NCBI GenBank assembly: GCA_015490895.1 | Contig: WFWY01000051.1 | Location: 1-42,815, forward strand | DNA: 42,815 nucleotides | Source of the DNA: Thiotrichaceae bacterium | Lineage (GTDB): Bacteria; Pseudomonadota; Gammaproteobacteria; Thiotrichales; Thiotrichaceae | Direction of reading: 5' to 3' | Notes under the pieces: generated by a model | The model's database searches: none | Seen by the model: only the letters and a program-made list of their open reading frames with translations | What the model was told of the DNA's origin: nothing | Position numbers and translations under genes: made by a program | In this document: in pieces, positions 1 through 42,815 of the stretch | Layout: every line of letters begins with the position of its first letter | Numbering within the stretch: position 1 is the first letter of the stretch

Positions 1-131
1 AGACAGGTTGAGGTGGGGCAAGGTGGGGAAATTAAGAAGGAGCCAAGGAGGGAATGTAACTATTCAGCGCAATCCATAACTGTCCAGATTGCCTCCGTTT
101 AAATTGCCCTACACGTAGAGGGCTAATTTAT

Positions 132-399
132 GGAGCCTCTGATTAAGTAGAGTCATTCTATTGGTCACTTTTGGAGCCTCTGATTAAGTCTGAGTGGAAT
201 TTCTCGATTGGTAGAATTGTTCAGTTTTTGCTTAAAAATGAAGCTAATCGTCGCTCTATTAGGGAGATTTTTAGGCAAAAAATGGGCGATTCTAGCTTCG
301 AGAAAACCGCTCACGACTTGATCAGAGTCTCCTTTTAATAGCGAAAAAATGGCGCTATTTCAGCCTCAGGAAAACGACCGGGACTTGATCAGAGTCTCC
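132..399. repeat. Type B miniature inverted-repeat element, interrupted by a nested type A copy
   Basis: The ends read GGAGCCTCTGATTAAGT on the left and the near inverse ACTTGATCAGAGTCTCC on the right. They are flanked by a perfect 4-bp duplication TTAT (128-131 and 400-403). The body matches the intact copy at 33425-33583 (shared GTCATTCTAT, GGTCACTTTT, AGCGAAAAAATGGCG, TTTCAGCCTCAGGAAAACGA) but lacks about 55 bases after the left end. It is split at 173-332 by another element of the same superfamily. There is no transposase gene, so it would have to be mobilised in trans. The terminal pattern resembles IS5-family ends; that family assignment is an inference. Confidence 0.85.
173..332. repeat. 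Type A miniature inverted-repeat element (160 bp), nested
   Basis: This is a complete element with GGAGCCTCTGATTAAGTC at the left and GACTTGATCAGAGTCTCC at the right, which are imperfect inverted repeats. It is bounded by TTTT on both sides (169-172 and 333-336), as expected for a 4-bp target duplication in the CACTTTTATAGCG stretch of a type B element. It is closely similar along its length to 6909-7069 and over its left half to 28295-28454. Confidence 0.88.
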
Positions 400-482
400 T
401 TATACAGGTTGGCGGTGACGAAGGAACCCCAACCCACCATTCACAGCTTCCAGAATACCGACTCTTTGAACGGGCTGATGCA

Positions 483-1262
483 CTACCGTGATAATACAAT
501 CTTATGGAGCCTGGTTATCAGGCTAATCACCTTTCTGTGATCCTGTGCCAACGCCTGGTGCAGCTCGGCATCTTCCCTGTGCCGAGCTTTCATCTCGGCA
601 TAGCCCTCTGCATTACCCGTGATAATTACCTGGATGACCGGATTATCCGGGTCTTTTTCTGAACGAGCAATATCCTGCTCGTGCACCTGATCAATATATT
701 CATGTGTTTTAATCGCTTGCCTGTGCCTGTCCAGTTCTTCTTTACGCTGCTGCAAGGCTGACTGAATAGCTACCAGGTCTTTTTCAGCCCGGTCATATTC
801 TTTTTGCCAGATAGCAATATCATCCAGCCACATTTTGTGATCACTCTGCCAATCACGATGATCCTGGTGCTCACGTTCATGCAAGCGCGAGGTTGCATCG
901 GCAATCCGCCCTTGCAACTCCCTGTTTAATGTCATCATCGCCAATGTTGTTTTATCAGCAACACTATCGGCTATGCGGCTGAGTGTGTCCCAGGCACTCT
1001 CTGACAGGTACCGGGAATCCAGCTCCCACTTCTCCCGAAAAGAAGCTTTAGCCTCAGCAATAGTCTCTCCCAGGGAACCAAGATCACGCTGCACTTCGGC
1101 ACTAATTTGCTTCGCATGCTCCTGCTCAAGCCCTCCTCGCTTAAAGAGTTTATCTTCAGCAATATCAATAGCCTCCCGAAGTGTTTTGCCCTCTTTTTTT
1201 ACCAGCTTCTCAACAGATTTGAGCATATCGTGATAGCTTTTTTCAATCTCCCTGACACCCAT
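483..1262 (-). CDS. Coiled-coil protein with YbeL/DUF1451-like N-terminus, last gene of the hup structural cluster
   Basis: This 259-residue protein has no signal peptide or membrane segment and is rich in charged residues and Gln. Residues 1-120 (conserved-looking stretches IEKSYHDMLKSVEK, GLEQEHAKQISAEVQRDL, SAWDTLSRIADSVADKTTL) resemble the helical N-terminal part of the YbeL/DUF1451 family. The zinc ribbon that normally ends that family is absent. In its place residues 125-200 form a long heptad-like coiled coil, followed by a second helical segment (about 215-259). It lies 114 bases downstream of the small hup-cluster gene on the same strand and probably belongs to that transcript. A structural or scaffolding role with the hydrogenase is possible, but nothing in the sequence proves it. 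The family resemblance is from memory and moderate. Confidence 0.7.
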   Translation of the reverse strand: MGVREIEKSYHDMLKSVEKLVKKEGKTLREAIDIAEDKLFKRGGLEQEHAKQISAEVQRDLGSLGETIAEAKASFREKWELDSRYLSESAWDTLSRIADSVADKTTLAMMTLNRELQGRIADATSRLHEREHQDHRDWQSDHKMWLDDIAIWQKEYDRAEKDLVAIQSALQQRKEELDRHRQAIKTHEYIDQVHEQDIARSEKDPDNPVIQVIITGNAEGYAEMKARHREDAELHQALAQDHRKVISLITRLHKIVLSR

Positions 1263-1376
1263 AAAAACACTCCCGGATTAAATTCATTCTTTGCACCAAT
1301 CATAGGTCAACTTCTCAAAAAAATCCGTAGTGAAACCAGGATCTCCGATAACAGCAGCCAGTAACCGGTAAAACTG

Positions 1377-1682
1377 TTACGGATAACGGAACTTTAGCGC
1401 TGCATACTCACTGTCCCAGACAACACGTAAAACGCTTTCGCTCTCCCCATCCAGACCCAGTTGCCGAAAAAACTCCAGGGCATGCACAACCCGGTCACCT
1501 TTTGCATTGCGTATCTTCATCAGCAAGCCTCCCGCTCCAGCCTGGTGCACCGGCATTATCACTATATAGGGAGACTTGTCGAGCAAGATCACCGTTTGTA
1601 TTCCGGGGAAATAGGCAGTATACAGCTGGGCACTCAAATACAAATTACCGTTGCGTAATATCACCTGCTGTTCATCAGCCAT
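1377..1682 (-). CDS. Small conserved protein of the hydrogenase cluster, function unknown
   Basis: This 101-residue soluble protein has no cysteine cluster, signal peptide or membrane segment. The sequence reads as a compact alpha/beta fold, with hydrophobic strands around TVILLDKSPYIVIMPV and a Gly-rich turn (AGAGG) before a basic segment MKIRNAKGD. Its start codon overlaps the end of the protease gene upstream by 8 bases, which implies translational coupling to hydrogenase large-subunit maturation. I do not recognise the family. A role as a maturation or assembly accessory is inferred from context only. Confidence 0.72.
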   Translation of the reverse strand: MADEQQVILRNGNLYLSAQLYTAYFPGIQTVILLDKSPYIVIMPVHQAGAGGLLMKIRNAKGDRVVHALEFFRQLGLDGESESVLRVVWDSEYAALKFRYP

Positions 1683-2142
1683 AGGCCTTTATCCGTTGTT
1701 GAATCTGGTTAATCGCCTTGTCAGCCGCAGCCTGCACCACGGAAGACAAGCCCACTCCGAGATCAACCGAAGCCGCTTCGATCAGGTAGACAGTGATATC
1801 ATCCGGGAAATCGGACTGATAGATTTTTTTGCCAGCATATAAAGCATGATCCCAGCGAAAATCATGCAGGTTGTAACCAGGCTCCGGAAGGTTCGCCAGC
1901 ATCTCACCGGGCACAACAAACAGGCTACCGGGTTCTGACTCACTTAAATTGGCATCGACCACAATCAGCGCATCACTACCCCTGGCCTGAAACATGACGT
2001 CCATGCCCGCAGTTCCAGCATCATATACCTCTACGCCCGGATGAGGATGTACCGCAAGCCAGGCTAACAGTGCCTGGGCAATATAAACCCCCACACCGTC
2101 ATCTTGCCGGTTGGGATTACCACAACCAATAACAGATAACAT
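1675..2142 (-). CDS. hupD: Hydrogenase large-subunit maturation endopeptidase (HupD/HybD/HupW type, peptidase M52)
   Basis: This 155-residue cytoplasmic protease is expected to clip the C-terminal extension of HupL after nickel insertion. The family signature GCGNPNRQDDGVGV lies at residues 6-19. Candidate nickel-sensing ligands matching HybD Glu16, Asp62 and His93 are Asp15, Asp63 (in ALIVVDAN) and His93 (in YNLHDF). Length is typical for M52 proteins. The gene is downstream of hupL and the two small Fe-S-like genes, and its 3' end overlaps the next gene by 8 bases. Its substrate is very likely the HupL encoded about 1 kb upstream, which has the matching DSCLVCTVH cleavage context. Cyanobacterial orthologues are called HupW, so the symbol is by family convention. 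Confidence 0.9.
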   Translation of the reverse strand: MLSVIGCGNPNRQDDGVGVYIAQALLAWLAVHPHPGVEVYDAGTAGMDVMFQARGSDALIVVDANLSESEPGSLFVVPGEMLANLPEPGYNLHDFRWDHALYAGKKIYQSDFPDDITVYLIEAASVDLGVGLSSVVQAAADKAINQIQQRIKAYG

Positions 2143-2160
2143 GCCTAACCTTGATCAGAA

Positions 2161-2502
2161 TTAAATTCGCCATAAACGACAGGACCACTCAGGCTCGACG
2201 GGTAACATTAATTCTGGCAGTTCGCAAAACTTTCGATGGACTTTATAGTACATACAGGTATCACATGCCTGTGCATCGTCTTCGTCATCGGTGGGAAAAT
2301 AAGGGGTGAGTGTAAAGCCGCCAAGAATCAGCTTGTTTTTATAATCATCCGGTGCCAGTTGCTGTAGCCGGGAAATAATTTCCAGAATCTGCTCGTGCTC
2401 ATAAGCACGCGGTTCAACGACTGTCTCAAGGCCACTTTCCAGAAGTTGCCGCAAATGATGTCTGAGTTTGTCATCATCTTTTATCTGCTGCTGGTCTGTC
2501 AT
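2161..2502 (-). CDS. Small four-cysteine protein, HiPIP-like, copy 2
   Basis: This 113-residue protein is paralogous to its upstream neighbour (2556-2870). The N-terminal 75 residues are helical and acidic. The C-terminal third carries Cys80, Cys83, Cys93 and Cys108 in the spacing C-x2-C-x9-C-x14-C, ending WSCRLWRI. The pattern C-x2-C-x-x-Y, then C-x-L-P, then W-x-C-x-x-W closely recalls the cluster-binding part of high-potential iron-sulfur proteins (C-x2-C, C-x-L-F-P-G-K, G-W-C-S-A-W). A [4Fe-4S] cluster and an electron-transfer role next to the hydrogenase are therefore plausible. Unlike classical HiPIPs it has no Tat signal, so it should be cytoplasmic. A zinc-binding role is the main alternative. 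The upstream AAAGGTG is a usable ribosome binding site. Confidence 0.8.
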   Translation of the reverse strand: MTDQQQIKDDDKLRHHLRQLLESGLETVVEPRAYEHEQILEIISRLQQLAPDDYKNKLILGGFTLTPYFPTDDEDDAQACDTCMYYKVHRKFCELPELMLPVEPEWSCRLWRI

Positions 2503-2555
2503 TGTATTTCACCTTTTAGGAGTCTGCCCCGAGTACGAGTATTCCTGGCACTCCA

Positions 2556-2870
2556 CTAAATCCGCCATAAGCGACACCACCACTCTGCTTCAACAGGTAC
2601 TGCCAGCTCCGGCAGGTCACACCATTTTCGATGCACCAGATAATACATGCACTCCAGGCAGCGCTGTTCATCCTCACCATAAGGCTTGTCGATAAAACCG
2701 GAAATCACCAATTTTTGTTCCAGATCCTGAGGATCAAGCTTTCTCAGGTCTTGCAGGATTAATTCAAACTGGTGATTATCTTCGGGAAATGGCTCGGTTT
2801 GCGTGACAAGACCCTTAGCCATCATTTCGCCAATTTTATCGCGCAGGGCATCATCATCTCTCTTGGTCAC
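2556..2870 (-). CDS. Small four-cysteine protein, HiPIP-like, copy 1
   Basis: This 104-residue protein most likely starts at a GTG codon (2868-2870), preceded by AAGGAG at good spacing. It is the tandem paralogue of the gene that follows. The two share the C-terminal block CMYY-x-VHRK-x-C-x-LPEL and PVE-x-EW-x-CRLWRI, and an N-terminal helix with an L-x-P-x-D turn. Cys71, Cys74, Cys84 and Cys99 give C-x2-C-x9-C-x14-C, compatible with a HiPIP-like [4Fe-4S] site (inference). It lies 123 bases after hupL, within the structural operon. It could be the immediate electron acceptor of HupS, since this locus encodes no cytochrome b subunit. Zinc binding cannot be excluded. Confidence 0.8.
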   Translation of the reverse strand: MTKRDDDALRDKIGEMMAKGLVTQTEPFPEDNHQFELILQDLRKLDPQDLEQKLVISGFIDKPYGEDEQRCLECMYYLVHRKWCDLPELAVPVEAEWWCRLWRI

Positions 2871-2993
2871 TAAAACTCCTTCCTGTTAGAAACACCCATC
2901 TGGATACCATAGGTCACTGCTTCCACCCATGCCATGAAACTACGCTTCTCACCCACCAGAAACAAACTTCCGATGAGTGGGGCGTGAAGTATT

Positions 2994-4592
2994 TCAAGAG
3001 GTTTTAAAGCGGGATAATTCCTTACCGGTTTTGGCATCGTGGGCATGCACCGTACACACCAGACAGGAGTCATAAGAGCGTGCCACATGCCCCACTTCAA
3101 CCGGATCACTGGTATCAGCAATGGGCGTGCCAATCAGCGCCTCCTCGATAGGGCCACGCTCCTCTTCACCCGTACGAGGGCCTACGTTCCAGGTGGTGGG
3201 CGCAATAATCTGGTAGTTTTTGATCTTTCCGCCCTGCACATCAATCCAGTGACACAATGCACCCCGAATCGCTTCAGTCGCACCCCAGCCCTGGCCATCT
3301 TGTTCCTGGGGCTTAATGTAGAAAGGCTCATCCAGACGGAACTCACGCAGACAATGCTCCATTTGACGGTAGATGTACTTAAATTCGTGCATACGCGCAA
3401 AGTGTCTCAGCAACACATTGGCACCACCCATATTTTTATACATATCCAGCAATAAACCGTCTTTATGTTGCCAGTCTTCCATGTGGTCACCCCCATAGAT
3501 CAACTCGCGTGCCAACGGCCCTGCTTCCAGATGGCCATTTTCAGCATGCGCTACCGCCGTCGCCCAGGAGTACTTGTCATCAAAGCTACGTGCATTGTTA
3601 TCAATCGGGTTCGTGGTACGATCAAAAGGATGCACTGCGCCTGGCTCGTCATACCAGGAATGTGTCGTATCCTCACGGGTAAACATCTGATCCATCAATT
3701 TATGGGTGCCGGATGCGCCATCAAACACACCACTTGGCATCTGAACCGCAGCATTACGCCCAGCAATCGTTGGTTTATTGTATTTGTCCTCATGTGGCAG
3801 ATAGCCCCAGGAAACAAACTTGTCCAGACCTTTACCATACTTATCCAGACCAATATCTGTACCCATGCGCCACATCATGCCCAGATCCGAATTGGCATGA
3901 TCCGGGCTTTCATCCAGCCATGCCATAAAATCATCGTAGGTTTGAATTTCTTCATAGCGCTCAATCGAACAACCCAGCCACATGGGTTCAATCCAGTTGG
4001 TACGGAAATGCTCGAGGATAGACCAGGAACGCGTAACATCTGATAGCGTTGGAGAGCACATCACACCCCCTGGCACCATGTAACTGGAGTGCGGCCATTG
4101 CCCACCCAGCATGGCATAAATTTCAACAGGACGACCAGAAATGGTGACACCTGCTTCATAGTTAGCCCCTGTAAAGGGCGACCAACGCTTGACAGCTTCC
4201 TCATAAAACGGACTGTTCTGATAGTTTTTATTGACCATGTCGATCATAAACAGACCGTAATGATGACGGGGTAAGCTTTGTAAACTTTCCGCAAGCTGTC
4301 CGAGGTTACGCGCAATAATACCATTGCGCGGGACTTCCGTACCCCAGGCAGTATCCAGCGCCCAGGCAGCGCAGGTTAAATGTGATGCGCCACAGATACC
4401 ACAGGCACGTGGTGTCACGACCAGTCCGGCCTGTGGATCCTTGTCTCTTAAAATCACTTCAAAACCACGAAAAAGCTCCGCAGATGTCCAGGCATTGACC
4501 ACAACGCCATCCTGTATATCGACGCGGACGTCCAAATCACCTTCTACACGCCCTACCGGAGAAATATCCAGTGTCTGTACTTGTGCTGACAT
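2994..4592 (-). CDS. hupL: [NiFe]-hydrogenase large subunit, group 2a-like uptake hydrogenase
   Basis: This 532-residue catalytic subunit splits H2 at a Ni-Fe(CN)2CO centre. The N-terminal L1 motif is RACGICGASH with nickel ligands Cys64 and Cys67. The C-terminal L2 motif is DSCLVCTVH with Cys510, Cys513 and His516. It is followed by a 16-residue tail (AHDAKTGKEL and on) that the maturation protease would remove after His516. DSC instead of the common DPC, together with the tail sequence, is what I recall from cyanobacterial HupL and related group 2a enzymes. The start is supported by AAGGAG upstream, and the gene is 17 bases downstream of hupS. A cytoplasmic or membrane-associated location is expected because the partner subunit has no Tat signal. 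Confidence 0.97.
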   Translation of the reverse strand: MSAQVQTLDISPVGRVEGDLDVRVDIQDGVVVNAWTSAELFRGFEVILRDKDPQAGLVVTPRACGICGASHLTCAAWALDTAWGTEVPRNGIIARNLGQLAESLQSLPRHHYGLFMIDMVNKNYQNSPFYEEAVKRWSPFTGANYEAGVTISGRPVEIYAMLGGQWPHSSYMVPGGVMCSPTLSDVTRSWSILEHFRTNWIEPMWLGCSIERYEEIQTYDDFMAWLDESPDHANSDLGMMWRMGTDIGLDKYGKGLDKFVSWGYLPHEDKYNKPTIAGRNAAVQMPSGVFDGASGTHKLMDQMFTREDTTHSWYDEPGAVHPFDRTTNPIDNNARSFDDKYSWATAVAHAENGHLEAGPLARELIYGGDHMEDWQHKDGLLLDMYKNMGGANVLLRHFARMHEFKYIYRQMEHCLREFRLDEPFYIKPQEQDGQGWGATEAIRGALCHWIDVQGGKIKNYQIIAPTTWNVGPRTGEEERGPIEEALIGTPIADTSDPVEVGHVARSYDSCLVCTVHAHDAKTGKELSRFKTS

Positions 4593-4609
4593 AATATTAA
4601 CTCCTTATA

Positions 4610-5572
4610 TTAAACAACGAAGATATCTTCTTCTGCCCAGGCAGGCATGGCTGCTTTTGCCGCGCCGGTGAGCTTGATATAGCCTTTCTTGTTCACGCCA
4701 TTGGGTAAATCCTTGGGAACCCCCATCACGGTTTGCGTCTTGAACACCGTACCAGGAGCAAGATCAAAGAAAGGAAATTCTGGTTCGGTACAACCCAGAC
4801 AGGGCATACCCGCCCGTGTTTTTGAAGAAACCCGGTTCCACAAAATCCGGTTACAGGGGGAATGGGTCATCGGGCCACGACAACCCAGATCATAGAACAA
4901 ACACCCTTTACGTTGTCCAAACTCGGTGGTCGAAACTTTATAGGCAAAATGCATATTCCGGGTACAACCCGTTTGTGTAAAACTCTGGAAGAACGTCCTG
5001 GGACGCTGAAACTCATCCAGTGTCAGGGAACCCGCATTACCCGTTGCAACAGCGACCAGAATCTGTGTCACCCAGTCAGGATGTGCAGGACAGCCCGGAA
5101 TATTAATCACTGGCAAACCGGATTTGGCTCTAAAACCTGCCCCCAGAAAGCCGCCATTCTCACGCTTCAGGAACTGCAAACCCTGAGAATCGGAAGGGTT
5201 GGGGGCAGTTGCAGGAATACCCCCCCAGGTAGCACAATCGCCCAGCGCTACTACAATATCAGCAGCATCACTCAACTCTCGCACCCATTCTTTCATCGGA
5301 CGTTCACAAAAACGGTTCCATTCGCCGGTACCGTTCGGTGCATTCACCACCGACCCTTCAAAGACAAAAATATCCAGCTTGGTAGCACCGGATACGCAGT
5401 CTTGCAGAATCTGTTTTACATTATCACCCAGCTCCACACCGAGCGAAGGTTGCCAAAGAACATTGATTCCGAAATCTGTCACCAGATCGCAGGCACTAGG
5501 TTCCTCGGCATTCAAAAAGGACATGGTGTTGCCAGAACAAGCACCACCTTGAAGCCATAGTAAATTGGCCAT
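4610..5572 (-). CDS. hupS: [NiFe]-hydrogenase small subunit, group 2a-like, no Tat signal
   Basis: This 320-residue electron-relay subunit begins MANLLWLQGGACSGNTMSFL without a twin-arginine leader, as in cytoplasmic group 2a enzymes. Candidate iron-sulfur ligands are Cys12, Cys113 (GDCATWGG) and Cys161 (PGCPAHP) for the proximal cluster; Cys203/His208, Cys224 and Cys231 for the distal; and Cys240, Cys258 and Cys261 for the medial. The proximal CxxC of group 1 enzymes is reduced to one Cys (ACSGN). In the mycobacterial homologue Huc all three clusters are reported as [3Fe-4S], so unusual clusters are likely here too. A strong AGGAGG site precedes the ATG. It is first in its operon, behind a sigma-54-type promoter. 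Confidence 0.97.
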   Translation of the reverse strand: MANLLWLQGGACSGNTMSFLNAEEPSACDLVTDFGINVLWQPSLGVELGDNVKQILQDCVSGATKLDIFVFEGSVVNAPNGTGEWNRFCERPMKEWVRELSDAADIVVALGDCATWGGIPATAPNPSDSQGLQFLKRENGGFLGAGFRAKSGLPVINIPGCPAHPDWVTQILVAVATGNAGSLTLDEFQRPRTFFQSFTQTGCTRNMHFAYKVSTTEFGQRKGCLFYDLGCRGPMTHSPCNRILWNRVSSKTRAGMPCLGCTEPEFPFFDLAPGTVFKTQTVMGVPKDLPNGVNKKGYIKLTGAAKAAMPAWAEEDIFVV

Positions 5573-5677
5573 TGTATTTCCTCCTAGGTTAACGGTTGAG
5601 TTCGCTTCACCGTATAATTATCAAACAACATCATAACTACTTAATAACACGGCTGAAATTACCACTACCATACTTCA

Positions 5678-5693
5678 TGCAAAATTCATGCCA
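5678..5693 (-). promoter_or_regulatory. Sigma-54 (RpoN) promoter of hupS operon
   Basis: On the minus strand the sequence is TGGCAT-GAATT-TTGCA, which matches the -24/-12 consensus TGGCAC-N5-TTGCA at all but one position. It lies about 105 bases upstream of the hupS ATG and points at it. A transcript would start near 5667. The presence of a sigma-54-dependent activator gene 1.7 kb away makes this functionally coherent. Confidence 0.8.
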
Positions 5694-5773
5694 GGTTTTA
5701 TTAAAATAATATAAACAAGTAGAAACATTGATTTAGAGCAGAAAAATGTCTCAAAAAGAGTGAAAAGAAGGTG

Positions 5774-5820
5774 AATATGCAAACTTCTCTTACAGGCAAA
5801 AATGCAAAGAAGATATGCAG
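5774..5820. promoter_or_regulatory. Candidate activator-binding region (UAS) upstream of hupS
   Basis: AATATGCAAA (5774-5783) is identical to one arm of the perfect palindrome at 8911-8937 beside the regulator gene. Related ATGCAAA (5802-5808) and ATATGCAG (5813-5820) follow. The region sits roughly 105-155 bases upstream of the predicted hupS start, where NtrC-family enhancer sites usually lie. That the activator binds here is an inference. Confidence 0.45.
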
Positions 5821-5892
5821 TTTGAATAGCGACATCAAACAAGCAACAGACCAACAGAAAGAAGTGTGGCAACCAGACTATGCTATGCTTAA

Positions 5893-5908
5893 GGGGACTT
5901 TGATCAAG
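5893..5908. repeat. Solo end of the 160-bp element family
   Basis: TTAA followed by GGGGACTTTGATCAAG matches the terminal repeat GGAGACTCTGATCAAG with two changes. No other end is recognisable nearby, so this is a decayed or partly deleted copy. It lies just upstream of the mntA-like antitoxin gene and may overlap its promoter. Confidence 0.55.
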
Positions 5909-5946
5909 CTAATATTTTAACCTATCCTGTATAGTTAACTGTATAA

Positions 5947-6342
5947 ATGAAACCCCAGTCTACTCGTATTATTCGTGACATCATCAGACATTATCCACAG
6001 ATAAAGTTTGCTATTGTCTTTGGATCTTTGGCAACCGATACACAACAGGCAGACAGCGATATTGATCTAGCCGTGCAAACAGAACCCACTTTGAATGTCA
6101 GTCTGAAAAAACAACTCATTGAGGAAATAGCATTAAAACTGGGCAGGCCTGTTGATTTGATTGACCTCAACAAAACAGGGCAACCATTACTGGGGCAAAT
6201 ATTAACTAATGGCAAACGAATAACAGGAAGTGATACTCGCTATGCCAGACTTATTACCAGAAACTTGCTGGATAGAGCTGATTTTCTGCCCTACCGGAAC
6301 CGGATACTAGAAGAGCGCAGGCAGGCATGGATAGGGATGTAG
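5947..6342 (+). CDS. mntA: MntA-like nucleotidyltransferase antitoxin
   Basis: This 131-residue minimal nucleotidyltransferase has VFGSLATDTQQADSDIDLAV at residues 24-43, the G-S-x10-D-x-D signature (Gly26, Ser27, Asp38, Asp40). A third acidic residue is in VDLIDL (Asp70 or Asp73). In characterised MntA-HepT (type VII) systems this enzyme transfers AMP to a tyrosine of the HEPN toxin and silences it. The gene overlaps the toxin gene by 16 bases. It stands between the divergent hupS promoter and a mobile-element copy, with solo element ends close by. This looks like an insertion into the hydrogenase locus. Confidence 0.9.
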   Translation: MKPQSTRIIRDIIRHYPQIKFAIVFGSLATDTQQADSDIDLAVQTEPTLNVSLKKQLIEEIALKLGRPVDLIDLNKTGQPLLGQILTNGKRITGSDTRYARLITRNLLDRADFLPYRNRILEERRQAWIGM

Positions 6343-6749
6343 TGACAGAAAAGCTGGAATCTTTACGGCGCTGTATCAAAAGAATCGAAGACAAGCGTCC
6401 AGAAAGCCTGGAATTGTTCGTTGATGATCTGGATATTCAGGATATTATTGTTCTCAACCTGACCAGAGCCATCCAGACCTGTGTTGATATTGGCGCACAT
6501 CTCATTGCAAACAGTGAGGCAAAGCCGCCCGCAACAATGGGAGAAACCTTTGATATCCTCGCTACTGTGGGAGTGATCGATACTGCAACAGCACTAAAAA
6601 TGAAAAAAGCCGTTGGCTTTCGCAATCTCGCCGTACACGGATATGGAAAAATCAATTTTTCTATTGTTTATTCCATTATCACAGAACAAATTGAAGACTT
6701 TCAACAGTTTGCAAGATTCATCACTACAGCACTTAATGACAAAGAATAG
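6327..6749 (+). CDS. hepT: HepT-like HEPN ribonuclease toxin (DUF86)
   Basis: This 140-residue all-helical HEPN protein has the catalytic motif RNLAVHGY at residues 99-106, i.e. R-x4-H-x-Y. Arg99 and His104 would be the RNase residues and Tyr106 the tyrosine that MntA-type partners AMPylate. It starts inside the 3' end of the antitoxin gene, so the two are translationally coupled. Role (stress or phage defence, or element maintenance) is by family. The catalytic residues look intact, so there is no sign of decay. Confidence 0.9.
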   Translation: MDRDVVTEKLESLRRCIKRIEDKRPESLELFVDDLDIQDIIVLNLTRAIQTCVDIGAHLIANSEAKPPATMGETFDILATVGVIDTATALKMKKAVGFRNLAVHGYGKINFSIVYSIITEQIEDFQQFARFITTALNDKE

Positions 6750-6908
6750 CCGCGAGTACAGTATTCGCCAATTACGATTAATAATCTGGCGGCCTAAACC
6801 CTTGATAACGGTGTTATCATTCCTCCCCATAGCTCCGCTATGACTCGCCATGATGACTTGTTCTCAAGGGGCTTATCCCCGCATCCCCGCCAGAGTTATT
6901 AGCCTTAA

Positions 6909-7069
6909 GGAGACTCTGATCAAGCCTGAGTGGAATTTTTCGAATGATAGAATTGCTCAGTTTTTACTTGAAAATGGCGCTAATCGTCACTCTATTAGGG
7001 AGATTTTTAAGCAAAAAATGGGCGATTCTAGCTTCGAGAAAACCGCTCACGACTTTATTCAGAGCCCCC
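6909..7069. repeat. Type A miniature inverted-repeat element (161 bp)
   Basis: The left end is GGAGACTCTGATCAAG and the right end is TTCAGAGCCCCC with a small change. Perfect TTAA duplications flank it (6905-6908 and 7070-7073). The interior is nearly identical to 173-332, including GGCGATTCTAGCTTCGAG. It lies between the hepT gene and the zinc-ribbon gene downstream of the regulator. The 159 bases before it (6750-6908) contain no gene I can support. Confidence 0.9.
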
Positions 7070-7098
7070 TTAATTACCAATTACCATACCAGGCCACT

Positions 7099-7356
7099 TC
7101 ATCCATTCCGGTTCCCACACTGCGGGCATTCGCATTCACCGACAAATCCAAACCAGATACCTTTGCAGCGACTACACCAATGGCCTTTTAATCCAGGTTG
7201 TGACTCATCTCCTTTTTGTCGCGAGAGCCTGGACAAGCCCAGTCGTTTAAAGCCACCTCTGGATTGTCTGGGAGCAGTCCTGGATTGTGGAAAAGGAACA
7301 ACTGCCTGACGCGATGATGATCTACTGGTGTCTGGTGAATCTTTACCCGCACTCAT
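7099..7356 (-). CDS. Small zinc-ribbon protein coupled to the sigma-54 activator
   Basis: This 85-residue protein has a basic, Ser/Arg-rich, probably disordered N-terminus (residues 1-58). A C-terminal cysteine knuckle has Cys61, Cys64, Cys75, Cys77 and Cys80 (C-x2-C-x10-C-x-C-x2-C, ending CPQCGNRNG). Its ATG overlaps the stop codon of the regulator gene in an ATGA arrangement, strong evidence that it is translated. The knuckle resembles rubredoxin- or zinc-ribbon-type metal sites. A regulatory or metal-sensing accessory role is suggested only by the coupling. I do not recognise a named family. Confidence 0.68.
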   Translation of the reverse strand: MSAGKDSPDTSRSSSRQAVVPFPQSRTAPRQSRGGFKRLGLSRLSRQKGDESQPGLKGHWCSRCKGIWFGFVGECECPQCGNRNG

Positions 7357-8813
7357 CCCTGCACTCCTGCCACTACGTCAGCATGAATACCGTAGCGCTT
7401 GATCTTGTTCGACAGACCCACGCGGGAAAGCCCCAGTTCACGAGCGGTCTGGCTCTGGTTCCAGCGACAACGCTGCAGCGTTTTGGAGATAATCTTGATT
7501 TCCATTTGCTCAATTTTTTCTTTTAGCGTCATACCGTCCAGCGTTAGTGTTTCTACGGTTTCAGTGGGTTTAGCTTTCAATGAGCGGATAGGTTCGGAAA
7601 GATCTTCCGGGCTCACAAAACTGCCATTATCAGTCATGGCAACCATGCGCTTGATTTCATTCTCCAGCTCGCGCACATTACCGGGCCAGTTGTGGAGCTG
7701 AAACTGCTTAATCACATCCGGAGCCACACCAAGGATTTTACGCCCAATGCTGTGAGCATAGCGTTTGGCCAGGTATTCAGTCAGCACTTCGATATCATCC
7801 GGGCGTTCACTAAGTGGCGGGATATTAAGCTGGAATCCATTCAGGCGATAATACAGGTCTTCCCGAAACTTTCCTTCCTGAATTAACTGGGTGAGCGGCT
7901 GGTTGGTTGCTGCAATCACACGCACATCGCAATGTATAATTTTGTCACTGCCCAGCGGCTTGACCTCACCTTCCTGCAAAAAACGTAACAGGCTGACCTG
8001 AAAAGTGGGTGAGACATCACCAATTTCATCCAGAAAAACTGTACCACCGTCAGCCGCAGGCAATAACCCCAGCCGGTCACTGACCGCACCCGTAAACGCA
8101 CCTTTTTTGTGCCCAAACAATTCCGAATGTAGCAGTTCATCTGACATACCACCACAGTTATGCACCATCAGGGGTTGACGGCTACGATCACTATTATGAT
8201 GAATGGCGCGTGCCATCAATTCCTTGCCGGTACCTGTTGGCCCCTGTATCAGAATCGGCAGATTGGTTTTCGATGCTTTTTTTGCCATGTTGCAAAGTGA
8301 TGCCATGCTGCGACTGCAATACACCAGCTTGTCAAACTGGTGACTGTCCTCTATCGAGCTTTCTATCTGTTCGTTATATTTTTTCAGCACATCCTCAGCA
8401 ATTTTAAATTCACGGTTCAGGTGCCGATAGCGATAGCCAAGCTCGCGGTTCTCCAGCGAACGCCGCACCATTAATTCCACCAGCTCCACTGGCCAGACTT
8501 CCGGCAGGAACTGATAGACCGCAGCCTTGTTGATCGCCTCGGTCATTTCCTCGCGACTGAGACTGCCAGCCAGCACACGTACTACTTCGGGATGCGAGAT
8601 ACGCGCCCGGTTTAAAAAAGTCAGCGCATCAAACCCCGTTTGCTGGTGCTGGGCAAGTATCAGGTCAACAGGTTCCTCATCCAGTAATTTTAGTGCCTGA
8701 CCGACATCATTACAGGAACAGGTGCTGTAATGCATGCCCAGATACTCGCTAAGCTCCTGAGTTGGTGCGGGCAAGTAGCCACAAATCAGGATAGATGACA
8801 TGCCATTATTCAT
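7353..8813 (-). CDS. NtrC-family sigma-54-dependent activator with degenerate receiver (HupR/HoxA-like)
   Basis: This is a 486-residue protein. Residues 6-120 form a CheY-like receiver in which the phosphoacceptor position reads [10 protein letters not shown], so Gln55 replaces the usual Asp. Residues 160-400 are the AAA+ domain, with Walker A GPTGTGKE (191-198), the sigma-54-contacting GAFTGA (239-243 region) and Walker [10 protein letters not shown] (258-266). A Fis-type helix-turn-helix ([20 protein letters not shown]) is near the C-terminus. It most likely activates the hup operons. With Gln at the acceptor site it may act without phosphorylation or respond by another route. It diverges from the accessory/hyp operon and is followed by a coupled zinc-ribbon gene. 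Confidence 0.93.
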
Positions 8814-8910
8814 AAATCAAATCTGCCTGTTTAGCATATAAATTAGCCACACTGTAAATAAAATTAACACTATGCCTGTAAAAAATAGCATGACATACTG
8901 GATCAGTCAA

Positions 8911-8937
8911 CAATATGCAAATAAAGTTTGCATATTG
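8911..8937. promoter_or_regulatory. Perfect palindrome in the regulator/TPR-operon intergenic region
   Basis: CAATATGCAAA-TAAAG-TTTGCATATTG is a perfect inverted repeat with 11-base arms and a 5-base spacer. It lies 9 bases upstream of a -35-like element of the TPR operon and about 100 bases upstream of the divergent regulator start. One arm recurs upstream of hupS (5774-5783). It is most simply a dimeric regulator's binding site, perhaps autoregulatory. Confidence 0.6.
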
Positions 8938-8946
8938 AAATAAATC

Positions 8947-8975
8947 TTGACACTTATTACAGGGGGGACTATTTT
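8947..8975 (+). promoter_or_regulatory. Sigma-70-type promoter of the TPR-hyp operon
   Basis: TTGACA (8947-8952), a 17-base spacer and TATTTT (8970-8975) precede the TPR gene by about 30 bases. The -35 is perfect and the -10 is fair. I found no convincing sigma-54 site on this side. Confidence 0.5.
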
Positions 8976-8989
8976 ATGATATAGATCAA
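8976..8989. promoter_or_regulatory. FNR/Crp-family-like box
   Basis: ATGAT-ATAG-ATCAA matches the FNR consensus TTGAT-N4-ATCAA in nine of ten positions. It immediately follows the predicted -10, so FNR-type binding there would more likely repress than activate from that promoter. No FNR gene is in the window. The site could also be chance. Confidence 0.35.
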
Positions 8990-9006
8990 TATTCAGGAAT
9001 ACGGTG

Positions 9007-10035
9007 ATGCAAACCAGTCAACTTTCCAACCTCCCTGACCATGAGTTCAATCAGGCCATGCAGATGATTGAGGCAGAAGATATTCGTGTTGAGGACAAGG
9101 TAGAAATGCTGATGCAGATTGGTATGGGCATTCAGCAAAAACCTAAAAACCCGCAACAGCTGATCAATGCAGTGCAACTCTATGATGCAGCTCTGAAACT
9201 CTGCCCCAAACACGAAACCCTGATTATTGCACGCCTGGAAGCCAGAAAAGGAACCGCGTACCAGGCTATTCCGGACAATAGCCCGGACTATTTACTCAAG
9301 GCACGGGCACAATATGAAGTAGCTTTGCCTACCCTGAATGAACAGGGTCTAGCGGAAGAAGTAGCAGAAGTAGAAATGAATCTGGGACTGGTTCTGCAAA
9401 CACTGGCAAACTTTAACAAAGTACCTGTGACGCAGTGTATTACGGCCTATCAGCGATCCTTAAAGGTGTTTGACCGGCATAAGTACCCGACCGAATTCGC
9501 CATCTTGCATAACAACCTGGCCACGGCCTTTCTCTCAATTCCAATGCAGGATGAACGTGCCAAAATGCGTGAAGCACTGGCCGTACAGTCGTTTGAAGCG
9601 GCTCTTGAGGTCATCAATCTCATTGATCATCCCTCTGAATACGCCATGTTACAAAATAACCTGGGTAATGCCCTGCAATATGTATCCAGCAGCCATCCGG
9701 TAGAGAATAACCTGCGCGCACTGGATGCCTACGATGAGGCGCTAAAGGTGCGTAATGCGGATGATACGCCACTGGAGTATGCCAATACTATCGCCAATAA
9801 AGCGAACTGCTTGCGTAATCTTCCGGATGATATGGAAAAGTCAGATACTGGCAATACCGGACACCTGCTGCAAGCTCGACAGCTATACCGGGAAGCCCAG
9901 CAGATTTTTAACCAATATGGTGAGACAGCAAAGGCCGATGCCATTCAGGAAATGCTGCAGGAAGTCGAGCAGGATCTAGGTACCGGACAGGCTGGCTCAC
10001 GCAATGGCAAGGGTTTTGGAGAAACACGCATTTAA
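9007..10035 (+). CDS. TPR-repeat protein of the hydrogenase accessory module
   Basis: This is a soluble 342-residue protein made of helical repeats: after an N-terminal helical segment (1-50), TPR-like units run from about residue 55 to 325. Examples include INAVQLYDAALKLCP, CITAYQRSLKVF, AVQSFEAALEVINL and ALDAYDEALKV. Conserved NNL-x-x-A turns recur (LHNNLATAF, LQNNLGNALQ). There are no catalytic motifs. An ATG at 9007 with AGGA eight bases upstream is preferred over the adjacent GTG at 9004. Similar TPR genes accompany group 2a hydrogenases with NHL and Rieske/NifU-type genes (recalled association). A scaffold or assembly role is likely but unproven. It is first in the long plus-strand operon. 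Confidence 0.85.
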   Translation: MQTSQLSNLPDHEFNQAMQMIEAEDIRVEDKVEMLMQIGMGIQQKPKNPQQLINAVQLYDAALKLCPKHETLIIARLEARKGTAYQAIPDNSPDYLLKARAQYEVALPTLNEQGLAEEVAEVEMNLGLVLQTLANFNKVPVTQCITAYQRSLKVFDRHKYPTEFAILHNNLATAFLSIPMQDERAKMREALAVQSFEAALEVINLIDHPSEYAMLQNNLGNALQYVSSSHPVENNLRALDAYDEALKVRNADDTPLEYANTIANKANCLRNLPDDMEKSDTGNTGHLLQARQLYREAQQIFNQYGETAKADAIQEMLQEVEQDLGTGQAGSRNGKGFGETRI

Positions 10036-10036
10036 A

Positions 10037-10055
10037 TCAAGTCAAGTCAAGTCAA
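10037..10055. repeat. Short tandem repeat (TCAAG)3-TCAA
   Basis: Three exact TCAAG units plus TCAA fill the gap between the TPR stop codon and the AGGAG of the next gene. Slippage here would change only the intergenic spacing. Confidence 0.7.
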
Positions 10056-10065
10056 AGGAGTAAAA

Positions 10066-10251
10066 ATGACCTATCTGGGATACATAGCACTGGCACTGGT
10101 CGCCAGCCTTATTGGCGGTGCCATTGGTGGCATGATAGTGGGTGGCAAACACCTGGGTAATGAACTGGCAGCCATGATGGGGGGATTTTACGGCCCCATG
10201 GCAGCAGTTCCTGGCGCCATTCTCGCCCTGATTATTTTAGCACTGATCTAG
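10066..10251 (+). CDS. Tiny glycine-rich membrane protein 1
   Basis: This 61-residue protein is almost entirely hydrophobic. Helix 1 (about residues 4-26) is packed with small residues (SLIGGAIGGMIVGG). A short polar loop follows (KHLGNE), then helix 2 (about 40-61, ending ALIILALI). The GxxxG-like spacing favours helix packing or oligomerisation. AGGAG lies five bases before the ATG, and the next gene starts seven bases after the stop. It may help anchor the hydrogenase or its electron-transfer partners at the membrane, since no cytochrome b gene is present. That role is inferred from context. Confidence 0.75.
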   Translation: MTYLGYIALALVASLIGGAIGGMIVGGKHLGNELAAMMGGFYGPMAAVPGAILALIILALI

Positions 10252-10258
10252 GAGAAAG

Positions 10259-10486
10259 ATGATGATAGATATGTTTATGAACTCAGCCAGCCTGTTTGTA
10301 AAAGGTAAGCTGTTTCAGGATTATAAATCGGTGTTTATCAGGTTGTTGATCGGTATAGTCATTACCGCAGTAATCGGTGTTGCTCTGGCCAGTCTGGGCA
10401 CAGGTATGTGGATAGCAATAGCCATTGCATCCCTCATTGGCGGTGCACTACAGCCTTATTTGTTCAGACATTTAAAGTACCGGTAA
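10259..10486 (+). CDS. Tiny membrane protein 2
   Basis: This 75-residue protein has an amphipathic N-terminal stretch (FMNSASLFVKGKLFQDYKSV) and two hydrophobic helices (about residues 27-45 and 48-66). It ends with the basic tail FRHLKYR, which suggests a cytoplasmic C-terminus. AGGAG overlaps the stop of the previous gene, indicating tight coupling. The start could be the first or second of two adjacent ATGs. It forms a pair with the preceding micro-membrane protein between TPR and NifU-Rieske genes. No named family is recognised. Membrane anchoring of the H2-oxidation module is a reasonable but untested idea. Confidence 0.75.
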   Translation: MMIDMFMNSASLFVKGKLFQDYKSVFIRLLIGIVITAVIGVALASLGTGMWIAIAIASLIGGALQPYLFRHLKYR

Positions 10487-10488
10487 GC

Positions 10489-11400
10489 ATGCATATGGGT
10501 GATCCAGCCAATATTATCGAACAGCCTGTTCAGCAACCCGATACAGACCTGAATACCTTGCTAAAAGATATTACTGCGCTGGAGGCACTCGTCAATGACT
10601 GGGATGAGCAACAGCAACAGACCGTCCACGCGCTGCAACGAGCCAGTGATGCGCTACATAAGGAAGCGATTAGCCGACTGATCAAGGCAGTAAAACAGGT
10701 GCCCGAGGCGATGACTGCACTAAAAAGTATCGTGGGTGATGAGGTTGTCTATGCCGTCTTGCGGCACCTGGAGGTTATCCGACCCTCGTTACATGAGCGC
10801 GTTGAGCAGGCACTGGAATCTGTCAGACCCTATCTTGAATCACATGGCGGCAATGTGGAGCTGGTCAACATCAGTCCTCCAGATACTGTGACCATCCGCC
10901 TGCTGGGTGCCTGTGACGGCTGCCCGGCTTCCGGCCTGACACTCAGTGAGGGGGTAGAAAAGGCCATTCATCAGTATTGCCCCGAAATCACCACCATTGA
11001 AAAAGCAAAGGGAGGCATGAGCGCAAAACCCGTCAGCAACACCACAGATGGAGTGCCGGTACATTTTGTCAGCCCCTTTGCCAATAGCGCGGATGCAGGC
11101 TGGGAGTATGCCGCCCTGCTGCAAGACATCCCCGAGAAAAATATCAAGGTACTAACCGTTGCGGGTAATGAAATACTGCTAAGTCGCTTCGCTAATAAGG
11201 TAACCTGTTACCAGAATGCCTGCGCTCATCTGGGGATGCCACTGGATATGGGGGAAGTGCGCGACGGCATTCTGATCTGTCCGCATCATGCCTTCGAATA
11301 TTCACTGGAATCCGGTGAATGTCTGACTGCCCCCGAAGTCCAGCTGCAAACCCATGCCGTACGGGTGATCGGCGATAAAGTGGAGATCAAGTTCTTATGA
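10489..11400 (+). CDS. NifU-C-terminal-like / Rieske [2Fe-2S] fusion protein of the hydrogenase module
   Basis: This 303-residue protein has three parts. Residues 1-105 are helical. Residues 105-170 form a NifU C-terminal-like scaffold domain with CDGC (Cys142, Cys145) in LLGACDGCPASGLTL. Residues 188-303 are a Rieske ferredoxin domain with CAH (Cys245, His247) and CPHH (Cys264, His267), i.e. C-x-H ... C-x2-H. It could hold or donate an Fe-S cluster and carry electrons from the hydrogenase. Homologous Rieske and NifU-like genes occur in group 2a loci such as Huc (recalled). The start chosen is ATG 10489, two bases after the previous stop; ATG 10495 is also possible. The reading frame extends further upstream, but only as overlap with the previous gene. 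Confidence 0.9.
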   Translation: MHMGDPANIIEQPVQQPDTDLNTLLKDITALEALVNDWDEQQQQTVHALQRASDALHKEAISRLIKAVKQVPEAMTALKSIVGDEVVYAVLRHLEVIRPSLHERVEQALESVRPYLESHGGNVELVNISPPDTVTIRLLGACDGCPASGLTLSEGVEKAIHQYCPEITTIEKAKGGMSAKPVSNTTDGVPVHFVSPFANSADAGWEYAALLQDIPEKNIKVLTVAGNEILLSRFANKVTCYQNACAHLGMPLDMGEVRDGILICPHHAFEYSLESGECLTAPEVQLQTHAVRVIGDKVEIKFL

Positions 11401-12629
11401 GCGTGCAACAGGTCACATTGAAAGTCACACCAGACCCCAGCTTGCGGGTTACTGAAGCAACCATGGTGCCGCATGTCCCCTTACTGGATGCAGAGCCGTT
11501 TGCCGTGCTGGGGGCACCACGTCAACCCGGCATGGCAAGTATCGGCGTTAGCCCGGATGCACAGACCTGTTTCGGGCCACGTGGTGCAGCATTGATGGCC
11601 GAAAATGGCCCACTCTGGGTATGTGATACCGGACACCACCGCTTGCTGGGCTGGCAACAACTCCCCAATGACGACCAAACGCCTGCAGACTGGGTAATTG
11701 GACAAACCGGCATGCACAACGAAGGTCGCAATGGTAAGCAAGCCGTTAGTGCCCATAGTGTCAATGTTCCCACGGGTATTTGCCGGCTTGAACACGACGG
11801 AAAAACGGGCATGGCCATCGCTGATGCCTGGAATCATCGCGTATTAATCTGGGACTCCCTGCCGGAAGCTCACAATGTCCCGGCTGATCGCGTACTGGGG
11901 CAGGCAGACTTTACCTCAGGCGAGGCCAACCGTGGCCGCACCGAGGCCAGCGAAAACAGCATGCACTGGCCTTATGGTGTGTCCTGGCAGAACGACCATT
12001 TACTGGTTGCCGATTCTGAAAACCGGCGTGTCCTGATCTGGGAGGGTTTACCCGAGACCGGACAACCGCCCGATACTGTGCTGGGACAGCGGGATTTTAC
12101 CTGTCGCGATGAAAATGCGGGAGCGGATCCCAGTGCCATGAGTATGCGCTGGCCTCATGGCATCGCACTCTGGCGGGGGCGGCTGTGTGTCTCGGATGCG
12201 GGCAATAATCGCATTATGATCTGGAACGATGGCATTCCACAGCGCAATGGCGCACCCTGCGACCTGGTATTGGGTCAGGCAACAGATACACTGGTCGATC
12301 ATAACCAGTCGCTTTACTGGCCACGCGCCAATAGCCTGAATATGCCTTATGCCATAACCGCAATGCAGGACTGGCTATTAGTGGCAGATACTGCCAATTC
12401 ACGCTTACTCGGCTGGCACATTGATGATATTACCAGCAATACCCCCAAACCGGCTCCCGCGCGTGCATTAAGCGGGCAGTTAAATTTTCACGAAAAAGGT
12501 GACAATCGCTGGCAAGCCCCCATGGCAGACTCTTTCTGCTGGCCCTATGGTCTGCAAGCCTGCGGCAATACCGTTGCGGTTGCTGATTCGGGCAATAACC
12601 GCGTTAGCCTGTGGAGACTTGCAGTATGA
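11397..12629 (+). CDS. NHL-repeat beta-propeller protein
   Basis: This is a 410-residue protein of repeated blades. The recurring units are a strand pattern like LLVADSENRRVLIWEGLP, a PYGV/PHGI turn, and V-L-G-Q-x-D/x-F phrases (VIGQTGM, VLGQADF, VLGQRDF, VLGQATD). Some six blades are visible between residues about 30 and 408. There is no signal peptide, so it is cytoplasmic. Such propellers act as protein- or ligand-interaction platforms, and NHL genes are recurrent companions of group 2a hydrogenases. The start codon overlaps the previous stop (ATGA) and its own stop overlaps the hypF start the same way, so the three are translationally chained. Exact function is unknown. Confidence 0.88.
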   Translation: MSVQQVTLKVTPDPSLRVTEATMVPHVPLLDAEPFAVLGAPRQPGMASIGVSPDAQTCFGPRGAALMAENGPLWVCDTGHHRLLGWQQLPNDDQTPADWVIGQTGMHNEGRNGKQAVSAHSVNVPTGICRLEHDGKTGMAIADAWNHRVLIWDSLPEAHNVPADRVLGQADFTSGEANRGRTEASENSMHWPYGVSWQNDHLLVADSENRRVLIWEGLPETGQPPDTVLGQRDFTCRDENAGADPSAMSMRWPHGIALWRGRLCVSDAGNNRIMIWNDGIPQRNGAPCDLVLGQATDTLVDHNQSLYWPRANSLNMPYAITAMQDWLLVADTANSRLLGWHIDDITSNTPKPAPARALSGQLNFHEKGDNRWQAPMADSFCWPYGLQACGNTVAVADSGNNRVSLWRLAV

Positions 12630-15133
12630 ATCAACCTGCCACCCCTGCTAACTGGAATATGGCACACATGCTTGCCGAGTCTATTCGGATAACGGGCATT
12701 GTACAGGGTGTTGGTTTTCGCCCCACCGTCTGGCGTCTGGCACAACAGGCGGGAATAACCGGCAAGGTATTAAATGACGGACAAGGCGTATTGATTCATG
12801 CCTGGGGACAGTTACAGGCACTTGAGCAGTTTGTGGCCACACTGGAAACCGAGGTACCTCCTCTGGCGCGGATTGACCAGATCACCCGTAGCCCCCTGAC
12901 ACCGCAGGTGTACGCAGTGCCCGAGGAGTTCAGTATTGCCGCCAGTGATACCAGTATTATACAAACATCCGCCACCCCGGATGCAGCCACCTGCCCGCAA
13001 TGCACGGCCGATGTGCAAGACCCCTTCGGGCGGCGTTTTCGCTATCCATTCACTAACTGCACCCATTGCGGCCCACGTTTTTCCATTATCAGGGCGATTC
13101 CCTATGATCGTACTAATACCAGCATGCAGCCCTTTACCCTGTGCGGTGATTGCCAGCAGGAATATAATGACCCTGCCAACCGGCGCTTTCACGCCCAACC
13201 CAATGCCTGTTATGACTGTGGCCCCCGTGTCGAACTGGCACGCCTGGATGGTCAGCCGGTTTGCCTGGAAAGCCTGAGCCTGCTGGATGATATCGACGCG
13301 GCCTGCACCCTGTTACAAAACGGTCATATTCTGGCCATCAAGGGTATCGGTGGTTTTCACCTGGCTTGTGATGCCACCAACGAAGAGGCCGTCGAAAACC
13401 TGCGTCAGCGCAAGCAACGCTATGGTAAGCCATTTGCGCTGATGGCACGTGATCTGGATGTTATTCATCGCTATGCACAACTGGATGAAGCAGAAAAGAC
13501 ACTACTACAGAGTGCCGAAGCTCCCATTGTACTGCTGGCAAAAGCACTTCAGCCCCCGCCGGGCAAACAACGCGGGTTTGGTATTGCTGCAGGTGTACGC
13601 CCCAAAGATCTGCTACCGATTGCCGATGCCGTCGCTCCCGGTCAAAACACGCTGGGTTTTATGCTGCCCTATACCCCACTGCACCAGCTTTTGTTAAAGC
13701 GCATGAACCGCCCGATTGTATTGACCTCGGCCAATCGCAGCGATGAACCACAGGTCATTGATAATGCGGAAGTTAGCAAACGCCTCTCAGGCATTGCTGA
13801 ATTTGTTCTCTGGCATAACCGCGATATTGTCAACCGGGTAGATGATTCAGTAGTACGCATCGTGCTGAACCAGCCACGCATTCTGCGCCGTGCCAGAGGC
13901 TATGCTCCTGCACCCTTGCCACTACCCAAAGGCTTTGAACAAGCACCTGATAGTCTGGCAATGGGAGCCGAGCTGAAAAATACCTTTTGCCTGATTAAAA
14001 ACGGTCAGGCAATGCTTTCCCAGCATATGGGTGATCTGGAACAGGCTGAAACCTATGCAGATTACCGAAAAAATCTTAACCTGTATGCCACCTTGTTTCA
14101 GCATCACCCGGCTATCATCGCCGTGGATGCTCACCCTGAATACCTGTCCAGCAAATGGGGGCGACAGCAGGCAGAACAACACAAAATCCCGCTCATTGAA
14201 GTTCAGCACCATCACGCCCACATCGCTGCCTGCATGGCAGAAAACCAGCTCCCGCTTGATTCCGGGCCGGTGCTGGGTGTTGCCCTTGACGGGCTGGGTT
14301 TTGGGAAAGACGGCACTATCTGGGGCGGTGAGTTTTTACAAGCTGACTATGTGCAGGCAAAAAGAACAGGACTGTTTAAACCCGTTGCCATGCCAGGTGG
14401 CACGCAAGCCATACGTGAACCCTGGCGGAATACCTATGCACACCTGATGGCAGAAATGGGCTGGCCTGCGTTGAAAATGAATTTCGGCCAGCTGGAACTG
14501 GTACAGTTTTTTGAGCAGCAACCGCTAGATACTTTTAATGCCATGTTGAAAAAAGGCATGAATACTCCGCTGGCATCATCCTGTGGCAGATTGTTTGATG
14601 CGGTTGCCGCCGCTATCGGTATTTGCCGCGCAATGGTTGACTACGAAGGGCAAGCCGCCATCGAGCTGGAAGCCATGGTTGACCAGGATACCCTGCACCA
14701 TGAGGACGATGCACTGGCCTACCCCTTTGCTATTCCCTATTTATCCGCCAATGGGTTGCCCTATATCGAACCACTGGCAATGTGGCAGGCAATACTGGGA
14801 GATTTGATCCTGAATACACCGGCAACCGTGATGGCAGCCCGCTTTCACAAGGGACTGGCAAAAGCCATTGTCGCCATGGTTCGCAAACTCACTACAGAAC
14901 AGGGTGAGCGCATGATCAATCGTGTTGCCCTGTCTGGCGGTGTATTCCAGAACAAAACGTTGCTGGAGCAGATAGTGAACCGACTGGAACAGGAAAATTA
15001 TCAGGTACTGCTGCACCAGCACGTACCCACTAATGACGGTGGCTTAGCCTTTGGGCAAGCCGTAATCGCAGCAGCCCGTATTTTACAAGGAGGAGACGCC
15101 CATGTGTCTCGGAATACCTGGTCAAATCACTGA
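12626..15133 (+). CDS. hypF: Carbamoyltransferase HypF, cyanide-ligand synthesis
   Basis: This 835-residue enzyme makes the thiocarbamate on HypE from carbamoyl phosphate, the source of the CN ligands of the NiFe site. Domains in order: acylphosphatase (residues 18-108, IRITGIVQGVGFRPTV), two zinc-finger pairs (Cys123/126/145/148 and Cys173/176/195/198), a YrdC-like nucleotide-binding domain (about 215-400), and a Kae1-like C-terminal domain with the metal motif HHHAH in VQHHHAHIAACM. The ATG overlapping the NHL stop (ATGA) is preferred over one five codons upstream. The 3' end overlaps hypC by 32 bases, with the hypC ribosome binding site AAGGAGGAG inside hypF. Confidence 0.97.
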   Translation: MNQPATPANWNMAHMLAESIRITGIVQGVGFRPTVWRLAQQAGITGKVLNDGQGVLIHAWGQLQALEQFVATLETEVPPLARIDQITRSPLTPQVYAVPEEFSIAASDTSIIQTSATPDAATCPQCTADVQDPFGRRFRYPFTNCTHCGPRFSIIRAIPYDRTNTSMQPFTLCGDCQQEYNDPANRRFHAQPNACYDCGPRVELARLDGQPVCLESLSLLDDIDAACTLLQNGHILAIKGIGGFHLACDATNEEAVENLRQRKQRYGKPFALMARDLDVIHRYAQLDEAEKTLLQSAEAPIVLLAKALQPPPGKQRGFGIAAGVRPKDLLPIADAVAPGQNTLGFMLPYTPLHQLLLKRMNRPIVLTSANRSDEPQVIDNAEVSKRLSGIAEFVLWHNRDIVNRVDDSVVRIVLNQPRILRRARGYAPAPLPLPKGFEQAPDSLAMGAELKNTFCLIKNGQAMLSQHMGDLEQAETYADYRKNLNLYATLFQHHPAIIAVDAHPEYLSSKWGRQQAEQHKIPLIEVQHHHAHIAACMAENQLPLDSGPVLGVALDGLGFGKDGTIWGGEFLQADYVQAKRTGLFKPVAMPGGTQAIREPWRNTYAHLMAEMGWPALKMNFGQLELVQFFEQQPLDTFNAMLKKGMNTPLASSCGRLFDAVAAAIGICRAMVDYEGQAAIELEAMVDQDTLHHEDDALAYPFAIPYLSANGLPYIEPLAMWQAILGDLILNTPATVMAARFHKGLAKAIVAMVRKLTTEQGERMINRVALSGGVFQNKTLLEQIVNRLEQENYQVLLHQHVPTNDGGLAFGQAVIAAARILQGGDAHVSRNTWSNH

Positions 15134-15380
15134 AATCAGTGATAGAGAAACCAAACAGGCCATTGTTGATGTTGCCGGTGTCAAGCGCCCGGTGAACATT
15201 GCCTGCATCGTTGATGAAGCACATCCTGTGGAATCTTGTGTGGGTGACTGGGTACTGGTGCATGTCGGGTTCGCAATGAGCCGTATTGACCCGGTAGAAG
15301 CTGAAAAGACACTGGCTCTGTTAACCGAACTGGGCGAAGCACAGGCGGAAATTGAAGCCATGCAAACAGGAGCGAGGTAA
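15102..15380 (+). CDS. hypC: Hydrogenase maturation chaperone HypC
   Basis: This 92-residue OB-fold chaperone begins MCLGIPGQI; Cys2 is the residue that binds the Fe(CN)2CO unit with HypD. The conserved VLVHVGFAMS and a C-terminal helix (PVEAEKTLALL) are present. It is somewhat longer than typical (about 80-90). AAGGAGGAG precedes the start. It carries the iron moiety from the HypCD complex to apo-HupL. It is embedded in the hypF 3' end and followed seven bases later by a SIS-domain gene. Confidence 0.96.
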   Translation: MCLGIPGQITEISDRETKQAIVDVAGVKRPVNIACIVDEAHPVESCVGDWVLVHVGFAMSRIDPVEAEKTLALLTELGEAQAEIEAMQTGAR

Positions 15381-15387
15381 GCGTGGT

Positions 15388-16107
15388 ATGAGTGATACGG
15401 CAACCCAATTAAAAGCACTCTACCCTTTTTTGCATGGCGAAAAAAAGAATCGTGCTGCAGAACAAGATGCCCTGCTGGAATCGGTCAGACAAAAAGCAAA
15501 CCATAGTGTCAGTGTCAAGCAACACTTCTTTACCGACAATGCCGAGACCATCGTGGCAGCAGCACAAGCCATTGCACAGGTCTACCTGAATCACGGGCGC
15601 ATGTTATCCATGGGCAATGGCGGCTCAAGCTGCGATGCCTCACATTTTGCAGTGGAATTTCAGCATCCAGTGACAGCGGGACGACCAGCATTGCCGGCAT
15701 TTAATCTGGTGATGGATACAGCCATGCTCAGTGCCGTAGGTAATGATGTGGGTATGCAGCATATCTTTGTACGACAACTGGAAGCCCACGCCAGCAAAGG
15801 TGACGGGCTAATCGGCTTTTCTACCAGTGGCAATTCTGCCAATTTGCTGGCTGCCTATCGCAAAGCAAAAGACAGGGGGCTGGTAACACTGGGACTGGCA
15901 GGGAGTGATGGTGGCGATATGCTCTCCAGTGGCCTGGTTGACCACTGCCTGGTAGTACCAACCGATTCCATCCACCGGGTGCAGGAGGTGCATGTGGCGA
16001 CTTATCATATTCTCTGGGATCTGGTGCATACCCTGCTGGCTGACCAGCGCGGCAACCTGGCGAGTGATCATCAACACAGGGAGGGGCCGCATGAAATATG
16101 TCGATGA
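15388..16107 (+). CDS. SIS-domain protein, GmhA-like (phosphoheptose-isomerase family), inside hyp operon
   Basis: This 239-residue protein has the GmhA-type sugar-phosphate pocket: MGNGGSSCDASHFAVE (residues 75-90), FSTSGNSANLL in the middle, and the C-terminal VQEVHVATYHI containing the His/Glu of the isomerase site. An extra N-terminal segment of about 25 residues precedes the SIS fold. The start is set at ATG 15388; the frame runs upstream only through hypC. Its position between hypC and hypD, overlapping hypD by 17 bases, shows co-expression with hydrogenase maturation. SIS proteins have been seen in other group 2a/hyp loci (recalled). Whether it makes heptose phosphate or serves cofactor assembly is unknown. 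No LPS heptose genes are near. Confidence 0.88.
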   Translation: MSDTATQLKALYPFLHGEKKNRAAEQDALLESVRQKANHSVSVKQHFFTDNAETIVAAAQAIAQVYLNHGRMLSMGNGGSSCDASHFAVEFQHPVTAGRPALPAFNLVMDTAMLSAVGNDVGMQHIFVRQLEAHASKGDGLIGFSTSGNSANLLAAYRKAKDRGLVTLGLAGSDGGDMLSSGLVDHCLVVPTDSIHRVQEVHVATYHILWDLVHTLLADQRGNLASDHQHREGPHEICR

Positions 16108-17236
16108 ATTCCGTGACCCTGATAAAGCCAGACGCCTACAAGCGGAAATTGCCCGCCTGGTTCCGGCAACGGGTGCAACAGCAGAACGTCCCCTGCAACT
16201 GATGGAATTTTGCGGTGGACACACACATACTATTTTTCGCTATGGCATTGAACAACTCTTGCCTGAAGCCATTGAGCTGATTCACGGCCCTGGTTGCCCG
16301 GTCTGTGTACTGCCGATGGGACGGGTGGATGACTGCGTGACGTTAGCAGAGCGTCGTGATGTGATTTTTACCACTTTTGGCGATGCCATGCGTGTTCCCG
16401 GCTCACGTAAAAGCCTGTTACAGGCAAAAGCGGATGGTGCAGATATCCGTATGGTGTATTCACCACTGGATGCATTGCACCTGGCACGGAATAACCCTGA
16501 GCGCGAAGTGATCTTTTTTGCCCTGGGTTTTGAAACTACCATGCCCAGCACGGCCTTAACCGTGTTACAGGCAGAAGCTGACGGCATTACCAACTTCTCA
16601 CTGTTTTGCAACCACATCACCACCGTGCCCACCATCAAGGCGATACTCGATTCACCCGATATGCGAATCGACGGTTTTCTGGCACCGGGCCATGTCAGCA
16701 TGGTAGTTGGCGAACGCCCCTTTGACTTTGTCGCTGAACATTACCACAAGCCCATTGTGATTACCGGCTTTGAACCACTGGATATTTTACAGTCCATCTG
16801 GATGCTGCTCCGGCAGTTGACAGAGCAACGTCATGTGGTAGAAAACCAGTATGCGCGTATTGTTCCCGCCGGGGGTAATGCAGCCGGTATGGATGCTATT
16901 TCCCGTGTGTTTGAATTGCGGGAATACTTTGAGTGGCGCGGGCTGGGTTCTATTGATCATTCCGGTGTGAAAATGCGTGATACTTATGCTGCCTTCGATG
17001 CTGAGCGCAAGTTTTCTGTTGCCAACATCAAGATTGCCGACCCCAAGTCGTGCCAGTGTGGTGAAGTCCTGAAAGGTGTGATTCGGCCCTGGGAGTGCAA
17101 GGTATTTGGTACTGCCTGTACACCGGAAACACCGATGGGGGCACTGATGGTATCCAGTGAAGGGGCTTGTGCGGCCTATTACAACTTCGGCAACCTGACT
17201 GAACTTATGGCAAAGCGCAAGGCGGTGAATGCATGA
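16091..17236 (+). CDS. hypD: Hydrogenase maturation factor HypD
   Basis: This 381-residue iron-sulfur protein assembles Fe(CN)2CO together with HypC. Motifs: MEFCGGHTH (Cys41), GPGCPVCVLP (Cys69, Cys72), and the C-terminal [4Fe-4S] region CQCGEVLKG ... WECKVFGTACTPETPMGALMVSSEGAC. The chosen ATG is preceded by GGGAGGGG and lies inside the SIS gene's 3' end. A longer frame upstream overlaps that gene in another phase and is not believable. The stop overlaps hypE by four bases. Confidence 0.97.
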   Translation: MKYVDEFRDPDKARRLQAEIARLVPATGATAERPLQLMEFCGGHTHTIFRYGIEQLLPEAIELIHGPGCPVCVLPMGRVDDCVTLAERRDVIFTTFGDAMRVPGSRKSLLQAKADGADIRMVYSPLDALHLARNNPEREVIFFALGFETTMPSTALTVLQAEADGITNFSLFCNHITTVPTIKAILDSPDMRIDGFLAPGHVSMVVGERPFDFVAEHYHKPIVITGFEPLDILQSIWMLLRQLTEQRHVVENQYARIVPAGGNAAGMDAISRVFELREYFEWRGLGSIDHSGVKMRDTYAAFDAERKFSVANIKIADPKSCQCGEVLKGVIRPWECKVFGTACTPETPMGALMVSSEGACAAYYNFGNLTELMAKRKAVNA

Positions 17237-18321
17237 ACACGTTACAGCCCTCCCCTGTACCTCCATTGTCCGAAATGCGTCAGCGCAACGACAAGCTAAA
17301 AACAGCAACAATTACCCTGGCACATGGTAGTGGTGGCAAGGCGATGCGTGACCTGATTGATGATGTATTTGTCCGCACCTTTGACAGCCCGGAGCTGGCA
17401 TTGCTGGAAGATCAGGCACGTTTCCCGCTGGCACAGATGACAGCCCTGGGGGATCGGTTGGCCATGACGACCGACTCCTATGTTGTTGACCCTCTGTTTT
17501 TCCCTGGTGGGGATATCGGCAAACTGGCCGTAACAGGAACCGTCAATGACCTGGCAGTAGGTGGAGCAATACCACTGTATCTAACCTGTAGCATGATTAT
17601 CGAAGAAGGCTTGTCGATGGATGTGCTGCGAAGGGTTGCAGCTTCCATGAAAAAGACCGCAGATGAGGCGGGAGTACGAATTGTTACCGGAGATACCAAG
17701 GTGGTACACAAAGGCGCTGCCGATAAACTCTTTATTAATACGGCAGGTATCGGTGTCATTCCGACGGATATTCAGCCTGGTTCCGAGCGTGCGCGTGCAG
17801 GCGATGTCATTCTGATTAATGGCTATGTCGGGGATCACGGTGCTGCGATTGTTGATGCACGGGGTGAGATGTCCCTGCAAAACACGATTGAAACCGATTG
17901 CCAGCCGTTAAATACCCTGATTCAGGCCATGCTTGAAGTGTGTCCACAGATACGCTGTATGCGCGATGCGACACGCGGCGGTATCGCGACCGTCCTCAAC
18001 GAGTTTGCCAGCGCCAGCGACGTGTGTATACGGGTCAATGAAGCGGCACTGCCTTTGCGCGATGAGGTGCGTGGCATGTGCGAAATCCTGGGGCTGGATC
18101 CCCTGTATCTTGCCAATGAAGGCAAACTGGTGGCGGTTGTCCCCGTCGAGTTTGCGGACGAGGTGTTATCCGTGATGCAAGCACACCCGGCTGGAGTAGA
18201 CAGTGCAGTGATCGGTGAAGTGACAGCAACACCGCAATCCAGCGTTATTCTCTCTACCCTGTTCGGTGGGCAGCGTATGGTCGATATGCTGGTTGGCGAG
18301 CAGTTACCACGTATCTGTTGA
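17233..18321 (+). CDS. hypE: Hydrogenase maturation factor HypE, thiocarbamate-to-cyanide dehydratase
   Basis: This 362-residue PurM/ThiL-like ATP-binding protein has AHGSGGKAMRDLI near residue 32, MTTDSYVVDPLFFPGGDIGKLAV, GTVNDLAVGGA, and the invariant C-terminal PRIC whose terminal Cys accepts the carbamoyl group from HypF and is dehydrated to thiocyanate. A 25-residue N-terminal extension precedes the family core; an internal start is possible. The ATG overlaps the hypD stop (ATGA). It hands cyanide to the HypCD complex. Confidence 0.97.
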   Translation: MNTLQPSPVPPLSEMRQRNDKLKTATITLAHGSGGKAMRDLIDDVFVRTFDSPELALLEDQARFPLAQMTALGDRLAMTTDSYVVDPLFFPGGDIGKLAVTGTVNDLAVGGAIPLYLTCSMIIEEGLSMDVLRRVAASMKKTADEAGVRIVTGDTKVVHKGAADKLFINTAGIGVIPTDIQPGSERARAGDVILINGYVGDHGAAIVDARGEMSLQNTIETDCQPLNTLIQAMLEVCPQIRCMRDATRGGIATVLNEFASASDVCIRVNEAALPLRDEVRGMCEILGLDPLYLANEGKLVAVVPVEFADEVLSVMQAHPAGVDSAVIGEVTATPQSSVILSTLFGGQRMVDMLVGEQLPRIC

Positions 18322-18334
18322 GGCAAGGTTAATC

Positions 18335-18664
18335 ATGCACGAGCTGGGTATTACACGCAATATTGTCGCTATCGTTAGTGAACAGGCCGGCAACAGGCAG
18401 GTTAACCGGATCCTGCTGGAAATAGGCAAGTTGTCCGCCATTATGCCCGATGCCATACGCTTCTGCTTTGATGTATGCAGCAAAAATACACCCCTGGAGC
18501 ATGCCACTTTGCAAATTGACGAAGTTCCCGGTCGCGCCCGCTGTCAGGATTGTGGCAATGAATTTGAAATTAACCAGCTTTTTGGACGTTGTCACTGTGG
18601 CTCCAGCCAGATTCAGTGCATTGCCGGAGAAGAAATGAAAATCAAGGAAATGGAGGTAATCTAA
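18335..18664 (+). CDS. hypA: Nickel metallochaperone HypA
   Basis: This 109-residue protein starts MHELGITRNIV; the amino group and His2 form the nickel site. The zinc domain reads CQDCGNEFEINQLFGRCHCGS, i.e. C-x2-C-x12-C-x-C. The second pair is therefore C-x-C, rather than the usual C-x2-C. It delivers nickel with HypB to apo-HupL. The start is confirmed by the MHE motif; the longer upstream frame overlaps hypE. The stop overlaps the hypB start by one base (TAATG). Confidence 0.95.
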   Translation: MHELGITRNIVAIVSEQAGNRQVNRILLEIGKLSAIMPDAIRFCFDVCSKNTPLEHATLQIDEVPGRARCQDCGNEFEINQLFGRCHCGSSQIQCIAGEEMKIKEMEVI

Positions 18665-19557
18665 TGTGTACGACGTGCGGATGTTCCGATAATGCAAAAG
18701 CAACGGTAACCGATATGCAAACAGGTAAAACCGTCGAAATGGCACATGAGTCGCATGGGGCACATGGGCATCATCACGATCATGATCATAGTCATGACCA
18801 CCACAGCCATGATCACCCCCATGAACACCATTCACACGATCATGACCATGCCCACACACACGCACATATGCACGGCACCACTGTTTCCCTGGAAGCGGAC
18901 ATACTGGAGAAGAACAACCGGCTGGCCGAACGCAACCGGGGCTGGCTGGAGGGCAGGAATATTCTCGCACTTAACCTGGTCAGCTCACCTGGCTCCGGCA
19001 AAACTACCCTGCTAGAGCGTACCATTTGTGACCTGAAAGACGAACTACCCATTCATGTGGTGGAAGGTGATCAGGAGACGGTAAATGATGCCGAGCGTAT
19101 TAAAAATACAGGCTGCAAGGTAGTACAAATCAATACCGGCACAGGCTGTCACCTGGAAGCGGACATGCTGGCGCGAGGATTAAAGGATTTGAACCCGTCA
19201 CTGGATTCTGTGGTTATGATTGAAAATGTCGGCAACCTGGTCTGTCCGGCGCTGTTTGATCTGGGCGAAAAATACAAGGTTGCCATTCTGTCTGTCACCG
19301 AAGGCGAAGACAAGCCCCTGAAATATCCGCATATGTTCCGTGCCGCCGAAGTGATGATTCTCAACAAGACGGATCTGCTACCCTATGTGCAGTTTGACGT
19401 GGAAGCTTGTATCCGTCATGCCCAAACAATCAATCCGGGTATCCGGGTGTTTCAACTTTCCGCCACCACTGGCGAGGGTATGGCGCGATGGTATGACTGG
19501 TTAAAACAGCAAATAACCGGGCCTACCGTGAGTCACCCGGTCAGCACGCATGTTTAG
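18664..19557 (+). CDS. hypB: Hydrogenase nickel-insertion GTPase HypB with His-rich nickel-binding region
   Basis: This 297-residue protein starts with the high-affinity nickel motif CTTCGC (Cys2, Cys5, Cys7). A His-rich stretch follows at residues 28-70, in which 23 of 43 residues are His. The SIMIBI GTPase domain comes next, with P-loop SPGSGKTTLLE (108-118), the switch/metal motif GTGCHLEADM, and NKTDL for guanine. The His region probably stores nickel or zinc. GGAGG lies just upstream of the ATG. It ends within the start of the nickel-permease gene (8-base overlap). Confidence 0.97.
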   Translation: MCTTCGCSDNAKATVTDMQTGKTVEMAHESHGAHGHHHDHDHSHDHHSHDHPHEHHSHDHDHAHTHAHMHGTTVSLEADILEKNNRLAERNRGWLEGRNILALNLVSSPGSGKTTLLERTICDLKDELPIHVVEGDQETVNDAERIKNTGCKVVQINTGTGCHLEADMLARGLKDLNPSLDSVVMIENVGNLVCPALFDLGEKYKVAILSVTEGEDKPLKYPHMFRAAEVMILNKTDLLPYVQFDVEACIRHAQTINPGIRVFQLSATTGEGMARWYDWLKQQITGPTVSHPVSTHV

Positions 19558-20272
19558 CCTGCTGCTACTGGGTTTTCTGATTGGTATGCGGCATGCACTG
19601 GAAGCGGATCATGTGGCCGCGGTTGCCACTTTAACCACTCGCTCCACTAGCATCAAACAGGCCATAAAACTAGGCTCTATCTGGGGGCTGGGACATACGC
19701 TCACCCTGTTTCTGTTTGGCTCTATCGTATTGCTCACTGACTTGTTTGTCCCTGAAACCATGGCCAAAGGACTAGAGTTAATGGTTGGTGTTATGCTGAT
19801 ACTACTGGGGTTTGATGTACTGCGAAGGCTGCTTCGGGATCGTGTGCATTATCATGTGCATCAGCATAAACCGACGCAAAAACAGCAACCTCAACGCCAT
19901 TTTCATGCTCATTCTCACAATAATAATGAGAACCATCAAAGCACTCATTCCCACCAACATGAACACCCGCAACGGCTTTCCTGGCGAGCTCTGTTTGTGG
20001 GAGTATTGCATGGCATGGCAGGCTCTGCTGCACTGATCCTGCTCACTCTGGAAACCATCAAGTCACCGGTGCAGGGTATCGTTTATATTGCCTTGTTTGG
20101 TCTTGGCTCAATAGTGGGTATGGCTGCCTTGTCCTGCATTATTTCAATCCCCCTGCGGGCATCGGCAACCGGCATGACCTGGATGCATAATAGCCTGCAA
20201 TTAGTGATTGGTGTGGCAACGGTGGTTTTAGGAGGTATTGTGATTAGCCAGAATGCAAGTTTTATACTATAG
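19550..20272 (+). CDS. Nickel/cobalt permease (NiCoT/UreH-like) with His-rich loop
   Basis: This 240-residue integral membrane protein has about six hydrophobic helices. The transporter signature MRHALEADHVAAV in helix 1 contains H-x4-D-H (His15, Asp20, His21), the metal-selectivity motif of NiCoT/NicO/UreH-type permeases. A cytoplasmic loop at residues 100-139 is packed with His. A second conserved motif, GVLHGMAGSAALILL, opens the C-terminal half. As last gene of the hyp operon, overlapping hypB by 8 bases, it almost certainly imports nickel for the hydrogenase. HupE-type naming is avoided because HupE is a different family. Confidence 0.92.
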   Translation: MFSLLLLGFLIGMRHALEADHVAAVATLTTRSTSIKQAIKLGSIWGLGHTLTLFLFGSIVLLTDLFVPETMAKGLELMVGVMLILLGFDVLRRLLRDRVHYHVHQHKPTQKQQPQRHFHAHSHNNNENHQSTHSHQHEHPQRLSWRALFVGVLHGMAGSAALILLTLETIKSPVQGIVYIALFGLGSIVGMAALSCIISIPLRASATGMTWMHNSLQLVIGVATVVLGGIVISQNASFIL

Positions 20273-20433
20273 CCCGGAAAATTCACAAATATGCTCCATC
20301 TCGCTTATCTATTGATTCCAAAAGGGATATTTCTTCAGTCACCCGTCATCACTAATACGGGACTCCTTCAGAAATGCCCTTATGAAACCAATATCCTGCG
20401 TGATATTAGAGCATATTCATGAAATTTCCGGGC
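20272..20433. repeat. Palindromic element of about 162 bp with 25-bp imperfect inverted ends
   Basis: The left arm starting at GCCCGGAAAATTCACAAATA (20272-20296) and the right arm ending CATGAAATTTCCGGGC (20409-20433) are inverted copies with about four differences. The left arm begins on the last base of the nickel-permease stop codon. The 112 bases between carry no gene. It may be a miniature transposon unrelated to the GGAGCCTC family; the ends recall some IS1380-type ends, but this is uncertain. The arms are too far apart for a simple terminator. Confidence 0.6.
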
Positions 20434-20462
20434 CAGGAGCTTCTGGTTATGTTGTCGTTGCC

Positions 20463-21617
20463 TCACACGAAAGAAAGTGTCTCATATTGTGTCCATGGGT
20501 TCTCGCCTCCCCACCAGTTTTCGGCGACTGTTGCATAGAGTGAATGAAAATCCGTTGTGTATTGAATGTCTCCCTCACTATCCAGATTATTCAGGTCAGG
20601 ACTGTCTCCATAGAGCTTTCCTCCTTTAAGCTTGCCACCCATCACCAGTTGCGGTGCGGAGGTTCCATGATCCGTGCCACCACTCAGATTCTCTTTTAGA
20701 CTACGGCCAAACTCGGAATAGGTCATCACCAGAACATTATCCCATTGCTTAAAAACTTTCATCGCATTGGCAAAGGCATCCAGCCCCTTTGCCAGATAAG
20801 CAAGCTGATTCTTGTGTGTGATGGCCTGTCCGGCATGGGTATCAAACCCGGAGAGTGTCACTTTATACACGGTCGCATCAGCACCACCTACAATCATTTT
20901 TGCAACCGACTTCAAGTCATTATTGAAATTGCTCCGGTGTGGAAAAAAGCGCTCAATATGGCGCACCCGGATACTACGTTCCAACAACTGCCTGGCACCA
21001 TGTACCTGTTGCTGCACATCAATAATATGCGCCAGTGACGGGTTGCTCGTTTCAACATCTGCCTGTGAGACCAGTTCCGCCTGTTTCACAAATGTACGCG
21101 GATCATGCATGGCAACAGCCCTGCACTGCTTGCCCTGCATCGGCCCCAGACCAGATCCGACGACGACACCATGCAGCCCCTGCTTCTTCTCCGGCAGTAC
21201 CAGCGACAACCAGCCATCCGCACGCTGCTGATCGGAACTGGAGGCCGTTTCCCAGATATCTTTGGAACGGAAATGTGAGCGATCCGGCTTGGGGTAGCCA
21301 ACATTCTGAACCCAGCTACATTGGCCTTCATCCCACCAGGACTTCAAAGGCTCCAGAGAGGTATGCATACCTACTTCTTCACCAATATCAATCACCTTTT
21401 TCTGTGCCAGTGTTGGCCGTGCATCTTCATATTTCTTACGCTGTTTCAGGGGAATGAGTGTGTTCAGGCCATCGTTACCCCCAGCCAGTTCAACCAGCAA
21501 CAGAATACGCTTTCCCGTGGGTTCTGCCTTTGCAGATAGCGCCAGTTCAGGCATTATACCTGCCATTCCGGCAAAGGGAGTCAGCGCCGCCAATTTTGCA
21601 AATTCACGTCTATTCAT
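20463..21617 (-). CDS. DUF1501 exported protein
   Basis: This 384-residue protein has a short twin-arginine-like leader (MNRREFAKLAAL, then a hydrophobic stretch to about residue 30), suggesting Tat export. The DUF1501 hallmarks are LVELAGGNDGLNTLIP (residues 41-56), GYPKPDRSHFRS, SGFDTHAGQ, YSEFGRSLKEN and GGTDHGTSAPQLVMG. These resemble the metal site of alkaline-phosphatase/sulfatase-like enzymes, but the family's reaction is not established. It is immediately downstream of the DUF1800 gene (8-base gap), the usual pairing for these families. No link to hydrogenase is evident beyond position. Confidence 0.92.
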   Translation of the reverse strand: MNRREFAKLAALTPFAGMAGIMPELALSAKAEPTGKRILLLVELAGGNDGLNTLIPLKQRKKYEDARPTLAQKKVIDIGEEVGMHTSLEPLKSWWDEGQCSWVQNVGYPKPDRSHFRSKDIWETASSSDQQRADGWLSLVLPEKKQGLHGVVVGSGLGPMQGKQCRAVAMHDPRTFVKQAELVSQADVETSNPSLAHIIDVQQQVHGARQLLERSIRVRHIERFFPHRSNFNNDLKSVAKMIVGGADATVYKVTLSGFDTHAGQAITHKNQLAYLAKGLDAFANAMKVFKQWDNVLVMTYSEFGRSLKENLSGGTDHGTSAPQLVMGGKLKGGKLYGDSPDLNNLDSEGDIQYTTDFHSLYATVAENWWGGENPWTQYETLSFV

Positions 21618-21625
21618 GGCTACCT

Positions 21626-22930
21626 CTAGGTTAGTTGATACACGGGATCCAGTGCCAGGGCGCGCACCAGACGTGCCTTGCCAGGGGTCTCGGGAAGGGA
21701 GCTAACTGGCTGTTGCGCCAATAACCACTGCTGGTATTGCTCAGGCGGTGCGTCAGGGTATCCAGCACCTTTATTCACCCGGGCATTCATATTGCCACCT
21801 GTGAGCTTGTTAATCATGGAAGAGCGTACCATCACTGTTTCTGCATCAATCCAGTCCATGCCTGTTTTCCAGCCTTTGACATTGGCAGGGTCAAACAAAT
21901 CCTGACCGAGTAGTCTGAAAATACCCTCTACATCTTTATCACTAAACATACTTGCAGTTCTCCAGGGCACCATACGCAAGCTGCCGACAACCAGATCTGC
22001 CGGTGATTTGGTTAAAGCCCCTCGGTTTTCCTCCGACCAGAAAGCATCACTGTTGAAGACGCTACCCAGTAGCGTCCTGATATTATAGCGGGAATGCCTG
22101 AATGTGTTTGCCCAGCTCTGAATGGTACGTGAATCCGGCTCTGCATCATTGATAAACAGGCTCCAGAATTTTTCGGCGATGGTTCTGGCGGTACGCGGGT
22201 GCTGCAACAGGACACGAATAACATCGTCGCCATTTTTGACCCATTTTCCCAACACCTTTTTAGGTGCGTTATCGTGCTCTTCCTTATTAAAAGCAAAGCG
22301 CTCCTGATACCGGTCAACAGACCAGCCAGTAAAGGCTCTGGCAACATTTTTTACATCATGCTCTGAATAATACCCATGACCCAGCGTAAACAGTTCAAGC
22401 AATTCCCTGGCAAAATTTTCATTGGGATGACGTTTTTCATTCAGCATACCATCGAGGTAAACCAGCATTGCCGGGTCTTTCGCCACACCTTTTAACAGGG
22501 TCGAAAAACTCCCCAGGGCATGACGACGTAGCAGCATATGTTGCTTGTAGAGCAGGCTGGGCTGCTCTATCTTGTCCAGTGAGGATGTGAAATGCCCATG
22601 CCAGAACAAGGTTAACTTTTCCACCAGGGGAGAAGGGGTTCTTCTCATATGGGCAATCCACCAGCGCTTGAGACGCCGCCCTTCCAGCGTGGTCATCGCA
22701 TGCATCTTCATTTTATGCCGGGGATTTTTTGACTCATGCATATTCATGCGAATATGCCAGGCGGTCATTTTCGGGGGTGCAGGAGGGTTATAAACCTGGG
22801 GATGCAAGACAATATTAACGGCCTGTTGCCGTGTACGCCCTTCCAGTTTTTTAATCAATTTCCACTCTGCACCCAGTCCTGTCCTCGCCACCAGGTGTCT
22901 CGCTTCCGCGAAATTTAAAGATTGTTCCAT
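21626..22930 (-). CDS. DUF1800 family protein
   Basis: This 434-residue largely helical protein shows the DUF1800 features: EARHLVARTGLG (residues 9-20), RRWWIAHM-type and LTLFWHGHFTSS segments, LNEKRHPNENFARELLELFTLGHG, and DVKNVARAFTGW. The N-terminus is short and has no obvious signal peptide, which is common for this family although its DUF1501 partner is exported. It forms a two-gene operon with the following DUF1501 gene. Function is unknown. Confidence 0.92.
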   Translation of the reverse strand: MEQSLNFAEARHLVARTGLGAEWKLIKKLEGRTRQQAVNIVLHPQVYNPPAPPKMTAWHIRMNMHESKNPRHKMKMHAMTTLEGRRLKRWWIAHMRRTPSPLVEKLTLFWHGHFTSSLDKIEQPSLLYKQHMLLRRHALGSFSTLLKGVAKDPAMLVYLDGMLNEKRHPNENFARELLELFTLGHGYYSEHDVKNVARAFTGWSVDRYQERFAFNKEEHDNAPKKVLGKWVKNGDDVIRVLLQHPRTARTIAEKFWSLFINDAEPDSRTIQSWANTFRHSRYNIRTLLGSVFNSDAFWSEENRGALTKSPADLVVGSLRMVPWRTASMFSDKDVEGIFRLLGQDLFDPANVKGWKTGMDWIDAETVMVRSSMINKLTGGNMNARVNKGAGYPDAPPEQYQQWLLAQQPVSSLPETPGKARLVRALALDPVYQLT

Positions 22931-23545
22931 TCTCTCTCGTTTACGCTCAATTAGAGATCGAGCAACTCTCTCGGGTTATAGTTATTTTTCATGGGAATTA
23001 TTCCCACTGTAACAAAAAGACAGATGATCTTTCTGTTTAACGGATGAGCTGCTATAACATTTTGTCAATGATGCCTATTCCGGCAAGTTCCTTCGGGTTA
23101 TTTATACCTTAAATAAACACCTGTTATCAGAAAAACAACACCTAATATCTTACAGACCATCTCAAACTACCCCAAAACATGACCAATATCAACATTTTCT
23201 AATAAAGTATAATTAATATTATTATTATTTATTTTTATACTTAAATAAAATCAATTGGTTGATAACAGACATCAGGTTATTTTATCTGCTGCCTCTGCTG
23301 TTTACAGATATTTTCGCAAAATAAGCGGCCTGGAGAAAATAGAGCGTCGCATCCAAAGCAGCGCACGCGCAAATAAAGAGAGCCCTTTCAAACGGGTGCC
23401 CAGAAGGCTGTCGGACTTAACGCTGTTTAGCTGTAAATCCGTGACTTCACGATGGAATAACGAGGCCGTTCAATAATCAATCGTATTGAACAATCCTGAC
23501 GGCACAGAGAACAAGAGATTGTTTTATCACGGATTCAGATTGAAA
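22931..23545. other. AT-rich intergenic region with no supported gene
   Basis: These are 615 bases between the DUF1800 start and the 3' end of the glycoside-hydrolase-like gene. The part 23080-23250 is very AT-rich with simple TTA/ATT runs, and could hold the DUF1800 promoter. A frame at 23255-23476 (73 codons) has no recognisable features and I do not call it. TTCAATA and TATTGAA form a small inverted repeat near 23469-23490. Confidence 0.6.
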
Positions 23546-25234
23546 TTACTTCAAGAAATCCAGCAATGCCTGATACTTCGGCGAGGTTCGCTGCCCTACA
23601 TGTTCCAGCATGCTGAAAAAGTTTCGGGGGTCGGTTTCACCAATACCATAAAAATGCACCATGAGCTGCCCACCTTCCCTGCGCCATGCCTGAAGATAGC
23701 GCTGATACGCTGTCCGCATACGGGGATCACGATTGGCACGCATAAACATGTTCAGCAAACGGGGATCCTTGATGGTATGAGGGGGATCAACCCTCAGCAG
23801 ATGCTGCCCGCCTTCATAGGCAATCAGGGGCAAACCGTATTCCCTGGCCAGGGCCACATTCGGCTTGATACGTACTTGTACTGCTCGCTCTATGGCACCT
23901 CCAGGGTACTGATCCTTGATCAGGCCTCCCTGCAAAATTTCCTTAAAGATACTGTTCATGCCGCCGTCACCCTGATTAACCCAGGCGTTAACGATACCCC
24001 GGTTTTCAATTCGGGCAATATAATCCCCGAAATAAGGACCAACGGCAAAAGCATCCGCTTTACGCCCACACTCACCTTTTTTCCATAGCGGGCAATCCAG
24101 CAACTCCCGACCAAAGCGCTGTGATGAGGCATAAGTAGACAGGACACAAACTACCCGGTTCTGCTGGTTGCCAAAGCTTCGTTTCCAGATATCACACATT
24201 TCCGTACTGCGTTTTCCATACCAGTTAATAGCCAGAAGCAATTTTTTCATGCCTGGATTCATCTTGGGATAGGCACGCGGCCACAGTAGGCGTGCTTGTG
24301 CTGAAGCATAGTGTGTCGCTGTATAGAGTCCATTCCAGACTTCATTTGAAAGTTCAATATACACTTTCTGACGGGGGTTTAAACGTGCCTTTACCAGATT
24401 GGCAAAATTCTGGATATAAGCATCGTTGGCTTTATGCGGAATATTAAACCATGGGGCCGAGCGTGTCTGGTTAGCCAGGTCAACCATCGTTTCGATCGGT
24501 ACTCCCTTGAGATCAGTATAATGTGCACTGGTCGGCTTTGCGCGTGTATTCCAGTTCACTTCCTGCTGATAAACCGTTTGCATCCAGGGCATAAAACGTA
24601 GTACATGAAACGGCGCGACCTTGTTAATATACCGGGGGTTAAAAACCCGTGACTGATAGGACAACTCATATTCTTTGGGGATCACCCGAATGTTACGAAT
24701 ATAATTGCGAGGATTGGTTTTGGTAATATGCAGTCTGAGATTGCGTTTGGGAGAGTTCAGATGAAAATCAATGCGCCCCGGCCTGCTCTGATTAATGGTA
24801 ACATCACCGCGAACAGCTATCTCGCCCTGGCCTTCATAAAGCACGACATAAGCACCCGTTGGAAACGTATCCGGCAATGTCCACAAACTGCTCACTGAGG
24901 TATAAATTTCCGGAGCATTTCTGCCTGGCAGGGATCGTACCCAGCCATTCGCATCCAGATTGACCTTGTCTTTTTCTTTCGTATTAAACGAGTTTTTACG
25001 GGTACAGCCGGGATCTATCGGCCGGTTGTGCTGCCAGTCAAACTCACACGAAGTAACCCACCCGGTTGATATTTTGAAAAGATCAACGAAAGGAATGGAG
25101 GAACCGAACTTTTGTGGTGGGCTGACATTAATCCCTACCTTGTCTGCTGCCAGAACACTACTTACAACGCCACTACCTGATAGTGCCAGTATCATGACCA
25201 GCAACCATCCAAATCCTTTTTTTCCACTATTCAT
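23546..25234 (-). CDS. Putative secreted glycoside hydrolase (clan GH-A-like)
   Basis: This protein has 562 residues from the preferred ATG; a GTG start eight codons earlier is possible. A Sec signal peptide is clear: basic NSGKKGF, hydrophobic core WLLVMILALSG, and VLAADK cleavage region. An N-terminal beta-rich part (to about residue 190) precedes a likely TIM-barrel region. That region contains VYIELSNEVWNGLY, an N-E pair like the acid/base of clan GH-A, and LIAYEGGQHLL, whose Glu could be the nucleophile. Several Cys may form disulfides. The substrate is unknown; a polysaccharide such as a cellulose-like or matrix glycan is possible. It stands alone between the DUF1800 pair and secF. Confidence 0.78.
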   Translation of the reverse strand: MNSGKKGFGWLLVMILALSGSGVVSSVLAADKVGINVSPPQKFGSSIPFVDLFKISTGWVTSCEFDWQHNRPIDPGCTRKNSFNTKEKDKVNLDANGWVRSLPGRNAPEIYTSVSSLWTLPDTFPTGAYVVLYEGQGEIAVRGDVTINQSRPGRIDFHLNSPKRNLRLHITKTNPRNYIRNIRVIPKEYELSYQSRVFNPRYINKVAPFHVLRFMPWMQTVYQQEVNWNTRAKPTSAHYTDLKGVPIETMVDLANQTRSAPWFNIPHKANDAYIQNFANLVKARLNPRQKVYIELSNEVWNGLYTATHYASAQARLLWPRAYPKMNPGMKKLLLAINWYGKRSTEMCDIWKRSFGNQQNRVVCVLSTYASSQRFGRELLDCPLWKKGECGRKADAFAVGPYFGDYIARIENRGIVNAWVNQGDGGMNSIFKEILQGGLIKDQYPGGAIERAVQVRIKPNVALAREYGLPLIAYEGGQHLLRVDPPHTIKDPRLLNMFMRANRDPRMRTAYQRYLQAWRREGGQLMVHFYGIGETDPRNFFSMLEHVGQRTSPKYQALLDFLK

Positions 25235-25316
25235 ATACTTCACTCGGTCAGTTATCACCGCTTCTGGCTTAAACCCTTAAACTTCAGCAACGGCTGTTGT
25301 ACTGCCTGATAACGTG

Positions 25317-26276
25317 TTATGGCATATCAGACAACTCATCTGCCTCATCTTTTTCAGGAGGCATGAGCGATTCTTTGGTAATACCCATCAGTAGCAATGA
25401 AGAGCTGGCTACATAAATAGACGAGTAGGTACCAACAATCACACCCACAATCATTGCCAGTGCAAACGCATGAACGGATTCACCACCAATGAGGAAAAGT
25501 GCCACCAATACGATTAAAGTCGTCAAGGAGGTCACAAGGGTTCGACTTAATGTCATATTCACCGCTGTATTCACCACCTGCTCCGGTTCGCGTTTTCGTA
25601 ACACTTTGAAATTTTCACGTATCCTGTCAAATACTACAATCGTATCATTCAGGGAATAACCGATTATAGCCAAAATTGCCGCTAATACCGTTAAATCGAA
25701 TTCAACCCGGGTAACAGAGAAAAAGCCCAGGGTAATCACAACATCATGAACCAGGGCAATGACCGCACCCACCGAGAACCGAAACTCAAACCGCAAGGCG
25801 ACATAAATCAGGATCCCCACCAGGGCGTACAACATGGCAAGCCCACCCTGCTCGCGTAATTCCTCACCAATTTGCGGGCCGACAAATTCCACCCTGTCCA
25901 TTCTGACGCCGGGTTTGTTATCCTGCAATATTTTCAGCACACTGTTACTTAACTGGGCGTTCACATCCAGCTCACCTGCCTTGAGGTCTGTCTTTGCCTT
26001 TTGCGGTGCCATTCTCAGCAGAATTTTCTCAACCCCGCCAAAATGTTGCACGGTTAAATCTTCATACCCCTGATCCAGCAAGGTCTGTTTCACTTCTGTC
26101 GGCTCCACTGCACTGGGGTACGTCAGTTCCATCACCGTACCACCCGTAAAATCGACACCCAGCTCCAGACCTCTAAAGATGAGCGAGGCAATGGAGACCA
26201 GCAATAATACTGCGGAAAAAACCAGGGCAATTCTTCCGGCACTCATAAAGTTGATTTCTGTTATATTCTTTTTCAT
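25317..26276 (-). CDS. secF: Protein translocase subunit SecF
   Basis: This 319-residue inner-membrane RND-like subunit assists SecYEG using the proton-motive force. The N-terminal helix (residues 12-32) is followed by ELGVDFTGGTVMELTY (the SecF signature), a small periplasmic P1 domain, then five helices including AILAIIGYSLNDTIVVFDRIREN, the conserved SecD/F motif. Length is normal. It is 47 bases downstream of secD. Confidence 0.97.
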   Translation of the reverse strand: MKKNITEINFMSAGRIALVFSAVLLLVSIASLIFRGLELGVDFTGGTVMELTYPSAVEPTEVKQTLLDQGYEDLTVQHFGGVEKILLRMAPQKAKTDLKAGELDVNAQLSNSVLKILQDNKPGVRMDRVEFVGPQIGEELREQGGLAMLYALVGILIYVALRFEFRFSVGAVIALVHDVVITLGFFSVTRVEFDLTVLAAILAIIGYSLNDTIVVFDRIRENFKVLRKREPEQVVNTAVNMTLSRTLVTSLTTLIVLVALFLIGGESVHAFALAMIVGVIVGTYSSIYVASSSLLLMGITKESLMPPEKDEADELSDMP

Positions 26277-26323
26277 TCGCTATCTCTATAAATTCTCTGT
26301 ACTCACATGAATGACAATACTGT

Positions 26324-28189
26324 TCAAATCGCCAGTTTTTTCAGTTTCCGCTTGCCATAGATCAGGTTAACAACAGCCCGGGTTCCCATAATGGCGGTAA
26401 ACATGGACGACAAGATACCGATAACCAGGGTAATCGCAAAACCTTTGATCGGCCCGGTACCAAAGGCATATAACACTGTCGCTGCAATCAGGGTGGTAAT
26501 ATTGGCATCGGCAATCGTAGAAAGTGCTTTCTCATAACCCGAATTAATCGCGGCATGGGGCGTCAGGCCATTACGCAGCTCTTCCTTGATCCGTTCATAA
26601 ATCAGCACATTGGCATCCACTGCCATACCCACGGTCAGCACGATACCCGCAATCCCCGGCAACGTCAGTGTTGCCTGCAGCATGGATAATACCGCGACAA
26701 TCAAAACCAGATTCAAAGCCAGTGCCAGGTTGGCAATCAGGCCAAAGACCTTGTAATAAACCGCCATGAAGACCAGCACCAGCACAAACCCCAGCATCAC
26801 AGATTTAAACCCGGCATCTATATTCGCCTGTCCCAGGCTAGGGCCTACGGTGCGCTCTTCAACAATATACACCGGGGCGGCTAATGCACCAGCGCGTAGT
26901 AACAGGGCCAGGTTATGTGCTTCCTGTGGGGAATCCAGCCCTGTAGTCTGAAAGCTGGCTCCGAAAGGCTCAAGAATACTCGCTACATTGATGACTTTCT
27001 TGCGTACCTCTTTTTTCTTCTTGATCTCGCCAGAGTCTGAGACAACCCGCTTTATTTTGGTTTCAATAAAAACCACACCCATGGGCTGACCAACATTCTG
27101 TGAGGTAAATTCCAGCATGCGTTTGGCACCCTTACCATCCAGACGTAAAGAAACCGAAGGGCTATTTGACCTGGAGTCAAAGCCAGCGGCTGCACTGGTA
27201 ATCTGGTCACCTGCGATAATGACCTGGCGGTGCAGCAGAACCGGGTTTCCTTCCGTATCCTCGTATAGCACCATACCACGTGGAATATTTCCGCTGCTTT
27301 TTGCCTGAAACGCAGAGTGCTCGGTATCCACCTTGCGGTATTCCAGTGTCGCCGTCGCACCAAGAATCTCCTTGGCACGTGCGGTATCCTGAATGCCGGG
27401 CAGTTGTACAATAATACGCTCCAGCCCTTGTTGCTGGATAATCGGCTCGGACACACCCAGCTCATTGGTACGATTACGCAAGGTCGTAATATTTTGTTTT
27501 AACGCAAAGCGTTTCTTCTCCTGGATGGTTTTTTCATTGATCTTTACCACCAAAATGACACCTTTGGCACCCTTCCTCTCGGAGAAATCAAGCTCACCCG
27601 GATTGTTTTTGGCAATCTCTGCACGGCCTTTTTGCAGCGAAGCCTCATCTTTAAAAACAACTTCCAGGTAATCTCCCTTTTCCAGCACGCCCTGATAACG
27701 AATATTTTTGCTTCTTAACGTCGTCCGGATACTGTCTTTATAATTGGTAATGGCTTTCTTGATGGCAGCTTCCATGTCCACCTCCATCAGAAAGTGAACA
27801 CCACCGCGCAAGTCCAGCCCCATATACATGGGCTTGGCATTCAGTGCCCGTAACCAGCCAGGCGTTGTCGGTGCCAGGTTCAAAGCGGTAATATACTTAT
27901 CCTCATCCAGTGTTTCACGCAGCTTTTTTGCCGCGACCAGCTGCGAGTCTGAATCCGGAAAACGCACCAGTATCCTGTCCCCTTCCAGTTTGATGCTTTT
28001 ACTGGGAATCGCCCGTTTGGACAGGGTTGATTTCACAGTCTCAAGCACTTGCTCGGAGACAACATGCTTGCCCGTTGCTGTAATCTGGATAGCATGATCA
28101 GAAGGAAAGAGGATAGGGGAAGCATAAATAAGTCCCATCAAGGCAACAAAGCCAATCAAGAGATACTTCCAGAGAGGATAACGGTTCAT
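26324..28189 (-). CDS. secD: Protein translocase subunit SecD
   Basis: This 621-residue inner-membrane partner of SecF has one N-terminal helix, then MYMGLDLRGGVHFLMEVD (the family's D-L-R-G-G motif) opening the large periplasmic domain. A C-terminal five-helix bundle carries GIVLTVGMAVDANVLIYERIKEE. Length is typical of the gammaproteobacterial type. It is transcribed toward secF. Upstream, a 160-bp mobile element separates it from yajC. Confidence 0.97.
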   Translation of the reverse strand: MNRYPLWKYLLIGFVALMGLIYASPILFPSDHAIQITATGKHVVSEQVLETVKSTLSKRAIPSKSIKLEGDRILVRFPDSDSQLVAAKKLRETLDEDKYITALNLAPTTPGWLRALNAKPMYMGLDLRGGVHFLMEVDMEAAIKKAITNYKDSIRTTLRSKNIRYQGVLEKGDYLEVVFKDEASLQKGRAEIAKNNPGELDFSERKGAKGVILVVKINEKTIQEKKRFALKQNITTLRNRTNELGVSEPIIQQQGLERIIVQLPGIQDTARAKEILGATATLEYRKVDTEHSAFQAKSSGNIPRGMVLYEDTEGNPVLLHRQVIIAGDQITSAAAGFDSRSNSPSVSLRLDGKGAKRMLEFTSQNVGQPMGVVFIETKIKRVVSDSGEIKKKKEVRKKVINVASILEPFGASFQTTGLDSPQEAHNLALLLRAGALAAPVYIVEERTVGPSLGQANIDAGFKSVMLGFVLVLVFMAVYYKVFGLIANLALALNLVLIVAVLSMLQATLTLPGIAGIVLTVGMAVDANVLIYERIKEELRNGLTPHAAINSGYEKALSTIADANITTLIAATVLYAFGTGPIKGFAITLVIGILSSMFTAIMGTRAVVNLIYGKRKLKKLAI

Positions 28190-28294
28190 ACATTACTTAC
28201 CAAAAAACGTACCAAAAAATAGTGCCTGCCAGATGACCATCCCGACCTGGCAGATTCAGCCCCATACATAAAAAAACAAGCACGTGTACTTTAA

Positions 28295-28454
28295 GGAGGC
28301 TCTGATTAAGTCTGAGTGGAATTTCTCGAATGATAGAATTGTTCAGTTTTTGCTTAAAAATGGAGCTAATAGTCACTCTATTAGGGAGATTTTTAAGCAA
28401 AAAACTGACGGATTTTATCTCACAGGAAATTGACCGGACTTAATCAGAGTCTCC
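28295..28454. repeat. Hybrid (type A / type B) miniature inverted-repeat element between yajC and secD
   Basis: This 160-bp copy follows TTAA and ends GAGTCTCC followed by TAAA, so the duplication is imperfect. The left two thirds match type A copies (173-332). The right third, read in reverse complement (AAGTCCGGTCAATTTCCTGT and on), matches the left end of the type B copy at 33425. It is therefore a mosaic with one end of each type. Confidence 0.85.
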
Positions 28455-28486
28455 TAAATACAATACAAGGTTAAATTCAGGGAGAC

Positions 28487-28816
28487 TTATAAACTTTTCA
28501 TGGTTCCTTTAGGCATGACATTAGCAATCGCATGCTTTTGTATTTTCATGGAATTGCCTTCAGAAACCTTAATTTCAATAAAATTCTCACCCATATTGGT
28601 GACTTTCCCGAGAATGCCACCACTGGTGACAATTTCATCCCCCTTGGACAAATCAGCCAGCAAGGCGGCATGTTCTTTCGCGCGTTTCTGCTGGGGACGG
28701 ATGATCATAAAATACATGATGGCAAAAAAGATAGCCACCATAAAAACAAGCTGCAACGGATCACCACCGCCCTGCGGCGCACCCTCTGCATAAGCATTCG
28801 AAATAAATAATCCCAT
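28487..28816 (-). CDS. yajC: Sec translocase accessory protein YajC
   Basis: This 109-residue protein has a short N-terminus (MGLFISNAYAEGAPQGGG), one transmembrane helix (LQLVFMVAIFFAIMYFMII) and the conserved RPQQKRAKEH followed by a beta-rich tail (GDEIVTSGGILGKVTNMGENFIEI). It belongs to the SecDF-YajC complex. In many gammaproteobacteria tgt precedes yajC; here epmA is upstream on the same strand, and a mobile element lies between yajC and secD. Confidence 0.96.
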   Translation of the reverse strand: MGLFISNAYAEGAPQGGGDPLQLVFMVAIFFAIMYFMIIRPQQKRAKEHAALLADLSKGDEIVTSGGILGKVTNMGENFIEIKVSEGNSMKIQKHAIANVMPKGTMKSL

Positions 28817-28883
28817 GTCTTTCTCCTTAACTGTCCCTGATCATTAATTTATTCAAGAGGCCAGGAGCCTCTCCGGCAACGCA

Positions 28884-29810
28884 TTATGCCACCGTCCAGG
28901 AAAAACTGATAACTTCTTGTAATTTCTTTTTGCCTAACACACACATCAACAAACGATCCAGTCCAACAGCCACTCCGGCACAGCGGGGCAAACCCTGTTG
29001 CATGGCCTGCAAAAAACGTTCGTCTGGCGGCACCTCCGGCAGCTGGCGCTGCTGCCTTATGCGCTGGTCTGTATACAGAACCTCGGCATTCAGGGCAGCA
29101 TCGGTTTGCTCCTGATAACCATTACCCAGCTCAACCTGCCCCAGATACACCTCAAATCGCTGCGCGACCGGAATATCCTCATCACTTAAACAGGCCAGTG
29201 CCTTTTGCTCGGCAGGATAATCAAAAACAAAAGTCAGGCGATCAACCGCAAAGCCTGGCTCAATACAATGTGTCATCAGCACATCCAGCTTTTCCGAGCG
29301 ACTGAGTTCACCCACCACATCCAGTTGCTGCTGCGCCATACATGCGGAAAGCACCACATCCCTGGCACTATGAGGATCAATATCCAGGACTTCAAGGAAA
29401 AGCTGCCGATAACTGACGAAACGGCTAGCCGCCAGCGTGGGCAATAACAGCAACATCAGCGCCTCAACTTCCCGCATTAGCGCATGGTAGTCAAACCCCA
29501 GCCGATACCACTCCAGCATGGTAAATTCTGGCTGATGATAGCGACCCAGCTCGCCCGCCCGCCAGACCTTGCATATTTGATAGATATCCCCAGCACCCGC
29601 TACCAGCAGACGCTTCATGGCATATTCAGGTGATGTATGCAGGTAACGCAGGCCTTCAGAATCAGCAACCTGAAAGGACTGAATGGAGGGATCCGTATTA
29701 CCCGATGATGACAAGGCTGGCGTTTCCACTTCCAGCACCTTGCGCTGATCAAAAAAAGCCCGTACAGCCTGCAATAATCGCGCCCTTTCCTGTAATACTG
29801 TCACATCCAT
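28884..29810 (-). CDS. epmA: EF-P beta-lysylation ligase EpmA (PoxA/GenX)
   Basis: This 308-residue class II lysyl-tRNA-synthetase-like enzyme lacks the anticodon-binding domain and attaches (R)-beta-lysine to EF-P. Motifs seen: VETPALSSSGNTDP, motif 2 YQICKVWRAGELGRYHQPEFTM (split here as family identification), QVELGNGYQE and motif 3 GVAVGLDRLLM. The ATG giving MDVTVLQERARLL is preferred because it matches usual length; a start 27 codons earlier adds an atypical basic leader. It lies 109 bases downstream of efp on the same strand. Confidence 0.95.
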   Translation of the reverse strand: MDVTVLQERARLLQAVRAFFDQRKVLEVETPALSSSGNTDPSIQSFQVADSEGLRYLHTSPEYAMKRLLVAGAGDIYQICKVWRAGELGRYHQPEFTMLEWYRLGFDYHALMREVEALMLLLLPTLAASRFVSYRQLFLEVLDIDPHSARDVVLSACMAQQQLDVVGELSRSEKLDVLMTHCIEPGFAVDRLTFVFDYPAEQKALACLSDEDIPVAQRFEVYLGQVELGNGYQEQTDAALNAEVLYTDQRIRQQRQLPEVPPDERFLQAMQQGLPRCAGVAVGLDRLLMCVLGKKKLQEVISFSWTVA

Positions 29811-29919
29811 TGTCACTCTATTATCGCTTTTGCAGCCGCTACCCGGCCATTGACGATGCACTGAGCCCCTGTTGCTCTTTATATCCTTCACCCCTATCCT
29901 TACCTGCCGGGATAAAGAA

Positions 29920-30489
29920 TCAGGACTTCACCCGAGACACATATTCACCCGTCCGGGTATCAATTTTAAGTACCTCGCCTTCTTCCACAAACAGGGGGAC
30001 TTTAATCGTTGCCCCGGTTTCTGTCGTAGCCGGTTTCGTGCCACCCTGTGCCGTATCACCCCGCACCCCGGGATCACACTGGGTCACTGCCAACTCAACA
30101 AAATTGGGCGGTGTCACCAGCAGGGGGACTTCATTCCATAACGTGACCGTAACGGTATCACCATCTTTTAGCCAGAACCTGGCATCCGCGACTGCGGTAG
30201 CATCCGCCGCCACCTGCTCATAGGACTCAGCATCCATAAAGTGCCAGAACTCACCATCGGTATATAAATACTGCAAATCTTTTTCCACCACATCTGCCGC
30301 TTCCACACTCTCGCCAGACTTGAAGGTTTTATCAATCACCTTGCCCGTTTTAAGATTGCGAATCTTGACACGGTTAAACGCCTGCCCCTTGCCCGGTTTA
30401 ACAAATTCGTTAACGATGATATTGCAAGGATCACCATTTAGAATAATTTTCAGTCCACTCTTAAATTCATTAGTGTTATAAGTTGCCAT
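29920..30489 (-). CDS. efp: Translation elongation factor P
   Basis: This 189-residue three-domain beta-barrel protein starts [13 protein letters not shown]. It relieves ribosome stalling at polyproline. The modification loop VKPGKGQAF has Lys34 as target of EpmA/EpmB. The C-terminal domain ends [12 protein letters not shown] with the typical [18 protein letters not shown] segment. A start four codons earlier is possible but weaker. It diverges from epmB with only 28 bases between starts. Confidence 0.97.
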
Positions 30490-30517
30490 GTTTTTTCCCA
30501 AATCGAATGTGTGCCCT

Positions 30518-31558
30518 ATGATAACCGGAAACCTGCCTGAAAATCAGTCCCTAAAAAACAAAAATACAGGCAAAACAAAACAGCCGGTATGGCAAACCCT
30601 GTTAGCCGAGGCCATTCGCGACCCGGCAGAACTCCTGCAAGCGCTGCAACTGGATCCGGCTGTACTACAACAACGGCCGTTCAATCCACACCATTTTCCG
30701 CTACGGGTACCCTGGGGGTTTGTTAAAAAAATGCAACCGGGTGACTGGGATGACCCGCTGCTGCAACAAGTCCTGCCACTGGCCGCAGAACAACGCCACC
30801 ACTCCGGCTTTCTGCATGACCCCGTCCAGGATCTCCATGCCGTGCATAGCAAGGGTCTGTTGCAAAAATATCAGGGTCGCGCCCTGCTCATCACAACAGG
30901 CGCCTGTGCGATTCATTGCCGGTATTGCTTTCGGCAACACTTCCCCTACTCCGACAACCAGGCCAGCCAGAACGAATGGCAAAACATCATAAACACCCTC
31001 AATGCCGACAACACCATCAATGAAGTGATTTTAAGCGGTGGCGACCCCCTGGCACTGGCAGACAGGCGTCTGGAACAGCTGTGCAAGCATATTACAGCCA
31101 TTCCCCATATTCGCACACTACGACTACACACACGGCTACCACTGGTATTGCCAGAGCGCATTGATACACACTTTCTGCGCTGGTTTACCCCGCTGGCGAT
31201 TCAAAAAGTGGTAGTCATACATGCCAATCACGCCAATGAGCTATGCAACAAGACACACACAGCCTTGCAACACCTGCAACAGGCAGGCTGCATGCTGTTG
31301 AACCAAAGTGTCCTGCTCAAAGGTGTCAACGACTCTGCCACAGCACTCATAACACTCAGCCAGAAGCTGGCAACCAGCCAGGTGCTGCCCTACTATCTGC
31401 ACCTGCTCGACAGGGTACAGGGTGCAGCCCATTTTGAGGTTGACGAGCAGCACGCGTTACAACTCATGCAGGCGCTCCGTGACCAGCTACCAGGCTATCT
31501 CGTACCCCGACTGGTCAGAGAAATTTCTGGCAAACGGTCTAAGACCCCAGTTAACTGA
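30518..31558 (+). CDS. epmB: Lysine 2,3-aminomutase-like EF-P modification enzyme EpmB
   Basis: This 346-residue radical SAM/PLP enzyme converts lysine to (R)-beta-lysine for EF-P. The radical SAM motif is CAIHCRYC (Cys130, Cys134, Cys137), followed by FRQHFPY and the SAM-binding [12 protein letters not shown]. The C-terminal PLP-domain segment [17 protein letters not shown] is present. Start ATG 30518 is chosen; the frame extends upstream into the efp start. All of EF-P, EpmA and EpmB are clustered. No EpmC hydroxylase gene is seen in the window. Confidence 0.95.
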
Positions 31559-31655
31559 CCAGCGGGGTATGCTATACTTTACCCGTAGTCCGCACGACAA
31601 AAGACTCACACAATAAGTATAAATAATAATAACAATAAAATGGCAATACGAACTC

Positions 31656-33335
31656 ATGATGAACATTCTATCGCCCAAGGCTGATCTTTCAACACCCCCG
31701 CTCTCGGCAGCCCAGGCTCGCAAATGGGTAAAACTGCTCCCGACCAGCAATTTCGGTGAAATGACCCGTCACCTGTATTTTTGCATGACCGAACTAAACA
31801 ACAGCCAGATACCGGCACAAAAACGGGTAGAAATGGCCGAAATCATTCGCCCCAACACCGAAATGGCGCTAAACAACCTGAAGAAGCACCTCACCGCACG
31901 CTCCTTTCCACTCCCGGAGCGCAGCAAAAAAATCTTTGACCTGAACCAGTCCCTGCTACTGGAAATGGCAGGCTCCTACCAGCTCGCGGCACTGGATATG
32001 CTCACCAAGGGCAATATTAACCAGAAACTGCTACTGCTCTCCATTGGTCGTGCCCTCAATTACATGGGTCGGGTTCTAATCAATACCTACAGCGTCTACA
32101 TCAAGCCCAGGGAAGCACTCTGGCGGGACATACACCACCTGTACCTGCTGGCCTGCGAAAACAATATCGAGCATCAGGTCATCCCCGAAAAAGACCAGAT
32201 CGAATACAGCAGTCAAACCATCGAAGATTACTATAAGCATATCAGCCTGCTGGCTCTGTCACGCCCCAACACCATTCGCCTGGGCGAAGTCTCCCGGCTG
32301 GAACGCTTCTTTCGCAAGGTGCTAAATGATGTCGATATTCACACCGACACCACCAGACCCCAGGGCAAATACGCACATATTGCCATGCTCAACAGTGACG
32401 AAGCCCCCACCCTCATGCCTGTCGCTGAATTACTGCACTCTCCTACCGTACGCCTGTTTGACATGAACAAAATACAGGGCATGCTGGAAGCCTTCGCCAA
32501 AGAAACCGAAGGTGCCAACCTGGGATCCAATGATACCTTCCCCATGCTCAATCACAGCCTCGCCATTCGCCTGATTCAGTCACTCAGCGAGGTCAAAAAC
32601 AGACGTTTCAAGCGTTTCCCCAGAGACGACCAGACGCCGGTTGTCAGCCATTTGAACAACATCGTCAAAGTCATCCGGATAGAACAGCAAAATAATGACG
32701 GCAGCGATGCCTATGATGAAGACGAACTCTACGAAGAAATGCTTTACGGAGAAACCAGCTCCAGCTCCAGCCCCTGGGCTGCAACAGACAGCAAACAGCA
32801 ACTGGAAGAAACCGATATCGAATTGCGAGCCTGGCAAATCCAGAACAGTTGTTCGGAAGGCTACGGCCTGCGCTGGAAAGAAAAAGCCCCTTCCGGCGTC
32901 CGGGTGGGTGAACTCATCGCCATGCAAGACCCTGCTGATGATACCGAAAGGTGGCAAATCGGCACGATTCGCTGGATGGAATACATACACGACAATGGCC
33001 TGCTCGCCGGCATCGAGCTGCTCTCTCCTCGCGCCCTGCCTGTGACCATCAAGCAGGTCACCAACCGCAGCCTGACACAAAAATTGCCCATTGAAGGCCT
33101 CATCCTGCCCCGCATCGAAGGCCTGAAAGAAAAACCCTACCTGGTATTACCAGACTATATGTTCGCCCTCGGTGACATTCTGGAAATGAAACTGGTCAAC
33201 CGCAAGGAAACCGTAGAAATTATCAACATTAATGAAGGCCAGGGCGCCTTTGCCCTGTGTGAATACATTGCAACCGTCTCAACCGAAAAAGAAGAAAACA
33301 ATGACACCTATAATGATATATGGGAAGCCCTGTAG
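31656..33335 (+). CDS. Conserved hypothetical protein, helical N-terminus and possible PilZ-like C-terminus
   Basis: This 559-residue soluble protein has no signal peptide. Residues 1-330 are almost all helical (MTRHLYFCMTELNNSQIPAQ, LLLLSIGRALNYMGRVLINT). A linker follows that is acidic and Ser-rich (about residues 348-385, DEDELYEEMLYGETSSSSS). Residues 390-545 are beta-rich, including CSEGYGLRW, VGELIAMQD, WQIGTIRWMEY and AGIELLSPRALPV. That succession recalls PilZ-type beta barrels, which bind c-di-GMP, but the diagnostic RxxxR motif is not evident where expected. It stands alone downstream of epmB with a short promoter region, and a mobile element follows. I do not assign a function. Confidence 0.85.
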   Translation: MMNILSPKADLSTPPLSAAQARKWVKLLPTSNFGEMTRHLYFCMTELNNSQIPAQKRVEMAEIIRPNTEMALNNLKKHLTARSFPLPERSKKIFDLNQSLLLEMAGSYQLAALDMLTKGNINQKLLLLSIGRALNYMGRVLINTYSVYIKPREALWRDIHHLYLLACENNIEHQVIPEKDQIEYSSQTIEDYYKHISLLALSRPNTIRLGEVSRLERFFRKVLNDVDIHTDTTRPQGKYAHIAMLNSDEAPTLMPVAELLHSPTVRLFDMNKIQGMLEAFAKETEGANLGSNDTFPMLNHSLAIRLIQSLSEVKNRRFKRFPRDDQTPVVSHLNNIVKVIRIEQQNNDGSDAYDEDELYEEMLYGETSSSSSPWAATDSKQQLEETDIELRAWQIQNSCSEGYGLRWKEKAPSGVRVGELIAMQDPADDTERWQIGTIRWMEYIHDNGLLAGIELLSPRALPVTIKQVTNRSLTQKLPIEGLILPRIEGLKEKPYLVLPDYMFALGDILEMKLVNRKETVEIININEGQGAFALCEYIATVSTEKEENNDTYNDIWEAL

Positions 33336-33424
33336 ATAGGAAAGCTGGGCTATTGTTTGAAGTGGAACCAGACCATCACACGGGCAATGTGATTTGCGGA
33401 TAGGCCTTGGTTGGTTACACTTAA

Positions 33425-33583
33425 GGAGCCTCTGATTAAGTCTGGTCGAATCTCCTGTGAGATGAAATTCGTCAGTTTTTTGATAGAAAAGTTAGCAATA
33501 GTCATTCTATGGGTCACTTTTATAGCGAAAAAATGGCGATATTTCAGCCTCAGGAAAACGATTGGGACTTGTTCAGAGTCTCC
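33425..33583. repeat. Type B miniature inverted-repeat element, intact (159 bp)
   Basis: It has ends GGAGCCTCTGATTAAGTC and GACTTGTTCAGAGTCTCC, with perfect TTAA duplications on both sides (33421-33424 and 33584-33587). It is the uninterrupted form of the element broken at 132-399. It fills much of the 379-base gap between the 559-residue gene and the convergent aroC. I see no other feature there. Confidence 0.9.
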
Positions 33584-33714
33584 TTAAGCAATGCATTATT
33601 CATTCGTGTCTGCCAGACTTTGCCACCGCTTTGACGAAGCTGAATTACTTGCACAGTCTCTAACCTCTCACCTCCTATCAGACACGGGGCGACTGCCTTG
33701 ATTATCTGCTTGCC

Positions 33715-34803
33715 TCAGTGATAGTCCGGCAAGTCGGTGGTGACATCCATATTCTGGGCGCGGTGGCGCAGGACATGATCCATCACGGTTATGGCCAGCA
33801 TGGCCTCGCAGATAGGGGTTGCGCGGATGCCGACACACGGGTCATGGCGTCCTTTGGTGATGACTTCAATCGGTTCGCCTTGCAGGTTGACGGTTTTCCC
33901 GGGCAGGCGCAAACTGGAGGTAGGCTTGAATGCAGTATGCACGACCAGATCCTGGCCTGATGAAATACCGCCCAGCACGCCACCGGCCTGATTTCCCTGA
34001 AAGCCTTCTGGTGTCATTTCATCACGGTGTTCGGTTCCTTTCTGGTCAATACAGCCAAAACCGGCACCGATTTCCACACCTTTGGCGGCATTGATGCTCA
34101 TCATGGCATGGGCGATATCGGCGTCCAGCCGGTCGTAGACGGGTTCTCCCAGCCCCGGCATCATGCCGGTTGCAATCACGGTGATTTTTGCACCGACCGA
34201 GTCGCCTGACTTTCGCAGCTCGTCCATATAGGCTTCCATTATCGGTACTTTTGCTTTGTCCGGGCAGAAAAAAGGGTTGTTGCGGACTTCTGCCCAGTCC
34301 AGCAGGTCGGCCTTGACTGGGCCGAGTTGTGACAGGTATCCCCTGATTTCAATGCTGTATTTTTCCCGCAGGTATTTTTTGGCAACCGCTCCGGCGGCCA
34401 CTCTAACTGCGGTTTCACGGGCTGAAGAGCGTCCGCCTCCCCGGTAGTCACGAAAGCCGTATTTTTTGTAATAGGTGTAATCAGCATGGCCTGGCCGAAA
34501 ACGATCCATAATGTCGGCATAATCCCTGGAGCGCTGGTCTACGTTTCTAATTAGCAGAGCAATCGGTGTACCGGTTGTTTTGCCTTCAAACACACCAGAC
34601 AGTATTTCTACCTGATCCGGCTCCCGGCGTTGTGTGGTATGGCGGCTGGTGCCCGGCTTGCGTAGATCCAGATCGGTCTGGATATCTGCTTCACACAATG
34701 CCATTCCCGGCGGGCAGCCATCGACGACACAGCCAATGGCCGGGCCATGACTTTCACCAAAGGAGGTGACTGTAAATAATTTTCCGTAGCTATTTCCTGA
34801 CAT
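33715..34803 (-). CDS. aroC: Chorismate synthase
   Basis: This 362-residue FMN-dependent enzyme converts EPSP to chorismate, the last step of the shikimate pathway. Signatures: [18 protein letters not shown] (residues 16-33), [29 protein letters not shown] and [11 protein letters not shown] near the C-terminus. Length is normal. It starts three bases after the pgpA stop, so the two form an operon. Confidence 0.98.
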
Positions 34804-34806
34804 AAT

Positions 34807-35289
34807 CTATTTCCAAAAATAGGCAATGGTTTGTAAACCAATTAACGCATAGATGCCCGCAATAATGTCATCCAGCATGATTCCCAGCCCCCCTGCAACT
34901 TTTTGATCTGCCCAACGAATCGGCCAGGGTTTCCAGATATCGAAGAGCCGGAACAGAATAAAACCGATAAGAATCCATTTCCAACCGGAAGGGGCTGCGA
35001 TCATGGTAATTAAAAAACCTGCAATTTCATCCCAGACAACACCTGCCGGATCATGCAATCCCAGCTGTTTGGCGGAGGCTCCGCATAGCCAGATACCAAC
35101 GAGACTGATGACCACCACCAGTAGCAGATACCACGGCAGAGCCAGCGGCTGCATGAGCCAATATAGCGGGATGGCAACCAGTGTCCCGAATGTCCCCGGC
35201 GCGATGGGTGACAAACCCACTCCAAAACCAAAGGCCAGAAAGTGTACGGGTGAACCAAGCACTTGCGCGCAGAGTGTTTTCTTTTCCAA
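34807..35289 (-). CDS. pgpA: Phosphatidylglycerophosphatase A
   Basis: This 160-residue membrane enzyme dephosphorylates phosphatidylglycerol phosphate. Signatures: GVGLSPIAPGTFGTL, DPAGVVWDEIAGF and FRLFDIWKPWPI, with about four hydrophobic helices. The chosen start is TTG at 35287-35289, preceded by AGGA six bases before it. This gives the usual family length. The frame continues upstream to 35454 but that part is unlike the family. It precedes aroC. thiL, the usual partner of pgpA, lies 1.8 kb away beyond the peptide transporter. Confidence 0.9.
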   Translation of the reverse strand: MEKKTLCAQVLGSPVHFLAFGFGVGLSPIAPGTFGTLVAIPLYWLMQPLALPWYLLLVVVISLVGIWLCGASAKQLGLHDPAGVVWDEIAGFLITMIAAPSGWKWILIGFILFRLFDIWKPWPIRWADQKVAGGLGIMLDDIIAGIYALIGLQTIAYFWK

Positions 35290-35503
35290 GCGTATTCCTG
35301 TGATTGATGAGTTCGGGGGTATTATCCCAACCGGCACGACAGGCCGCTTGAGCGGGCACCACCTTAACATATCCATTTTTGTTACCCAATAGTGACCCCG
35401 GTATCCTGATACGATTCTGTGGTGATTGTTGCCATGTTCCACAAAAACTTGCACCCTTTTTAGTCCTTCGTCCCGTTAGCTGTGGAACACGCTGACTGTT
35501 TAA

Positions 35504-35517
35504 GGAGCCTCTGATAA
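35504..35517. repeat. Solo left end of the 160-bp element family
   Basis: TTAA followed by GGAGCCTCTGATAA matches the first bases of the family's left end, then diverges. No partner end is visible before the transporter gene, so this is a remnant. The rest of the 341-base gap (35290-35630) holds only the tandem repeat at 35596 and no gene. Confidence 0.6.
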
Positions 35518-35595
35518 TCAATAACTTACCGTCTCTGTTGTTTAATTACGCTGAGTAGTTACGGTTAATCTCTATAAAGATAGAAGCTGTTTTAA

Positions 35596-35619
35596 ACTAC
35601 CTGTAATACTACCTGTAAT
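35596..35619 (+). promoter_or_regulatory. Exact 12-bp tandem direct repeat before the peptide transporter
   Basis: ACTACCTGTAAT occurs twice back to back, ending 11 bases before the ATG. Direct repeats of one helical turn plus suit a regulator binding site, or may simply be a small duplication. No known operator is recognised. Confidence 0.45.
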
Positions 35620-35630
35620 CTTGTGACGTT

Positions 35631-37067
35631 ATGAAAAACCACCCTGAAGGCTTAACAGTTCTGTTTTTTACCGAAATGTGGGAACGCTTTAGTTACTATG
35701 GCATGCGTGCATTGCTGGTGTTATATCTGGTTAATCATCTACAGATAAAACGCGCCAATGCACTGGAAATTTACGCGACTTATACCGCCCTGGTTTATCT
35801 GACCCCCTTTCTGGGTGGCTATCTGGCTGATCGTTATCTGGGTACACATCGTGCCATTTTAATTGGTGCTATTGTTATGGCACTGGGGCACTTTGCCATG
35901 GCTTTTGAGCATTTGCTGTCTGTGGCGCTTGGTTTGCTAGTTGCGGGTAATGGTTTTTTCAAACCTAATATTTCCACGCTGGTTGGCCAACTCTACCCGC
36001 CCAATGATATCCGCCGGGATAGCGGTTTTACCTTGTTTTATATGGGTATCAATCTGGGGGCTTTTTTATCGCCACTGATTTGTGGCACGCTGGGAGAGGT
36101 CTTTGGCTGGCATTATGGCTTTGCCGCAGCGGGGGTGGGGATGCTGATAGGTCTGGCTATTTTTCTGTACGGACAAAGCCGACTTGCTCCAGCAATACCT
36201 GACCGGCTGCACCGGCCTCAAACCTCGAAAACAGATTGGCTTTGGATTATCAGTATCAGCGTCCTGGTTAGCCTGAGCGTTTGGGTCATCAGTATCTTGT
36301 GGCCTTCATGGGTTCAGGTGTGGGAGCAGGCTTCGCCTTCCGCACGGGCTGGTATCTGGGGGTTGTTGGCACTGGCAGGAGGCTATCTGCTGCTGCGAAC
36401 GTGGTACCGCCTTTCCCTGCTATCTGTTGAGGAAAGGGGGCGCATGATGGCTATTTTAATCCTTGGTCTGTTTGTGATTTTTTTCTGGATGGGGTTTGAG
36501 CAGGCCGGAGGCACCTTGAATCTGTTTGCTGACAAATTGACCGACCGTCAGTGGTTTAACCTTGAGATACCCGCCAGCTATTTCCAGTCACTCAACCCGC
36601 TGCTGATTCTGCTACTGGCTCCCCTGTTCTCTGTTTTCTGGATACGCCTGGATCAGTCTCCTTATGCTCTGTCCATCCCTGTTAAAATGGCACTGGGGAT
36701 GATTATTCTCGGGCTGGGCTTTGTGGTTATGGCACTGGCACAAGCTCATGCTGATACTGTTGGCAAGGTCAGCCCCTGGTGGCTGGTCATGGTCTATCTC
36801 TTGCATACCGTGGGCGAGCTATTGCTGTCTCCTATCGGTTTATCCATGGTGACCAAACTGGCTGCGTCGCAGATGGTTTCCCTGATGATGGGTGTCTGGT
36901 TCGGCTTTATGGCTATTGCCAACTATCTTGCCGGGACACTGGAGGGACTTATTCAGCACTGGAATATTCCGTTGTACTGGTTTTTGGTATTCAGTTCGTG
37001 TGGTGCCGGGTTTCTCCTGCTCCTGATCAGTCCGTGGCTCCAAAAGCTGATGCATCATGTGCGCTAG
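35631..37067 (+). CDS. Proton-dependent oligopeptide transporter (POT/PTR2 family)
   Basis: This 478-residue inner-membrane protein has about 12-14 helices and the POT motif EMWERFSYYG (residues 15-24, ExxERFxYYG) in helix 1. Further family marks are FLGGYLADRYLG, GNGFFKPNISTLVGQLY and FILW-type FFWMGFEQAGGTLNLFAD. It imports di/tripeptides with protons (DtpT-like). It is monocistronic by context, with thiL converging on it one base after its stop. Confidence 0.95.
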   Translation: MKNHPEGLTVLFFTEMWERFSYYGMRALLVLYLVNHLQIKRANALEIYATYTALVYLTPFLGGYLADRYLGTHRAILIGAIVMALGHFAMAFEHLLSVALGLLVAGNGFFKPNISTLVGQLYPPNDIRRDSGFTLFYMGINLGAFLSPLICGTLGEVFGWHYGFAAAGVGMLIGLAIFLYGQSRLAPAIPDRLHRPQTSKTDWLWIISISVLVSLSVWVISILWPSWVQVWEQASPSARAGIWGLLALAGGYLLLRTWYRLSLLSVEERGRMMAILILGLFVIFFWMGFEQAGGTLNLFADKLTDRQWFNLEIPASYFQSLNPLLILLLAPLFSVFWIRLDQSPYALSIPVKMALGMIILGLGFVVMALAQAHADTVGKVSPWWLVMVYLLHTVGELLLSPIGLSMVTKLAASQMVSLMMGVWFGFMAIANYLAGTLEGLIQHWNIPLYWFLVFSSCGAGFLLLLISPWLQKLMHHVR

Positions 37068-37068
37068 G

Positions 37069-38010
37069 CTAAAAATGCTGATAACCCTGCGGATCAAGAA
37101 CTTCTTGCTGCGATGTTACAATGCCGGTAACTGACGCTGTGAGTACTCCGACCCGGTAACAGGACATCTGACAATTCTGCATATGGGTTTCAAAGGCGAG
37201 TCGTCGATGTGCGGGGATGGCGCATAACAGTGCGTAATCATCCCCTCCGCTCAGGGCATAACGTAGCGCAACCTGTCTGTCCAGTGACTGCAAGCTCCGG
37301 GACAGGGGAATGGCATCAAGGTCAATGATCGCTCCCACGCTGGAGGCTTCCAGCAGGTGGTTCAGGTCTGCCAGAAAACCATCGGAGATATCCAGGCAGG
37401 CATGGGCATAGGCTCGAATTACCTGGCTCTCCCGATAGCCTACATGGGGGTAGTTGAGCTGCTGCAAACAGGGGGCTGCATCCGGCAGTACGAGCCTGTT
37501 TTGAAGTACAGCCAGCCCGGCGGCTGCATCACCCAGGGTCGCGCTCACATAAAGCAGGTCGCCGTCACGTGCGGCAGAACGTAACAGTAGCTGCCCCGCA
37601 TTCACCAGCCCCATGGCGGTAATTGTGATACTCAGTGTGCCTTTGGTTGTATCGCCCCCTATCAGGCTGATTTTTGCATGCTCGGCTAATGCCTTCAGTC
37701 CTGATGAGAAGTCATCAAGCCACTGTGTGTTATATTCTGGCAAGGTCAGCGCCAGTGTAAACCAGGCGGGGTCTGCACCCATCGCAGCCAGGTCGCTAAG
37801 GTTGACCGCCAGTACTTTATAACCTATTGCATGAGCGGGGGTCTGGGTCGGGAAGTGTACTCCGGAGATCAGGGTGTCGCTGGTGACAACGAGTTGCCGG
37901 GTATCGGCAAGGGCAAGAACAGCAGCATCATCACCAACACCCAGACGTACCTGTTCATCAGGAGATGACCAGTTAAAGTAACGCTGAATCAGGTCAAATT
38001 CGGAGGGCAT
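37069..38010 (-). CDS. thiL: Thiamine-monophosphate kinase
   Basis: This 313-residue PurM-like kinase phosphorylates TMP to thiamine diphosphate. It shows MPSEFDLIQRYF, GVGDDAAVLALADTRQLVVTSDTLISGVHF, NLSDLAAMGADPAWFTLAL and DISDGFLADLNHLLEAS. Length is normal. It converges on the peptide transporter with one base between stops and lies 42 bases downstream of dapB on the same strand. Confidence 0.97.
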   Translation of the reverse strand: MPSEFDLIQRYFNWSSPDEQVRLGVGDDAAVLALADTRQLVVTSDTLISGVHFPTQTPAHAIGYKVLAVNLSDLAAMGADPAWFTLALTLPEYNTQWLDDFSSGLKALAEHAKISLIGGDTTKGTLSITITAMGLVNAGQLLLRSAARDGDLLYVSATLGDAAAGLAVLQNRLVLPDAAPCLQQLNYPHVGYRESQVIRAYAHACLDISDGFLADLNHLLEASSVGAIIDLDAIPLSRSLQSLDRQVALRYALSGGDDYALLCAIPAHRRLAFETHMQNCQMSCYRVGVLTASVTGIVTSQQEVLDPQGYQHF

Positions 38011-38052
38011 GCTGCCAGTATAGCCTGTACCTGAGTACTGTATCCGAAAAGG

Positions 38053-38862
<810 letters not shown>

Positions 38863-38876
38863 CTATATCTATTACC

Positions 38877-40028
38877 CTATTTTTTCTCTTTTTCCGAATC
38901 AAACCAGCTCTTGATGCCTTCAAAAAAGGTTTTGCCTTTATCCGCCCAGCCATGCTCTTTTGGGCTATGACGCTTGCCGCCTTCATCCATGGTGTCTTCC
39001 AGCTCTGCCAGTAGTTCTTTCTGACGCCGGGTCAGGTTCACAGGTGTTTCAACCACAATATGACAATACAGGTCACCCACCATTGCACTGCGTACCGATT
39101 TTACGCCTTTTCCGGATAAGCGAAACAGTTTTCCTGTCTGCGTTTCGGCCGGTATTTTTAATTTTACCTGCCCGTTTAAGGTTGGCACGGTGATTTCACC
39201 CCCCAGGGCAGCGGTGGTGAAGCGCAGCGGAATATCACAATGCAGGTCATTACCATCACGTGTAAACAGCTCATGTCGTTTGATGGAAACTTCAACATAA
39301 AGGTCGCCCGACACACCGCCATTGGCTCCTGCTTCACCTTCACCGGACAGGCGAATCCGGTCTCCGCTATCGACTCCGGCAGGGATATTGACGGACAGCG
39401 TCTTTTGTTTTTCAACACGCCCCTGGCCATGACAGCTGTTACAGGGATCCTTGATAACCTTGCCGCTACCCCGACACTGTGGACACGGTTGCTGTACCGA
39501 GAAAAAGCCTTGTTGCATACGCACCTGCCCCTGACCATGACAGGTCGAGCAGGTTTCTGGGTGTGAACCTTCTCTGGCACCCGTTCCAGCACAGGTATCA
39601 CAGCGTTGCAGGGAAGGAATACGAATATCAACTTCGGTTCCAAAAACGGCTTCTTCCAGCGACAGGACAAGATTATATTGTAGATCACTACCCCGGTGGA
39701 CGCGTGATCCTCCCGAACGACCGCCGCCACCTCCGCCAAAGATATCACCAAAAATGTCGCCGAAAATATCGCCCATTCCTGCACCTGCACCAAAACCAGC
39801 CGATCCCTCTACGCCCTCATGCCCGAACTGGTCATAAGCAGCCCGCTTTTGTTTGTCTCCCAGCACTTCATACGCTTCTTTAGCTTCTTTAAAGCGCTGT
39901 TCTGCTTCCGCGCCCGCATTGCGATCAGGGTGATACTTCATTGCCAGACGCCGATAGGCTTTTTTCAGCTCTGTATCGCTGGCATTACGGTTGACACCCA
40001 GCGTTTCATAATAATCAGCTTTGGACAT
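38877..40028 (-). CDS. dnaJ: Chaperone DnaJ (Hsp40)
   Basis: This 383-residue protein starts [11 protein letters not shown]; the first two codons of the longer frame are dispensable. It has the J-domain with HPD in KYHPDRNAG, a Gly/Phe-rich linker ([15 protein letters not shown]), four C-x2-C-x-G-x-G zinc repeats ([32 protein letters not shown]) and the C-terminal client-binding domains. It stimulates the DnaK ATPase. A terminator-like hairpin separates it from dnaK. Confidence 0.98.
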
Positions 40029-40100
40029 AATCAAAATTTCCGGGTTACTGTTTTTCTAAGTCGTTTCCATGCAGGAGGGCACTCTGGCACCCCTGCTTCC

Positions 40101-40138
40101 AAAATAACAAAGGCACGGAAAGCTCACTCACCGTGCCT
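40101..40138 (-). terminator. Terminator-like hairpin between dnaK and dnaJ
   Basis: AGGCACGG (40111-40118) and CCGTGCCT (40131-40138) form a perfect 8-bp stem with a 12-base loop. On the minus strand the stem is followed by TTTGTTATTTT. It would reduce read-through from dnaK into dnaJ, as is seen in other dnaK operons. Confidence 0.7.
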
Positions 40139-40178
40139 GATGTGCTAAAGATGCCTGTCAGTGCAGGGTCAGGAAGCT

Positions 40179-42116
40179 TTAAGCTTTATCTTTACCCTTA
40201 CCGTCATCAACTTCTTCAAACTCGGCATCGACGACATCATCGTCGTTCGCTTCATTTGTAGCAGCCGTTGCATCTGCGGGCTCTTCTGCGGCAGCACCAC
40301 TGGCTGCTGCTGCGGCCATTTGTGCTAATGCTCCCGTTGCTTCTGCCAGTGCCTGTGATTTGCTCTCTATCAAGGCCTTATCATCCCCTTTAACTGCTTC
40401 CTTAACCTCATCAATCAGGGCAGATACCTTTTGTTTTTCATCATCCGGTACTTTGTCACCGAGGTCTTTCAGGGATTTCTCGGCACTATGTGCCAGATTA
40501 TCCGCCTGGTTACGTGCATCGATTAACTCACGCATTTTCTTGTCTTCTTCCGCGTGTGCTTCGGCATCTTTCACCATTTGCTCAACTTCATCATCTGACA
40601 AACCACTGGATGCCTTGATCACGATAGATTGCTCTTTTCCTGTTGCCTTGTCTTTGGCAGATACGTTGAGAATACCGTTAGCATCTATATCAAACGAGAC
40701 TTCTATCTGTGGCATGCCTCTGGGTGCCGGAGGTATATCCGACAGATCAAAACGCCCCAGTGACTTGTTGCCAGAGGCCATTTCACGCTCACCCTGTAAC
40801 ACATGTACGGTGACTGCGGTCTGGTTGTCCTCTGCGGTTGAGAATACCTGTGATGCCTTGGTCGGAATCGTGGTGTTTTTCTCAATCAGCTTGGTCATCA
40901 CACCGCCCATGGTCTCGATACCCAGAGACAATGGCGTAACATCCAGTAGCAGGATATCCGTTACACCGCCGCCCAGTACACCACCCTGAATAGCCGCACC
41001 AAGGGCAACCGCCTCATCAGGGTTCACGTCCTTGCGAGGCTCCTTGCCAAAGAAGTCCTCTACAGTTTTCTGGACTTTAGGCATACGACTCTGACCGCCA
41101 ACGAGGATAATGTCGTTGATATCCGAGTTGCTCAGACCAGCATCTTTCATAGCAACCTTACAGGGTTCAATCGTGCGCTGAATCAGCTCTTCTACCAGTG
41201 ATTCCAGCTTGGCACGTGTTACCTTGACATTCAGATGCTTGGGGCCTGTCGCATCCGCAGTCACATAAGGCAGGTTTACTTCGGTCTGCTGGGTGGAAGA
41301 CAACTCGATCTTGGCTTTTTCTGCCGCTTCTTTCAGACGTTGCAGTGCCAGCGGGTCATTATGCAGATCCATACCACTGTCTTTCTTGAATTCGTCTGCC
41401 AGATAGTCAATCAGCGCCATGTCAAAGTCTTCACCACCGAGGAAGGTATCCCCATTGGTTGCCAATACTTCAAACTGGTATTCACCATCTATTTCAGCAA
41501 TTTCGATAATGGAAACGTCAAAGGTGCCACCACCCAGGTCATAGACCACGATCTTGCTGTCGCCCTTGGCTGCCTTATCCATACCAAAAGCGAGTGCAGC
41601 TGCGGTTGGCTCATTGATAATGCGCTTCACATCAAGACCGGCTATCTTGCCTGCATCTTTCGTGGCCTGGCGCTGCGAGTCATTGAAGTAGGCCGGTACG
41701 GTAATCACCGCTTCCTTTACTTCTTCACCCAGATAGGCTTCTGCATCTTTCTTTAGTTTTTTCAGGATCTGGGCAGAAACTTCGGGAGGCGCCAGTTTGT
41801 TACCATTGGCTTCTACCCAGGCATCACCGTTATCTGCCTTTATAATTTTGTATGGAACCAGCTTGATATCTTTTTGTACGGCATCTTCATCAAAAGTCCG
41901 TCCAATCAAGCGTTTTACCGCGAAGATGGTATTTTCCGGATTGGTGACGGCCTGGCGCTTGGCAGGCTGCCCCACCAGAATTTCATCCCCGTAAGCAACG
42001 ATTGAGGGGGTAGTACGATCACCCTCAGCATTCTCAATGACTTTAGGTTTATCCCCTTCCATTACTGCTACACAGGAATTCGTGGTGCCCAGGTCAATTC
42101 CAATAATATGTCCCAT
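40179..42116 (-). CDS. dnaK: Chaperone DnaK (Hsp70)
   Basis: This 645-residue chaperone starts [19 protein letters not shown]; the ten extra codons upstream are unlikely. ATPase-domain signatures include [16 protein letters not shown] and [13 protein letters not shown]. The substrate domain follows, and the C-terminus has a small Ala/Gly-rich stretch and an acidic EFEEVDD tail before KGKDKA. The gene order grpE-dnaK-dnaJ is standard. Confidence 0.98.
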
Positions 42117-42157
42117 ATCAAATCTCCAATATTCTTTGTCTTTCAACTGCCCCAGAA

Positions 42158-42184
42158 AGTGTGGGTGCTTTTGTTTTTTTCAAC
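42158..42184 (-). promoter_or_regulatory. Candidate sigma-32 heat-shock promoter of dnaK
   Basis: On the minus strand GTTGAAA is followed after 12 bases by CCCACACT, comparable to the sigma-32 consensus CTTGAAA-N13-17-CCCCATNT. It lies about 42-68 bases before the dnaK ATG. The spacing is one base short, so this is tentative. Confidence 0.4.
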
Positions 42185-42303
42185 TGTCTTGAGCGAATTC
42201 TGCTAAATTTTACCTAAATCCATGATTTTAACGTGGACATCTAGGTATAACCGACTGGTTTATCACAAGATTTTTAAAATTCCTGACTTCACTCTCAGTG
42301 CTA

Positions 42304-42320
42304 CTGAACCACAGGTTCAG
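42304..42320 (-). terminator. Hairpin at the grpE stop codon
   Basis: CTGAACC-ACA-GGTTCAG is a perfect 7-bp stem with a 3-base loop, enclosing the grpE TGA. It has no clear U-run, so it may be an mRNA-processing or attenuation hairpin rather than a strong terminator. Confidence 0.45.
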
Positions 42321-42815
42321 GATTTACAAACAACGACCATAGCCGGACGAATCAGCCGTCCATTCAGGGTATAGCCTTTTTGCATCACGCTGATCACTTC
42401 ATTGTCCTTGCAATCTCCAGGTTGCATGGAAACAGCCTGGTGCAAATCAGGGTTGAACACTTCACCAAGTGGATCAACGACTTCTACCTGGTGTTTCTTC
42501 AGAGCATCCAGCAGGACTTTAAGGGTTAAGTCCATCCCTTCACGGATTTTCTCAACCTCACCTTCTGCAGCCATCCCCATCTCCAGGCTGTCAGCAACAG
42601 GCAATAAACTTTCCGCGAAGTTCTTTACTGCGTATTTATGAGCATCATCCAGCTGCTTTTCATGACGACGCCGCATGTTTCCCATTTCTGCCTGCAAGCG
42701 TACATACTTATCCCAGGTTTCTTCTGCTTTTGCCTGAGCTTCTTCCAATTCTATTTCCAAGGGGCTCTTCTCTGTTACTTCATCACTATCACTGGCTTCA
42801 TGTTCAATCTCATCC
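42317..42815 (-). CDS. grpE: GrpE nucleotide-exchange factor, 5' end beyond the window
   Basis: The reading frame stays open to the window edge, so the N-terminus is missing. About 165 residues are visible. They begin with an acidic stretch (DEIEHEASDSDEVTEKSP), then a long coiled coil (AQAKAEETWDKYVRLQAEMG) and the C-terminal beta domain (GEVFNPDLHQAVSMQ, LNGRLIRPAMVVVCK). Any internal TTG near 42760 is not the real start. GrpE releases ADP from DnaK, encoded just downstream. Confidence 0.95.
   Translation of the reverse strand, partial: DEIEHEASDSDEVTEKSPLEIELEEAQAKAEETWDKYVRLQAEMGNMRRRHEKQLDDAHKYAVKNFAESLLPVADSLEMGMAAEGEVEKIREGMDLTLKVLLDALKKHQVEVVDPLGEVFNPDLHQAVSMQPGDCKDNEVISVMQKGYTLNGRLIRPAMVVVCKS

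Follow-up and report, generated by a model that had tools for sequence, protein, structure and literature searches.

For a group 2a [NiFe]-hydrogenase without a cytochrome b, the route of electrons into respiration is known from structures in one case only, the mycobacterial enzyme Huc. Nitrifiers, methanotrophs, rhizobia and iron/sulfur oxidisers are among the organisms with cytoplasmic hydrogenases of this group. The hup locus of a Thiotrichaceae bacterium raises the same question (assembly GCA_015490895.1, contig WFWY01000051.1, positions 1 to 42,815 of the forward strand; this whole stretch of 42,815 nt is called the window below). Here, two small paralogous proteins, which we call A and B, are encoded after hupL, and a sequence-only reading had likened them to high-potential iron-sulfur proteins (HiPIPs) and suggested that they could be cytoplasmic Fe-S carriers for HupS. 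We find that proposal plausible, and in A and B we see good candidates for the connection that is missing between a group 2a hydrogenase and respiration. If they are carriers, they would constitute a small, defined and testable redox partner, as well as HiPIP-fold proteins working in the cytoplasm.

One such gene has already been proposed as a putative HiPIP electron link. A multi-omics study of Acidithiobacillus ferrooxidans describes DN052_04130, located in the hup operon and seen in the proteome, as a putative HiPIP that together with a Rieske protein was proposed as the link to ubiquinone (PMC7735108). Judging by locus-tag order, with HybD presumably next, DN052_04130 is probably the orthologue of A and DN052_04125 that of B. 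That hup operon is also of group 2a and an electron link has already been proposed for it, but the paper names one protein and covers neither the pair nor its fold, its range and the contrast with HucM. Among the papers searched, we found no description of the A/B pair, its range, fold support or the HucM contrast, and the passages searched of PMC6883350 (on HucE), PMC7784904 (on group 2a distribution) and PMC12319191 (on methanotrophs) contain no mention of a HiPIP at this position.

The hydrogenase operon and the A/B gene pair

The minus strand of the window carries the following features:

1377..1682, minus strand: protein X, conserved, 101 aa, after the protease gene; present in nearly all A/B loci
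1675..2142, minus strand: HycI/HupD-type maturation protease (PF01750, E 2.7e-13; TIGR00072 above cut-off)
2161..2502, minus strand: protein B, paralogue of A (ATG start, 113 aa; W-S-C-R-L-W)
2556..2870, minus strand: protein A, HiPIP-like four-Cys protein (GTG start, 104 aa), the first gene after hupL
2994..4592, minus strand: HupL/HucL, group 2a [NiFe]-hydrogenase large subunit (PF00374; best solved relative Huc 7uus/7utd, E 1e-181)
4610..5572, minus strand: HupS/HucS small subunit, without Tat signal (best solved relative HucS 7uur/7utd, E 1e-155)
5679..5693, minus strand: possible sigma-54 promoter TGGCATGAATTTTGC, about 107 bases before hupS, with one mismatch to the consensus (consensus matches across the whole window are hardly above chance)
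7353..8813, minus strand: NtrC/HupR-type sigma-54 activator (PF00158)

HupS and HupL are closest by a wide margin to Huc of Mycobacterium smegmatis (HucS, HucL, HucM; PMC10017518), far above other solved hydrogenases, and are therefore assigned to group 2a, as the sequence-only reading had it. The absence of a Tat signal and the HucE, NHL and hyp genes nearby agree with this assignment. That reading was also correct in several further respects. Both open reading frames lie at the span given for them, on the minus strand, and the layout C-x2-C-x9-C-x14-C is exact in each, together with a common CMYY, C-[DE]-L-P and W-x-C-R-L-W. In neither protein can a hydrophobic or twin-Arg leader be made out, in accordance with the claimed lack of an export signal. 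The gene order is hupL, A, B, the HycI-type protease gene and the 101-aa ORF, with 123 bases between hupL and A (hupL end 2994, A start 2870), which bears out the position directly after hupL. Among the operon genes examined, which are a part of the window's ORFs, no cytochrome b gene was recognised. For protein X no match was found in Pfam, NCBIfam or PDB, and it may have relatives in Runella and Hymenobacter.

The plus strand holds an extended hyp operon, in which the features below are followed by hyp genes:

9004..10035, plus strand: TPR-like protein, placed alike in group 2a operons with and without A/B (compare alr0691 of Nostoc, PMC2408588)
10066..10251, plus strand: M1, small two-helix membrane protein (NCBIfam asr0689_fam, 61.1 bits against a cut-off of 95)
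10259..10486, plus strand: M2, small two-helix membrane protein in the position of asr0690, conserved beside M1
10408..11400, plus strand: NifU-Rieske fusion of HucE type (PF01106, 1e-23; PF00355, 2e-14); the first GTG is probably not its true start, which would lie further downstream, near 10456
11397..12629, plus strand: NHL-repeat protein (PF01436)

The extended hyp operon of Nostoc (asr0689-alr0693; PMC2408588) has the same TPR, two small membrane protein, NifU-like and NHL genes; unlike in the window, the A/B pair is not reported there. M1 and M2 (10066-10486, plus strand) are present in nearly all A/B loci and also in cyanobacterial hup regions, and M1 is kept in nearly all A/B loci long enough to reach its position. 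The idea that both form a module specific to A/B was dropped in view of the asr0689 match and the Nostoc papers, according to which M1 at least is shared with cyanobacteria. The putative Fe-S proteins HucE and HhyE (PMC6883350) are likewise encoded with group 2a or 1h hydrogenases without cytochrome b, but they consist of NifU plus Rieske or rubredoxin-like domains, unlike a HiPIP; a HucE type is also present in the window.

The position of A and B between hupL and the protease gene is a classic accessory position. In this sense, they might be maturation or assembly factors for HupS/HupL, for example donating clusters or shielding against O2 as the chaperones HoxR or HupGHI of other uptake hydrogenases do, and handle no respiratory electrons. 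Even dye-linked activity requires HucE, for which its authors allow an assembly role (PMC6883350). However, where group 2a operons lack A/B, HucE, NHL, TPR and Hyp proteins suffice to produce an identical enzyme core. Moreover, A and B match none of the known chaperone profiles, and the rubredoxin profile gave no match at E 10, both proteins having only one C-x2-C. Two further points, discussed below, also speak against a role in maturation: the HiPIP fold belongs to electron carriers, and near its presumed distal cluster HupS shows clade-specific differences. On the other side, the quinone-site residues of HupS are conserved, and an extra carrier is thus not strictly needed. Overall, we regard maturation factors as an unlikely description of A and B.

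Resemblance to high-potential iron-sulfur proteins

HiPIPs are normally located outside the cytoplasm. A and B have in common with them (PF01355) a C-x2-C-...-C-...-W-x-C-x2-W-like layout, aromatic surroundings of the cysteines and the predicted fold. They differ from classical HiPIPs by the missing export signal, a long N-terminal helix, a Pfam score below the cut-off, a Trp that replaces the Gly before the last Cys, and their link to a cytoplasmic hydrogenase. Since they fall short of the cut-off and lack the signature Gly and the export signal, A and B are not filed under PF01355.

At the sequence level the resemblance is faint and consistently points to HiPIPs. A scores 13.5 bits against PF01355, below the cut-off of 22, while for B no PF01355 match was reported. 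Across 101 members of the family PF01355 is the most frequent Pfam match, with 10 of the 101 matching, always below the cut-off (best E 0.085). The order of the cysteines is that of aligned true HiPIPs, namely C-x2-C, a gap of similar length, and then x13 there versus x14 here. We built an HMM from twelve true HiPIPs and tested it against 3000 shuffles with Cys fixed, of which only 2 reached the score of A and 9 that of B. Since A and B outscore nearly all of these shuffles, the residues around the cysteines are HiPIP-like beyond the cysteines alone. The HiPIP signature, which we take to be C-x(6,9)-[LIVM]-x3-G-[YW]-C-x2-[FYW], fits 12 of 12 true HiPIPs, and A and B fail its strict form; with the Gly relaxed, 82 of the 86 A proteins fit, and B fits only when the Gly and the aromatic residue are both relaxed. 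Profile-profile alignment with hhalign against true HiPIPs was weak (17 columns aligned, probability 23%), and phmmer and profile searches of the PDB returned no sequence relatives of A or B.

The predicted structures point in the same direction. The AlphaFold2 models have a pLDDT of 92.8 for A and 95.3 for B, the alignment for B leaving out the rows from annotated plasmid records. With Foldseek, the top match of the B model was the HiPIP 3h31 (prob 0.77, E 0.11), and for A Foldseek alone listed only unrelated chains. In a second look with VIA, all 10 matches listed for A were HiPIPs (Z 4.8-5.5, 52-63 residues), and so were all 9 listed for B (Z 4.0-5.3), with no competing folds among the matches listed; the VIA library consisted of Foldseek's own candidates only, a Z of about 5 is moderate (below 8), and AlphaFold may already know the HiPIP fold. 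At the level of fold and motif, the HiPIP likeness put forward from the letters of the DNA is upheld: A and B look like HiPIPs and probably also function as such.

Four cysteines can also bind zinc, and A and B may instead be zinc proteins with a purely structural task, serving HupSL as a scaffold or anchor in the manner of HucM and doing no redox work. They are found where HucM is missing, and two members of the family match a zf-LITAF-like model, with a best E of 0.1. This is no confident match to a zinc family, of the kind that would speak against the HiPIP likeness, and both the aromatic-rich surroundings of the cysteines and the predicted fold point to HiPIP. We consider a purely structural zinc role very unlikely.

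Conservation, ancestry and distribution of A and B

A GTDB genome scan gave 80 of 163 confirmed loci, and the family set comprised 158 members (86 A-type and 72 B-type) in 85 loci. The four cysteines are kept in all 158 relatives, except for one B-type row with an ambiguous base, and the spacing C-x2-C-x9-C-x14-C is present in 86 of 86 A-type relatives. Being common to these 86 relatives, with the four Cys kept in the B-type as well, the spacing is not a product of chance. The residues flanking the cysteines distinguish the two types: the 86 A-type proteins have R-C-x-E-C and W-W-C-R-L-W, so that the residue before the second Cys is E in A and T in B, and the last Cys is preceded by W-W in A and by W-S in B (W-W-C versus W-S-C). 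In the tree, a single branch with a support of 100/100 separates A from B, indicating an old duplication that has been kept in two forms.

All loci but one lie within a hydrogenase operon. A stands directly before B, on the same strand, in each of the 72 loci that hold both; A is alone in 13 of the 85 loci and B alone in none, a comparison in which B-only loci may be under-sampled since the locus search started from A. The A-only loci require at least five changes of state on the tree, a condition that would have arisen most simply by repeated loss of B. A protein search of plasmids gave 12 records, each with two places, and the operon order was the same in the four records opened (4/4); the annotation of the A and B genes there goes no further than 'hypothetical'. 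We also searched 398 evenly sampled genomes of the phylum for A/B and HupL. A/B are present in exactly four of them, namely those with a HupL that shares 78% identity or more with that of the window, and in 0 of the 28 genomes with a HupL up to 42% identical.

The sequence-only reading had also suggested that two copies mean either a heterodimer or two redox potentials. As a refinement of the carrier reading, A and B could form a fixed heterodimer or could be two carriers of different potential acting in series. The pair is old, it is retained in 72 of 85 loci with constant order, and the differences around the cysteines (W-W-C and E before the second Cys in A, W-S-C and T in B) fit such a division. 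Nevertheless, the 13 A-only loci, with their repeated changes of state, show that A can work without B there, and they weaken the heterodimer as a general rule. We judge this refinement to be somewhat unlikely.

A few loci depart from the usual arrangement. One holds an A-A-B triplet in which a divergent second A-type copy lies between A and B (L010:10007-11035). In Methylocapsa acidiphila, a lone A gene has a phoU-like gene as its neighbour and lies apart from hydrogenase genes (L078:9950-10291), and a further A gene is found in its hup operon (L071). Two B copies (L044:10380-10577 and L080:2328-2531) are on a very long branch (2.95), with a shortened N terminus and W-Y-C-D-L-W-R-V.

HucM and the electron exit of HupS

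In Huc, the HucM stalk brings menaquinone to HucS (PMC10017518), and a HucM-like subunit is also part of the archaeal group 2e enzyme (PMC11018855). Group 2a plasmid operons of Mycobacterium, Thermus and Sulfobacillus have a DUF1641/HucM-like gene close to hucS and are without A/B. Mycobacterial Huc uses the stalk, and no A/B genes are present in the group 2a operon on the mycobacterial plasmid that we examined. Conversely, a search for DUF1641/HucM gave no match in the window genome or in 50 further A/B genomes (51 in total). The group 2a operons of Runella and Hymenobacter contain neither A/B nor a recognised HucM.

The HupS proteins of the A/B clade share a set of residues present in none of six other HupS compared. 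Of the 11 fully invariant clade-specific residues, six lie between positions 203 and 233 (expected 1.1), sites which share ancestry and are not independent. Presumably this segment holds the distal-cluster cysteines, as we take from general knowledge of [NiFe] small subunits. The clustering of clade-specific residues near the presumed distal cluster would fit a remodelled electron exit.

We had first expected that the clade would have lost the quinone-site residues of HucS, and this was ruled out: the equivalents of K212, Y229 and Y301, the menaquinone-contacting residues of HucS (PMC10017518), are invariant in 76 of 76 HupS of the A/B clade. This conservation speaks against a simple replacement, and direct quinone reduction by HupS may therefore persist.

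Taking these observations together, we think it fairly likely that A and B are cytoplasmic HiPIP-fold [4Fe-4S] carriers that relay HupS electrons toward the quinone pool or a redox partner. Each protein would, in this model, have a HiPIP-like fold, bind one [4Fe-4S] cluster through the four invariant cysteines and stay in the cytoplasm. Group 2a HupS, the presumed donor, would hand single electrons from its distal cluster to A/B, which would pass them on. A would be the core carrier that accepts the electrons, helped by B as a specialised and dispensable second copy, and the next acceptor might be quinone, a Rieske protein or something else. We infer the cluster type, the potential, the contact with HupS, the direction of electron flow and the final acceptor alike.

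A wider and more tentative reading is that, in a large group 2a clade spanning Pseudomonadota, Nitrospirota, Acidobacteriota and others, the quinone-delivery stalk HucM was exchanged for a cytoplasmic two-protein HiPIP-fold relay, so that in the A/B clade A and B would do the coupling job that the HucM stalk does in Mycobacterium Huc. We hold this to be possible, with less than even confidence. If true, there would be a second way in which atmospheric-type H2 oxidation is coupled to respiration.

Other features of the window

Between hupS and its regulator gene, a nucleotidyltransferase/HepT-like pair (PF18765, PF01934) lies at 5947-6749 on the plus strand, likely an MNT/HEPN toxin-antitoxin module. 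A direct repeat of 155 bases, 90% identical, occurs at 168-322 and 6904-7058, 6.7 kb apart; it brackets the hup operon and the toxin-antitoxin pair and is a possible trace of a mobile or recombined block. Further along, hypC and hypD enclose a SIS-domain (GmhA-like) gene at 15388-16107 on the plus strand, an arrangement also seen in other group 2a operons, and a DUF1501/DUF1800 gene pair is located at 20463-22930 on the minus strand, beyond the hyp operon.
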